A stretch of DNA of 64,000 nucleotides from Marchantia polymorpha subsp. ruderalis (taxonomy: Eukaryota > Streptophyta > Marchantiopsida > Marchantiales > Marchantiaceae): the NCBI GenBank assembly GCA_037833965.1, contig AP031352.1:27654501-27718500 (forward strand). The letters are read 5' to 3'. Numbering within the stretch: the first letter of the stretch is position 1; each line of letters starts with the position of its first letter. The translations under genes were made by a program, and so were the position numbers. Shown here in pieces: positions 1 to 64,000 of the stretch. Below the pieces are notes generated by a model. That model made no database searches. It worked only from the letters and a program-made list of their open reading frames with translations, and was not told the origin of the DNA.

Positions 1-588
1 TCGGCTTTGAAGTGTTTGAAAAAGACTTGACTTTGTCTTGAGTAAATTGACTCGGATTGACTGACGACAACCATCTCAGAAAGAACCGCGGGAAGAAGAA
101 TCAAGTAGTGGAAGGATGAAATGCAGATTATAAAAACACAAAAGGCAAGACCTTTATCTAGGCCTTTACATGTATAGGCGTGAACGTTGTCTAGACCTAC
201 TCCTTCAAAATGAAAATTCACAACTCTACCTCAGCTCCAGGTGATCTAAAAGACGGTATGTAAGTGCTTACTGTCTGCCTTGAAAACCTACTGGAAAACT
301 ACAGCTGAGTGGAAGAAATTTCCACACCTCACGGCTGATAACTATAGTCAGCTGCTTGAATATAGCCTTCTTGTCCAAGAGCTTAGCTGAGACCCAAACC
401 CTCTGCCCATTCCTAGATCTTCGTGACACTGAATTGAGGCCGTCTATGTGTTTTAGTACATGAACACATCTTTCAAGTATTACTGTGAATCAGCGAGACA
501 AATTTTTTTTTTATATGGAATAGTAGAGTATGAGTGATATTTTTACATGTGGTGATATAGACAATCTTTGAAAACTTCGGATTAACAC
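1..588. other. Spacer downstream of the JmjC gene
   Basis: No coding exon is recognised here. It lies downstream of the stop codon of the minus-strand JmjC gene and probably holds its 3' UTR. The open frames are short and resemble no family I know. Confidence 0.4.
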
Positions 589-3500
589 CTAGGTGAACTT
601 GCTGAATAATGTATCTTTTACGACTTTTGGCCTGATCTTCGGTCGTGGTAATGGTGACCTTGGATCTATACCACATTTTTTCAGTAAACGACCTCTGACA
701 CCCAGTCTGGGCGATTTTACAGATCTCTTTGCTGCCCCCGTACTCTGCGTTATACAACAGAAGACATGATCAGAACTTCTGTGAATATACATTTCATGAA
801 ACTTCTCTCTTAAGTTACTGTTTGTATTGTACAACTCTGGTCGTAATTTTTAAGGCTATCAATCATTTGAAGCGACCATTCTGCAATGTCTCTTCGTCAA
901 CAGAATAATTAAGCTTCTGAAACTTCCTAATGTCTTTGATGAAGTTTCATCAAGTGTCATAGTTTGTGAAAAGTAAACCTTCTTGGCTTTAGTTCGACTT
1001 GCGGGTGGAGAGTCATCCACACTGAAGTCTTGATCGTCCTCATCATCATCATCAATATTATCAGCTTCCTCCGGAGGATCGAATTCCTCCTCATTATCAT
1101 CAAAAATCTTCGTGAAATGATCTGCCTGAAGAATTAACATATCCTCTTTTGTGAGGGGCACCACCAGTTGATGATTTAAATTGAAACTTGAGAAGTCAGG
1201 TTTGCTTTGGGAGAAAACGTTCATACTACAGAAAATTTAGCTAAGACAATGTCAATAATACCATGCTAGAAATATTTCAAGATTCAAAACAAACCTTATG
1301 TTACTGAAACTGATATAACCATGCACGTGAGGGTATTGATCTGTTATGTGATGCATACAATACTAACATACAATTTAGAAACAGTGTGATAGAATGATCC
1401 AAAGAAGATTATATCCATGATACATATACGCGATGTTTTATATATGTATATGTCTTGTGAAGTCCAAGAAGAAAAAGGTTTGAAGTCAAGCCTACCATTT
1501 TCACTTGTGGAACGTTTAGTTTCAAAGTTGACGGTGACTGTAACTGTTACATATCGACAAATAAGTATTTATTTTCGGTTATGTGCGAATCTCGTAATCG
1601 ATCCAAAGAGAAATTTCGGACAAATTCACTGAACACGATACTGCAGAGCGAAATGAAATGACATGCATTTTTTCTTTGTAAGAAGCAAACCTCAATTAGA
1701 GTTGATGCAGGATCTCGACAATCTGCTGATAACGAAGACGGATACTCCTCCTGTGAAAACTGCATAGGAAGCATAAAAGATATAACACGAAATTTCTTTT
1801 TGGAGAAAGAAGTTGTCACAAATCAGTGGCTCAAAAATTGATTTCAAAAATCCAGAGTACGTACCAAAGTATTCCGAGATAGCTCTTCTACTATTAGACT
1901 TCCAGACTGAGAAATTTCCTTGGGAACCTCCTCACCTTCTTTCATCTGAAGGTGAAGAAGAGTTATTACACTAAGACATTCTGGCCTTCAGATTTTAAAC
2001 ATGTCGCGTCCAATAGAATTGCAGTCTAATGAGCCTTCGCCAGGTTTTCTAGACATTAAACATATGCTGGACAAAAGAGAAATCCTTTTGTTAGACAGGA
2101 AAAATTGGTCACGATCCAACTCGAACCATTTCGGTAGCATAGATACCTGGCTAAGCCAGAATTTCAGCCATTTTGTAAGACTTAACACTCCTTGTCGCTC
2201 CCATTTGGTAACACCAGAAGGATCTCTATTCAGCTTTTCCATATAGTACGCCCCTGATCGCCTGCAAAAACTAGATAATTAGTTCTAATCACCTATCGTC
2301 ATTCATTAACCGCGATGTGACAATTATAAATCTAGGCGAAGATCTTCAGGACCTAATCCAGCTCTAGAGTCTAGTTTCAGAGCAAGAACCAAATTTATTT
2401 ACATCAAAACTGCTCTATTTTTTTTACTTGTAATGTGCGTAGATGCTGATTACCCCATTTTGGTTTTACTTTATTAGAAAATACCTAGAAACTTTGAAAT
2501 TGGTTTGATTCAGCAACTCACCACATTAACTCTTTGTAGAATGGAAATCGAAATTTGGATTTCACTTTCAACCTCTCCTCCATTTGCCATGTTTTCAGAC
2601 GTTAAGGTTGGGACAAGAACTACTCAAACAAAACATGCAACTTTATTATCGATAAGGTGACGGCTTTAAGGTTGTAGGTAATGAAGGAAATAAGATGATC
2701 TAACGAAGCTATTGGCGTCCGAGTGTTTACTAGAAACATGGACAAGTAACAGCTCATCTTCGAATGATGAAAGGAGATCTGAGTTGGATATATTTCAAGC
2801 TGCAGTGATAAATTGTATCCGGTCAAAAAGTTTCCACCAAGTACTACTGAATCCATTGGGGTGACAACACAATGTGACCATCCTCCAGGCCTGTTCGAGA
2901 ACCACATAAAGAGATTGAAGTAAGCAAGCAACGATATTCATTTGGCCTTCTCCCCATCTAAGACCTACAACATTGTCAAAGATTGCGTCATCCAAAGTTC
3001 ATCGTATCCTTTAATGTCTTCATAAAGCTTTGCAATTTTCTAATCCTTGACTTTACCTGATGAGCTGAAGCTCGTTTCTGCAAGTGTAAAACATTGCCAA
3101 AAGATAAGCGGAGAACTTACAGTAAAAGCGTGTCGCCGGGGGCTAGCTCTAATTTCTGACATCCGCTAACGCGATCTGCAAAGAAGACGCTGGCCTGCGA
3201 TACCAAAACACTTATTACAACCCAGTCATAAGTAAGTCTACTGTAGGAAGCCGGGCAAGAAGTTTGTGCCAATACAGCCCACTTGGACTACAGTGGTATG
3301 TCTTTCAGCTTTACGTGTAATGCTCGTTCAATTATTGCTGCGCAACGGGTGCTTCTTTTTCATAAATGGGTTCTGATTTCTATTGGATGTGAAGCTACAT
3401 CCATCCTATGGGGAGGATTATGCACCAGGACATCTATAGTAGTAGAATTTAATCTCAATCAACCTCAAAGATCTGAACAATTCTGCTTACAATAAAAGAC

Positions 3501-6500
3501 TCTGATAACTTTGCGTGGAAGGTTCACGGCGAAGACCAGGGCATGAACAGTTAATGGCATGCCAATCGACCCCAGTTAAACTAGACCCAGATAGTATCGG
3601 GGGTCTATCCCCTCGTTTCATACAATTTCATACTTATTTATGGGAACACCCCATCATCCGATGAAATTGGATCATCGTCCAAGGGCCTGTGCTTACCCAT
3701 CAACACCCGCTCCACCCGAAACGAAATACGAGCAAACGAAGATAACCAGAGATAACCAAGGAAAGCAAAGACTGAAGGTCCATCTCAAAAAATACGAAAA
3801 GGACATGTTCATGACACGTGTCGGTCCAACATTAGGAGCCATATATAAACACTAGACACATGGATACTGTAATCGATGGGGCTAAAATTCTATGCCGATT
3901 TATCTCGATTGTACTTTCTAGGTGGTATTTCCACCCATGTCCAGGATTTCCCCATCACTTTCGCAGAACTTCACAACATTGGGAGGTGAGGTTGATGTTC
4001 CCGGCTTGGGCGTTGGAAACAAAAGGAGAGAAGAAGCAAAACTCTCGAACGTATGAGAGTAGATTCTTCAGAATGCGGGAATCTGGTCATTAACTAGGAG
4101 TGCGTTTGAGCTAACTATAGGTTGGTGTAGGTCTTGTTGGTCCACTACCGCCGCATTCCTGGTATCGCGGAGCATGCTTCTGACATTAGCCAGCCTGACT
4201 CCATACGATAAGGACAGCCGAGACAGGATGCTCCTAAGTTGGTAGAACACTGACATGTTTGTCGATAGAAAGTCGACATCGTCTCGGTCATATATATGTA
4301 CACCGTCTCATCAATCGAAATTCCAAATTTCTCTGCCGAAACACAACGGACGAAGCGGTCGAAGTATCTACAGACCTAAACTGCTGCATGCAGGAAAAAA
4401 CTTGAAAGTTATGGGGTTCTCGTGACTTTCGGCGATAAAGATTGTGCCAAAGACAGAGTACTTGCTGGAGCAGGACTGATCGCAGTCTATGGCACCGTAC
4501 CTGTCTATCCGAAGAAGCCCACTCCTCGAAAGCCATAAGGTTGCCGCGTGTTGGGGGAATCACTAGGAACACCTTCCGCCCACTGTCAGAGTCATCCCAC
4601 ATTGACATTCATTACAAAACGAGATCCTGTACGAAGAAAAACTAACGCCAAATCTATTTCCAATAGTCCGTTCGCATCGCGGGACTGGAGCAGAATCGGG
4701 CGTGGGCCGGAATGGCAGATGCTCACATCGACGCTACGTCCGATTGGAATAAAGTGAAAATTGACGATTTAGTGATAGACTGAAAATTCTTCAATGTGTC
4801 TGATCACGATCTGCGGAAAATTTACCGATTTCAGGCTTCGCACAGATATGAAGTTCTCGAGATGAGTACCCCGGTTGCACACAGAAGGAAAAGATCAACA
4901 CACGTACGATTAAACAATACATCGATCTAATTCTGTACAAGTTTGCGGCAGCACAAGATAATTCCCGCTATAGAGCAGTGAATTCGGTATGTCCATCGTC
5001 AAATTGATCAAAAGACATCAGTCACGTACTATGATGGAAGAGCGCAGCGATTGCATCAGATGCACTACCACTGCTACCATCAGGGATATTCAGTCAGTTC
5101 CTTATTGACTTTTCCAAAACGTAATTGACTAGTATTGAGAATCAGACTTGAAATCTGCTTGAAAGTTGGAGCGTCTAGAAACACACCTCAGCACATGATA
5201 CCACACTGAGGAGCCCCCAAAATCGATGTGGAAGTCCATGAAGCAGCCTGCGCCGCTCATCAACGTGTACAGTTGGACCTGAAACAAGCTCATCCATTTC
5301 TTGTCACAAAAGGATCGGCGGACAAAAATCTCAACAAACTGGCGCAGCTGAAATTCGAAGTTTGTGACGTTTCTAACTTTTAGTTGGACAATGAGCCTGT
5401 CGAAAGACGAAAAAATTAATCGCACGGAAAGATTGATTTTATGAGCCGGTGAGAACAGCTTCTAAGGTCTCCGCTCTACTCGCTTCGATGATATGAGGAG
5501 TCCGTGAGCAATAGTTACCGGAGTCTATTTTTTGCGTTCCCATGCTTATTCTCATGAATAATCTCATAAAGATAACGTGCTCGGCCGATAAACGTTAATG
5601 CGTAGATTGTTGTAGCTAATGACTGTAAGTTTTACTTCGTCGAAATAATTGACTTTGTTGAGAGGAAAACAACGCTTCAAAATGTTCATGGTTCCTGTTG
5701 TCCCTTATCCTGTAAGTTGACCTGACGGTGGTTGATTCTTGCGTAAATTGACGTGTTATTAAAAGCGTTGATTTCTTTCACGGATGTCTCCAAGAGCCTA
5801 GGAAATCAGTCAAGGAAGGCCATCGTGTTCAGCGTCTTTCTTGGATAACGAAATCCGCATCTAATTTCGTCACGATGTCAAACGCTTAAGAATAAATAAT
5901 TCGCTCTGACTCCTCCCGCCTGGAACTGTACGGAATGATAGTACTAGTACTTAGCTTCGGAAATCTTTTAGAATCAGCCGCAAGCAAAGTATAGACGCAA
6001 GCTCTGCTAGAACAGAAAGCTGTAAGAGATTGAAACGCTCAGCTTGATTCGGTGTGGAAGTCACCTTCGGAGACGGCGTAACAGATGCAGGCCATGCCTT
6101 GTCCACTAGATCCAGCTCTTTGACCACGTCTGGCGCAGAAACCTGCAATTGCGACATCGTAATGTGTTCAGACATTGGTTGTTGATTGGGTGATCCAGAT
6201 CTATACGGGACGAGGTGTCGTTCAATGTCTGCCGTAAAACGACAGAAGCAGTAGCAATCGATGATACTGCGACGCCTATTGATAGCAGCAAACCACTGTT
6301 TAAGATGCCAATTGTTCAATTTGAAGCTAGGTAAAATTCTGTAGCCATCTTGAACCAGGGAGCAGACGACGAAATTTGAAACATATATCAACAAATTGGA
6401 CATTCATTGCGATAAATGAGAAAATTGTTTGTACCATTGCTTGGAGGGCTGTGTTTGCAAGATCCAAAGAGACGACATTCAGCAAGGGCTTCCTGGGACT

Positions 6501-8195
6501 TGGAGATGCAAAATACTCAACCCATTCTTGCATGGTGTATATCGGCCCTTCTGACTGGATTTAAAATGTGGAAACAGCCAGGTCCAGAGTGTTAGTGCCA
6601 GCGTCGGCTACAAGGTCTCGATCAATCCTTACTTTGAGCGCTGCATCAATGTTTTCTGTTTTAAATGGTATTGTATGCTTTACCAATTTAGATCGGCATA
6701 TTCTTCTTCAGAATCTGTTGTATTGTTTTGTTCACTACTTGTAGGGATGGTTCACGATCCTGCACTCTCAAGAAAGAAGATAATCTACCAAGGTCCCGGA
6801 ATGGCATAAACAGAATCCAGTCCGTCTTGAAGAACCCAATGCGTTTTTCATCCGCTGAGCACAGGATGGAGGCAATCAGTAGGGCCATGGAGTTCCAATT
6901 GACAACTTACCTGGGTGGTTACATCAATCGTGTTAATGAGCCGGCTGCGACCTACAAGGTCTGAGATCCTTTCCACTGTCAAAGCACCATCGGGTAATCT
7001 GCCAAGTTATCAGAATATGGTCAGGAAACTATTCTCCCCGCCTTCGTATACCCCAAAAGCATATGCCTAGCAGACTTGCTCGACTTGGTCAATAGCTGTA
7101 TTCTTCTGACATTCCGCCATGATTCGAGTTTCGATATAGCAATGTGAGTAGATTCAAACGGAAAACGAGTCTTAAATACTTTTCGGACAGAAGTACAGAC
7201 TCTGACTTGGCTCGGAGGGTCAAGGATCTGAGATAAAAAAGGATGATACTGCTATAATCCAAGCGAGCCTAAAGAAAATAACATCTGTGTCAATTGAGCT
7301 AATAGCTAAGTCCGTGGCTGCACCGATATGGTACATGTCGGTGCAGATTTCAACAAACCTAGTATAAAATCGCAGACGGTTGGCTACGAAAGATCATGGG
7401 ATAACTTGAAATGACAGGCAGTCTTGTGATAGAATGAGCAATCCCTCAATTCATGTGCAATTCAACATTATTTCACGATACTCGCGCTAAAAGATTCAGG
7501 ATTGCGAACAGTGCGTCGAAACCAGGTAAATGAACTGTGAAGTGAAATAATCGCCTCATCGACTCCGCTACGTGAGAACAAAGTTCATAAGATAGGAAGA
7601 AAGGAAAGAGGGATAACAGTTGGACTTCGTGGGAACAATTGCCAACAAGTTACCTTTGACACCCTGTGCAAGGGATTATAAACCCTAGTGCAGAAAAATA
7701 GACTAAGTGAAGAGAAAGAAACCAAGGATTCTGGAAATAAGTTGAAGGGATTCACATTCTGTACGGAAGTAGCAGAAGCCATCTGCTGTGGCAGAAAGAG
7801 GTCTGAAATGTCATCCTCTTCGATACCACTTTAGTCCAGAGTTTGATTCAGTAGGTAATATAGCTCATGGTCAAAAAAACAAACCAATTAGTGGGAGACG
7901 ATCAGCTGACTCTCACGAAATTACACCTGATTCCGAGCGCAGATGGTGGGACATCGGAGGTCCGCACAACACATGGATTTCGAAATCCAGTGGTATGGAC
8001 ATGGTCCGCAAGTTCAGTTGCTGCAACATAATCGATGGTAAAGTTTTCAACAACGGGCTGCTCCTCAAACTTAAGTACAGCTCGTGCCAGCTTCTTATGC
8101 TGCACACGCAAAGAATCCGAGAAACCCGTGCTATCCAGGCGCGCATAATCAACCGGGACCCTAGCTCTCTTAGAGCGCCTTGAACCTTGCTCCAT
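589..8195 (-). CDS. JmjC histone lysine demethylase, KDM2/KDM7 (JHDM1)-like
   Basis: Predicted Fe(II)/2-oxoglutarate histone lysine demethylase, nuclear, 526 residues in 15 exons. Exons in coding order: 7927-8195, 6911-6998, 6435-6554, 6065-6142, 5187-5278, 4501-4582, 3121-3194, 2792-2890, 2522-2590, 2147-2261, 1865-1945, 1691-1759, 1496-1537, 979-1125, 589-744. All phases close. The start is the first ATG after an in-frame TAG. The JmjC core carries [15 protein letters not shown] (Fe ligands H202 and D204), K219 in [11 protein letters not shown], and H274 in [11 protein letters not shown]. The H-to-H spacing of 72 and H-to-K spacing of 17 match what I recall for human KDM2A. The usual 2-oxoglutarate-contacting Thr three residues before the first His is Met199. 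Upstream, [19 protein letters not shown] and QEWVEYF match the KDM2/7 linker; downstream, [16 protein letters not shown] matches the helical segment. No PHD, CXXC, F-box or LRR is seen. The tail is acidic then basic. Exons 12-15 rest only on splice sites and phase. Confidence 0.85.
2591..2791 (-). other. Probable U12-type AT-AC intron in the JmjC gene
   Basis: On the minus strand this 201-bp intron begins ATATCC and ends AC. A perfect minor-spliceosome branch motif CCTTAAC lies at 2601-2607, about 11 bases before the 3' end. No GT-AG pair here keeps the JmjC alignment. Using AT-AC joins ...LSLQLEI to WQMEERLKV with exactly the length of animal KDM2/KDM7 proteins in this segment. The 5' site matches the consensus for six bases and then diverges. 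Confidence 0.75.
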
Positions 8196-8800
8196 AGTAA
8201 TGTGCTGGCTCTAAATTCTTGCACGACCTTCTGTGACTTGCGCGCGGTGAACGAAAAGATGGATGATTTGGACTGCATCAATCGGAAAATATACTCCACC
8301 GCACATGGTAATTACGTATTAGGCTCGTGTAAACTCCGAACCTCCCCATCATAAATGAACTGACAGGAGACAGGAAACGAGAAACAGGGAAATGTACGAC
8401 GGCCAGAAACAATGGCACAATAAGCGAAGCTGGACACAGAAGAAGTCGGAGCTAGAATTTCTTTGTGTTAATTACGTACAACGTGGTGGAAAGAGGTCCA
8501 AGCAATATTTTTGAATCAGTCAGCCAAATCTCAGACAACACCACCGTCAACGAGCAACAACATGGACGCCTGCCTGCCCGCCCGCCGTATGTATGTCCGA
8601 CGACGAGGACAACTGACCCCCGCGAAAAATTATAATAATTCCGGGCCGGGAACAGGAGCTACGAGACACGAGATGTTAATCATGATAACGAGGAAGAAGA
8701 AGAAGAAGGAAACGACGACGATGACGGCGAAGAAGTGTTGCAAGAACACGAGAGCTCTCCGTCTGTCAACTGTATGAACGTGCATCTAGCAACGACTCAA
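8196..8800. promoter_or_regulatory. Upstream region of the JmjC gene
   Basis: This stretch should hold the 5' UTR and promoter of the minus-strand JmjC gene. An in-frame stop sits just before its start codon. A purine (GAA)n run lies at 8691-8710. I see no convincing TATA box and no coding exon. Confidence 0.35.
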
Positions 8801-8803
8801 CAC

Positions 8804-8833
8804 GCTCGCTCGCTCGCTCGCCAGCCAGCCAGC
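8804..8833. repeat. Microsatellite (GCTC)n followed by (CCAG)n
   Basis: About four GCTC units run directly into about three CCAG units. They open a GC-rich block, in contrast to the AT-rich sequence further on. Confidence 0.9.
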
Positions 8834-9800
8834 ATTCGAGCCTTCGAATGAACCATCGAGCCATCGCGTACTCATCGAGTAGCGCCATTCGCAACAATAA
8901 AATCCCCGGAACAATAAAATAGTTGCATTGCCATCGATCGACTCGAATCGAGGCCTGAAATTCCTAAAGAAATGGACCCGGCGTCGCGCTGGTCTTGGCT
9001 CCCCCACGCCATGCGCTTTGGGCCGTATGAGAAACGGGACAAAACCCGAGCCTCGGCCTCAGCCCCAGTGGACCGACCACCGGGGCCGGGCTGCAGCCCG
9101 AGCCTCGCCCGAGCCCACAGCGGAAATCCCCGAGGCTCCCAGGTGCCACCTTTCCGCGCCCGTAGACGGAGGGCGCCCAATCAGACGACGGCCACCTCGT
9201 ACACCGCCGACGCCCGACGCTCCCATCTGACGGCTATATCCCGAGATCCCTTTCGTGACCCTTCCTTTTCTCTAACACAGTACAGGCCAGTACAGCTCCC
9301 TTTGCGAGCCCAGCGTGTACTTTGCGTAAATGTTCTTGGAGTTCGGTTTGGTGCCGGTTTGCTCTCCCGTTTATTATATTCCATTGCTGTCTCATGTCCC
9401 GAGTCCCACGTTCCAACTGAACTCCTCTTCTCTCCTGACTCCGTAGCATCCCCACCCTTCCACATGTCATCTCCGATGCATGCGAGGAATATATTTATGT
9501 CACCATGGTCTCATCCGATGGTCGCCATTCGAGGCACGTACGACATTCCTCAGGTCACGATACGCCTCTGCTCTTCAGACCGCAGGGCAGACGGACCACT
9601 TCGTTACTCTGGTTATTTGCTTCTTCCTTCCTCTATTTGCTTGTGGATGGGTTCCGTTAAATCCAACTCCGTGCCTACCGCACCGCTGTGCCAATGTTAG
9701 GCATGCAGGGAGGCCCGCCCGCCTGCCTGCCTGTACAGAATAGTACTAAAGTATGTGAACAGTAGGGACTCAGAACTCGGGCTATGGGGGTTCGAGCTGG
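8834..9800. other. GC-rich block without a supportable gene
   Basis: This block is clearly richer in G and C than its surroundings. It contains a plus-strand open frame of 242 codons (8972-9700) that is low-complexity Pro/Arg/Ser-rich and matches no known family. Long frames are expected by chance at this composition. A second tetranucleotide run of GCCC/GCCT units sits near 9713-9732. It may be distal promoter or CpG-rich regulatory DNA. Confidence 0.35.
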
Positions 9801-12589
9801 GTTTATAGTCCCCACTTTCCCCCACAATCATGGTCGCTATTTTTTATGCTTCCACGTAACCTCTGCACTAATTGACACCCAGTATTTTGCTACGGTTCTT
9901 TGACGTATACACTGGAGCTGAAGAACTTCAAATTCTTACCTTCCAATAACTTTTGTCAATCTAATAACTTCACACTTTTCAAAAAGTTATTACTTTGGTT
10001 AATCAATTACGAGTTAAATAACTAGAAAATTATTAGCCAGTTCCAACCTCTTCAATCTAATAACTTCACACTTTTCAAAAGGTTATGACTTTGATTAATC
10101 AATTACAAACTAAGAATTAGTATTAATTTTTAATTATATAAATTAAAAATTATATAAATTAGCAAATTTATTAGCCAGTTCCAACATCGTAGACACAACA
10201 TTTAAATCCGAACGCAGATAATTAAAAATATAATTATTCCTACTTTGATTGGTTCTTTACCATATTCATAACATGATCATGACATCATTGAAGAGAGTAA
10301 GCAAATACTCTTGCTATAGAAGCCATCAATATCATCCCAGTAGTAGAAGATAACCGGGGCTTTTCTAAATACGCTTCTTTACACTACAACATAGTGTAAA
10401 GAAACTCGAAAGAAATTTTCTTGGATTCACTTATGGAACATATGACTCAAAAGAATAGCTATCCATGGACTTTCATCGTCTATGTTGAAACCAAGCGGGT
10501 CAAATACTACTCATGACTCTAATAAATTCACACGACTTAGCATAGGTTTGATTTCACACATCCTTCCAGAAGAGTGTCTCTTGATTGGAGATTTCATTTT
10601 TCAGCATCAAGGTCGTAGCTCGTGTCTTGAGACGTTGTTGGATTTTAAAAATCCTCCGCAACCGTTGTTACTTGAGATCAGATAAGAAAATGCTTTGGTC
10701 GCAATCAGTCAATTATCTCATCCATATCGCATCCAGATCTGAACCTTGAGAGTCCAGAAGAAAGTGTTCTACACACCCATCCCTTTACATGTAATAACTG
10801 AGAGCTTAACCGCTACCCAAGTGAGTGTCCACTTGCCATTGCAAGACCAATGAGAGCCAGTGGTGGCTGACACTTGTTAGAACTTTAATAAAGAGTCGTC
10901 ACCCTTGAAAAATTAGAACGATGAGTGGATCACCCTTCTTGTGTAAGGATAGAGCTTTGTAGGTGCTCTGATGAATTGCACTGTGATACAATACGCTGAT
11001 AGTCTGGTTATATTTATTTCCCTCTTTTTCATTCTTACACCCTCACACACCACCCTTCACTTCACACATGTGAACATCAACCGGATCGCAATAAATTTTT
11101 TCTCTCCGATCATTTTTTTCCTCTATTAAAGAAGCTTTAAACTGCTTGTTATTTCCGTAAATCATTCTATGCAAATGCAAATGAACCATTAACTGCAAGA
11201 ATGACATATATACATTGAGGAAGTTAATTGATGGGATACATCTTAACACAAATTAATTACCGGACCATCAAGTTTTGTTTTATACTATGGAATCCCACCA
11301 ACTACACAAAGTGGCCAAGTTCTTAAAAATGTTTCTGTACATATATGCTGCGAACTATATATGAGAAAAGCTGCAACTGAAGGAAATGATTTGGAGAACT
11401 TTTCATTGTTAGCTTGGTGACTAAGTTGAGAGCTTGGGATTAGATGAAAAAGTCACAAAATAAAGATGTGAAGTGCTAGAGATTGTGGTTTTAATGACAT
11501 TGTGAAGATTACATCTCTCAACTCGATGGTGGGTCATACACTTCCGGTTTCAAAATGTTACATCTGATTTGCGACATATTAGCACACTAATGAAACTCTG
11601 GCGATTACTTTTAAAATGCATTCCTTGTCAACATCGGGGATTTAGATTCTTCTTCATCTTCCCTTGATGAGATCATGCGAGATCTCAGTTTGATCTAGGT
11701 TTGATGCAACTTTTTCTACAATAACTATAAGGGACATCTTCTTACATATCGAGGATCTATCAATTTTGTCATCCGAAATCTACCCAAACAAACACAATAG
11801 GTCAAGTAATCTGCAAACGGACCTCAATGTAACCAGCTGTCATGTTCAATCATATCACCAAACTAAAGATTGCAAAAGGCCAAAATTTTTTGAGTCATTT
11901 GATTTTTTGATCAAGTATTGTACGTTCGGCAAAAGCTCGACCCAATTGCGACGTCAAATATGATGTTTATGCATAGAGCTAGGATGTGAAAAAGATGATG
12001 CTTTCACAATGCTTTACGTTCATTGAGGAGATAGATGCTCCATTGAGCAAATGCAATCATGTCGGTTGACTTGACATAATTGGAATTGCTTGCACTATTG
12101 ATTTGATACTAGAACATAGGTGACTGCCGTTGATGAAATCCCAGTTTGAGGTAATTACCTCTATATACATTGGGATGATTATTATTTTTGCACACAACCT
12201 TGTTTGCATCTCTTTGTAAAATTTGCTTAAAACAAGGAATTTTTTTTTCACATTCTAATTATTGATCTCCAACATATCGTGTAATCTCATGGTTACTGCA
12301 GTATTACTTAAAAGATATAAATACAGTGAAACATGTTTTAAATAATATTGCTTAAATTAATAATTAGTGATAATTAATATGTGCGGTCATAACTTAGGGC
12401 CCATACATTTATAAACAAAACTCCAAAAGTTAATAATTGATACTACACAATCAGTTCCAAATTTTTTTTTATGTTTATAACCACTATAGCAAACATAGAT
12501 TTGGCACAAATTTTTCCACATTTGGGCTACTAAACCTTGGAAAAATACTCCAAGATTGGCTTTTGAACGAGCTTGCTAGACCTCATAAT
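9801..12589. other. AT-rich spacer
   Basis: No gene is recognised. The open frames are short and unrelated to known families. Apart from the duplicated segment at 9956-10185, AT-rich sequence at 12345-12400 contains AAATTAATAA-type motifs that may belong to the end of the neighbouring Tigger-like element. Confidence 0.4.
9956..10185. repeat. Tandem duplication, two diverged copies
   Basis: Copy one spans 9956-10047 and copy two 10052-10185. Both begin TCAATCTAATAACTTCACAC and end TTATTAGCCAGTTCCAAC. The second copy has gained an AT-rich insertion that itself duplicates ATTATATAAATTA. Confidence 0.85.
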
Positions 12590-14157
12590 GATGATTTTAT
12601 ACTTGATTGTATGGATGGTAGCAAGCATCTCATGGTCGAAGATTTCTTGCTGCATCCAATACTGTTGCAACAATTTTGCATACTACAGTGCTTCAATTGC
12701 CTTTCCAAGAATGTATCTTTGACTTTCGTCGGCTTCCACTTCATCTTTTGGCATAGGATTGGTGGAGAGATTTTGCACAATTTACTCTTGAGTCAAAACA
12801 TAAGCAATTTCACACTCAGCAGTATAGTCAATGAGATTGCAAATATTTATTGGGTTCTTATACCGAAGCTTTTGAACATGCTCTTCAAGGTCCTTGATCA
12901 CCTCACGATCAATAAGCACGTCTTTTGGAACCAATGTCACATTAGCATTGATGGTGCAAATTTAGCAAAAACAGTTGCAGATTGTTCATGGCTTCACATT
13001 CATGCTTTAGGTTGCAAAAGCAATGCGCATAGCCTCGAGTAGGTTAATCTTCTCAGGGTTTGCTTTCTTGTACTGAAGTCATTGAATGAGGAGATGATTG
13101 AAACAACGCCGATAGTAAGCCTTGAGACATCGGATTATTTCTCTGTCGCAAGGCTGTATCTTTGAGTTCATGTTTGGTGGCAATGAAGACATGATTGTAT
13201 TGCGGAGTGTAACAACATATACAAGCTGCATTACTGGAATATATGCGCTGCAGTTGTCTATAATCAAAAGAATATTACGTCATGACATCCACACATCAAA
13301 CCCTTTCAGCCATTCAAGAAAGATGACTTGTGTCATCCAGACATTTGAATTGCTTCGGTACTTGCATCCACAGTTGTCTCGGTTGATATTTTTGAAACAG
13401 AAAGGGTTTTTGTATTTGCTAATGCCAAAAACTGTAGCTTGTATGAGCCATCAGCATTGTAGCACATAGCCAATGTGAAACGCTCTTTGTTTTATTTGCG
13501 TCCTTCAAACTGATTTGTGACTAAGGAATTAAGATGTCATATGCTAGTGAAAGTAAGTCGATGATTTGGCAGTGAGCATGAACTATCATGCTGCTTTTAG
13601 TTGTAAAACGATCTAGTTTCATCCATGTTGTAGATGTTACGTCGCTCATACTGATCCACATTGAACGAATCTGCGGCAATCTCTCTTCATTCAGAGCCAT
13701 GTTGATGGATCCAAATTCCTCAAAGCGGCGGTAGTATATGATGTCATGACGATTTTTGAATGTCTCCATCCACCCATTTGAGAACTCAAAGGCTCCGTAG
13801 CCAAGGTAGAGCTCATTCAAGCAAATAAGCATCCTTCTATTTGATGATGTCATATGACATGTTGACTTGGTCATAATATGTGAGAAATCACAAGTACAAA
13901 GATGACTCCATTAGTGGATATTTCACAGTCCGCTGCCGCTTTGCCGCTAGATTCACATCCTCCTTCTTGGCAAGGATTTCAACTGAATGTTTGAGCATCA
14001 GAGAAATTGTTCCCTGACTGTCAGATTTGTTATGCGTATCTTGAAACCACTTGATCAAGTCTGCTTCCGTGAGCAATGGATGTTTTTACTTGGGCTCACA
14101 AAGAGCTATCAGAACCTCGTTGGTCATGTTTGTATTGGTGGATCTCTTTGAAGTCAT
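12590..14157 (-). pseudogene. Tigger/pogo-type transposase remnant (DDE_1, CENP-B-like)
   Basis: Broken transposase of a Tc1/mariner-superfamily Tigger/pogo element. The N-terminus starts near 14157 and reads LLTEADLIKWFQDTHNK after a stop. Next come the CENP-B-like helix-turn-helix stretch with FSNGWMETFKNRHDIIYYRR (about 13.8 kb), NIYNMDET (about 13.62 kb), IDNCSAY (about 13.26 kb) and LPPNMNSKIQPCDREII with KAYYRR (about 13.1-13.2 kb). The aspartates of MDET, DNC and QPCD, which form the family's catalytic triad, remain. Several in-frame stops and at least one frameshift mean it cannot be made as one protein. A C-terminal part with VKP-TI-NCF-like spacing runs to about 12.6 kb. Element ends and target duplication could not be fixed. 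Confidence 0.85.
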
Positions 14158-17100
14158 TGTGTTGTGCATCTGATTGTGGCTGATATCCCAGGTGAAGGTC
14201 ACGGCTCTCAAATGTTACAAATGACGCCAACGGAGAACCTCTCTTTATTAACATTTTATCTAAATTAATAAATTCCGCCAGTATTAACTTACATAGTTTC
14301 TATTGTATAAATATTTCTTGATTTCATCCCTACAGAAAACAAAGTCACAAATTTTGATTTGAATTGCATAAATTTCAATAGGAGAAAGTCATATCTCTAC
14401 TATGAGTATAGGAAACGGCATAGATTTTTCATTGAATAAATATTTCTTGTATCAATAATACCTTACATCCAAATCTTGAAAATTTTACGACCAGACAATA
14501 TATAGATCAATTCATCTACAAATCTTGGCAAAAAGGTTTTTCTATATCGAGTAGATGAGGTTATAATAGAATTATTCAGTTTGGTACTTTTTTTTTCTAA
14601 CATTTAAACCTTATGGATCTCAACACCCTAGCTAAATGATCTGCCACTAAACATAGGTTGGATGATTTGGCTATTGTACCTTCACTTCAAACGATTTGAC
14701 ATACATAAATCAAATATGTGCCACATGTGCCGTAGTTAACAAGAAGCTAGACACCACATTCTAGTACATCTATATTAACCGAGAGAAAAGTGCAAGTGGA
14801 CACCTTCTCTTCTAGATTATAGCTCGCTATCCACAAACTTGTGTTCAAATGAAGAGGATGCTTTGATTTTCTTGGGGTGCACTCTAGAAAATGACAGCAT
14901 CATATCTCCTCTCTTCAGCATCTATAATCTCCTTCCTGATACCTTGGATTTTGCTTTCTCCTCCTCATTCATTTTTCTTCGAGGTCTTCAATGACATCCT
15001 CCACTCTTCTTACAACTGTTTTCGGCCCTCGGTCATTTCTATAATATTTCTTCTGCTTCTCGTGTGTGGCGTTATAGCCTTCGGGCTGCACGGCCATGTG
15101 CCACACTCACATCCACAGGAGTCACCTGGGAATTCGAACTTGGACGGTTAGCTTCTGCATCGATCCTTTTTGAGGTTCATGCCTCTGACGGGACGTAAGT
15201 CGTGAGCGAGATCCCGTTGCTTGTTGTGTTCTGCATGCTCTGCTCCATCCAGCAGTCAGACTTTGCAATTCCCAACAGGAGAGAGGGATGCCGTCCCCGC
15301 TCTGATGGACCTTAGAGACAAATCTGGATTTGTTTAATGACGGAGTGACCGATCGAGTGGAAGAATATAATATATTTGAGCTGCAGGTATCCTTCATAGC
15401 TCTATGTGTTATGGTGGTGCATTTTCATGTCTTCTAGAAACTTGTTGAAAATTCAGTACGAAGGTTGAATCTGAGTGTATAGGTGGGGTCGTGTTCCTTG
15501 CATATGAGATGAATTCTTTCTTAGCATTTCTTATTTTAATGCATCGGTATAAATTCGTAGATAATATTTTCTGATGCAATGTATACACTTAACACTGTTC
15601 TTTAGACTATAGCAAATGTGCAAGCGAAGTGCATCCTTAGGGAACGGAGAAAACACCAGTTGAGGTTACATCACCAACATTAATTACGAGCAAGCATGCA
15701 TCGCGTTCAAAGAATGGGTTGGGTGCTTCTATTGCATGCTGAAGATGAGTTTGCCGGCCATACTATATTTAGCGGACAAAATGGGTCTGGTTAATTTTGG
15801 TATGGTATGATAATTTTCTCGACAATACATTCTATCAGGACGCCGGACACTTTAATTCACCTCCAGAAGATTCCAGGTCTGGTATATATCTTCATCCGGC
15901 AAACTTGAAATGTCAAACCTGAGAAAAGTCAAGGCGCATGCCAACCGCTCTGACCTTCAGAATCTAAGAGTTTCTAAATATATACTGCTTATTTCATTCA
16001 TTGGCATGAAACGCAATCGAAGTGTGAACCCCTCTCGTATTACCCGATAGTTGCCGGGTATCTCCAATGTGCTGCAAGTGATTTTTTTTCAGTAACTGAC
16101 ATTCTCCAGTGTATTAGCTGGACGTGCTGTCACAATATATACTCCAGGCATATGTACGTAGATTATGTCATTCACTGACCATTGCTTCAGTTTTAAACTA
16201 AATATAATTTGAATTTGATCTACTGATTCGGTAAATCACACTAGATCGCGGATATTTGTGACATTCGTTGTACAAAGGGATGAATATTCCCTATCATGAG
16301 TTGCTCGGGGGTTGCTGAAAATGGTAACAGGTCAATGTTCAGAGAAAATATCCCCTCGTGGTACCCGTATGATTATATTATTAGAGAAAATCAGTATTGT
16401 TGAATTCCATAAAGTGTTTTGCGTTATGCAGGTCTTATCATGTAATTTGCTCTAATCGTGTTGTTTAAGGAAGGTGTTGTCTAAGGAATCATGATTCAGT
16501 AGCTGCAATTGCTGGAGTAAAGCTTCTGAAGAAAATATTCCCGTCGAAACATTACAACATATAAGATACAGAAAGTTGCTGCAAGTATCAGTCATGTTGC
16601 TCCCCTCTGTAATTGGAAAAGCAAAGCTCCTTTGAGAAGTGGCCATGTAATCAGCTATTAAGTAGGCCATACTCAAGCTAAGTGAAGATATCCACTAGCC
16701 AAATCTGGCATCTTACGAAAGCTTACCACAGTTACCGGCTAGAAAATTAGACGAACCTTTTGCTGAGCTCCCGGCAACAGCAGAAGGAAATTTGTACTCG
16801 AGGATTAACCATAAAACATATGCTCTGATTGATCCCTAGATAACAGACCTTTGGTAACATTGGTTCGTGTGTTGCAATGGCATGGCTTGAATGTATCTCA
16901 CTACCTCAGCGACAGCGAGAATTGTATTTGTCCTGGATGCTGTTCCTGTTTATCACAGAAGAAGCTCGATGTTAACGCGTATCAGTTGCTATCACTTCAG
17001 TTAAAAGAATGCCTTGTAGGCGTTTGGCATATTTAAAATTCGTCTACAGTCCTTCGTGCTGCAACCTGACGATATTTGATAGCAAGTCTGTTTCGAACGC

Positions 17101-18025
17101 CCTTTACATCAATGATCACGTGCATATCATGCTAGCTCAGGTAAGTTTGGGTTCAAAGCTGTTACAGCAGTCAAGACTCCGCTGCATTGAATGAGATGGT
17201 GGATGCCAGCGATAGCAACCGAGTGAACTAAAATACGAGGAAGAAAAACACATCTTACAAGCCAAGGCTATTGCACCTTCCCAGTTCCCGAAGATACATA
17301 TCACTTTGCTTCTACGCCCATTTCCAATCAAATTCAAAACCTCTAAAACCTACGGAAGAAAAGATTTGCAAGTGGAAGGGCCGATCATGTGATTCATATC
17401 ACAGAAAAATTCTGGCATTTTTGTAAGTTCCATAGTTCCCTGTAACGGTCTATTCGTACGAGGTATAATGAAGACAGGTTTGTATTACATGCACGACAAT
17501 TTCCATAAAGTTGACGAAAGCCAAGGACGAGATACACCAACTGATTATAGAAAATTCTACGAAGAAATGAAGCTGGCCTTGTTTAGCCTGTATGAACTTT
17601 GACACCATGCTCGCGATTGGAACTCTTCAGCACTTCAATAGAAGAATAAAGACTTTTGACCTACATAAGGCGAATTTCACAATGGTGGCAATCTCCACAG
17701 TTCTGTCTTTGATCTTGCAAACGTCTACGAGCGATGGACTGATCAAGGCCAATGTTTCCAAGCTACTGCCAGCTAAGAACAAGTTAACTTTTTTTGGACA
17801 AAGCAACCCCTCACTACTCTCAAGCTTTCAGTGAGGCACTTCTTTCGGGCTTCTTTGACGTTGGCTTCAATTAACCAGATAGCTCATCAAGTTCAGCAAT
17901 CCATCTTCCATCCTTCGACCATTCTTGCAGCAAATGCACGAAGAAACTCCGGAGAAACTGCATGCAATAGTCGAGCTCTGACGACCATGCTCAAAATTTT
18001 GATGATGAGCGAATCGACTGGCATT
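14158..18025. other. Spacer without a recognised gene
   Basis: The part next to the Tigger remnant (14231-14290) holds AGAACCTCT followed by AT-rich TAAATTAATAA, which resembles termini of plant pogo-like elements but points the wrong way for a simple right end. Between about 15 and 17.8 kb only short frames are seen. The last few hundred bases probably include the 3' UTR of the Tim17-family gene. Confidence 0.4.
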
Positions 18026-19388
18026 CTAGGATGCCTTGCTTGAATCTGGGCTAGATTGCTGCTGGGAATCAGACAAACTCTTCTCCAGGCGGCGGATTGT
18101 AGCCGTAATGCCATCTACCTCGGGCTCATGTCCAGCAGTTGGCATGACTTTGTTTTTAGCCTCCGTTGCCTCAGCCTCCTCCGCTTGTCGCTTTAATGTG
18201 GTTTGAAGGTAGCCTGATGCAAAAAAGTAGAACATTAATAATTTATTTGAGCAAACAAATATCCACAATCAAAACGAGATGTGGTACCAGATAAGCCTGG
18301 AAACACAGCAAGTCAATCAGCGAGAAAGATTCTGTAAATGCTGCTAATTGTTTTTAGTGAAACGTCAACAAGCCGGTCTAGTAATCTCGTAATTGATGTT
18401 CGTAGGGGAAGTAGATTTCCGAGTGCTTACCAAGTGGCAGACAGAAAGTCGCTCCCAGAACAGAGCCCAGAGCGGCAGCTCTAATTCGTGAAGAGGGCGA
18501 ACCTGGTACTGCGCGTTTCGAATCAAACAAATACGGTGTCAAACCCGCGTGACCTGTTGTACCCACCTGTTTCCAGCCAACCTTTCACTTTCACGAACGA
18601 TTCTACTTGACACATGGATTCAAGGTAGACTTGAAGCTGATATTTGAGGCCGAGGCGGATCGGAGATTTTTGCACAAAAAGAGGGAGCGAAACCGTGGTT
18701 CAGGCATTGCAACGAGCGCAGGAGATCAAGGGGTGGAATGCGTACATGCTAATCCAAATGCGGCTGCGGTTGTGGAACCTGCAACTGTCACATTCCATGT
18801 GTCGTGAATGTCGAACTCTCTCGCGAAGTACCATTGCGCTCCACAAAAAATGGCTGTGAAAACCCCTAATCTGGCACCACCCACAACACTACCTCGCGTG
18901 ATTCTTATCACTCTCTGCTCCACCATCTCCCTCCACATAAACCTTTGAGTCCTCAAGTCTTTGCCAGCCTGCATGGGCGGAAGAATTTCGCCATAGTGCT
19001 GTGAAGAAAGTGCACCAAATCAGGAAAGATCAGGTGCGAGAAATGCGAAATCCAGCGAATCATTCGAAAGTCATCGAGAGAACTTCAACAATCAACATGG
19101 AAAGTACTGAAATACAGTGTACATTCCCAATTCCGATGCAAGATGAGGCGGAAAGAGTGAGATTTGAAGAGTTTGAAACAAAGAGAATTAATCTCTAACA
19201 GCAGCATCTACAGCTCGACCCTGCAACCGAAATGCATGCATTTATCTCAACAAATTTACAGGGAGGAGAAGCCTGGCGACACTTACGGAAGATGCGAGAG
19301 CTTCTTTACAGCCGCCGTAAAGCATTCCAGCTAACACACCGAACGAGGCTTTGCTCCCCCAATCATCAAACTCGTCGCTCGTAGTCAT
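18026..19388 (-). CDS. Tim17/22/23-family protein, TIMMDC1-like complex I assembly factor
   Basis: Predicted 204-residue mitochondrial inner-membrane protein that would help assemble the membrane arm of respiratory complex I. Four exons: 19287-19388, 18746-18998, 18431-18502, 18026-18213; phases close and all introns are GT-AG. The Met-Thr-Thr-Ser start is the only in-frame ATG before the first splice site. Four glycine-rich hydrophobic stretches fit the Tim17 fold: FGVLAGMLYGGCKEAL (about 16-31), GGARLGVFTAIFCGAQWYF, VTVAGSTTAAAFGLA, and RIRAAALGSVLGATFCLPLG (about 124-143). The order AGMLYGG, then R-rich helix, then the last membrane segment followed by a charged coiled-coil-like tail, parallels human TIMMDC1. 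It is shorter than the human protein. Alternatively it is another PRAT-family member such as an OEP16-type channel; the tail favours TIMMDC1. Confidence 0.75.
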
Positions 19389-20907
19389 CGTAATCTTAGT
19401 CGCCGAAATCAAGAATTTTCCTATCAAATGTTGTTAGATTTCGACGAAATCTTCTGCAACCGATCTACGCATTTCTTACACGAACGAACGATTCCGAAGG
19501 TGACAGACTCAGAAACAACTCACAGAAACAATTCAGGGGAAATAAATCCGTCAAATTTAAGACGCCACAACGTCAGGAACAGAGGCCAGAGTTCTTGAGT
19601 CTTGCCCGTCGGCTTCAGTGCCCTTGTGAAGCGAATCTCGGCATCAAAAGGGGAGCGGAGAACTACAGTCGACGGGATACCAGAATTATTTAGTTTTCAT
19701 ATACTACATACAATCCCAATGTGCACCCCATGGTAATCAATTTACGCAACTATGGTGTGTTAAGTTATATGAGTGGACTCTGAATCCACTCATTTACTTC
19801 TCTTCTTCTCTTCTTATCTTCTCAAGTTCATATATTGTCAATGCACCATGGAAATCTATTTTATCATTACCTTGAAAGGAAGACTCTCTTCTGCGCGATG
19901 CACATTGCCATGCAAATGCATAGATTTGTACTTTTGTTGAGTTCAAGGTTAGATGCTTATAGCCAGCAAAAGAATGCTGAAAATTATAACCTCTGGACTG
20001 AAATGGCTTATCAGTTAAAAGTTCCATATTGGTCGAAGTGGATATACAGGAAACGGATACAGAGGAAGATAGCGCGAGATTGTCTTTACTTAGTTAGCTT
20101 AATCTCAGTTAATTTAAATTGCTTAGTGTATCATTCTAGAAAAGAGTTCACCAGTCTGAAAGACACAGTTAAATTGTTCCAGTGAATAAAATATGAGTTA
20201 TTAGCGTGAATGTAGTTTAAAGTACAGTAGTGGTGGACCACCTAATTCTCCTTGTCGTGGATTTCTGGTCTTGTTTTGTTTTTGGAGTGAAAGCATGTTT
20301 GCTCATTTATATCACCTAATAATATCTAGTATAAAAACGAGTTTCAATCATATATGTAAATTTATTAATTTGATGAGCAAATAATTAATAAAACTTTGCT
20401 TAAAGAGTAAAAGAAGTTTTAAAGAATGTGACAAAAAAATTGATAAATCAAAGTTAATTCAAAGACATTGCATCATAAATATAATATAATACATTTTTTC
20501 TTATTGTCATAGAGAATATATGCACAATCTTTTAAAAAACTCAATTTCTTTAAATTGCAAGATAGATATCTTGATCAACAATGTTTAGATAAGTCATATC
20601 ATGTATTTTTATTTAATTATTCAAATAGACATATTGGTATTTATAATTCAAATTTTTTTTATCACAATTTTAATATATGAGTAGATGTTGAAGTACTTTG
20701 AGCTTTTTTTTATAACATAATAAAACATGTGACCTAAATACAACAAATTTTGATCATATCTATATAAATTATAGTGATTTATAATTTTTACTGCTCATAA
20801 TATGTATTTTAAAAAATATTTCACGTATGAGAGTAATTTTATCCTCTCTTTTCTTATATTATAAAATGAAAATAGATATTCAATAATGACATTATATAAA
20901 AGTAAAA
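19389..20907. other. Promoter side of the Tim17-family gene, then AT-rich spacer
   Basis: The first few hundred bases are the upstream region of the minus-strand Tim17-family gene. From about 19.7 kb the sequence becomes AT-rich, with a CTTCTT-rich run at 19797-19820 and no recognisable coding sequence. Confidence 0.35.
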
Positions 20908-21216
20908 TGTTGGATTTCACTTTTGTTTTTTGGACAAGCTCTAAGTACATAATTCCACGAGAATCACATACCGATATACATGATTCATCTCCACACGAGG
21001 CTACGTAAACGGCCGAGATAAAAAACTTCACCAAAGCAAGAATGTACATCAGATTTCTATAGTCAAGTTCTCCACTATCTCTCCTTTGCGGTACACATGT
21101 GAGACTGAAACATTAACGTGCTTGTACTTGGATCAAATATCCTAAACCCTAACTACAAGCCAAACCTAACTAGGATTAGACTAAGTATCATTAACAAGAT
21201 GCAAGTTAACCTTACA
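20908..21216 (-). repeat. Probable 3' LTR of the copia element
   Basis: A 309-bp segment begins TGTTGG and ends CTTACA on the plus strand, so it has the TG...CA ends of an LTR. It directly follows, on the minus strand, a purine-rich tract (complement of 21217-21232) that would be the polypurine tract. It lies just beyond the RNase H domain, where a 3' LTR should be. No second copy was found near the gag end. Confidence 0.5.
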
Positions 21217-22509
21217 AACTCCTCCTAACTCCAGTTTAGGTGGAAATTGTTTCTATCATTCAGATATAGTTTCAGCGGGAAGTTCAAAAAAATAAAACCA
21301 AACCATAGCTTTTCCCTTATGAACAAGGTTTAAGTAGAACTAAGACTTAGTTGACAACATTTCAAAAAAAACTACATATTGTACATAGAAACTATAATGT
21401 AATCTAAATCAGTGCTGCAAAATCTGCAAAGTTGCATGATGTCTTGAAAACTTATCAAAAGGAATCATCTTGGTAAAACCATTAGCTGGGTCAAGTTTTC
21501 CATCAATCTTGATGAGCTTAAGTGTGTTCTCAAACATAGCCTATCTGATAAAGTGATATTTTATGTCAATGCACTTCATCCTGCTAGCCATCACTTGATT
21601 CTCAGCAAGGTGAAGCGCACTCTAACTATCACAATGAAGATTGACATCTTGCTAAGTCAATTCCATCTCAATGATAACCTTGTTATATCAGATTGATGCC
21701 TTTGTTGTATCTAATGCTACAACGCATTTTGCTTTTGTGGATGACAATGAGATGCACTTTTGAAAAGTAGATCTCCAACTAAGAGTGAAAACATATCCAA
21801 TCGTTGATTTTTTCTTGCTCAAGTCTTCTCCATGATCAACATTCACATATCCCAGAAGTGACTTTTCATTCATTGCTTTGGCATCAAATAATCGCCATGT
21901 TGTGTATAGCTCTTAAGATATATAAGTATCCACTTCACTGCTTCCCAATGTACCTTGTGTAGATTTGACATGTACTTTTTCACGTTAACTACAACAAATG
22001 CTATGTCCAGTCGTGTGCACATAATCAAATACATAAGACTATTCACTGCATTCTCATAAGAATAAGAATACATTTAGCCTTTTTCAACCGCATCTATAGT
22101 ACATTGCGCTGCTGAGAGTAAAAAATGAGTTGCCAATGGAATATTCACAGGTTTAGCTTCCTCCATGTTGAACTTGATCATCATCTTTTTTGCATACATT
22201 TGTTGAGACAATCAAAGCTTGTCTTCTTTTTGATACCAAAATACCTCCATATCAAGAATTTTCTTGACTAGACATAGATCCTTCATGCTAAAGGTTGAGC
22301 TGAACTTATACTTTAACGTATCAACGTTGAATCTTCTGGAAGCCGCAATAAGCATGTCATCAACATAAAAGACAAGAATGATAGACCTCAATGCCGCATC
22401 AAAAACATTCTTCAAGTAAACAGTAGGATCATATACACTCCGTATGAATCCTTGTGAATGCATGAAGTCGTTAAAGCTTTTATTTCATTGTCTGAAACTT
22501 TGCTAAAAA

Positions 22510-22830
22510 CAATCTAAGCAACTTGCATGAAAATTTCATGAAATTTTTTTGGAATTGCCGCTTGAATATCACTTCATCAAATAATCCATAGGATAAAGTT
22601 GTGACAACGTTTATCAGATAAAAAAGCAGATCATGTAAAATCACAAGATCACATATCAATAGTATAACAATTTAAACAACTTGCATACCATGCCTTCCTT
22701 TTCTTTCATGAAAAAATCTTGGAATTGCCGCATGAATATTACTTCATCAAATAATTCATAGAAAAAAGTTGTGACAATGTTTATCTCATAAAAAATCAGA
22801 TCATGTAAAATCACAAGATCACATAGCAAA
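22510..22830. repeat. Tandem duplication, period 170 bp, inside the copia element
   Basis: GGAATTGCCGC occurs at 22551 and again at 22721, and about 130 bp of surrounding sequence is repeated with few changes, including a shared TCATGTAAAATCACAAGATC. It falls in the upstream part of the reverse transcriptase region, so it arose after or during decay of the element. Confidence 0.85.
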
Positions 22831-23420
22831 TGTTCTCTAGAGTATTATACTAGTGGTGCAAAAACTTCATTGTAATCCACACCTTTACATTGTGTAAATT
22901 TTTTAACTACTAATTTAGCCTTGAAGATTTTTTCATTCGTATCCATGCATTCATTCTTGTTCCTGTAAAGTCACTTACAATCTACCACTCTTTTAGCTTG
23001 GGGCAACTCAACAAGTTTTCAAGTGTTATTGACAATGAATGATTTCATCTCCTTCTCCATAGCTACTATTCACTTTTGCTTCTCACTAGAAGATAGAAAT
23101 CTAATCTTTGTGTATGTATTTGAAGTGTCTATTTAAAAGAGATTAGAACCATTGTTAATATCTCTCATCTTCAGAGTTTATGTTTTTATCTTTGAATGAA
23201 CTTCTCTCTAAATTCTAGTGTTACACCAATGATTCATCACTAGATACTGTATCATCGCAAATTGATCAAGCGGAAGCTTCACCATGAAGGCAATTGCGAA
23301 GTGTAGCTGAACGTCAAACTCCGGCTAGGTGTGGAATTTGGTTTGATTCTTCAGTTATTGATGATATTGAAGCTGATGTCCAATATCCTCCTAGTGCATT
23401 GATGACATGACAGATATATC

Positions 23421-23620
23421 TAATGAGCACACGGATTGATGACGTGTTGTTTCCAACTAACAAACACAATCCTTATCTAACAAACACACGGATTGATGAC
23501 GTGTAGTTTCCAACTAGCACACTCAATCCTTTATCTAAAAAACACACAAATTGATGATGTGTTGTTTCCAACTAACACACTAACTAGCACATTAAACTAA
23601 CACACAGATTGCTAATGTGC
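23421..23620. repeat. Minisatellite, about 57-bp unit, roughly three copies
   Basis: The unit contains CACACGGATTGATGACGTG followed by a TTTCCAACTA block and an AATCCTTATCTAA block. Starts are at about 23428, 23485 and 23543, with a shorter diverged copy after them. It sits between the integrase and reverse transcriptase remnants of the copia element. Confidence 0.85.
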
Positions 23621-25932
23621 CACTATAGGTATTTCACTATTATCTACTCTACTCAATTTTGAATAATCTCTACTTTAGTTTTAACTAACTAAAGATGATT
23701 ACAACTAGCAATCAGCTTCTCTTGTTCCAAAATAGATGGAAAATCTCCTTGTGACCCATCATTAATGGTGTCAATATCAGTCTCCTCTTCAACGGTTGCA
23801 AGGGCTATAGTCTTGTTTTTGTCAGTAACAGGATTCTGCACTTTCTTTTCCTCGTTCAATGATCTGGATTCATTAAATGAAACAACCCTACTAACATTGA
23901 ATCTCCAAGCACTGCCATCCCACAACATATATTACTTTACTCCTCTTTGATAATCAAGAAAAACACATTCTTGACTTTTGGATCAAGTTGACTCCTATTA
24001 TACTTTCAAGTAAGAGCACAAGCATCACAATCAAACCTTTCAACATAGAGTAATCATCTAATCGCTTGTACCAAAATTCAAATGGTGATAAAACTATTAG
24101 AAGATAGATTAATCAAATAAGTTGCGTTATTCACAACTTTCATCTCAAACCTAAGAGGTACCCTAGCAAGTCTAAACATCTTTTGAAAGTGCCCAATAGT
24201 GTGCGGTTGAGTTTCTCAAGACACAACTCTTTGCTCAGGAATACACAGGGTGGTGAGATGGCGAATGATTTTCTCTATTTTGCAATACAATTGAAACTTC
24301 ATTGAGTTGTACTTCCCGCCATTATCGTGTGGAACAATCCTAACATCTTTCCAGCCAAGATTTCAACTAGAATCTTCCAGTTTTTGAAAATTTCAAAAAC
24401 CTCAACTTTTTTTTGCATGAAGTAAATATCCATATATCTTGAATATTCATCCACAAAGGTTATGTAGTTTACCTTTTAAGATTGTGAGAAAGTAGGAAAA
24501 GTTATCCACACATGAGAATGAATGTATTCAAGAATATTATGTGAGTTATGCACTCCATAGTTGAATGTAATTCTTGTATGTTTGCCAAATACACCATGCT
24601 CACAAAATTTGAACTTGCATGATTTCATCTCGAGCAATAAACTATGTTTTTGTAAAATGTTCAAAGTTTTTCCATTCATGTGATCTAGTCGATAATGTCA
24701 CAAATGAGAAATCAAATTCAAAGATGTAGTAACATGTGACTCTCTAAAGATCGTTGTACCCTCCAAAATGTACAGATTTTTTAGCCTTGAGCTCCTCATG
24801 AGAATGTGAGAACCATCTATCACACTCAAAATTTCTATTGTCGGTGCTCCACTTGAATACTTTCAAGTCCAATTCTCCAAGTGAGATCAAGTTTTTACAC
24901 ATATTATGGATGTGTTATAGGTTGATGAAGGTGCGGATCACTCTATCAAACATTTGAATCTTCAGGGATCCAATGCCAACAATTTTGCAGGTCAGATCAT
25001 TTTCCATAAAAATTGTACCAGTTAACGAACTGTAAAAACTAAAGAACTCCTTAACATGATAGATATGATAAGAGCAAGCTAGATCTAAAATTCACTCATT
25101 GTTTTGAACATGACCGGAAGAACAAAGGGCATAATTAGAATAGTAATTTACAACCATGCTATCGAATGTTCATTAGTTGCATTACTACGATAATCTTTAC
25201 GAATAAGATCAGATTTGCCACATTTACAACACTTTATGTTCTAACTATCTCTAGATTTAGACTTGGATCTAGACTTGATCATGGTCTTTTCATTTCTTTT
25301 TTTCCTAGTAGGCGTTATACCACAAGTTAGTATACAATGAGGTGTATTGACTGAAAGAAGGATGCACAGACACCAACATCTTTTGTTGCATGTCGTCGGT
25401 CAATAAAACATTATCAACTTCATGTAGTGATGGTTTTCTTGTCACGGTGAAGCAACACTCGTGACAATGACTGATAAAAGGCATGCAAAAAACTTAGCAA
25501 TTGAATAATCATTCAAATTTTCTCCAAGGTTTTCAAGATCCACAATCAAATTTTTGAATTCATCTACATGATTTTGGATTTTGATTCCGCCATCCTAAAG
25601 CTGATAAGCGTTAAAAATGTGTACAATCGGTTTGAAATCTCCTTTCTATGGTATTTCTCACACAATGATGCAAACAAATCTGCTACGGTTGGCTCCACCT
25701 TCAATTCCTTGAATACATTCGGCTTGAGATACAATACCACAATGCTCATCGCCTGGTGTTGGATTTTGTTTCAATCATCATCATCTACATACTTAGATCG
25801 TGGCTTAAGCATTTTGTTCAAATCCATGGTACAAAGTACACTAGTGACTTGTCGCTTTCACAAGACGTCATTATTTCGTCCATCAAATTTTTTCCGCTCA
25901 AACCGTGGAACTCCAAGCTTACTCACCGCCAT

Positions 25933-28271
25933 GGGTCGCTTTTACTCCTGAAACGTTAGCTGAGGTCACCTATTAGTGTATTCCTCTTCCCCTGATTTTC
26001 TTTCTAGATCGATCAAATCGCTCATTACTCAATGAGTTGGACAAAAATCATTCACTCCCAACTCTTAGCCACAAAAATGACCAAAAAATGAAAAATCACA
26101 AAATGAAAATTCAAATGAATCACCGCGTAGACTTGAAGATACCACACTACAATCTGGAAACGATTTGTCAAAAATGTTTTTGAGTGAAAAGATTTTTGGC
26201 CCGAAGCGGAGGGGATCGAAAACCAAAAATCTATCCCCAAGTAGAATCTTTGGCATAAATTGTTCCGTACAGCCTAAATAGTAAATGTTTTAATCAATTT
26301 GAAATCTGATTTTATATATAACAATATGATTTACATACATTTTACCAAAAACCAATGGAAAACGTGTCAACATTTACTCATTAGCTACAACATTAACAAC
26401 AAGTATATTCTAAAAATATTGTGGATTCGCACATGTTTGCATATCAATCAACGCTGCTCAATGCTTATAAATGGAGTCTTACACATTTTAAAATTTTCTG
26501 GCATGACTTTTAACACATTTCGTTAGTTGTAATGTTATTCCGTGGTTTAATTTCTTATGTAAAGATACGGGCGTGAGAAATTTCTACTTCATACGGCTCT
26601 TGAAAGGTTATTTTGGTCTGCTTTTGAGTTTGAATTCATTTGAACATGTGCTTGTCACCAGAGTTTTAAAATAAAAGGGATAGACAATCTTTTCGTGGTC
26701 TATTGATTGATGTTAGCAAACATGTTGCTCATTGGCCCTTGTTGAATTCAAGAGTTTACTCTTTCAGTGAAAGTTCGAAGTTTGCGTCTTAGGTCTAGTG
26801 ATTTCTTGAGAAAGAAGTAAAGTCTACTATAGATGGTTTTGCCTTGTTCAAAACTTGCACTTCAAAAGTGGAGAAGTGCTTTTCTTTGAATATCATGTCT
26901 TTCATGATATGAGAGCAGGGTGGGATATCATCTTGTCTCAAGAGAATTTAAAGAATTTCTAAATTGTGTGAGGCACACACTTGTACCCTCGTACTGTAGT
27001 GACAGGGCAGCAAAACATGAGGTGTGCAATTTTATACATAATGAGGTGCTCGACCTTGTGAATGATATTTGCTTTGATCTCAAGAAGTATAACAAGCGCA
27101 AGGAAAGGTTGAGCTTCAGATAGGGTATTTTAATGAATTTTAGCCCCAACGGTTTTGTACATATAGATTCATGTACATGGGTCAAGCTAAAACTAGTTCT
27201 CTAGATGATTAATAGTAGAACTCTATTTTTTTACTTGGTGACGAATACTGCAGAATTGTGTAGAGTCTTGCAACCAGGAAGGAAATGTTTCGAAACCATC
27301 TACATGCTCCACTTACTTGTAACCATCTTCAGCAAGATAAAAGCTCGTAGCTGAATCTTCCATTCTGAGTATCTCGCTCTCATACTGGTAAGGACTCTTG
27401 TGGCAAGGGTTGAGAACCATATTGACCTCCACATGGGAACCTCTTACGGATCACATGATTACATGTTAGTTCAGGACCTAACATGCATCTCACTTGACTG
27501 AGTGCCTTGCTTTTTCTAACACTGTTAAGGGCAGGTGCTAGTTAGGAAGGTCCTGCCGAGGACTTCAGTTTGCATACACATAGAGCTCCTCTTACCAGTA
27601 GTATTGGGAGCCCAAGGCATCCATGGGATGACTGTTCCTTCCCTTCTTGACGCTGCAGGGCGGAATTGCCGCTGAAGACTCCTTTGCTTTAAAGATTGGC
27701 CACAACATGTGGTTTGAGACACATGAGCCATGTCCCAGGGGACTGTTTAGGATTTAGGAACAAAAGATACAAATTACATCACTCATATATCCAATGCCTT
27801 TAAAGAGAGTAATTCATATTACAGAAGTGCAAGTACGTACAATCCACAAGTTTTTCTGAGCACTAGAGATAAATCTCTTGAGTGCATCGACATCTAGAAA
27901 CTCATCAAATTGCGAGTGAACAAGTAAAGATAACATCGTCTGACTTCGTCTCCCATTTGACAATTTGTCCACTTCGGAGATGTTTAATCAATTCTTCGTC
28001 TGCATCTGAACCTCCTATAATTGCCCCGCACAGTCTTCAAAGCTTTTCAAAATCTACGTTCAGGAAGAGGCATCATCAATCAATCTGGTTAGCTTTCTGT
28101 CCAATTGTACACACTACTGCAAAGAAGACACATTATTCCTCGTCCATCCATCTAGTTAACATTCCGTCCGGTTGCACCTATTGCTGTTTAATAAACACTT
28201 AGTTCTTGAAGCATTTGATTAACAGTCCTATCTCACCTTCATTTACACGTATATGAACAAAGCAACTGCAG
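25933..28271. other. Spacer between the copia remnant and the PCMT gene
   Basis: AT-rich with only short open frames, including 67-68 codons at 26920-27123 (plus) and 27525-27731 (minus), neither resembling a known family. The right end probably holds the 3' UTR of the PCMT gene. Confidence 0.35.
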
Positions 28272-31200
28272 TTACACGAGAGGAACATAGCGCACTCCCA
28301 TTTCGTTTTTCTTCTCAATACTCCCATCCGGTAACTTGTTAATGATAACCAGATCCTGCCGTACAACGAGGAAATACATCAGCTTAAATTGTACTGACTA
28401 CTGGGTCCTTGGGCAGCTGCTCTGATTTTTACAAGTTTTACTTCCAGTTACCAAAATATCATACATGTCTTATTATCAATATGTAGGTATAATTTTGCAT
28501 GAGGACATAAACAAGGGTTTACTTCGAGCGCATAACTTCCATGGAAAACAATGCAGGTGTTCAGCACTATTTTGTTATAATTGTAAGCGTCAAGGTGAAG
28601 CATCTATTTCTAGAGCAAGGTAAATCATTTGCTTTGATCCTTCATCTACAACATGAATGCTTTCTTGCCTGAGAATTTCTCCCCACAGGAATAACCATGC
28701 GACCACCAGGTTTCAGCTGATCCACGAGTGCTTGGGGTAGTTCTGCTCTTTCACAATAATCCCAGAACTGATTGAACAATTAAACTTGTCGTGTAAACAT
28801 TCACGCGCTAACACTTGATACGATTTGAGCTCGCATCATCAGAGACTAGGTCAACAGTATACTATTAGACTGGTCAAGACGAAAGAAAAAAATAGATATT
28901 CTAGCAGCTTTCAGAATTTCTACAACCCTTGCAGACTCACAGCGGACAAGTGCCACACAATGTACAAGTACCAAAGAGATTATTGATAGGGAGAACCTGC
29001 TGCTGCCGCTCCTACGTGAATGGCATCGTAAGGTGCTGCATCTGGCCAACCTTGCTTCCCATCTCCCACTGAACCGTCGTGTAAAAGGTACAACAAACAC
29101 ATCCAATCAGACTTTATCTGCTGAAGTAAATTGTAAAATTGTCGTCTAACAAATAAACAATGATCCCAATGAACAATTTTAATTCAGTATGGTTCTTGTA
29201 TGTATGCTTGAGATACTTAACTGGCTTACTTTCAGCTTTGAAGTAGACAGAAAATGCAAGTGTACACGAATTAAGGCACATAGGTACTTCAAACAAACCA
29301 GAGTTTGTGGTGGACGATGTGGGAATGCAACGTTGTCAATAGTAACTGAGACAAGTTCTACGATAAACTCAGAACCTCGAACTGAGCTCAACAACGTTCA
29401 GTAACTAGAATTCAACTGCTTACCATGAATCTCAAGATGTCCATTGTCTAAGAGCTTTCCAGCGGGGCCACGCTTGATAGCTTCTCTTGACCTATCAACA
29501 AGTTCTGGAATATGTTCTACTCCCACAGCTTTTCCAGTTTCTCCAACCTAGGCAAACGCACAGGCGGAGATGAGAAACGGGTTAGCGATGTTTTGAAAGA
29601 TGTTCGACAAACATCATATAACCAGAAAAAATGTAATAATGAGCTTCATCTCAACCATAACGAAAGCTGACTATGAACAATCACAAAAGTACTCCCGGAT
29701 CCAGGGACAAAGCTCAATGACAACAACAGTCAACTATCATGGTTTATAACAGATGGTTATACCATAACGGAAAATACGGCAGTCAAGTAGCCAGACCCAG
29801 ATCCCACATCTAGGACATGCATTCCTGGCTTTAGATAGTCCGCTAGGAGGGAAAGGCAATATCCATGCTGTCACAAAACACACCAAATCCAGATCAGACT
29901 GGTCAGACGTATTCATTACAGGCCAGGTCATGTGAAACAATGCCATCTCTCTAAGCAATAATGTAAATCCAATCATCAGTGATTTATCTTGACTCATGCA
30001 GCCAGAAAACATCTACAACGGACATTTCTTAACATAGTAATATCCAAGCAATGCATGCTATGCTCAAAGAATGGCGAGACTACGTTCGAAAAAAACTTCA
30101 ACTCACTATCCAAACATTCCAGATTCCGTTGCATCGTCAGTTTTGCAATTGCCGTTCAGAATTTCTATCAATGCATGTACGTCCAATGACTTTTGGATAG
30201 CTTAATCTATCTTCTCTGCAAGTTCACCACCTACCATGTGAGGTGCCGAGATAGTAGCACCAAATCCTGCACAAAATAATTGACCACAATCAGCAACATA
30301 CTTCTATTGTAGAAATCAGAAAGCTACGATCCTGCAGTATTGGAAACAAATTATAATAAATGGCTTAAATTCATATAGGTGATTACTGGCTTACTGTACT
30401 GCATGCAGCACAAAGGTAAGGCTGCAGACAAGAAAAGAGACACAGGGATAGAAATCCACTTCTTTCAACGACAGATAATTGTGCGATCAAAAATGCATAT
30501 CTTGACAGGCAAGACCTCCCAAGTTCAAAGTAGACTGGAAGAGTTGGTTAGGAGATTCTCTCACCTATGCTCTGTGGGGCATCATCATAAGGCAAACCAC
30601 CAGGAGGTACGAAGTGTGCCCGATCAATCTTCATCATGGCCTCTCCGGCCTCATGTGAAGTAAGAATGTCATTCTCTGCGAAACATGGTGGTAGTAGTCA
30701 GGTGTGTTCAGCACTAGGTTTCCCGTTAGTTAGATAATATGTAAATGAATCCCCTCAGTAAAAGCAAACTCGCGGAAGAAAATCAGCATTCACCTAACAT
30801 CGTCCATGATTGAAAAAGCACACATATTAAGTGTAGAGTGTCGTCGTGCAAAACGAGTAATTTGGTCGTAACTTCAGATTTGATCGTAACTTTAGAAAGC
30901 AAAACAAGAAGATAAAGAATCAATCAAATAGAAAATAATATTTTGAACAAACAAAGTCCAAAATTGAGCGTATTTCAGCTGTTCGGAAATTACTCTCTGA
31001 CAGGTCTTTACTACTAGCGTAGACTTGAGTTTAGCATAAAACGTAATGATCAGTAATGACCAACCGTGCACGTTGATTTAATTAGGTAAAAGACAGAAAG
31101 TTCATTACATATAGAAGAGCATGTTTTTCACTCCAGTCAGTCAAGCAAGCCTATGATTGAGAGATGTAGCATAAGCCATTTTTTAATGCCCTAGAGTTCA

Positions 31201-34200
31201 TAACGTGTACATCACGACCAGTTAAATTCAATCGTGTTTGTCGAGTAACTAAGGAACCGAGGAGAGACCAAAAGAAGAACTCTGATCAATAGTAGGGGAG
31301 CACAATGTACCTCAGAAACAGTGAAGAAGATGAACGAAATATGTATTCTAGACGATTCATTGTTGTGTTCCTGGGTAAACTTTGCTCCGGATTAAGCAAT
31401 AGCTTGTCATAACTGTAAGTAATGTCTGTAAGGTTAGTTAAATCTATTTCTCTAAACTCTTCATACTGTTCTTGCTTACCGTTATATAAGAAATTTAACG
31501 AAGAATATAACCAAAACCAGCAAATCCAGTCCTTAAAACAACACCAAACATGCGACGGGTTTCGTGGCGATCAGTGGTCTTCCAGTGCCCACGGCTAAGT
31601 GGTGAACTCAATTGACCCGTTTCTACATGTCTTGAGATTATGAATGACTATTTGTGAGAGCTAACCAGTACACAAGGAAGCTGTCGGTGGAAGCACAAAA
31701 TAAACCTACGATAGCGAGGACAGAATCATGTCCTTTTGTGTCAGTAAAGCAATTAAGTTGCTAAAGCCGTCAGGCAGTTGACTGATGTTACTGAAAAGAG
31801 TGCACACGCTTAGTAGTATAAGTGCCCAAATACTGCCTACACAGCAAGTAACCCCGAACAGGAAGCACAGACGAGATGGCAATCAGCTAACAGAAGCAAG
31901 CAGAACCTACTAACCAATACCGAGATACACGAGATTCTGCATATGGTAGCAAAAGTGGTCTACCAATCTCCTCAGCAACCAAATCTTTGATAGTGAGTAT
32001 TTCTTGCCAAGCTCTTGCAGAGACTTGTTTTACTTCATAGAATCTCAAGTCTATAAATTGCGAGAAGTAAGTTCTGTTGAGAGTCCTTTCATTCCTGCGA
32101 TGGAAAGGCACGATGGCAGGAATGAAAGCCTGTCTTGAAGGTCAAAGGTACTGATGTAGCCGAGGCCATATATTTGAACTTCCTTCATCCACTAAATGAG
32201 TAGCTCGCAGGCATTCCACTCGAAGGAGGTGAGTAAATGCCAAAACAACAATGAACGAAATCTGGTAAAAAGGTTTTATCTCTATAAATTCCGCGAAAAA
32301 AACATCCTTTGGACATACACACTGAATGACCAATTCATAAACGCGGGAAAAACTGGCACATTGATCGAAGTCTTGAGCCATATCCTCACTTATGGTCCGA
32401 TTACTATTATCAAGCATGGTCACTTGAGCTAAGTCCAGGCATGTCTCACATCGGAATTCGACAGAGTATTAACCAGAACCCCACCTAAGATATCATGACC
32501 TTTTTAGTGTCTGCTAAGGTTCTCAAGCTTCCCAACAGAATGCATTGAGTAGAAATTTTCGAGAAAGACTATTTCTTAGATCGAAGTAGAACTCATCTTC
32601 AGCCTTGCACTGATCCTCCGCTCAGGTTTTGTAACTGATCCATTCAAAATCCCCGTGAATCTCGAATATTAAGTCTGCAGTCTGCTTGTGCCCATAGTCG
32701 ATCAATACCTACGGAAGGTTCTATGAAACCAAAAACGAACACCCAACTTCAGTGCAATGTTACAGTTTACCTCCAGCTTGCTCTTTGATGATCACAATCG
32801 ATTGGCACAGAGTACTCTCTATTATATATGGAGAACACTCCACGTCGAACTAAGGAAGCTGATCATCCTAGTGAGTGGGGAAGTGCGAGCAGAACCACCT
32901 ATTTTGACTTTGACACAGAAGTTTAAAGTACAACATCAACCGAGGCCCAGATCAAATGGCATGATTGACAACATTCTACCAGGTGCGATGTTGGCACTAG
33001 AAGTGTTCAGCAAACATATGTTTTTAACTGTCTTAACTAGGCGAGATGTTGAACAAAGCACATGTCTCTGTAGTTGACTCTACTAAAGAGACAACTCAGG
33101 ACGATATCCTCCTCTCTGCTGAACAAGACAGCAGAAGGCTGTTCTTTGTAGATGAGCAATCTCAAAATAGGTAGATATTCATCCGATGCAAAACCTATGT
33201 ACAACATTGGTAATGATTCCGGAAAACACAAGCATTGCATAACGTAAAGACAGAAAGTACAACGAAAGATCACCTTGTGGATCATGAAAACTTATATCTG
33301 ATGGGGAAGTGGTTGTTCTTACAGCCATAGCTATATCTAAGAAAACTCACGAGCTAAACAAACTACACACACTCGCTTCGTGATGCTGAAAGCGACCAAC
33401 TACGCATGCTGCCTTTTCCAGTTCGAACCATATATTGTTACATCGAAGGATGGATCTCACTGTGAAAGTGGATGAATGAGCTTCTTTCATGTCTGTATTA
33501 TCTAGAAGTATAAGAAGGTCGTTCACCGTCAGCGGCGCTTCAAGAGCTTGCGAAACTTTAAGTGAACTGCTAGACAAACTGAACTGCATGTAGACTTTAT
33601 ACGTGCTTTCAGTATCCTTTTCTGACTTTCAATACCTGAACGACATTTTAACACAAGAAGCAACAGTCCATGTGTAGACTTGAGACCTCACCACTTGCTC
33701 CACGATGGAGTCGAAGCCAAACAGGAGATCACCATCTAAAAAATAATATTTACGCTCGAGGTTTGTTCTTGATAAACCTCTGCATACACCGTCAATGAAT
33801 TTCCTGCTATTGTTACAGCCCTCCACACATAACGACGGCATGAACTAAACTTGCCAATCTGGTAGGCATCTGCACGAAGAGTACCATGTGCGTCGAAGCA
33901 GATTTTTTTTCTCGTTATGAGATCAACACAAGAGTATATGCAAGTTGCACATGTAGGTGCACCATCTCAGTTGTCATGATTTAGTGTTTTAGTTGCACAC
34001 GTATTTAATCACTGTGGAGGACATGCTTATTCTTCATCTGGATCCAATAATCTTCAGCTATTCGATGTACAAAATTCAATCAACTCAAATTTCGCCAAAC
34101 GCTTTTTGCTAAAGCTCAACTCCTGTTGATTGAAACTGTTCCCTTCAGTGTCATATGAGAGTTTGACTTGATTTGTAATCGAATGAAATTGCGTTTCTTT

Positions 34201-34563
34201 AGATCCTGTCGGTATCAGTGCACTGATTTGAAGATTTTAAGGAGTTCAAGATTCAGCAGAACTGCAGCTTCAGAAAATAAGACTGTATGACGCAAAACAC
34301 ATCGAGTGATATCTTCATCTTACATGTTCACGCAGAGAATACAGGGAGACTGCGATCCTGTAATCTTTCCCAAGTCGCATTTGAATACTATGTCAACAGC
34401 CACAATCTCAATAACAGCAGATTCTGAATTCGGGGCGTACCGATGAGCGTGTGATCACATCTTGCCTCAACGATGGGAAAATGAATGACAAGGCATGTGG
34501 GAACTCACTCTGCAGATTTGCCACAAGCTCGGCGTAGTTCCTTCCATGACACCTCCAGCTCAT
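28272..34563 (-). CDS. PCMT: Protein-L-isoaspartate O-methyltransferase
   Basis: Repairs age-damaged proteins by methylating L-isoaspartyl residues with S-adenosylmethionine. Predicted 218 residues in eight exons: 34509-34563, 30565-30675, 30235-30266, 29763-29867, 29424-29547, 28997-29068, 28669-28742, 28272-28355. All phases close. The start, [18 protein letters not shown], lines up with the N-terminus of animal enzymes. Hallmarks follow in order: [18 protein letters not shown], the SAM-binding [10 protein letters not shown] (about 85-94), [50 protein letters not shown] and the C-terminal GVRYVPLV. Length is near the usual 225-230. The frame stays open upstream of the chosen ATG for about 100 codons without another ATG, so a longer, organelle-targeted form started from a farther exon is possible. 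Intron 1 is about 3.8 kb; intron 7 is GC-AG. Confidence 0.93.
28356..28668 (-). other. GC-AG intron in the PCMT gene
   Basis: The donor reads CTCAG|GCAAGA instead of GT. The acceptor is a normal CAG before GATCTGG. The splice joins PVGRNSQ to DLVIINK as expected for the family, and no GT donor nearby keeps frame and alignment. Confidence 0.7.
30676..34508 (-). other. Large first intron of PCMT (3.8 kb)
   Basis: Flanked by a GTGAGT donor and a TTCGCAG acceptor. It separates only the first 18 codons from the rest of the gene. Short frames inside it match nothing I know, and I see no embedded gene or transposon. It could house alternative promoters or regulatory elements. Confidence 0.7.
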
Positions 34564-36600
34564 CTCATCCCTTTCTCTTCGGCTTATAAAACGTGTTGGA
34601 GAACAAATCGCTCTTAGGAGAGGATGCGTCTGAGACCCACCACCTGGAACGAATGACCTCGCAGGACGTAATAGTAAAGGGGTTGTTGATCGAACCAGGA
34701 TCCCGTGCCACAGAGCTCCTAACGTTGACTTAGAGGGATACGTCCTAAGACGAGCAATTTCGCAAACTGAAAGGTGAATGGCACCAACAGGGGTGCGCTG
34801 GAGAGCCAAAGCCGAGACAGACAACCAAGGGCGGCGATAAGATTGAAGAGATCGACTACGATATGTATCTGCGAGACAGAATTCGATTTAGAATTGTGAT
34901 TGATTCAGATCTTCAAATAAAGAGTCAGGATGAGAATGGAGGTCTGGGAGTCTGGATAGATGGGATGGCACAAGAGTCTCTGCGTGCAGAGAAACAGGCG
35001 CAAGTAAAGGACGTTAACATGGGTTCTGTGCTAAGGACATGAATCACACGGCGACGAGATGACAAGGGGCGTGATGCCCACAGCCGCTCCTGGGCCGTAG
35101 TACACCAATGCAGTGCAGTTCCTCTCAGAAAAGGGAGTGGCAAAGCGCGGGGCCCGCCCACAAACAAATCCTTAGACATTATGAGACAAAGAGCATTCAC
35201 GGCTTAGAAAACCCAATCTCGTAGCTTCCGGTAATTGCAGCATCAAGCATGAATCTAAAGCATCGGGTGGCGGAATCCCATGTCTGTGGCGTCGGGTCCC
35301 ATCCCGTGTCCTGCTAGATCCGTCTAGACTCTCCTCACTGCTATGATTTTTCACGTGCAATCGGTCAGTCAAGACAACCATCTACATGGATTCATCCTTC
35401 ATGACAAGACACAATGACCCACCGACCGACCGACAAGCATTCACACCGTGAAACGGTTGCCTCTCTCTCATCCCTACCTACGAACGGTCGGACATTCATC
35501 TCAGTACTCTCATGAGAGTCGCTTCTTCTTGAACAATGCCTACACTTCTTGCCCGAGCCTCGTTACGATTTGCACTATGAGTAGCTTAAAGAGTTGAATC
35601 CCAGCAAGCCAGAGCCCTTCCGTGTTGTCCAAATTAGACATGGCACACGCGATCGACTTATAGATAGGGGTGATAATAAATTCTTGCCTGCCAGCCACGG
35701 TCGTCCAGTTATAACCTCTCACGATCATCACGATTCCATAGTCTTTCTTTAATCTCGACACCTGCCTTCAAAGGCTTGGCTTGCTTGTTGGTTTTCTTGA
35801 AATCCAGCAGGTTCGGCATTGGGCAGCCTTCGAAGGTCCACGTGGGGGATGGGTGGCATTCACCGGGTCATGTTCAAGTTACGAACAGGCTTGCGGTGTA
35901 GGAAGGAGTCCGCGAGTAGAAGGGCAAAAATTAAGTTCCACGACGGCAAAAGATGAGGACCTTACGTAGAGGCGCGGGCTCCGGCTCCTGATTCCGTGTC
36001 CGGCTTGCCACAACTCGAGAAAGCAAGGCACGGCAGAGTCACTTGATCGATCTGCATTCGTTCATGAACTGATGACAACGCTCACTATGGGGGAGCACTC
36101 GATCCGCAACAAGATGCGTTTGTTCTTGGGAGAGAAACGAGCGAGAGCTGAGCCGCTGCTTCGACTCGCCTCGACTGAAGTATTCGCATCTTCCACGGAG
36201 CATCAAATCATCTCCCTGTCAGCCGAAACGGAGACCTCTTGGGACTCTCTTTATCTCTCCGTCCCCCTACTTTTAGTTAAAATAATTATGTTCACAGTGC
36301 CGCCCTTGTGGACTACCGTCACATCTTCAGAGTCCAGCGGACTCCAGCGTCGAGGCTTGCCCTCCAAGAAAGCCCAAGATGACCATCGGAAGACGTGGAC
36401 ATGCACTTATACGTAACGTCAGAAATCGTAAGGTCGTACGGCCACCCGATTTATCATGTCTGGTCAGCCGATCCGGCCACCTGGCTACTGCCCGCGAAGG
36501 CATCACATCCGGGTTCTGTATATAATTAACAACGTATAGCATGTCATCAACCGCCGGTCCAAACTCGTCTCCCGCAAGTCACGCATTTGTTGTACTTGGC
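34564..36600. promoter_or_regulatory. GC-richer upstream region of PCMT
   Basis: This block is less AT-rich than its surroundings and includes an ACCGACCGACCGAC run near 35419-35432, much like the block upstream of the JmjC gene. A minus-strand frame without ATG runs from 34564 to a stop near 34880. A good acceptor (TCTCGCAG) at about 34865 could join it to a distant leader exon. Other frames here look random. Confidence 0.35.
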
Positions 36601-38209
36601 CCTTGCTCGTTGCGCAAACATGCATTTACCTCCGGTTTGTGGTTTCTGTCTTAAACTGTCATATCCTGAAATTAGTCAGTGGTCAAATCCCAACGTTTAG
36701 AAAGCAGTAAGACTTGATCTTTCAGTTAGCGAGAATGCGTGCCTGCATCCTCGGTTCTCGTCTGTGGTTAAAAAGTTGAGCCTATCCACAGTTGAAGCGT
36801 AACGAAGCTATTTATTATATTATAGTATGAGGTGAGACATGCAAGTGGACGCAGAGCGTTCGAACTGGGAAGGTCGAGTCAAAGCCATGTCGTGATAGCT
36901 CGATCATACAGGGAAGTCCAAATTATTGTGGGCATATGGAACCTGAAGTTGAACAAACTGGAGGTGCAATGGCTGGATAAAGCCTCGGGATAGACGGAGC
37001 CACAATCCAGATCCCTACGCGTATGTTGCATGATCGGGATTCAAGATTGTAGCAGTGTAAAGAAATGTTAACAGGGTGTGTAATTTCACCTTACAACTAA
37101 AAATGCGACAAAGTATTATATAAAAAATGAAGGATATGTCATATCTTCAAGGACAATTTGTGATAAGTTTGGACTAAACACCAATAGCAACACCATAGAT
37201 AATTCTGCGATATTACTATAAGTATTAGAGCATCCAAAGTCACATTATTTGTTTTGTGTATGAAACTAGCCAGTGCTTTGTGTAATGGATGATATGGGAG
37301 ACGCTTTACGTTCCTTCGCTAACTTTAAAGTAAATTTTCATAACTTTTGACAACTCCAGTGTTATTTGAGCAAAAAGTTGTCTTCTTTGTTTGTTAGTCA
37401 TTTCAAGAACATATGCATTAATTATATGGTATCATCAAAGAATTGTAGGTTTTCTAATTCCCTAGTAAATTAAAATGCAAATCAGCACTCCATTCATGTG
37501 AGTTAATTGCCATTGCAAGTATAAGCTAATGTTATTTTGCTAGCTCCAAATGAACACGTAAAGATATTAATATTCACCACATGTAATATAGTATCATCAT
37601 TGACTTGGAAGTTATGGAGATTGATTATACTACACTTCGTCCTTATAGGAAAAATGAATATCGTAAATATAAAAACCACAGTGTACGGCTAGACAAAATC
37701 AATCGGATAGAATTTCATAGTTTGAGCAAATCTATATGTTACATGATCCAACATGTAACATATAGATCTTGGAATTATTTTTTTTATAACACGAAAGATG
37801 AAACCTTTGATCCTTTTGAAAAAAGATGTAATTTATTAGCTTAAGATGAAACTTCTTGGTGAAAGTTCTATTGTATTACGCAAAAATAATGGATTTACAA
37901 AATGATGGATCTACATTCCGAGATAGATCATAATGATAAATCTATTTGTGATCACAATTTGATATGATAACAAAAATACTGATGATATTACAGTGCATGA
38001 TGGTATATAGTACACTCAAAACATAACCTTCTATACAACCAAGAACAGATTCTGACAAAGTGTCTTCGAATAAACAAGATATATGAAACCCCAAGTTACC
38101 TACATGGATCCACCTAACTCATATTTACAATAGTTAGAGAAGATTCGTGTGAATTCTCTTCTCATCATGACAAATATAAAATACGTCCAAGCAGGTGTGG
38201 TTCCCATGT
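36601..38209. other. AT-rich spacer
   Basis: No gene recognised apart from the short perfect hairpin listed separately. Its right end should include the 3' UTR of the dioxygenase gene. Confidence 0.35.
37730..37767. repeat. Perfect short inverted repeat
   Basis: Two 16-base arms (ATCTATATGTTACATG and its exact complement) are separated by six bases. It lies in AT-rich intergenic DNA with no attached gene. Confidence 0.9.
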
Positions 38210-39995
38210 TCACGAGGATTGGTTGACTGCAAAGTGCTCAATTTGGATATCTTCTCCGTCCTGCTTGAAATTCCCATCATTTCGTTTTCTCATGAAGTAC
38301 CCGTAATTCATGGGCCGATATCTAGCGGGACTGTTCTCGCTCAATAACTCTGGCACAGGAACGACATTCGTCGCTGCTACGGGATTGAAGAAAAAGGGGA
38401 AGGACAGCCGTGCTTTGTTCTCGTTCACAACTACTTGATGCTCAACGCTTTGATACCTGTCGTTGCTCCACATCTGCAAGCAAGCGCAACTTGTCACGAT
38501 TGATCTCACATCCAAAAGTACCATGCCTGCCGGTCACCTGCTCGACTCTGCTTGCACTCTGAAAAGCACCGGCTCATGAATCTTCAACCAGATTCTGGTC
38601 CTCCTGTTGACGATGGGTATTGTTTAGCGTCCAAGGAAATCCTTCGGGAGTATGGGACCGATGCCGTGAGGTTATCAAGCTATGTTTTATGAATGTATGA
38701 GTTTTCAGCCAATAGTATGAAATGGGAATAACTGGAATTGTGGACTTTTGTAATCGAACTCCTCTGTCTCAGCCTTCTACAACATTAAAGAAAAGTAAGC
38801 ATCTTTCTCAGACGACGATGCCAGCGTGACTGGAGTAACATGTTGAGCATATTACCTGGAAGACGGCACCAATGTTGATGACAAAGGCATCTCTTCTTGG
38901 TCTGACTCCGATCCACTTCCCATCCCTCCGCCTGACTTGAAGGCCTCCCACTTCATCCTGCACTAGAATAGTGAACGCACTTGGGTCCTTATGCCTGCTT
39001 ACACCTAGAGCCAGCTCCGGAATAGGACATACCGGGTAATAATTTAGCCGAATCGGTGAAATGTGTTTCTCGAAATACTGATGAAGATGCTCTGCTGGAA
39101 GCCCAAGACTCTGTGACAGTATCTTCAAAAGCCGAAATGCCAGCTCCTCTGTTGCTTTGGCATATATCTCACAAGCGTCTCTATGGAATTTCAAACCCAG
39201 AAACAAGTAATGTCTTAGAGAAAAGTGACAACAGATATCTTCTGAGGATTTTTGAAATAAAATATGAAGCAAAAACACGGAACACCGGATACGAGATACA
39301 ATGTAAATGAAAGCTGCAGTTCAACCGGAGACCTGCCAAAAGTTTGGCTGAAGGTAAACTGATCATTATGTGCAAGTATAATAAGTAATCGAATGTTGCA
39401 CGTCCGGCATCTGGTCAGAGGTTAAACAGAAAAGTAAGTACGGTTACGAACTATACCGCAAGCTCGAAGGATTCTGCGGCCACTGGTTTCCAATAGTTAT
39501 CTCAGTGGTGCAATGCTCATCAGGAAGCGCACACTGATCTCGGACGAGGTAGTCAAAGACCTCCTTCCAGTCTCTGTAATTTTTCGTCAGCTCCTCATTG
39601 TAGTACCCCATTGGCTGTTCAAAAGTTCGATTGATCTTTTTCTTCTCCTCTAGCGGAAGGGTGAAGAAAGCAATAGCTTGTTCCTCCAGGTTATCAATCA
39701 CGCTCGCAGGTACACCGTGATTCACAACTTGAAAGAAACCCCACTCTTCAGCTGCGTTCCCCACTTCGCGTATAACCTTCCTTATACCTTCTTCATCGCC
39801 GGAGCCGATGGGTGCCAGGTCGATCACAGGTATCTGTTCGGTAGGTGACTCGAAAAACTCATTGTGCTTGAGTTTTGGCCGGAATTCTGGTTCTAAAACA
39901 AAACAGAAGTCTGATGGATCCAATGCTGGAGGAGAATGATCGTCTTTAATTTGAGTATTTTCAAAACGTTCAACCAGTGAATCTTCGATTCCCAT
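38210..39995 (-). CDS. 2-oxoglutarate/Fe(II)-dependent dioxygenase, DOXC class
   Basis: Cytosolic oxygenase of the plant DOXC group that oxidises small molecules; substrate unknown. Predicted 375 residues in three exons: 39457-39995, 38856-39180, 38210-38473, all GT-AG with closing phases. The N-terminal DIOX_N domain carries IPVIDLAPI and WGFFQVVNHGVP. The core has the iron triad H243-x-D245 in SRHKDPS and H300 in SVEHQVV, and the 2-oxoglutarate-binding R310-x-S312 in NKARLSFPFFF. H-to-H spacing of 57 and H-to-R of 10 fit the family. GYYNEELTKNYRDWKEVFDYL-type spacing and a tail ending IQIEHF resemble the Arabidopsis At3g19000/At3g19010 clade rather than flavonol or gibberellin enzymes. A clean acceptor about 25 bases upstream of the ATG (near 40021) suggests an intron in the 5' UTR. 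Confidence 0.92.
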
Positions 39996-41730
39996 CGGCC
40001 CTGGTTTTCTTCCAAAAATGCTGAAACATACGATAATTGATAAGAATTCCACTCGAGAACCGACAGTCTCTGCGCTCTCAGAAGTGGGACGTAATACGAC
40101 ACGTTACTAGAGAACCAACTGTGATACCGGAGGAATGAAATATATCTGATCGCTATCTTGTGAAAGCTGCAGCCCGAATAAAGCTCAGCAGGGAAAGCAA
40201 CAACGAAGTAAGAATTTAGTACAAGAGCGTTGACCTTATCGCACACGACAATAGCAATATACCTCAATTCGCGTGGTTGACGAGGCCCAGAAATCAGTGA
40301 ATTCCTCGAATTCAGGCAAAAAGAACCTCACGTAGAACCCAAAAGAAACCAACAATGACAACCGTTGTTCACCTCTAGTTTCTGAGTTCTCTGCACATCA
40401 ATCCAAAGAAGGACGTCAACAAAGAATGTGCACAATTCTGATTACAGTTACATCACAATTCAGAGCCCACTCGCCAATTTGCCAGAACACTTGACCTTCG
40501 TGTGTTTGTCTACAAGCTGGCACCTCCCAGTTGCATACAACTGAAATGAGACAACATTCTTCCAATATTCTACTGAGCTCAGCGTATCTTCACCAGAATC
40601 AATGCAGAACAAGAGCAGGTGCATGTCGGGAAGTCACGTACTTTAATGTAGCACGCTTTCTCTCTCGTCGTGGTGAAGAGTGGTCCGGCGATCTACACTG
40701 AGTTGTGAGTCTTGTATCTTACAACCTCCATCGTTGTTTAGTTTCCTTCTTGAACAGCTCCGGTGCAATGTATCCTACCGCCTTCCCGACTGCAGAGAAG
40801 TCAGCTCAACCACAGAGTAGAAGATATGAATATAATCGTCCTCATTTGTATAAAATAACAACAGCTGTATGCAAAATTGGCTTTTTGAGACAACAGCCAA
40901 TCAACGAAGTGAACACTTCAAATTGACAATGAGAAGCCTGAGCTGCGAATTAAAAATTCCTCCAAACAAAAAGTTTCCTTCACAATGCTGACCCACCCTC
41001 TACTGCACCGCCAGAGGCTCTCTTTCTGTGGTGGCGAAGGCACTACCTGCAGCCGGGACCCAGATTCGCACAATGGGCACAAGGATCGTTCACCCCAAAG
41101 GCTTCAGCCGGACCTCTCCAGCAGGTAAATTGGGGCCGGCCAGTATACAACATATGCAGATGACATAACACGCAGAATATCGTACGGGAAAGAAGACAAA
41201 GAAGATGTCAAGGGGTATTGAGCGAAGCATACCAAGAAGGAAGGAAGATATTCTTCCTCGGGTGTTATTAGGACGAGCTAATTGGACAGTGCTTTGGGTT
41301 ACCCCTGATCTGCAAGCAGGGTAGAATAATGAAGGTCTCTCTAAAATCCATGGTCTAGTGTGCACTGGGTAGATCTTTGGATGACCATGCTTTTACTTCA
41401 CTAAGTGCCCATGTCCATTTATTTTCGTTCAGTATTTTTTCTCATGCATCAACAAAGCTGACTTTGAACCGAAAGGTTTTCTAACTGGAACGCGTGTGCA
41501 CTGTACGTACTTTATCTAAATATCACAACATTTTGCAGATAATTTTCGAGTTCATCTTTGCCGGTACATTTGTGAGGTTTCCAGCGGTGGCCTGGGAAAA
41601 GGCTCAGGACACTTGTCAACCTTGTGTGGCGTTAAGTTACACAAGAAATGGTACAGGTTTTCTAGAAATTGCTTTCTAAAGATCTCAATACATACTTAAG
41701 TTTATACAAAATTTTGTATGATCCCAATAA
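39996..41730. other. Upstream region of the dioxygenase gene and spacer
   Basis: Probably contains the 5' UTR intron and promoter of the minus-strand dioxygenase. Nothing further is recognised; open frames are short and unrelated to known families. Confidence 0.4.
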
Positions 41731-42002
41731 ACAAAGGGGGCTGCTAGTTATCATCACCTTGGGCTAATTAGCCCTCACTCTACTATATAGAGTTCACTCA
41801 CTGGGTATGTGTGTGAAAAATAAACTTCGCGAGTTTCTAGTCTTTCTGATCGACGTCAAAGATGACTCAATGGCAAAAGATGACTCAATGGCAAAAGTCA
41901 CGTAGTAACCATGACTGCGATTAGTCAAGTCAAAAGCATGAACTCTGTATAGTAGAGTGAAGGCTAATTAGCCCCAAGTGAGTAATAACTAGCCTTCTTT
42001 AT
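41731..42002. mobile_element. MITE with about 60-bp terminal inverted repeats
   Basis: The left arm (about 41731-41799) and right arm (about 41938-42002) are near-perfect inverted copies. They share GGCTAATTAGCC, CACTCTACTATA and AGAGTTCA in mirrored order. The core is about 140 bp, contains no open frame, and includes an exact 18-bp tandem duplication (GATGACTCAATGGCAAAA at 41861 and 41879). Flanks CCAATAA and CCAGTAA could be a diverged target duplication. The superfamily is not clear. Confidence 0.8.
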
Positions 42003-45000
42003 CCAGTAATATTGTAGTCTATGGCTCTGCTTTGCAAGAAATCTTGTTTCCACCTTAAATAATAAATCATAAATAAATAAAATTGAAATTCAAAACCAAT
42101 CATCCCAAGCTTCTACTTCTCTAATCACCAGATCCCAATATTGGGTGCCCATGCCCATGGTTTTTGGGTGACATTATTTTGTTATGGGTGGTTATTATTT
42201 CCTGATGGGCTAGGATGGGCAAAGGTTCCAAATGGCTACAAACCCATGCCCATCAATACTGCTTGAGACCAGGTCACTATATTTCGTGGTAGCTCGTTAA
42301 GTACTAAGCAGAGAGATAAATAACGCATGCCAATAATACAATAGACGAAACAAACCTCGATAACCTTGTTTACTCGCTCTCCACATCCGACGGACACAAC
42401 ATAGTGAGAATTGAAATAGTACAAGCGAAACCATGACGTGAATGTCAAAATCAAGCAAATTTTGACGAACAAACTGAGCGTTATGAAGGCAATGTAGTAC
42501 ATCGCAGTCTTAAGGCTCGGTTCTGGATACATGGGCGGAGTTTGAATAGCATGGGTGGGCATAAGATATGCTATGGGTGGGCATAGGTCGCTGGTACGAA
42601 TTTGAGGTAAAATGTTGGACTCTGCTAGACACCATCTTGCATTTCATCCAAATGTTACCTTAATGTTCACCATCGACTAATCAAAGATTCCACTTCAAAA
42701 ATTCAAAACACAATCTAGAAATAACTACTTTTTTATACTCTTAAACCTTTCACAAAGGAATTCAGATTAGATAATAGTATTGAAGAAAACTTACAATAAA
42801 GATAAATACCTGCCAAAATCAATGTTCATACACTAACTAATGTTCCACCGTATGCTCACTTGTCAAGTCTTAACTGTAAAAATACCCCTCATGCAAGTCC
42901 TAATTCGAACTTCACCTCTTCAATCCTAGCTCTCATACCTGTGTTACCAGCTTTAACTCCAACAACAAGCCAAACGGGAATACTTATGCACTACTCGCTC
43001 TAACTATGGTATCCCCTGGTGCCTACCAACACCTGCCTACATGATTCATGGAAACTTTGGTATAACTAGTGGACCTAGAATCGTCATGAAAGGTGAGAAA
43101 GAAACCATTTCGTAAGAGACCAATTATATGAGAGAAATCACTTTGAAGCTCATTATCTCACAAAGTTCTGTGATTTATTTGAAACAAATGATCTTGATCT
43201 GATGCAAGACGGACTCCATTTTATAACCAGGGCAAGATCATGTACGGGATTAGAATAAGACCCAAGTAGAGGAAAATGACAACATACAAGATGCTTGCAA
43301 CGTGGACTTTCCAACCCCAATCCCTTTGAAGCTAACCCATGCAAATAAACAGCGAATTCAACAGATAATGAAAACTACATGAGAGTCGTACAAGAAAAAA
43401 ATCTAGTCCCTCTAAGAAGACAATGCATGGTGGTTCGTTGAGCTACCGAAGGAAAAATCTTGTAGTGGAACTTTTCAAGGTGGAGTGAATCTAGATGTTC
43501 ATGTTTTCAACCATAGGCTAGAGTGGTTGCACGTGGTTTTCACTAAAATATATGGTCTGGAATATATTTTTTCACTTTGGAGAGTACAATCTACACGTCC
43601 ATCACATGGTAACTGCGTTTCTCAAAGAAATATATATGCAACACCCATGAAAAATATATTTTCCCAAAAATGTATAGTATGTAAACTGCGACGTTCTTTA
43701 CATGCATATACGAAGTGATATTTTATCTTTGACAAATTTCTCCACACGTTGGAATTCATGATATCAAGATGATACGAAAATGTACTATGTAAAATAGAAA
43801 TATCATGCCCTGTGGATTCTATACGCTGACGATACCATATCTTTCTCCAATCAAATGAACCTATTCAGATAAGTCAAGAATGACTTGAGCATCATGTTGA
43901 AGAAATGACAGTTTCCAAAGCAGTTGGTCATTGTCTCGACTTAGAGGTGAGTAAAAACCTTGATGAGGGTTAGCCTTTTGCATGACACCAAAATGAGCAT
44001 GAGTTTGAAATCTTAGATTGTAAAGCGTCTATTTCAATGTTCTTAGGAATAGATTGTGTTCGGGGGAAATGTTTTGGCCTTTACGTTGGGACTGTTGTGA
44101 AGTAAGGCGTACTCTTCCCGTCATTTTGGTTATCTTCCTTGGTGCCCCGTAAGGAAGAATTTACTTTGTGTTCCACCTCCTGGATCAGTAGGACACACCG
44201 ATCACAAACAAGATATCTGTAGCACCGACGAACAAAGTCTCATTTTTCATCCAGTAATAGAGCTCTCTATCGCTCGTACACACGTTGTACATTGCAATAA
44301 TTCACACACGAAGAATTGGAAACAAGATTCTTATCAGAATAGTCAAGAAATAGATATCTATTATCGTGTTTCTTCTGTGCACATCCTTGATGAAAAGGGT
44401 ATCTTCTTTTGGTACGAAATTATGTGAAGCGATGTAAGAGTCATCTCTTCGGTTGTATCGTATTGCACGCCCGAGATCGCTTGGTGTAGATTGTACACAC
44501 ATTTGCATGTAAAATACAAGTTGTATATATAGACTACCTTCGAGTGCTGTATTGGTTTTGGATTGGAGCAAGTGAGGAACAAGACTAGAGTATGAAAGTT
44601 GTGTAGAGATGTAAACAATACGAAGACAATCACACTCCAACGAGATTACCTACATACGTCAGAACAAAAGCCATTACATCGGTTTCTTGCATTTTCGTGA
44701 AGGACATAGATTGTTTTCGTTCTATTCCAGGACTAGAACTCAAACAAGGAACGGACGAGAAATTAGCATTGTAGAAAGTAACTCTTCCCTTTCGTCACCA
44801 TATCTATCAGTCATGATCTTCACAAAAACTTCTTCATCGTCTCTTGACCGTACTTTGACCAATTACACTGAACTTCCTCCCCGTTTTCTCATATATTTCC
44901 TACATCTAGGCTTTTAAAATACGACCGCCTATTTCTTTCTTTCCTTTCTGCAAGATTGCTAGCACAAGAAAAGAATATGCTATCACGGTATCGATAATCC

Positions 45001-45563
45001 GTAATGAGGCTTCCTTCGACCGGTAATCCCCAGTGACCTTGAGAGCATTCGTGACAGGCTACACTACTTCGGTGGGAACTTCCTAGCAAATCTCTAGTCT
45101 TTAGATGTAGTGAGAAAGCTATTCCAGATCTAGGTATCTCCCAGGTGCTGAGATCTAGTCCACAGTCCTCCGGCTCCCTGTATCATCGTGTATGAAGTCC
45201 GGGAACAAGTTGTGCAATCCCTGACCTCACGAGTCAACATATTAGGAATTCGAATTTCCACTGAATCACATCTCTTTTCTGTATCGCAAGAGGCCCTTGA
45301 TGTGTCCCACCAACTTCCATGTGTACACAAGGAGTAGGCTGTAACCTGTGCGGTTTGCGGAGGTTGATTGCCTAACTCATTTTATAGCAAAAACCCCCCT
45401 TTTGCAGATTAACCTGATTCATTGCATTGAGCTTCTCTTGGATTCAAAAGCAAGTACTGCCTTGATTAGTCAGGGTATTCAGGGACTTCTTCAAATATGC
45501 AGCTGATTGACCATCCCCACCCGTTCATGGCAAAGTTCGACTTCGAACCCGTCTACACATGTA
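42003..45563. other. Spacer with possible transposon debris
   Basis: Repeated ATGGGTGGGCAT and GCCCATGCCCAT motifs at 42145-42255 and 42530-42590 hint at an old transposon of the kind with GGGTGGGC-rich ends. At 44140-44640 the minus strand has a TATATA box and a layout like an LTR promoter, but no partner. No coding gene is recognised; the right end should include the KAS 3' UTR. Confidence 0.3.
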
Positions 45564-48500
45564 TCAGATGTGAGAAAATACTAGAGATGCATTGGTACCC
45601 CCGAATCCAAACGAGTTCGTAAGTACAGCTCTCAACCCCAGCTCTTTGGGACTCGTAAGGGGGGTGAAATTGTCACTGAATATAGGATCCGGTTCGCTCA
45701 AATTGAGTGTTGGAGGTGCAACCCCCTGCAATAACATTCCACATCTATTATCAGCAAATTCATTCGTTGACACAAGAGAAGCTGTGGAAGTCAACAACAT
45801 GATGAATCAGAAGGGAACTTGAACCTATATTCACTGTAACTTGACCTACATGATGAAGTGCTAAGATTGAAAATATTGCCTCCACTGCTCCTGCTGCTCC
45901 CAGTAAATGGCCTGTAGCACCCTGATCCCAAACAGAAGAAGATAATTTAGGGAGCTGTGTTGCAAGTTAAGCATGCAAAGGTGTGATTTAGATGAACAAG
46001 ATTTAAGCGGCTCCTTTGCCTATTGGCGGACGAAAGCCACGCACTTTTGTTGAAGAAAACACTAACTCTCCGGTGGATGCATGCTCCTTAAACACAGCCT
46101 TCATAGCTTTCGCTTCTATCGCATCCCCTGCAACAGTTTCCGTTAACGTATGAGACAACAACCTCCAGAAAGCATGTGCCCAAAGTATAGGGTGAAATCA
46201 TGTTGCAAATATATAAGCAATAAAAATTTATGCAGTGATTACCCAAGGGCGTTGATGTGGCATGAGCATTGATGTAGTCTATTTCATAAGGCTGCAACCC
46301 TGACTACAACACAGTCGCAATGGAACGTCTTGCTTAGACCATTGTTCGATGATGCATCCGATTAACTAAGATAACACCAGGTAACTTGTCTATTCAAGCT
46401 CAAAAACTGACCAAAGTGTTGTGTACACACGATCAAATCAACGTGTTCTTCCCTCTGCTAGACAGATCCCTCTGAGAAAATACTCCGATTACACGTGGAT
46501 CGACACTGAAGAAACTCTACTCGAAATAGCTTTCATCAATTCAATCACAAGATAACAGACCTGTTGAAGAGCTCTGGTCATCGCTAAAATCGCCCCTCTA
46601 CCATCACCGGACGGCTGCGTTATGTGATAAGCATCCCCTGCATGATCAAGAATATGATACATGCACTGATCACGACTTGCAGACTTGAGATGTGGTAATG
46701 TCGTAAGCCTAAAAACTTGAGAATAATATGGACGTTACAAACGTATCACGCAAAAGACTTCTCATACCCGACATGCCATAACCCCGCACCTCGGCATAGA
46801 TTTTCGCTCCTCTCTGTTGGGCATGATCGAGCTCCTAGTAGTAAATGCACCAAAAGCTCAGCAAGGCTTCTCATAAAATTCCTTGCGATGTCATCTTGAA
46901 AACTATAAAAATCAAGAGCACTTATAAGCTGAAGGAGGTGGACACAGATAACTACAAGCTTCAGAACAAGAATGAGGTTCCTAGTTTGAGGGCAAAACAA
47001 AACATAGCTGTCAACCATCCACTTTGCACAAGTGGTGAATATATCTTACCTCTAGTACTAAAATTCCAGCTCCTTCACCCATTCTGCAACCAATAACCTG
47101 TGTCAGTCTGTGTCAACGCAGCACCTATCTATGTGTGCGCAACCGAAACACAACAAGACCTCACGCACAAGGACCAACTTACACGAATCCATCACGATCT
47201 CGATCGAACGGTCTCGAAGATCTTTGTGGATCATCGTTGAATTTTGAACTTAGAGCCCTTGCCCTACAAATAATAGCAAAACTTGGAGTAAGGTCGAATG
47301 GCAAGCAAACGATCTAGAAGTATGAAATCAATATCTGACCCTATGAAGGGACTAGGAGTTATATGTGCTCATACTTGACAGTTTTCATTACTACTAAACG
47401 ATAAGAACCTTCTGCTTGCGAAGACACTCAGACCTGCAGAAACCAGCCATGGATAAAGCATCGATGCTGGACTCTGAACCACCAGCAACCATCACATCGG
47501 CATCACCAAAGCGTATCATCCGAAAGGCATCTCCTATCGAATGAGCCCCACTCGCGCAAGCTGTAACTGCTGCATGGTTAGGACCCTAGCACAGGTGAAC
47601 CACAGGTCCATGATAATGAAATATCACCGGTGTTTCATTTACATGGTAGTATTGGACCTGTTATAAGGGCATGAGAGCATTCGCACTTTTGTACTCGAAA
47701 GAGCTGATTTGACAAGCATGACCAGTTGAACATCTGCAGATCATAGCTCACCTTAAAACCATGAGATATGCTGACATGTCCTGCTGCCATGTTAATGAGA
47801 ATACGAGGGATGAAGAAGGGGCTGAGTTTTCTGAGTTTCTGTAGTCATAAAAAACCATCGGTTAAAGAAAAGAAATCTTCCTCCGCTGAATATAGTTAAG
47901 CAAGACTCGACTTTATGAGCTACTTAGGAGATGTGAAGGTAAACCCAAAGACGTATAGATGAAAACGAAAAGATGAGTGAACAGAGATCGCCATCTCTAT
48001 TCAATGTAAGCTCTACAGTGCAACCTCCTTGAACTGATTATAATGATTGGGTACCTGTAATACCCTAAAAGACGTAGACCTTACAGTGTATGTGGGACAG
48101 TGTCAATCACTAATGGCACTGTACATTCGATCGACGAATATATGCTGCGAAGCTTCAACTATCGACGAAAATACTCTTATCCACCATTCCCAAATTAAGA
48201 TTCAGATACTTTTGCATGCCGCTGATCCTCTTGGTTCTTAATGCGAACCGTATGTATGTGTGCAGCAAGTGACCGATAAGCTAACCAGCTGATGAAACGC
48301 AGCTGATGCTCACTCGTGACTTGTAATCATCATTCTCAGTATCCACCAATAGCATTTGCTTACCTCTTCTTTCACAAGCCGGGCCGCTCCCAGCATCTCA
48401 CTGATACACCCAATGCCACCTCCGATGGCAACACCCTAGATCAATGTAATGTCAGCATAAATCATGCATCAAAGAAAATACAGAGATGAAGCAGATTTTC

Positions 48501-49450
48501 CGGTCTATGGACAGCAAGGTTGCATGGCTAGCAACGTGTAATACGAAAATCACCGAAAACCTAAATATTAGCTTAATAACGATGACAAAATGTTCATACA
48601 GTTCTCTCACGATCTTCTGGATCTTCGGGTTTCCACCCTGCGTCTGATAGAGCTTCCTCCGCGGCGCAAAGAGCATAAGAGATGAATGGTGATATACGAC
48701 TCGTCTCCTGATAACGGATTCGTACAAAAAACGCATGTCAAAAGTCAAATACGCATTCCTACAGAAGACTAGTGGAGGGTACTGCATCATGACAATTGAG
48801 TTCTCTTATTGCATTCATGGTTGAAGTCCAACAGACCTGGCCTAACCATCTATCAGCATTGAATTGATCTTCAGCTGTGCCGTATGCCACTGTGGCAACT
48901 ACCCGCGATGGCAACTGTGCAAGGATGCGAAGGATAGCATCATCCTCGACTCCACTAAGCTTTAGATCTCTCGGCTGGAGGGACCGTATTCCCGACTGCA
49001 GATTCAACAACCGGTCCCAACTAGCATGAACCCCAGTTGCGAGTGGAGTCACCAGGCCCAAACCTGTGGAAAACACGGATAATAAGATCGCTATCTTAAA
49101 TCGGAAACAATTGCAATTTTCCAGAGGCAATGCAGAGGCTGAATCCAACAAATCAAATTCTGATTTGACTCAATTGAATCTCAAAGAGATAACAAATTAA
49201 TAACACATAACTGAATTCATTGTACTTTCTCAAAACAGAAGAGATTACAGAGGATAGAAAATTTGAAGACGCCAAAATATCGAAGGCACGACCAGCTGGG
49301 CAAAATTAAAGGCAAAATTGGAGCACCTGTGACGACGACTCGTCGTTGGGGCAGTAGAGGGGGAGGATTGAATGTTGTCGCGGAAGAACTATACCACAAA
49401 GCTCGAGATTTCCGCAAAAGCTCGAGGGTTTTCTTCCGAGTCATCATCAT
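45564..49450 (-). CDS. Mitochondrial beta-ketoacyl-ACP synthase (mtKAS)
   Basis: Condensing enzyme of mitochondrial fatty acid synthesis, extending acyl-ACP and supplying octanoyl chains for lipoate. Predicted 468 residues in 14 exons: 49327-49450, 48837-49063, 48600-48707, 48364-48435, 47752-47838, 47434-47585, 47183-47263, 47050-47083, 46768-46834, 46561-46637, 46243-46303, 46045-46127, 45850-45921, 45564-45725. Every phase closes. The basic, Ser-rich N-terminus before [17 protein letters not shown] looks like a mitochondrial presequence. Catalytic residues are C216 in [10 protein letters not shown]357 in [13 protein letters not shown]391 in FSSTK and H396 in [11 protein letters not shown]; the C-to-H spacing of about 141 and K-to-H of 5 match KAS II enzymes. 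The end, [15 protein letters not shown], is typical. Length and sequence resemble Arabidopsis mtKAS (At2g04540) more than plastid KAS I/II. Three consecutive ATGs start at 49450. Confidence 0.94.
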
Positions 49451-52400
49451 GAAGGATCTGCCAACATCTGGAAAACAGCACCTGATCGCAAAATTGGATA
49501 ATCAGCACGGTCATGAGAGAGAGACTCTCCTCGGCGTGCTGCAACTTCCGTGTTTGCCACCAGTCATGCTCGCTGCCTCTCAGCTTGGGCCCTCCAGCTA
49601 GATGTGGTGCTGCAGCAGCTAAACCCTGAACCCCTCCCCTGCCTGGTTCACGGCTCAGAATAACAAACATTTCTTTCCATTTTTTGAACAATATAGAATA
49701 AAGCACATCTCTACATGAATTTGATAATTCCATGAACTTGAGCTCCCTTACCCATTATCTCCATTCATAGTGTAGAGTATTTATTTTCAAACAATTATTA
49801 CTTAGAGAGAAAAGTGACCATTTTTTGAAAAGGAGACGATGATCAGGAAATGGATCATTGACTCCAAAAATCAAAAGTAGCTTTCTAGAATCTGCTTTAG
49901 ACTTGCTACATTTGGTGGGTTTTAAGAAAGTAGCAAAGAAAACGGGAGCAATGTGAAATACATTGTTGGGTTGACATCCGAGATGCAGGTAACCTTTTAT
50001 GCGTTACGTTTCAATAGAAGCAATTTCATACCAAAAACTGTTATTATATAGATTTATTTTATCCTGTTGTTGAAGCCATCCTGACAGCCACAAATAATTA
50101 CATTATATTGTGACACTACATCATCAACAAAGCACATACAAAAAAGCTTGAAGACTTCGCAAAATTTTGGTGTTCAGTGTTCTGATAAAGGTAGAAACGC
50201 TTGTGAATACTAAAAAAATATAAACACATAGAATACATCACGTGGATTAGATTCTCAATAGACAAAATGTACATCATTAAACATCTTTGAACGGTGTCGA
50301 TTCAATTCATTTTATCAATACCTACCTGCTTCAATTCATCAAGAACATTTTGTTATACTTTACCAATAATCTTCACACCAAAAAATTAGAAATCCAACTA
50401 GACCTCCAAGTGTGAAGTTTCATAGTGTCTTAATTTGGTTTTTAGTCCTTAGATTTTCTAATTAAATCATATGACCAACGGTGGACTGTTTAAGTATTCT
50501 TGTACCTTCCCTTCCCCCAGCACTTAACGCGTGACATTAGGATGAATGTCATAGTAATTAATTTTGATATAAAAGCAATTCCGGTTGCAGAAATGTGCAG
50601 AATAGATTATGTACAGATAAAGAGAGCACCTTAAGTGTGGACTAAACTGAAAAGGCTACTCTCTAACTTCCGAACCCAAATCCATCCTCTTATCCATTGC
50701 GATCCACTCTCTGCGGGCCCACCCGATGCCCATCTTGATACTCAAATGTACATTCAAGTGTGAGGGCGAAAAAGTACCTCATGACTGTTATGCATATGAT
50801 GGAGAGCAAGCAGTCGTTCGTGATGTTTTGAGCTCGCCATCTTCAACCATTGGGAGATTATTTCAGATGTACTCCAAGTACGGCAGGAGAACAAAAACTC
50901 TCCAATATATCAGTCGAAATATGGAGAATTCATTTACAGCCCGGTCGATTGCTAGTAATCATGACGTTCCTGCTCTTGCCCTAGATCGAGCCCACTGGCA
51001 GGTGGGAGATGGATTCTATTTCTTCTGTGTTATCGTACTCCTCCAGTTTGGTCGTTGGACTGAGTTCTTCAGATGCTTTGATGCCCCAGTCAGAGAGCTG
51101 GCATTAGTCCAGGATACAAAGCCTGGTCGAGTTTTCTCAAAGGTGGACTGCCAAATTTAAAACTTAAAGAAGCATCAACTGTAATAACAGACAGAAAACG
51201 ACACCCAAGGCTTCAACGTTAGACTGTGGTGCGAAATCGGGCTCGAACTTTGATCCATCATCAACACGACACAACACAACGAGAACAGATTCAGTTTGAT
51301 ACATGGCCGACTTCTCAACGTCATTTTATTGCTCTTCTCACAGTTCAAAATTTATAAAACTTCTCCATGCTTCTACACTAAGTGACATGTAGATGTCGCA
51401 GTCCAAAGGTCAGATCGTGGGAATACTTTATTGTTTAATCCAGATTGTAAGTTTGTGCTCCTGGACCTGGGAGTGCGCTCCTGCAACATTTGGATTAGAT
51501 CGTAGACCCTGCGGACTGTTCACATAACTTCGACAGAACCGTACATTTTACTCGCTGGCCTGTGGAAATCAGCATTCTAGCATCCTAGGTGTGACTATTA
51601 TGATTGTCTCGCTCTCAGAGGGCTTCAGGGCCCCTTTTCTGGAAAAAAACCTGTATTCACAAGCATGATATGCAAGTCAGTATCAGCAGCTAGCAGGCAG
51701 GCAGTGATATTTAAATAAAGTCGATAGAAAAGTAAGTCTTACACCAAATCTCGGCTTTCGACCCTTCACATCCCAAAAGTCCATGCCGAACAAGGCGGAG
51801 TAGGAAGAGGAGAGGGTTTTCGGAACAAATGCATGATACAAGCATGTGCGTAGAGCCTTGTTCTTTTGGCCCAGTGGCTTCGTGCACCATTGTACAGGAT
51901 TAGGATGAAAGAGAGATACCTTCCAAACTCGTCTTATTCAACTCGAACGTGGGCATCAGCTCTTTTTATACAGAACTAACTCCCGGCAAAAATTGTTTTT
52001 GTCTCTCCCCCACCTCTCGAACGAAGGAACTTTCCCAGTAACGGACCGAGTTATTCTGCTGTCCTCGTCTTGCATCAATTTCACTGACATTTGGCCCATC
52101 AGGGTCCATGCAAGGTCTCTTTTCCATCAGACTTCTATGCTTACAAGAGAAACCTTAGTTTCATTCCTTTTTCTGGAAGCTCTCTTCCTGTCTTTTAGAT
52201 CGGTCTCATTTGCCTTCTGAAGACTGCTACCTGTTGTTGGTAACTGTCCCCACTCTTCCTTTATATATTCCCGTTCTACCTTTACGGGATTCTTGTAGAG
52301 AGATCCATATGATTGACCAATTTTTTTTTAAATTAAGTCCCTGGCGTTCATGCAACATTTTGCATGAAATGAAATAACAATATATCAGAGCCATAGATCA

Positions 52401-53205
52401 GCCACCATCGTCCAAACACGTAGAAACGATGAAGGTCTGTGCAAGCACTAGCTCACTCTCAGGCCAATCAGAGAAGGGAAGAGTGATTTTTCCCAGTTTT
52501 CAACTCAAGACGTCTCTAAATTCTCAAAGCATGAAATAGTGAGCAATAAAACAATTTCTCCCGATGGATATATGAAATCCTCAGTGCACGGAATCCACGG
52601 ACCTTCAGTTTGGTTGATTGCTCATGCTGGCCATGACTATTCACTTAGTTGTGGTCCATGCAAGAAATGCTGACGTCTATTGGACTGTGAAAATTGAGGA
52701 AGATTTTCCGGCGCCTGTTCCTCGTCTTCTGTTGAGCAAGGATCCATCACTCAGGGAACAAAGAATAAATCTCGAAGTTTAAGGCTGTCGACATTCCGCT
52801 CAATGGGCTAAACAACACAGATCTGGGGAATTCAGCGGTATTTCAGCCCCTTGTGAAGTGGCAACTTGTCGGGCGACTAGGAGAGCATCTATCCTCGCGG
52901 GAATGATGGAGTAAATACGAAATTGAAAACCGCGAATCGAGAAAAATATGTTATACTGATCTATGAAAACCGTCGGTGCATGGACTTGAGGGAATTTTTG
53001 AAAACACTGCACAAACGGAATCATCAGCTTGTGTTCTGGTCAGATTGTTCCGCAACCTCTCATATTTAAGCACATTCTCTCAGAGACTTATCAAGCAGAG
53101 CAGAATTGACGACAACTCTCGTAGAGGTTTCGATCTATTCGGTAATGTTGTGACCCAGTCTACGATCTTTTGTCTTTCTTCGTTCCGTTCTTTGGAGTCT
53201 GGAAG
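49451..53205. other. Spacer between divergent KAS and root-cap genes
   Basis: The left part should hold the KAS promoter and the right part that of the root-cap gene. A 144-codon plus frame at 50726-51160 resembles no family I know. CTTTATATATTCC at about 52260 is a TATA-like site, but it is over 900 bases from the root-cap start; CATATTTAAGC near 53058 is closer. Otherwise AT-rich and featureless. Confidence 0.35.
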
Positions 53206-54264
53206 ATGGCTCGTGTTGCGATCATCCTAAGTGGTCTTGCAGTGCTCTTCCTGGCACTTGAGCTCCAAGTGCATGCAGACACTTCTGCGGGAGATCCAAC
53301 CACAAACTACGTAATGGAGACGCAGGTAGCAGGAGGTCCAGATCGGGCACATTGCCTGTCACAGAACTGCTTATACAAATTACTCACTTGTCCCGAAAAT
53401 TGTAGGAAGAGAGAAACCATCGCCCCTGGAAAGTCAGCGTGCTTCCTGAACTGCCTGAAATGTGAAGCCACCTGCAAACACAGGAAGCTGGATTGCTTCG
53501 GTTATGGAGCGGTTTGCTACGACCCTCGCTTCATCGGAGGGGACGGTGTGATGTTCTACTTCCACGGCCAGAAGGATAAGAACTTCTGTATCGTCTCCGA
53601 TCGCAATCTGCACATCAATGCTCACTTCATCGGCAAGCGGCCGGAGGGTCGCCACCGAGATTACACGTGGGTCCAAGGCCTGGGCATCATGTTCGACTCC
53701 CACAAGCTCTCCATCGCTGCCAAGAAGGTGGGAGTGTGGGACGACAATGTCGACCAACTGACCTTCTCTTACGACGGAGCGGACATCGACATCCCCGAGC
53801 TCGACGGCGCTATCTGGGTTTCTGCCGATAGGCAAGTCGTGATCGAGCGAACCAGCGAGACCAACAGCGCGCACGTTATGATCCACGAGCTCATGGAGGT
53901 GTCTCTGGACGTGGTTCCCATCACGGACGCGGACAGCCGAGTGCACAACTATCAGGTCACGGACGAGGATCGCTTTGCGCATCTGCAGATGCAATTCAAC
54001 TTCTTCGGCCTGTCTCCTTCCGCGCACGGAGTGTTAGGGCAGACTTATCGACCTAACTTCAAGACCACCGTCAAGACCGATGTCCCCATGCCCATTCTGG
54101 GCGGAGATGAAAAGTACTTGACCTCTTCTTTGCTATCTGCCGATTGCATGGTCAGCCAATTCTCCGTCGACGGCGATGTCGATTCCGCCGTGGCTGCTTC
54201 TAGCGTCATGCAATCGCCCGTTGTATGCAGCAGCAAGAACGGAGGAATGTCTTGCAGGCGATAA
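53206..54264 (+). CDS. Secreted root-cap/LEA-like family protein
   Basis: Intronless gene for a 352-residue protein of the plant Root_cap family (LEA-related, biochemical role unproven). The first 24 residues (MARVAIILSGLAVLFLALEL to VHA) form a clear signal peptide, so it should be secreted or enter the secretory pathway. A cysteine-rich segment (CLSQNCLYKLLTCPENC, then CFLNCLKCEATC, about 50-100) is followed by the family signature GAVCYDPRFIGGDGVMFYFHG, NFCIVSDRNLHINAHFIGKR, and near the end HGVLGQTYRPNF. Codon use is GC-rich compared with the surrounding spacer. I chose this ATG because it begins the signal peptide; the frame is open 12 codons further upstream from another ATG, which would bury the signal. 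The function is inferred only from family membership. Confidence 0.93.
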   Translation: MARVAIILSGLAVLFLALELQVHADTSAGDPTTNYVMETQVAGGPDRAHCLSQNCLYKLLTCPENCRKRETIAPGKSACFLNCLKCEATCKHRKLDCFGYGAVCYDPRFIGGDGVMFYFHGQKDKNFCIVSDRNLHINAHFIGKRPEGRHRDYTWVQGLGIMFDSHKLSIAAKKVGVWDDNVDQLTFSYDGADIDIPELDGAIWVSADRQVVIERTSETNSAHVMIHELMEVSLDVVPITDADSRVHNYQVTDEDRFAHLQMQFNFFGLSPSAHGVLGQTYRPNFKTTVKTDVPMPILGGDEKYLTSSLLSADCMVSQFSVDGDVDSAVAASSVMQSPVVCSSKNGGMSCRR

Positions 54265-54768
54265 TTGAAAGGCAATTTCTTGCTTTCAAGATTCTCAGTC
54301 GAGGACTAACGTAATGGCTGATTGACCGACGATCTAGGTGAGCGTCCGAAAGGGAAACGAATCATCGGACATGATTACAGATCTATTTTATAGCTAGGAA
54401 TTCAAGCTTGACATTTTATGAGGTGATTAGCTTAGCTCGATTGGACAAGACATGACTTCGATGCGAAGCGCTTTGTTCCGCTTTACATTCGACTGCAAAC
54501 TTCACCCCACGGGAGTCATTCAACCACTTCCGATTGAATTGTATATCAAAATAGCAAGGTCGTAGATTCAACTCAAACTCTGCTGCCGAGTTGCGATTTC
54601 GCCGTTGAATTACAGTGATTCTTAAGATCATCTCACTGCGTGGAGTTCTGGTTGTCCGCTGTATGGTTCGCTTTTCACCGCACGGTCCACCTGTCGCCGA
54701 TTGCTTATCCTCTGCGTGGAAATGATTCGATCGATTTGATACTGCTGGCATTGAACAAGCGTCATGTC
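54265..54768. other. 3' flank of the root-cap gene
   Basis: Contains the root-cap 3' UTR. A minus-strand frame at 54416-54835 looks random and runs into the neighbouring transposon. The last eight bases (GTCATGTC) are the left target duplication of that transposon. Confidence 0.4.
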
Positions 54769-55142
54769 CAGGGTTTGACATTCCCCCGGGAATAGATAAC
54801 TTACTTCCGGAACAGGGGGTGAAACAGGGGGACAACCGGAGGAATCCGCTGGTGCACTCTTGCTAAGAGGGGGCTACACCCGGAGGATTTTAAGGGTTAA
54901 ACCCGGGGACACCCGTTGTAAATGTCATTTTATTGAAAAAAATTTGGGAGCACTCACACGTAAATAGCGGACTCAATAGCTTTCAATCCACTGAGAACCC
55001 CCGCAAATTTTTTCCGAAAATATCCGGGCGACCCCGAGAAATCAAGAATGCTCTAGTCAAAACGTCGGGGCGTAGCCCCGAACGTTTTGTGGCGCATTTC
55101 CGGGGTCACCCGGTGGTTTTGAGCCATGCCTGTCAAACCCTG
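54769..55142. mobile_element. Nonautonomous hAT-like element, 374 bp, perfect 8-bp TSD
   Basis: The ends are exact 12-bp inverted repeats beginning CAGGGTTTGACA. They are bounded by identical 8-bp direct repeats GTCATGTC at 54761-54768 and 55143-55150, the target-duplication size of the hAT superfamily. The interior is unusually rich in runs of C and G, has no transposase, and holds a strong hairpin at about 55057-55088 (arm CAAAACGTCGGGGC, three-base loop). An intact duplication suggests a fairly recent insertion. Confidence 0.92.
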
Positions 55143-55150
55143 GTCATGTC

Positions 55151-57866
55151 GCGTGGCCCTTGTTCACTCCCAGCATGTTTTCTAATCTGACGTCAAAAGT
55201 GTCACATGAATCATGTGATACATTCTGTCGTGAGATTAAGAAACATAATCTCAGGACAATGGTTCATTCAGTCGGATCGGGCTCATGAATGAGATATCAT
55301 TAGCGTATCTCTTGGGTTCAAGTTCTGACCAGGTCAACTGGAGATTTATTCATTTGCGGATTTCAAGATTTGTATCATTTCGATTGTTGGCAGGAATTGT
55401 TATAACCTTCAATAGCTGCTGATCGACTAGATCGGGAATCTCGAAATTCTACTTTCGCAGTAGATTGAAATTGCAAGAATTGGCATGTTGTGGAGATGAT
55501 GTAACACGGCGACAACTTCAACACTTTCCATTTTGCAATCACTCACCCAATCTCATATGTCTGCAAGTCATGCTTATCTAAAAGCAGAACTCATTGTCAA
55601 CATCAAATGAATATTTCCACTTTGAACAACAGCACCACGAACAAAGCGAATGCACAGAACAATATATTATTTTTCATGCTCAATAATATACATCACTGAA
55701 AGTAAAACTAATCTACTTGACATAGTTACATCAGAACAACACACTTTATTAAAAAAAATGATACCACTATATACTGTTATCACATATTGGCGAAATATAG
55801 ATATGATTTTTTTTAAATAGATCTACTCATAATTTAATAATCTTATGAAGAGTAATTTTTTTATTTTTGAGAGAAGTATAAAATTGAATGAATTTTCCAA
55901 AAATGATTGACAAACTTTTTCCAGAATCTCTGATATTCAAGAAAGATATCTATAAATTAAGAATTTGTTACTTCAACGAATTTTTTTTATGTCCGATTTC
56001 GTAAAATTTTAAAAACTAATGATTCTATTGGAAAAAATAACATATTCTAAAATAATTTTAATCAGCTTTTTCAAACCATATTTTTATATAAAATTAATAT
56101 TAATAATTCTAGTAGTAAATTTAAAAATAAAATTATTTCAATTTTTAATTTTAGACCTTCTATTGCATGGTTTGAAAGTTTCAAATGTATGATATATTAT
56201 TTTATAAGGATTTTTTGAATATTTATATTATTTCTAAAAATGTTACACTTGCATGTATACTGTTATTGAATCCCAAAGTTGAATACCAATGAGAACAATA
56301 CTATTTTTGAAAAATTATTTTGAACTATTTGTATAATTTATTTTTATTTATTTATTTTTATTGTGATTTTTAAATTTTGAAAATTCAAAACAAGCAATGT
56401 ACTCTTTTCTCATATCATTTTTTGAGTAATTTTTAATGATCAAATTATGAAGAAAATTTGGAATTATTGTTCCAAAAAGATGATTTCACAGATAACCCGT
56501 TTAGTTTACAGATTTTACAGATTATCTTTTTGGAACTGTCATACGAAAAGTATATTTTTGGTTTCCAAATTGTTTGATTAAAACTTAAATTCAATAATTC
56601 AAACTTTATAGCTATATATGTCATAAATCATAATCTAGTCATTGAATGAAAGGTCATCTATTATAGTTATAAACTTTATTAATCTAAGCTAATTATGAAA
56701 TCTTCACATAATTTGAAAGCTAGGAATTAGAAATTATATAAAAAAAATTCTTCCTTTGGTTTTTAATTTAGTCTTTCATAAATAATTTTCATGCAAATTT
56801 TTCATGCGCTCGTTATTTTAATCAAAAATAAAATTTATATTTACATCCAATCACGCATAATAAATGAATGCTTCAGATTACTAGGTATTTTACTTTTTTA
56901 CGCAACAAATTTTGTTATCATCATCGTGTTTTCATTCATATGAAGAGTCAAAAGTCAAAAATTAAGTTTTTCATTATATAAACTTTGTGTAATTCCATAA
57001 TTTTTCCTATATGTGATTTCATCCATCGCAAAGAGCATAACAAATTGATATTGAAGATAAAAATAACTTCATCAAAATTCATACTCTCCTCCACAAAAAG
57101 AGAGGGGCTCTAATAATCTTTCAACAGAAATATAATCATTTCTAGCAGAAAGGTTGATATAAACCAGTAACGACACAAAAGTCCTTAAGTTTTAAATATT
57201 CTCTTCTGATATTCAAAACAATCAAGTTCGCTCAATACATAATGCAAGCAGACGGAGACAAGTCGAGCGACTAGAGAACGAACAAATCAACGGGATTACT
57301 CTGAAGCCTCAGCCGAACTCCTAGAGCTCGATGCTTTGAACTCTGTTGTCTTTGACCTTTACCGTTTTCAGTTTCCCCATATAACTTGCAACTTGCATTG
57401 CCACTCGTTCTGCAGCGTGTGATTGTGCCTCTGTCTCCTGTTTCCTCGCTCATTCAAAAATTATTTAGGGTTTATACAAAATTAAAAATTATTTTACTCT
57501 TGGCCTGATCAGATTCTGGCTGAGCAGATGCTATTTTTGAATTTTCATCTGCTTCCACTGCATTCTCAATGTTTCAATCATAGTCGATGTTATAGTGAAA
57601 TTTCTCTACACAGGTTCAGGAATTCTATTTTATTGCTAGTTCTGCATGTTCTCATGATGAGGACTCGTATCCCGAAACTCTTTTGAAGTACCGAAACTTG
57701 GAATTGGATTATATTTGAAGAAAATTTAGAGATTGTTTTTTCCGAACTTTGCAACCACGAGTTTTTAAGCCCAAGAAGAGCACTGTAGATTCGATAGAAA
57801 CCATACACTATGAGCGTAATCCGACATCTTCGGAACAATCAGATCCAGGTCGGGAGAGGAAGATGC
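55151..57866. other. AT-rich spacer upstream of U1
   Basis: Between about 55.7 and 57.1 kb the sequence is very AT-rich and of low complexity. No gene is recognised. A 13-bp perfect inverted repeat (GTTCCAAAAAGAT at 56469-56481, complement at 56524-56536) encloses a short loop containing repeated ACAGAT motifs. Confidence 0.4.
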
Positions 57867-58026
57867 ATACTTACCTGGGCGGGGCCTATCGCTGATCCGG
57901 AAGGGCGATGACCTAGGACGAGCCTCGCCATTGCACTACGGCCGGGCAAGTCGTAGCATTTCCCCAAGGGGAAAATGCGCGTCATAATTTATTGCAGCGG
58001 AGGGCTCGCGTTCGCGCGGCCCCCAC
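57867..58026 (+). ncRNA. U1: U1 spliceosomal snRNA
   Basis: RNA of the U1 snRNP that pairs with 5' splice sites. It begins with the invariant ATACTTACCTGG, whose ACTTACCT pairs with donors. Loop II holds ATTGCAC, the U1A-binding core. Stem III folds as GCATTTCCCC-AA-GGGGAAAATGC, followed by the Sm site in ATAATTTATTG and a final GC-rich stem closed by a TTCG loop (GCTCGCGTTCGCGCGGCC). The length of about 160 matches plant U1. The U1-70K loop reads GATCCGGAAG where GATCANGAAG is usual. I do not find the canonical plant upstream element or a TATA box at the normal distances; CCGACATCTT near 57821 is only a weak match. Confidence 0.92.
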
Positions 58027-59482
58027 CAATTCTAAATCAACGAGAACAAAAAGTGGGGCACATTTATTTCTGGACAGATATATAACAAGTTCTATAAGAC
58101 ACGTTGAAATAAATCTACACCTTTGGCAGCTTTTTGAAAAGCTTATTCTTTCATCTTCAATTGACTTTACAGTGCCGAAAACAATTTAGAAGACAATCAA
58201 TGAGGATAAATGATTAAAATTATGTGTATGTAGAAGAGTGAAAAACTTGGAAAGGACTAAAATCAAGAGAAAGATAATGAGAAAGTACTTTGATGAGTGC
58301 TATAAGTGGATCCAAGACTCTCCCATTACGAGTAAAATCATCTTTACCTTAAAATCAACTGCCGCCATAAAAGGTCCTCACGGTTATGATATCCACGCAA
58401 CAATTTGTCTCTTGCAATGGCAAGCCAAGTAGTGTAAAATCAGCATAAAATGTCCACCTGGCTGGATATCAAATTTTAGATCTTTGAAATTCATTTCTGA
58501 GATATTAGAATACAGTTGTTTGAAAGTATTGTCGCTAGCTGGATGGGAGTACAATTCATAGTTTACAAACAACCTACATGACTCCATAAAACACTCAGGC
58601 TCCAGTCATTCGATGTAGATAGGAATCCACGTGAGAATCCAGGACTCACGAATAGAAAAAGAAAAAAATAAACACATCATCCAAGCAAATTGAATAGAAT
58701 ATTGTACCTTCACGTAAACTGTACTACCCAAGCACTCGAATCCTCGTGGTTACAAGAGATGAATGCTTTATAGTACAAAAGCAACCAGGAAATCAAGATT
58801 GTTCAAGAAACCGCTTCATGGAAAGCTCAACTTTTCTGGAGCCAGTCTCTTAAGAAACAAATGAAAAATTTTGTATGTACTCTGAGTGAAATCCATCGAA
58901 GTACTGTCTGCCAAGCATGCAGTCTCACTGTACTGATGACCTCACAACCTTGTCGAATAGGACGTAAAATTCGAGGTATCGGAAATTACGTTCTTTGAAT
59001 TTCTGATGGCATTCTGCAGTAGTGCCATGATCCTACGAAAAGCCCCTGGAATCATTAAGAGTTGAGAGGGTATGGAGCGTAAGAAAGAGGTATATCGACA
59101 GTCCTGCAGTACAACATACGTAGGAAATCTCCAACCTCGTGCGAAGGAGAGACTGACATCACGGTTAGCTACACGTCGCCTACATCTACATACTTCTGAT
59201 ATTCTTCTGAGAGGAGCATTAACTTCGATTTGTAAATTCTCCACAATTCCTGCGAAGCAACACGTCAGTGGTCAAGTGATCTTTCGAGTTCAAAGTCAAT
59301 CTTCAAATTCAGATATTTATCGACCACAACCCGGTGGTCATCCATCTGACGATAGTGCAGCAGTAGACTCCGCCAGTAACGATATGCTTTGGTGCTGAAA
59401 CCACCTTGTTGATCGTCTAGGTTTCCTATCATGTCTTCGAGAAGTTTCTTGTTCCAGTCGCAGACAAAGGATGGCTAAGTAA
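58027..59482. other. Spacer downstream of U1
   Basis: CAACGAGAACAAAAAGT just after U1 loosely fits a plant snRNA 3' box. Overlapping frames of about 100 codons on both strands at 58942-59398 match no family I know. Nothing else is recognised. Confidence 0.35.
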
Positions 59483-60996
59483 ACTGCAGGCTAGAACAAC
59501 CCCGACCGTATGACTGTGGACTGACATACGGTCACCGTCGTGACGGTCTCCCCTTTGTCACCGTCGCGTCAAAAAGTCACCCGTCGAGCTCGCACCCTCT
59601 ACTATTCAAATTCGACACATGGTCAGTAGATGCGAGACACGTGTCATCGACCACCACATTACCCCCATTCAAACTACCCTCCAGTCAGTCAGCGGGATCA
59701 CCATCAATCGCACAGGCGCAGCATTCCATCGATTATCCGGCCCCTGTAACGAGCTCGGGCTCAGGCACACCCGAAGGCGAGAAGAATCCATGGTAGAGTG
59801 CAATTGCCCGTCGCTGCCCTCGCCTTGCCTGGCGCTCACCCCACCTCCCCTCAAATCATTTATAATTTCTGAATCCGAAATTTTTCTCCACCCGAGTACG
59901 ACTGTTTGCAAATTCAAAGTTAAACGAGGCAGCAAGCAGCAACCATTAAAACGAAGCTGCTGCACCTGTCGCTGCATCCTTCTGCTGGAATACATGGAAA
60001 ACTTAAACTAGCTTATTACTTTACGGGGAACTTTGAAGCACATTCAAGCAGATTATGGATCTCGAGACTGTGCAGCCATTTACAAAACTGAACGAAATTT
60101 TCCCCTGAATTGACTATGCTTCGATTCTGAAGAAGTAAATCTATGCCAGTGGAGGACAGGGTGCTGGATCATGACGAAGGGCTGCAATTGCAAGGGAGAC
60201 GGTCGATTCCTTGTCGAAGGTGGGGTTCGGCTCTGTTTCTAATAGCTGAGGATCGTAGTTTCAGGCATCGAAAAATTGGGAGTAGAGACTTGAGAAGAAG
60301 CAAACCGCGATGTCAGCGCACTGCGATGCGGTACATATATGGCCATGGCGGTTGGCGCATCAGCCTGATGCGCGCACTGCAGTATGACAACCACCGTCGT
60401 GAGCGAGGAAGCTAGTCAAGAATGGCCTAGACCCACCTTCATGTCCAGAAAAGATCTGTTTCGAAGTATGATCTTCTTCATGTTCTGACACGAATTTACG
60501 TACCGGGGTTTGGGAGAACGAGATCTAGTCACTGCTAATGCTCGATGAAGAATAAAGATCAAGGATCTGGAGGATTTCCTTATCTTTCCCATTCCCTTCG
60601 CCTACAGTTTTTGGATTAATTGGAGGTTTTAGAAAGCCCTGGCAGCTGTAACGAGACTAAGCAGAATTCGAAGCCCGCCCCTTCTCTCAAAGCCGCGACG
60701 ACAGGAAAACTCCTGGCCCCTATAAACGCAAATGCCCTGACAATCGCTAGGCATAATCTTGAATGCAAAAAATCACTCGCCAAATCGAAACCCCGAGATC
60801 TCGCGTGATCCGCCATTGCCAGTCCGAGAATGCGTCACAAGAAATGCGAGACGAGATGGCCGGCCGGCCTCATCTTGGGCGCCAAAAGCGAAACCACTGG
60901 TGACGGTGAAACCCACTGGGTGACGGTGACACTCGAACGGTGTACGCATGCCGTCAGCCCGGAGAGCATACGGTCGGGGTTGTTCTAGCCAAGAGT
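59483..60996. mobile_element. 1.5-kb terminal-inverted-repeat element, no transposase seen
   Basis: Inverted repeats of about 30 bp close the element. The inner 24 positions are identical (59489-59512 against 60965-60988 inverted, starting GGCTAGAACAACCCCGACC), and the outermost six differ at a few sites. Direct repeats CTAAGTAA flank it at 59475-59482 and 60997-61004. Both subterminal zones carry repeated GTCACCGTC or its complement, a pattern typical of transposase-binding sites. The interior is more GC-rich than the flanks. Open frames at 59619-60011 and 60143-60415 show no transposase motif. The superfamily is open: an 8-bp duplication suggests hAT, while long repeats would also suit a Mutator-like element. 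Confidence 0.85.
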
Positions 60997-63900
60997 CTAA
61001 GTAAGTAGCTAAATCTGGACACTGGGATTGGATTGCACTCAGAGTACGTGCGTGCTATTTCCTCGAAAAGCGAGCACCAGGCTGTCATGTTCCATACTGC
61101 ATTGAAGAATTGGAGAACTCGAAGATGTGGACGCATCTATAGTTGTGCCCAGCTCCGAACCGTGAAAAGATAGTAGTACAGACATGTGCAAAATATGCGT
61201 AATTCATATGACATCAGACTAGCGTTGTACCTAATTGTGATCCGTACCACCTAATGATGACCAGCGCGGAGACAATATCTGCAGGCTGCTTCAGTGATTT
61301 CCTGATCCAATGAAAGTCACACCTCGTGGAAGCACAAGTGGAAAACTGGAAGAACCTCGACTTAGATCATTTGGACCTCATTCATGATCGCTTGGTACGT
61401 GGCATGACAACGATGACTATCAGGGACAATTGTTAGCTACGATGCTCTATTTTTTAATAAAAAAGCATCACAACTTATGTTCTCTTTTGTAGTTTCGGGA
61501 GAAGGAGGCTCGCTCTCTCGGTGTTGGACTCTGCTTTTTAAGCTATAGATGGTTCCACCGCGATCATCTTTGCATGCGCCTCCGCGCTTTTGCAAACTTA
61601 GGATCTATTTCTGGATACAAAGGATCGCACTGGCCACTAGCATGCGTTTCGCACAACTCTAATAAATCGGTGAGATTAGACGTCAACCCTTGCCTGAAAC
61701 CCCCACGTATAGCAGAGAGCTTTGAGTTCAGGTTTCATAATAGCATCCCTTCAACGAATTCGGTGTGAGTGGATGAATATACTGCAAAGTTTGCTCACGT
61801 CTGAGCTCCCTATGAATAGATACAAATTGTGCAATTCTTCTGTCCGGCATTGGCGAAGGTGCTCTCTAGTATCCAGAAATCTCTTCCAATACTCAAGTCT
61901 GAGATTTGGAACTTCGGTTTCGAACATCGATCTGAGCTTGAACATTCGAGCTCAGTCCAGTCAAAGTATGTTGACATTCTTTGACATTATTGGTCATAGC
62001 AATTTTTTGTTGCTTGACTCCTGCACAGGCATAGCCGCCGCCAGGAGTGCATTTGAACACGTGTGGATATAGCTCAGGACGGAAAAAGCTGCTTTTAATT
62101 TGACTGTGCGTCTGAACACTTGTACTTTGTCCTGTATGCACATGCTGAAATATCATTCGCAACTAGATGAACGCAATATTTTTTCTTTAAATATTTTCAA
62201 ACTCCACTCACATTACGCATATCTCTTCATGTCTGAAGATTCTAGTTTTTAAATTTCCGAGACCTTGGGAACCATTCGTGAATGATATATTATATTTAAA
62301 AAATATCCAGTCGCACTGAAACAACTGGACTTGATTCGATAGATCAGATCGATGTGACCTGTGGTATGGTGTGTATGGTAGCAGACAATTCAATTTAAAA
62401 GTCAATGATGATATACATAAGACATAATGAATTTGATCATATGATGGACAAGAATCGAAGTCTAAGACTCTCTATAGGCTTTCCAATAGGGGAAAAATCA
62501 GAAATAAATACATGCATGTGTGCTTCTAACTGTCTTCCACCACACAAGAAATGTATGAACAAGAACAATAAGACGCAATGTATATGAAAAACATTCCTTA
62601 ATACAGATCCAAACTGAACAAGAAATTTTTCCTGTAAACAATCATATCAAGCCAAGATCGTTAAGAATATTGAAAAAGTTAAAACAATTCTCACCGAATA
62701 AGAATAGACTTATTCCAAGAAAATATTTTATCAAATTGAATAATGTTTGATCTTGGTAATCATTATGATAAAATTGTATCTTCACGTTGGATAGTACATG
62801 TCAAAAAATGTTCAAAAATCATGTTAATTAAATGGACTGTATTACCACAAACAACTTTACGACTTCATTCAGTAGTTGAAAGTCTGGCAAATCCTTGATA
62901 AAAACAAGTGAAAATTAATCAATTTAGTTAGCATAATAGATCATTTAAGTTAAACATTCTGAATTATTCCGTGTCGAAATATGCATCGTGATGTTAATAT
63001 ATTTAGGAAAAGCGTCGAATCTGTTCAGATCTTCAAAAATTTTAATATCATCTTTTAGATAAAATACTTGACTTTCTAGAATAACTTCATATCTCTACGT
63101 TGCAAGATTTTCAAATAAAATGAAATTTCATCACATATAAGTTCCATTCAATAATTAGTGAAAAATAGCACTCAATATAACATGATACTGAATGAAATAT
63201 AAAAAGAATTTGAAAGGATGTAAACTTCAAACATGTGATGCTCTTAACAGGATTACGACAATCAAAGTTAGTTTACCTAAGTAAACTAGTGTTAGAGCAA
63301 TCTACTTTGGAAATTTTACTTGGATGATAAAGTCTTGAAGATGAACAATATGATTTATATTTGCTAATACAAGATATGTCTATGTTTTAAGAAAGTAAAG
63401 TTTGATGTATATGTATGCAAGTTGTATTATCGATTGATCTACTGCTTATTTGAGGAAACAAAATTAATAAAATTAACTATGTTTATTTCATCATTTGTTA
63501 TATATACCATTCCATGGCCATACAATTGTGATTCAAAAAATTTGATTATCAAAAATTATTATAATTCCTATTGTCCAATATTTTTTTAAATGTGAAGTAA
63601 AAATTTTATCTATCTTAGATCTCCATAAAAATTAAGTCCTGATGGAAAAATTAATTTCAATGCATATTTGAGTAATATTCATGAAAGTTAAAAAATTATT
63701 TTTCTAGAAAGAAACATTTGATATCATAAGCGCTAAATTTTATTTTAAAAATCTCATATGTCATATCTAATATTTTGGAATATCAGTACTTATTGGTATA
63801 TGATTTTATGTATTGGATGAAGAAATATTTAATGTTTAGCTTTACAAAACACTTATATGTGATTGATTCACACAAAATTATCATATCCATATTATATCCT

Positions 63901-64000
63901 ATTTCTCAATGTACAATGGTTTTTAAATTAAGCATATTCATTGTTATATTTCTTATTCACAAAAGTTTTAAGTACGTGAATGCATTTGATTTCTGAAATT
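60997..64000. other. Terminal spacer, AT-rich
   Basis: Only short frames are present and none looks like a known protein. From about 62.6 kb to the end the sequence is strongly AT-rich and probably old transposon or intergenic DNA. Confidence 0.4.

Follow-up and report, generated by a model that had tools for sequence, protein, structure and literature searches.

Gene model and genomic setting

The window, the whole 64-kb stretch of DNA analysed here, is located at 27.65 Mb on a contig of 32.6 Mb, within a genome of 241.5 Mb in 9 contigs. On its minus strand it carries a 15-exon gene, modelled by joining open reading frames at splice sites, with the ATG at 8195 and the stop codon ending at 589, the same span (589..8195) that had been assigned by the initial annotation. 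The rebuilt protein has 528 aa, or 512 aa if the doubtful exon 13 of 48 nt is left out; the initial annotation had given 526 residues. Thirteen of the 14 introns are GT-AG and one, intron 8, is AT-AC, with sizes of 105-1306 nt, and the joined reading frame of the 15 exons is free of stops throughout. The features are listed below; profile E values refer to the window-wide search described further on.

7927..8195, minus strand: exon 1, ATG and N-terminal region; alignment with KDM2A from model residue 21 onward
6911..6998, minus strand: exon 2, N-terminal strand region; profile E 1.8e-5
6435..6554, minus strand: exon 3, linker with conserved Asn145; profile E 3.3e-7
6065..6142, minus strand: exon 4, linker through WP; profile E 0.023
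5187..5278, minus strand: exon 5, JmjC core with Met199, FHIDFGG (His202, Asp204) and Tyr212; profile E 2.9e-13
4501..4582, minus strand: exon 6, JmjC core with Lys219; profile E 4.8e-6
3121..3194, minus strand: exon 7, JmjC core; profile E 1e-4
2792..2890, minus strand: exon 8, JmjC core with His274 (GWSH), Jumonji helical domain starting at the exon end; profile E 2e-9
2591..2791, minus strand: intron 8, apparently U12-type AT-AC; donor ATATCC, branch-like CCTTAAC, acceptor AC
2522..2590, minus strand: exon 9, Jumonji helical domain; profile E 1e-6
2147..2261, minus strand: exon 10, Jumonji helical domain; Pfam and KDM7A match of the joined protein
1865..1945, minus strand: exon 11, end of Jumonji helical domain; Pfam and KDM7A match of the joined protein
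1691..1759, minus strand: exon 12, open frame and splice sites only, without homology support
1496..1543, minus strand: exon 13, a doubtful, optional exon of 48 nt; evidence limited to open frame and splice sites
979..1125, minus strand: exon 14, strongly acidic; evidence limited to open frame and splice sites
589..744, minus strand: exon 15, basic C-terminal tail with the stop codon; evidence limited to open frame and splice sites

Exons 1-11 are backed by homology, and exons 12-15 by open frame, phase and splice sites alone. Reading the acidic exon from an ATG of its own was rejected because the phase does not fit, and the cttcag acceptor at 1125 was therefore taken for exon 14.

Intron 8 (2791-2591) begins with ATATCC, contains CCTTAAC near its end and finishes in AC, which is the pattern of a U12-type intron. 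With this intron removed, the model runs gap-free against KDM2A, a 22-letter stretch of the model standing opposite QLKIYNIEDRTRVPNKFRYPFY in KDM2A. The same genome gave one match for U12 RNA and 13 for U6atac (genes or copies), so the machinery for splicing an AT-AC intron appears to exist. Intron 8 looks like a U12-type AT-AC intron.

Neighbours of the gene include a DIOX_N/2OG-FeII_Oxy dioxygenase gene and a Root_cap gene, both of kinds typical of plants. Other JmjC genes of this genome are of KDM5-like and JMJD6-like type, and two exon stretches of the KDM5-like one, when joined, match JMJ14, an Arabidopsis protein, at 4.6e-73. These neighbours and the JMJ14 match bear out the plant setting proposed earlier, and contamination is unlikely. 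Looking for IFT57 as a marker of motile sperm produced a single match below the cut-off, and 3 of 14 control genomes matched as well, which leaves this search uninformative. Searching the same genome with the protein gave at least 13 matches, of which at least 11 were exons of the gene itself; two further ones, with E 4.3e-5 (29% identity) and E 0.013, fell at JmjC genes of other kinds, and no second copy was found by this search.

Domain content and relatives

A search of the 528-aa model against solved-structure chains at E<=10 matched 19 distinct sequences. Fourteen were KDM2A (5), KDM7A (2), PHF8 (4), PHF2 (2) and the KDM7 homologue 3n9l (1), presumably from worm, with E values from 5.4e-73 to 7.8e-39. 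The remaining five comprised four JMJD6 chains, with E values of 0.024-0.026, plus an unrelated chain (E 5), and no chain of KDM3, KDM4, KDM5 or KDM6 was matched among the solved-structure chains at this threshold. In the JmjC core the model is identical to KDM2A at 63/117 positions, to PHF8 at 60/117 and to KDM7A at 58/117. The corresponding values are 31/107 and 22/106 for two JMJD6-like genes of the same genome (L002 and L004, respectively), 25/114 for JMJD6 and 16/108 for KDM5B.

Pfam (E<=1) recognised the Jumonji helical domain PF17811 in the model at 32.6 bits (cut-off 23.4), spread over exons 8-11, and Cupin_8 at 29.1 bits, just above its cut-off of 27.4. The Pfam JmjC family scored 19.1 bits, under its cut-off of 24, and JmjC_2 was also under its cut-off. 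None of the 10 matches listed in a genome-wide Pfam JmjC search lies at this gene, to which the Pfam JmjC model is therefore blind; surveys that start from Pfam JmjC could overlook the gene for this reason. A genome search with the helical-domain family, a domain here divided over exons 8-11, gave no match, this gene included, and none in the control genomes.

Active site

Alignment with KDM2A, KDM7A and PHF8 indicated that the iron triad (His202, Asp204, His274) is kept, as are the 2-oxoglutarate-site Lys219 and the cofactor-pocket residues Asn145 and Tyr212. The available text of one study identifies the aspartates that coordinate iron as Asp249 in PHF8 and Asp284 in KDM7A (PMC4316176). Of the features listed by the initial annotation, the FHIDFGG site and its distance from the second His were found again, as were the linker and the helical segment after JmjC, by alignment, Pfam and structure-chain match.

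Residue 199, three places before the first iron His, is Met, whereas KDM2A, KDM7A and PHF8, the three chains compared, have Thr. This Thr touches 2-oxoglutarate, and Met199 may for that reason lower cofactor affinity; a look for a paper passage linking the Thr to 2-oxoglutarate found none. Neither Met199 nor the U12-type intron figures in the initial annotation. The aligned equivalent is Thr in JMJD6 and L002, Ser in L004 and Phe in KDM5B and JMJ14; given the Phe and Ser residues, Thr is not universal within the JmjC fold. Thr before the first iron His is a feature common to the compared KDM2/7 chains and is not known as a requirement.

It is conceivable that the protein keeps the KDM2/7 fold while its catalysis is reduced or gone, and that it serves as a scaffold or as a factor binding chromatin, a role reportedly proposed for fission-yeast Epe1. 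Met199, where the three compared KDM2/7 chains have Thr, and the lack of a recognised reader domain fit such a role, but all six of His202, Asp204, His274, Lys219, Asn145 and Tyr212 are kept, and the Thr position varies within the fold (Phe in KDM5B and JMJ14, Ser in L004). We regard this reading as rather unlikely, though it is the strongest competitor of an active enzyme.

Reader domains and C-terminal tail

Neither of two PHD patterns matched on either strand of positions 1-25000 of the window, nor did a strict CXXC pattern, and the same holds for both strands of 9.6 kb on the 3' side of the gene, reaching 9 kb past the window; such a scan would not detect a PHD finger whose pattern is interrupted by an intron. 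A looser CXXC pattern had three short matches in the scanned regions. Pfam at E<=1 found no CXXC, PHD, F-box or LRR domain in the model. The proposal that the protein has no reader domain is upheld for PHD and strict CXXC by both pattern scan and Pfam, and extends to F-box and LRR only as far as Pfam on the model and ten flanking ORFs. According to Pfam on the flanking ORFs, the nearest recognised gene on the same strand in the 3' direction encodes an Abhydrolase_2 enzyme.

The C-terminal tail consists of an acidic stretch followed by a basic one. Such a charged tail may bind nucleosomes or DNA, and a protein of this kind, devoid of readers, may find chromatin in a new way, as the initial annotation proposed.

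Plant JmjC surveys and origin of the gene

The KDM2 subfamily is called animal-specific in the available portion of Zhou and Ma 2008, whose set includes Arabidopsis, rice, poplar and a moss, and whose table gives 14 moss JmjC genes (PMC2579438). The statement of the initial annotation that JHDM1/KDM2 proteins are absent from Arabidopsis and rice agrees with that portion, which makes a plant copy unexpected (PMC2579438). In the excerpt at hand, a 2022 survey sorts 332 JmjC genes of 21 plants into five groups, none of them KDM2/7, with a moss as its bryophyte (PMC9029850); five classes are also given for a citrus JmjC set in the corresponding excerpt (PMC4525380). No report of a plant KDM2/7 gene was present among the open-licence literature matches listed, and an earlier report may exist; in the available text of one paper that names both Marchantia and KDM2, KDM2 occurs just within a cited reference.

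The placing of KDM2 only in animals, at least in the portion of the survey cited (PMC2579438), would suit horizontal acquisition from a fungal or animal donor. Against this stand the division into 15 exons, with introns that range from 105 to 1306 nt and include an AT-AC one, the position inside a 32.6-Mb contig among plant-like neighbours, and a core identity of 54% to the closest relative in the comparison. Transfer is improbable in our judgement. Searches for relatives in viral contigs (51 pattern matches) and prokaryote genomes (42 pattern matches) yielded none that was confirmed, results that have no bearing on fungi or animals.

Phylogenetic placement

A 10-row JmjC tree grouped the model with KDM2A, KDM7A and PHF8 (97/99) and left outside this group the JMJD6-like genes L002 and L004 and the KDM5-like gene of the same genome, together with JMJD6, KDM5B and JMJ14. 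The tree was built on a short core, with 5/7 inner branches open and a long-branch warning. Its rows do not include PHF2, the KDM7 homologue, KDM3, KDM4, KDM6, fungal Jhd1/Epe1, plant KDM3, KDM4 or JmjC-only proteins, or the loci L003, L005, L007 and L008 of the same genome. The branching order within the KDM2/7 group is not fixed by the tree, and the gene should therefore not be named KDM2 or KDM7.

A JmjC tree had been recommended as a check of the initial annotation; in this 10-row version the model stands apart from the genes of JMJD6-like and KDM5-like type in the same genome. Structure chains, helical domain and tree agree on the proposed kinship with KDM2/KDM7, the tree against JMJD6 and KDM5 rows and the structure chains at E<=10 also against KDM3 and KDM4. 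It is highly improbable that the gene is a member of one of the usual plant clades, JMJD6 or JmjC-only, with no more than a resemblance to KDM2/7: JMJD6 is the next nearest family among the structure chains (E 0.024), but the E values of KDM2A and JMJD6 lie about 70 orders of magnitude apart, the tree support lies with KDM2/7, and the Jumonji helical domain is present.

Profile test on the open reading frames of the window

Since the exons had been joined with an eye on homology, a profile search was also run on the open reading frames of the window. The profile consisted of the KDM2A, KDM7A and PHF8 rows of an alignment that was built with the window protein and from which that row was then removed; its targets were all 2180 six-frame ORFs of >=20 aa in the 64 kb, at E<=1. 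Eight of the 2180 ORFs matched, with E values from 2.9e-13 to 0.023, and these correspond to exons 2-9. All eight are on the minus strand and collinear: between window coordinates 7006 and 2521, read in falling order, the matched part of the profile advances from position 6 to position 239. No other ORF of the window matched at E<=1. In 20 random order-1 Markov sequences of 64 kb, the best match of each had an E value of 0.15 to 3.2. The weakest real match, exon 4 at E 0.023, is not far from this range.

A set of open frames arisen by chance, or a dead gene, is hardly credible: exons 12-15 have frame and splice sites only in their favour, but the eight matches are collinear and confined to this gene while random controls stay at or above 0.15, and the frame is open through all exons across 13 GT-AG introns and one AT-AC intron.

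Interpretation and significance

On the evidence of its sequence, the locus probably encodes, in the nuclear genome of a plant, a JmjC dioxygenase of the KDM2/KDM7 family composed of a catalytic JmjC domain, a Jumonji helical domain and a charged tail, with no recognised reader; the gene may have been kept by vertical descent. Judged in the same way, the assignment holds at the level of KDM2/KDM7 and the finding is real. We conclude that a known enzyme family here shows a new architecture, and does so in a plant in which published surveys would not lead one to look for it.

The protein would bind Fe(II) and 2-oxoglutarate and would hydroxylate mono- and dimethyl-lysine on histone H3 (K36, or K9/K27), the methyl group leaving as formaldehyde. 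Either the basic tail or a partner protein would bring the enzyme to nucleosomes. The gene may descend vertically from an early eukaryote and have been lost in the flowering plants surveyed. As to the substrate, H3K36me1/2 is given for KDM2 in the accessible part of one source (PMC4678576). From DNA methylation, liverworts and mosses have been argued, in the excerpt available, to have no functional equivalent of IBM1 (PMC5410703), which counts against an H3K9 role for the gene in such a plant.

More tentatively, the gene could represent an ancient KDM2/7 subfamily of the green lineage, lost by flowering plants, in which a catalytic module with a charged tail and no readers, carrying Met at the cofactor site, demethylates H3K36me1/2 or H3K9me1/2 in plants without the H3K9 demethylase IBM1. 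A genuine member in a plant would place the origin of the family before the split between plants and animals, with subsequent loss from some plants. Where a plant has no IBM1 orthologue, the gene offers a candidate for demethylating H3K9 or H3K36, and a natural KDM2/7 enzyme without readers would reveal what the catalytic module does alone.

Comparison with known systems

The JMJD6-like genes L002 and L004 of the same genome share the Cupin/JmjC fold with the model, but differ in their low core identity (31/107 and 22/106) and in falling outside the KDM2/7 group of the tree. Epe1 of fungi is likewise a KDM2/7-like protein without reader domains.

KDM2A (JHDM1A/FBXL11) resembles the model over the JmjC module and the first part of the helical domain (E 5.4e-73, aligned from model residue 21), and its chain residues His212, Asp214, His284, Lys229, Asn142 and Tyr222 all have counterparts in the model. 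KDM2A carries CXXC, PHD, F-box and LRR domains C-terminal to JmjC, whereas in the present gene no PHD or strict CXXC pattern was found 3' of JmjC. The model also lacks a 13-residue stretch that precedes the core in KDM2A, and has Met in place of KDM2A Thr209.

KDM7 proteins have an N-terminal PHD finger; for the model no N-terminal PHD pattern was found, and it differs from KDM7A and PHF8 again in having Met in place of Thr. Both nevertheless resemble it over the JmjC module and the helical domain (E 3.2e-68 and 3.5e-63, respectively), and KDM7A is the best match for the helical part of the model, along the entire length of that part.

Spliceosomal, transposon-like and protein-coding features

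An RNA search of the genome returned one match to U12 RNA and 13 to U6atac RNA. The window itself carries the following features:

2591-2791, minus strand: U12-type AT-AC intron within the JmjC gene (sequence pattern)
13524-13910, minus strand: DNA-binding domain of a Tc5-type transposase (domain match)
18729-19019, minus strand: Tim17-like stretch, below the Pfam cut-off
38213-40103, minus strand: DIOX_N-bearing 2OG-Fe(II) dioxygenase gene of at least three exons (domain matches)
53146-54261, plus strand: Root_cap (PF06830) domain match, open frame of 372 aa
57867-58026, plus strand: match to U1 spliceosomal RNA at 113.8 bits, either a gene or a copy of one

The Tc5-type match is perhaps a transposon remnant. 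Two direct repeats of 126 nt each, 89% identical and spaced 170 nt start to start, lie at 22534-22829.

Other JmjC loci

Closely similar KDM4/5-type JmjC stretches were found on separate contigs of the same genome, at loci L005 (G000:C7:27237881; genome, contig, position) and L003 (G000:C4:7989182), and perhaps represent a duplicate or dead copy.
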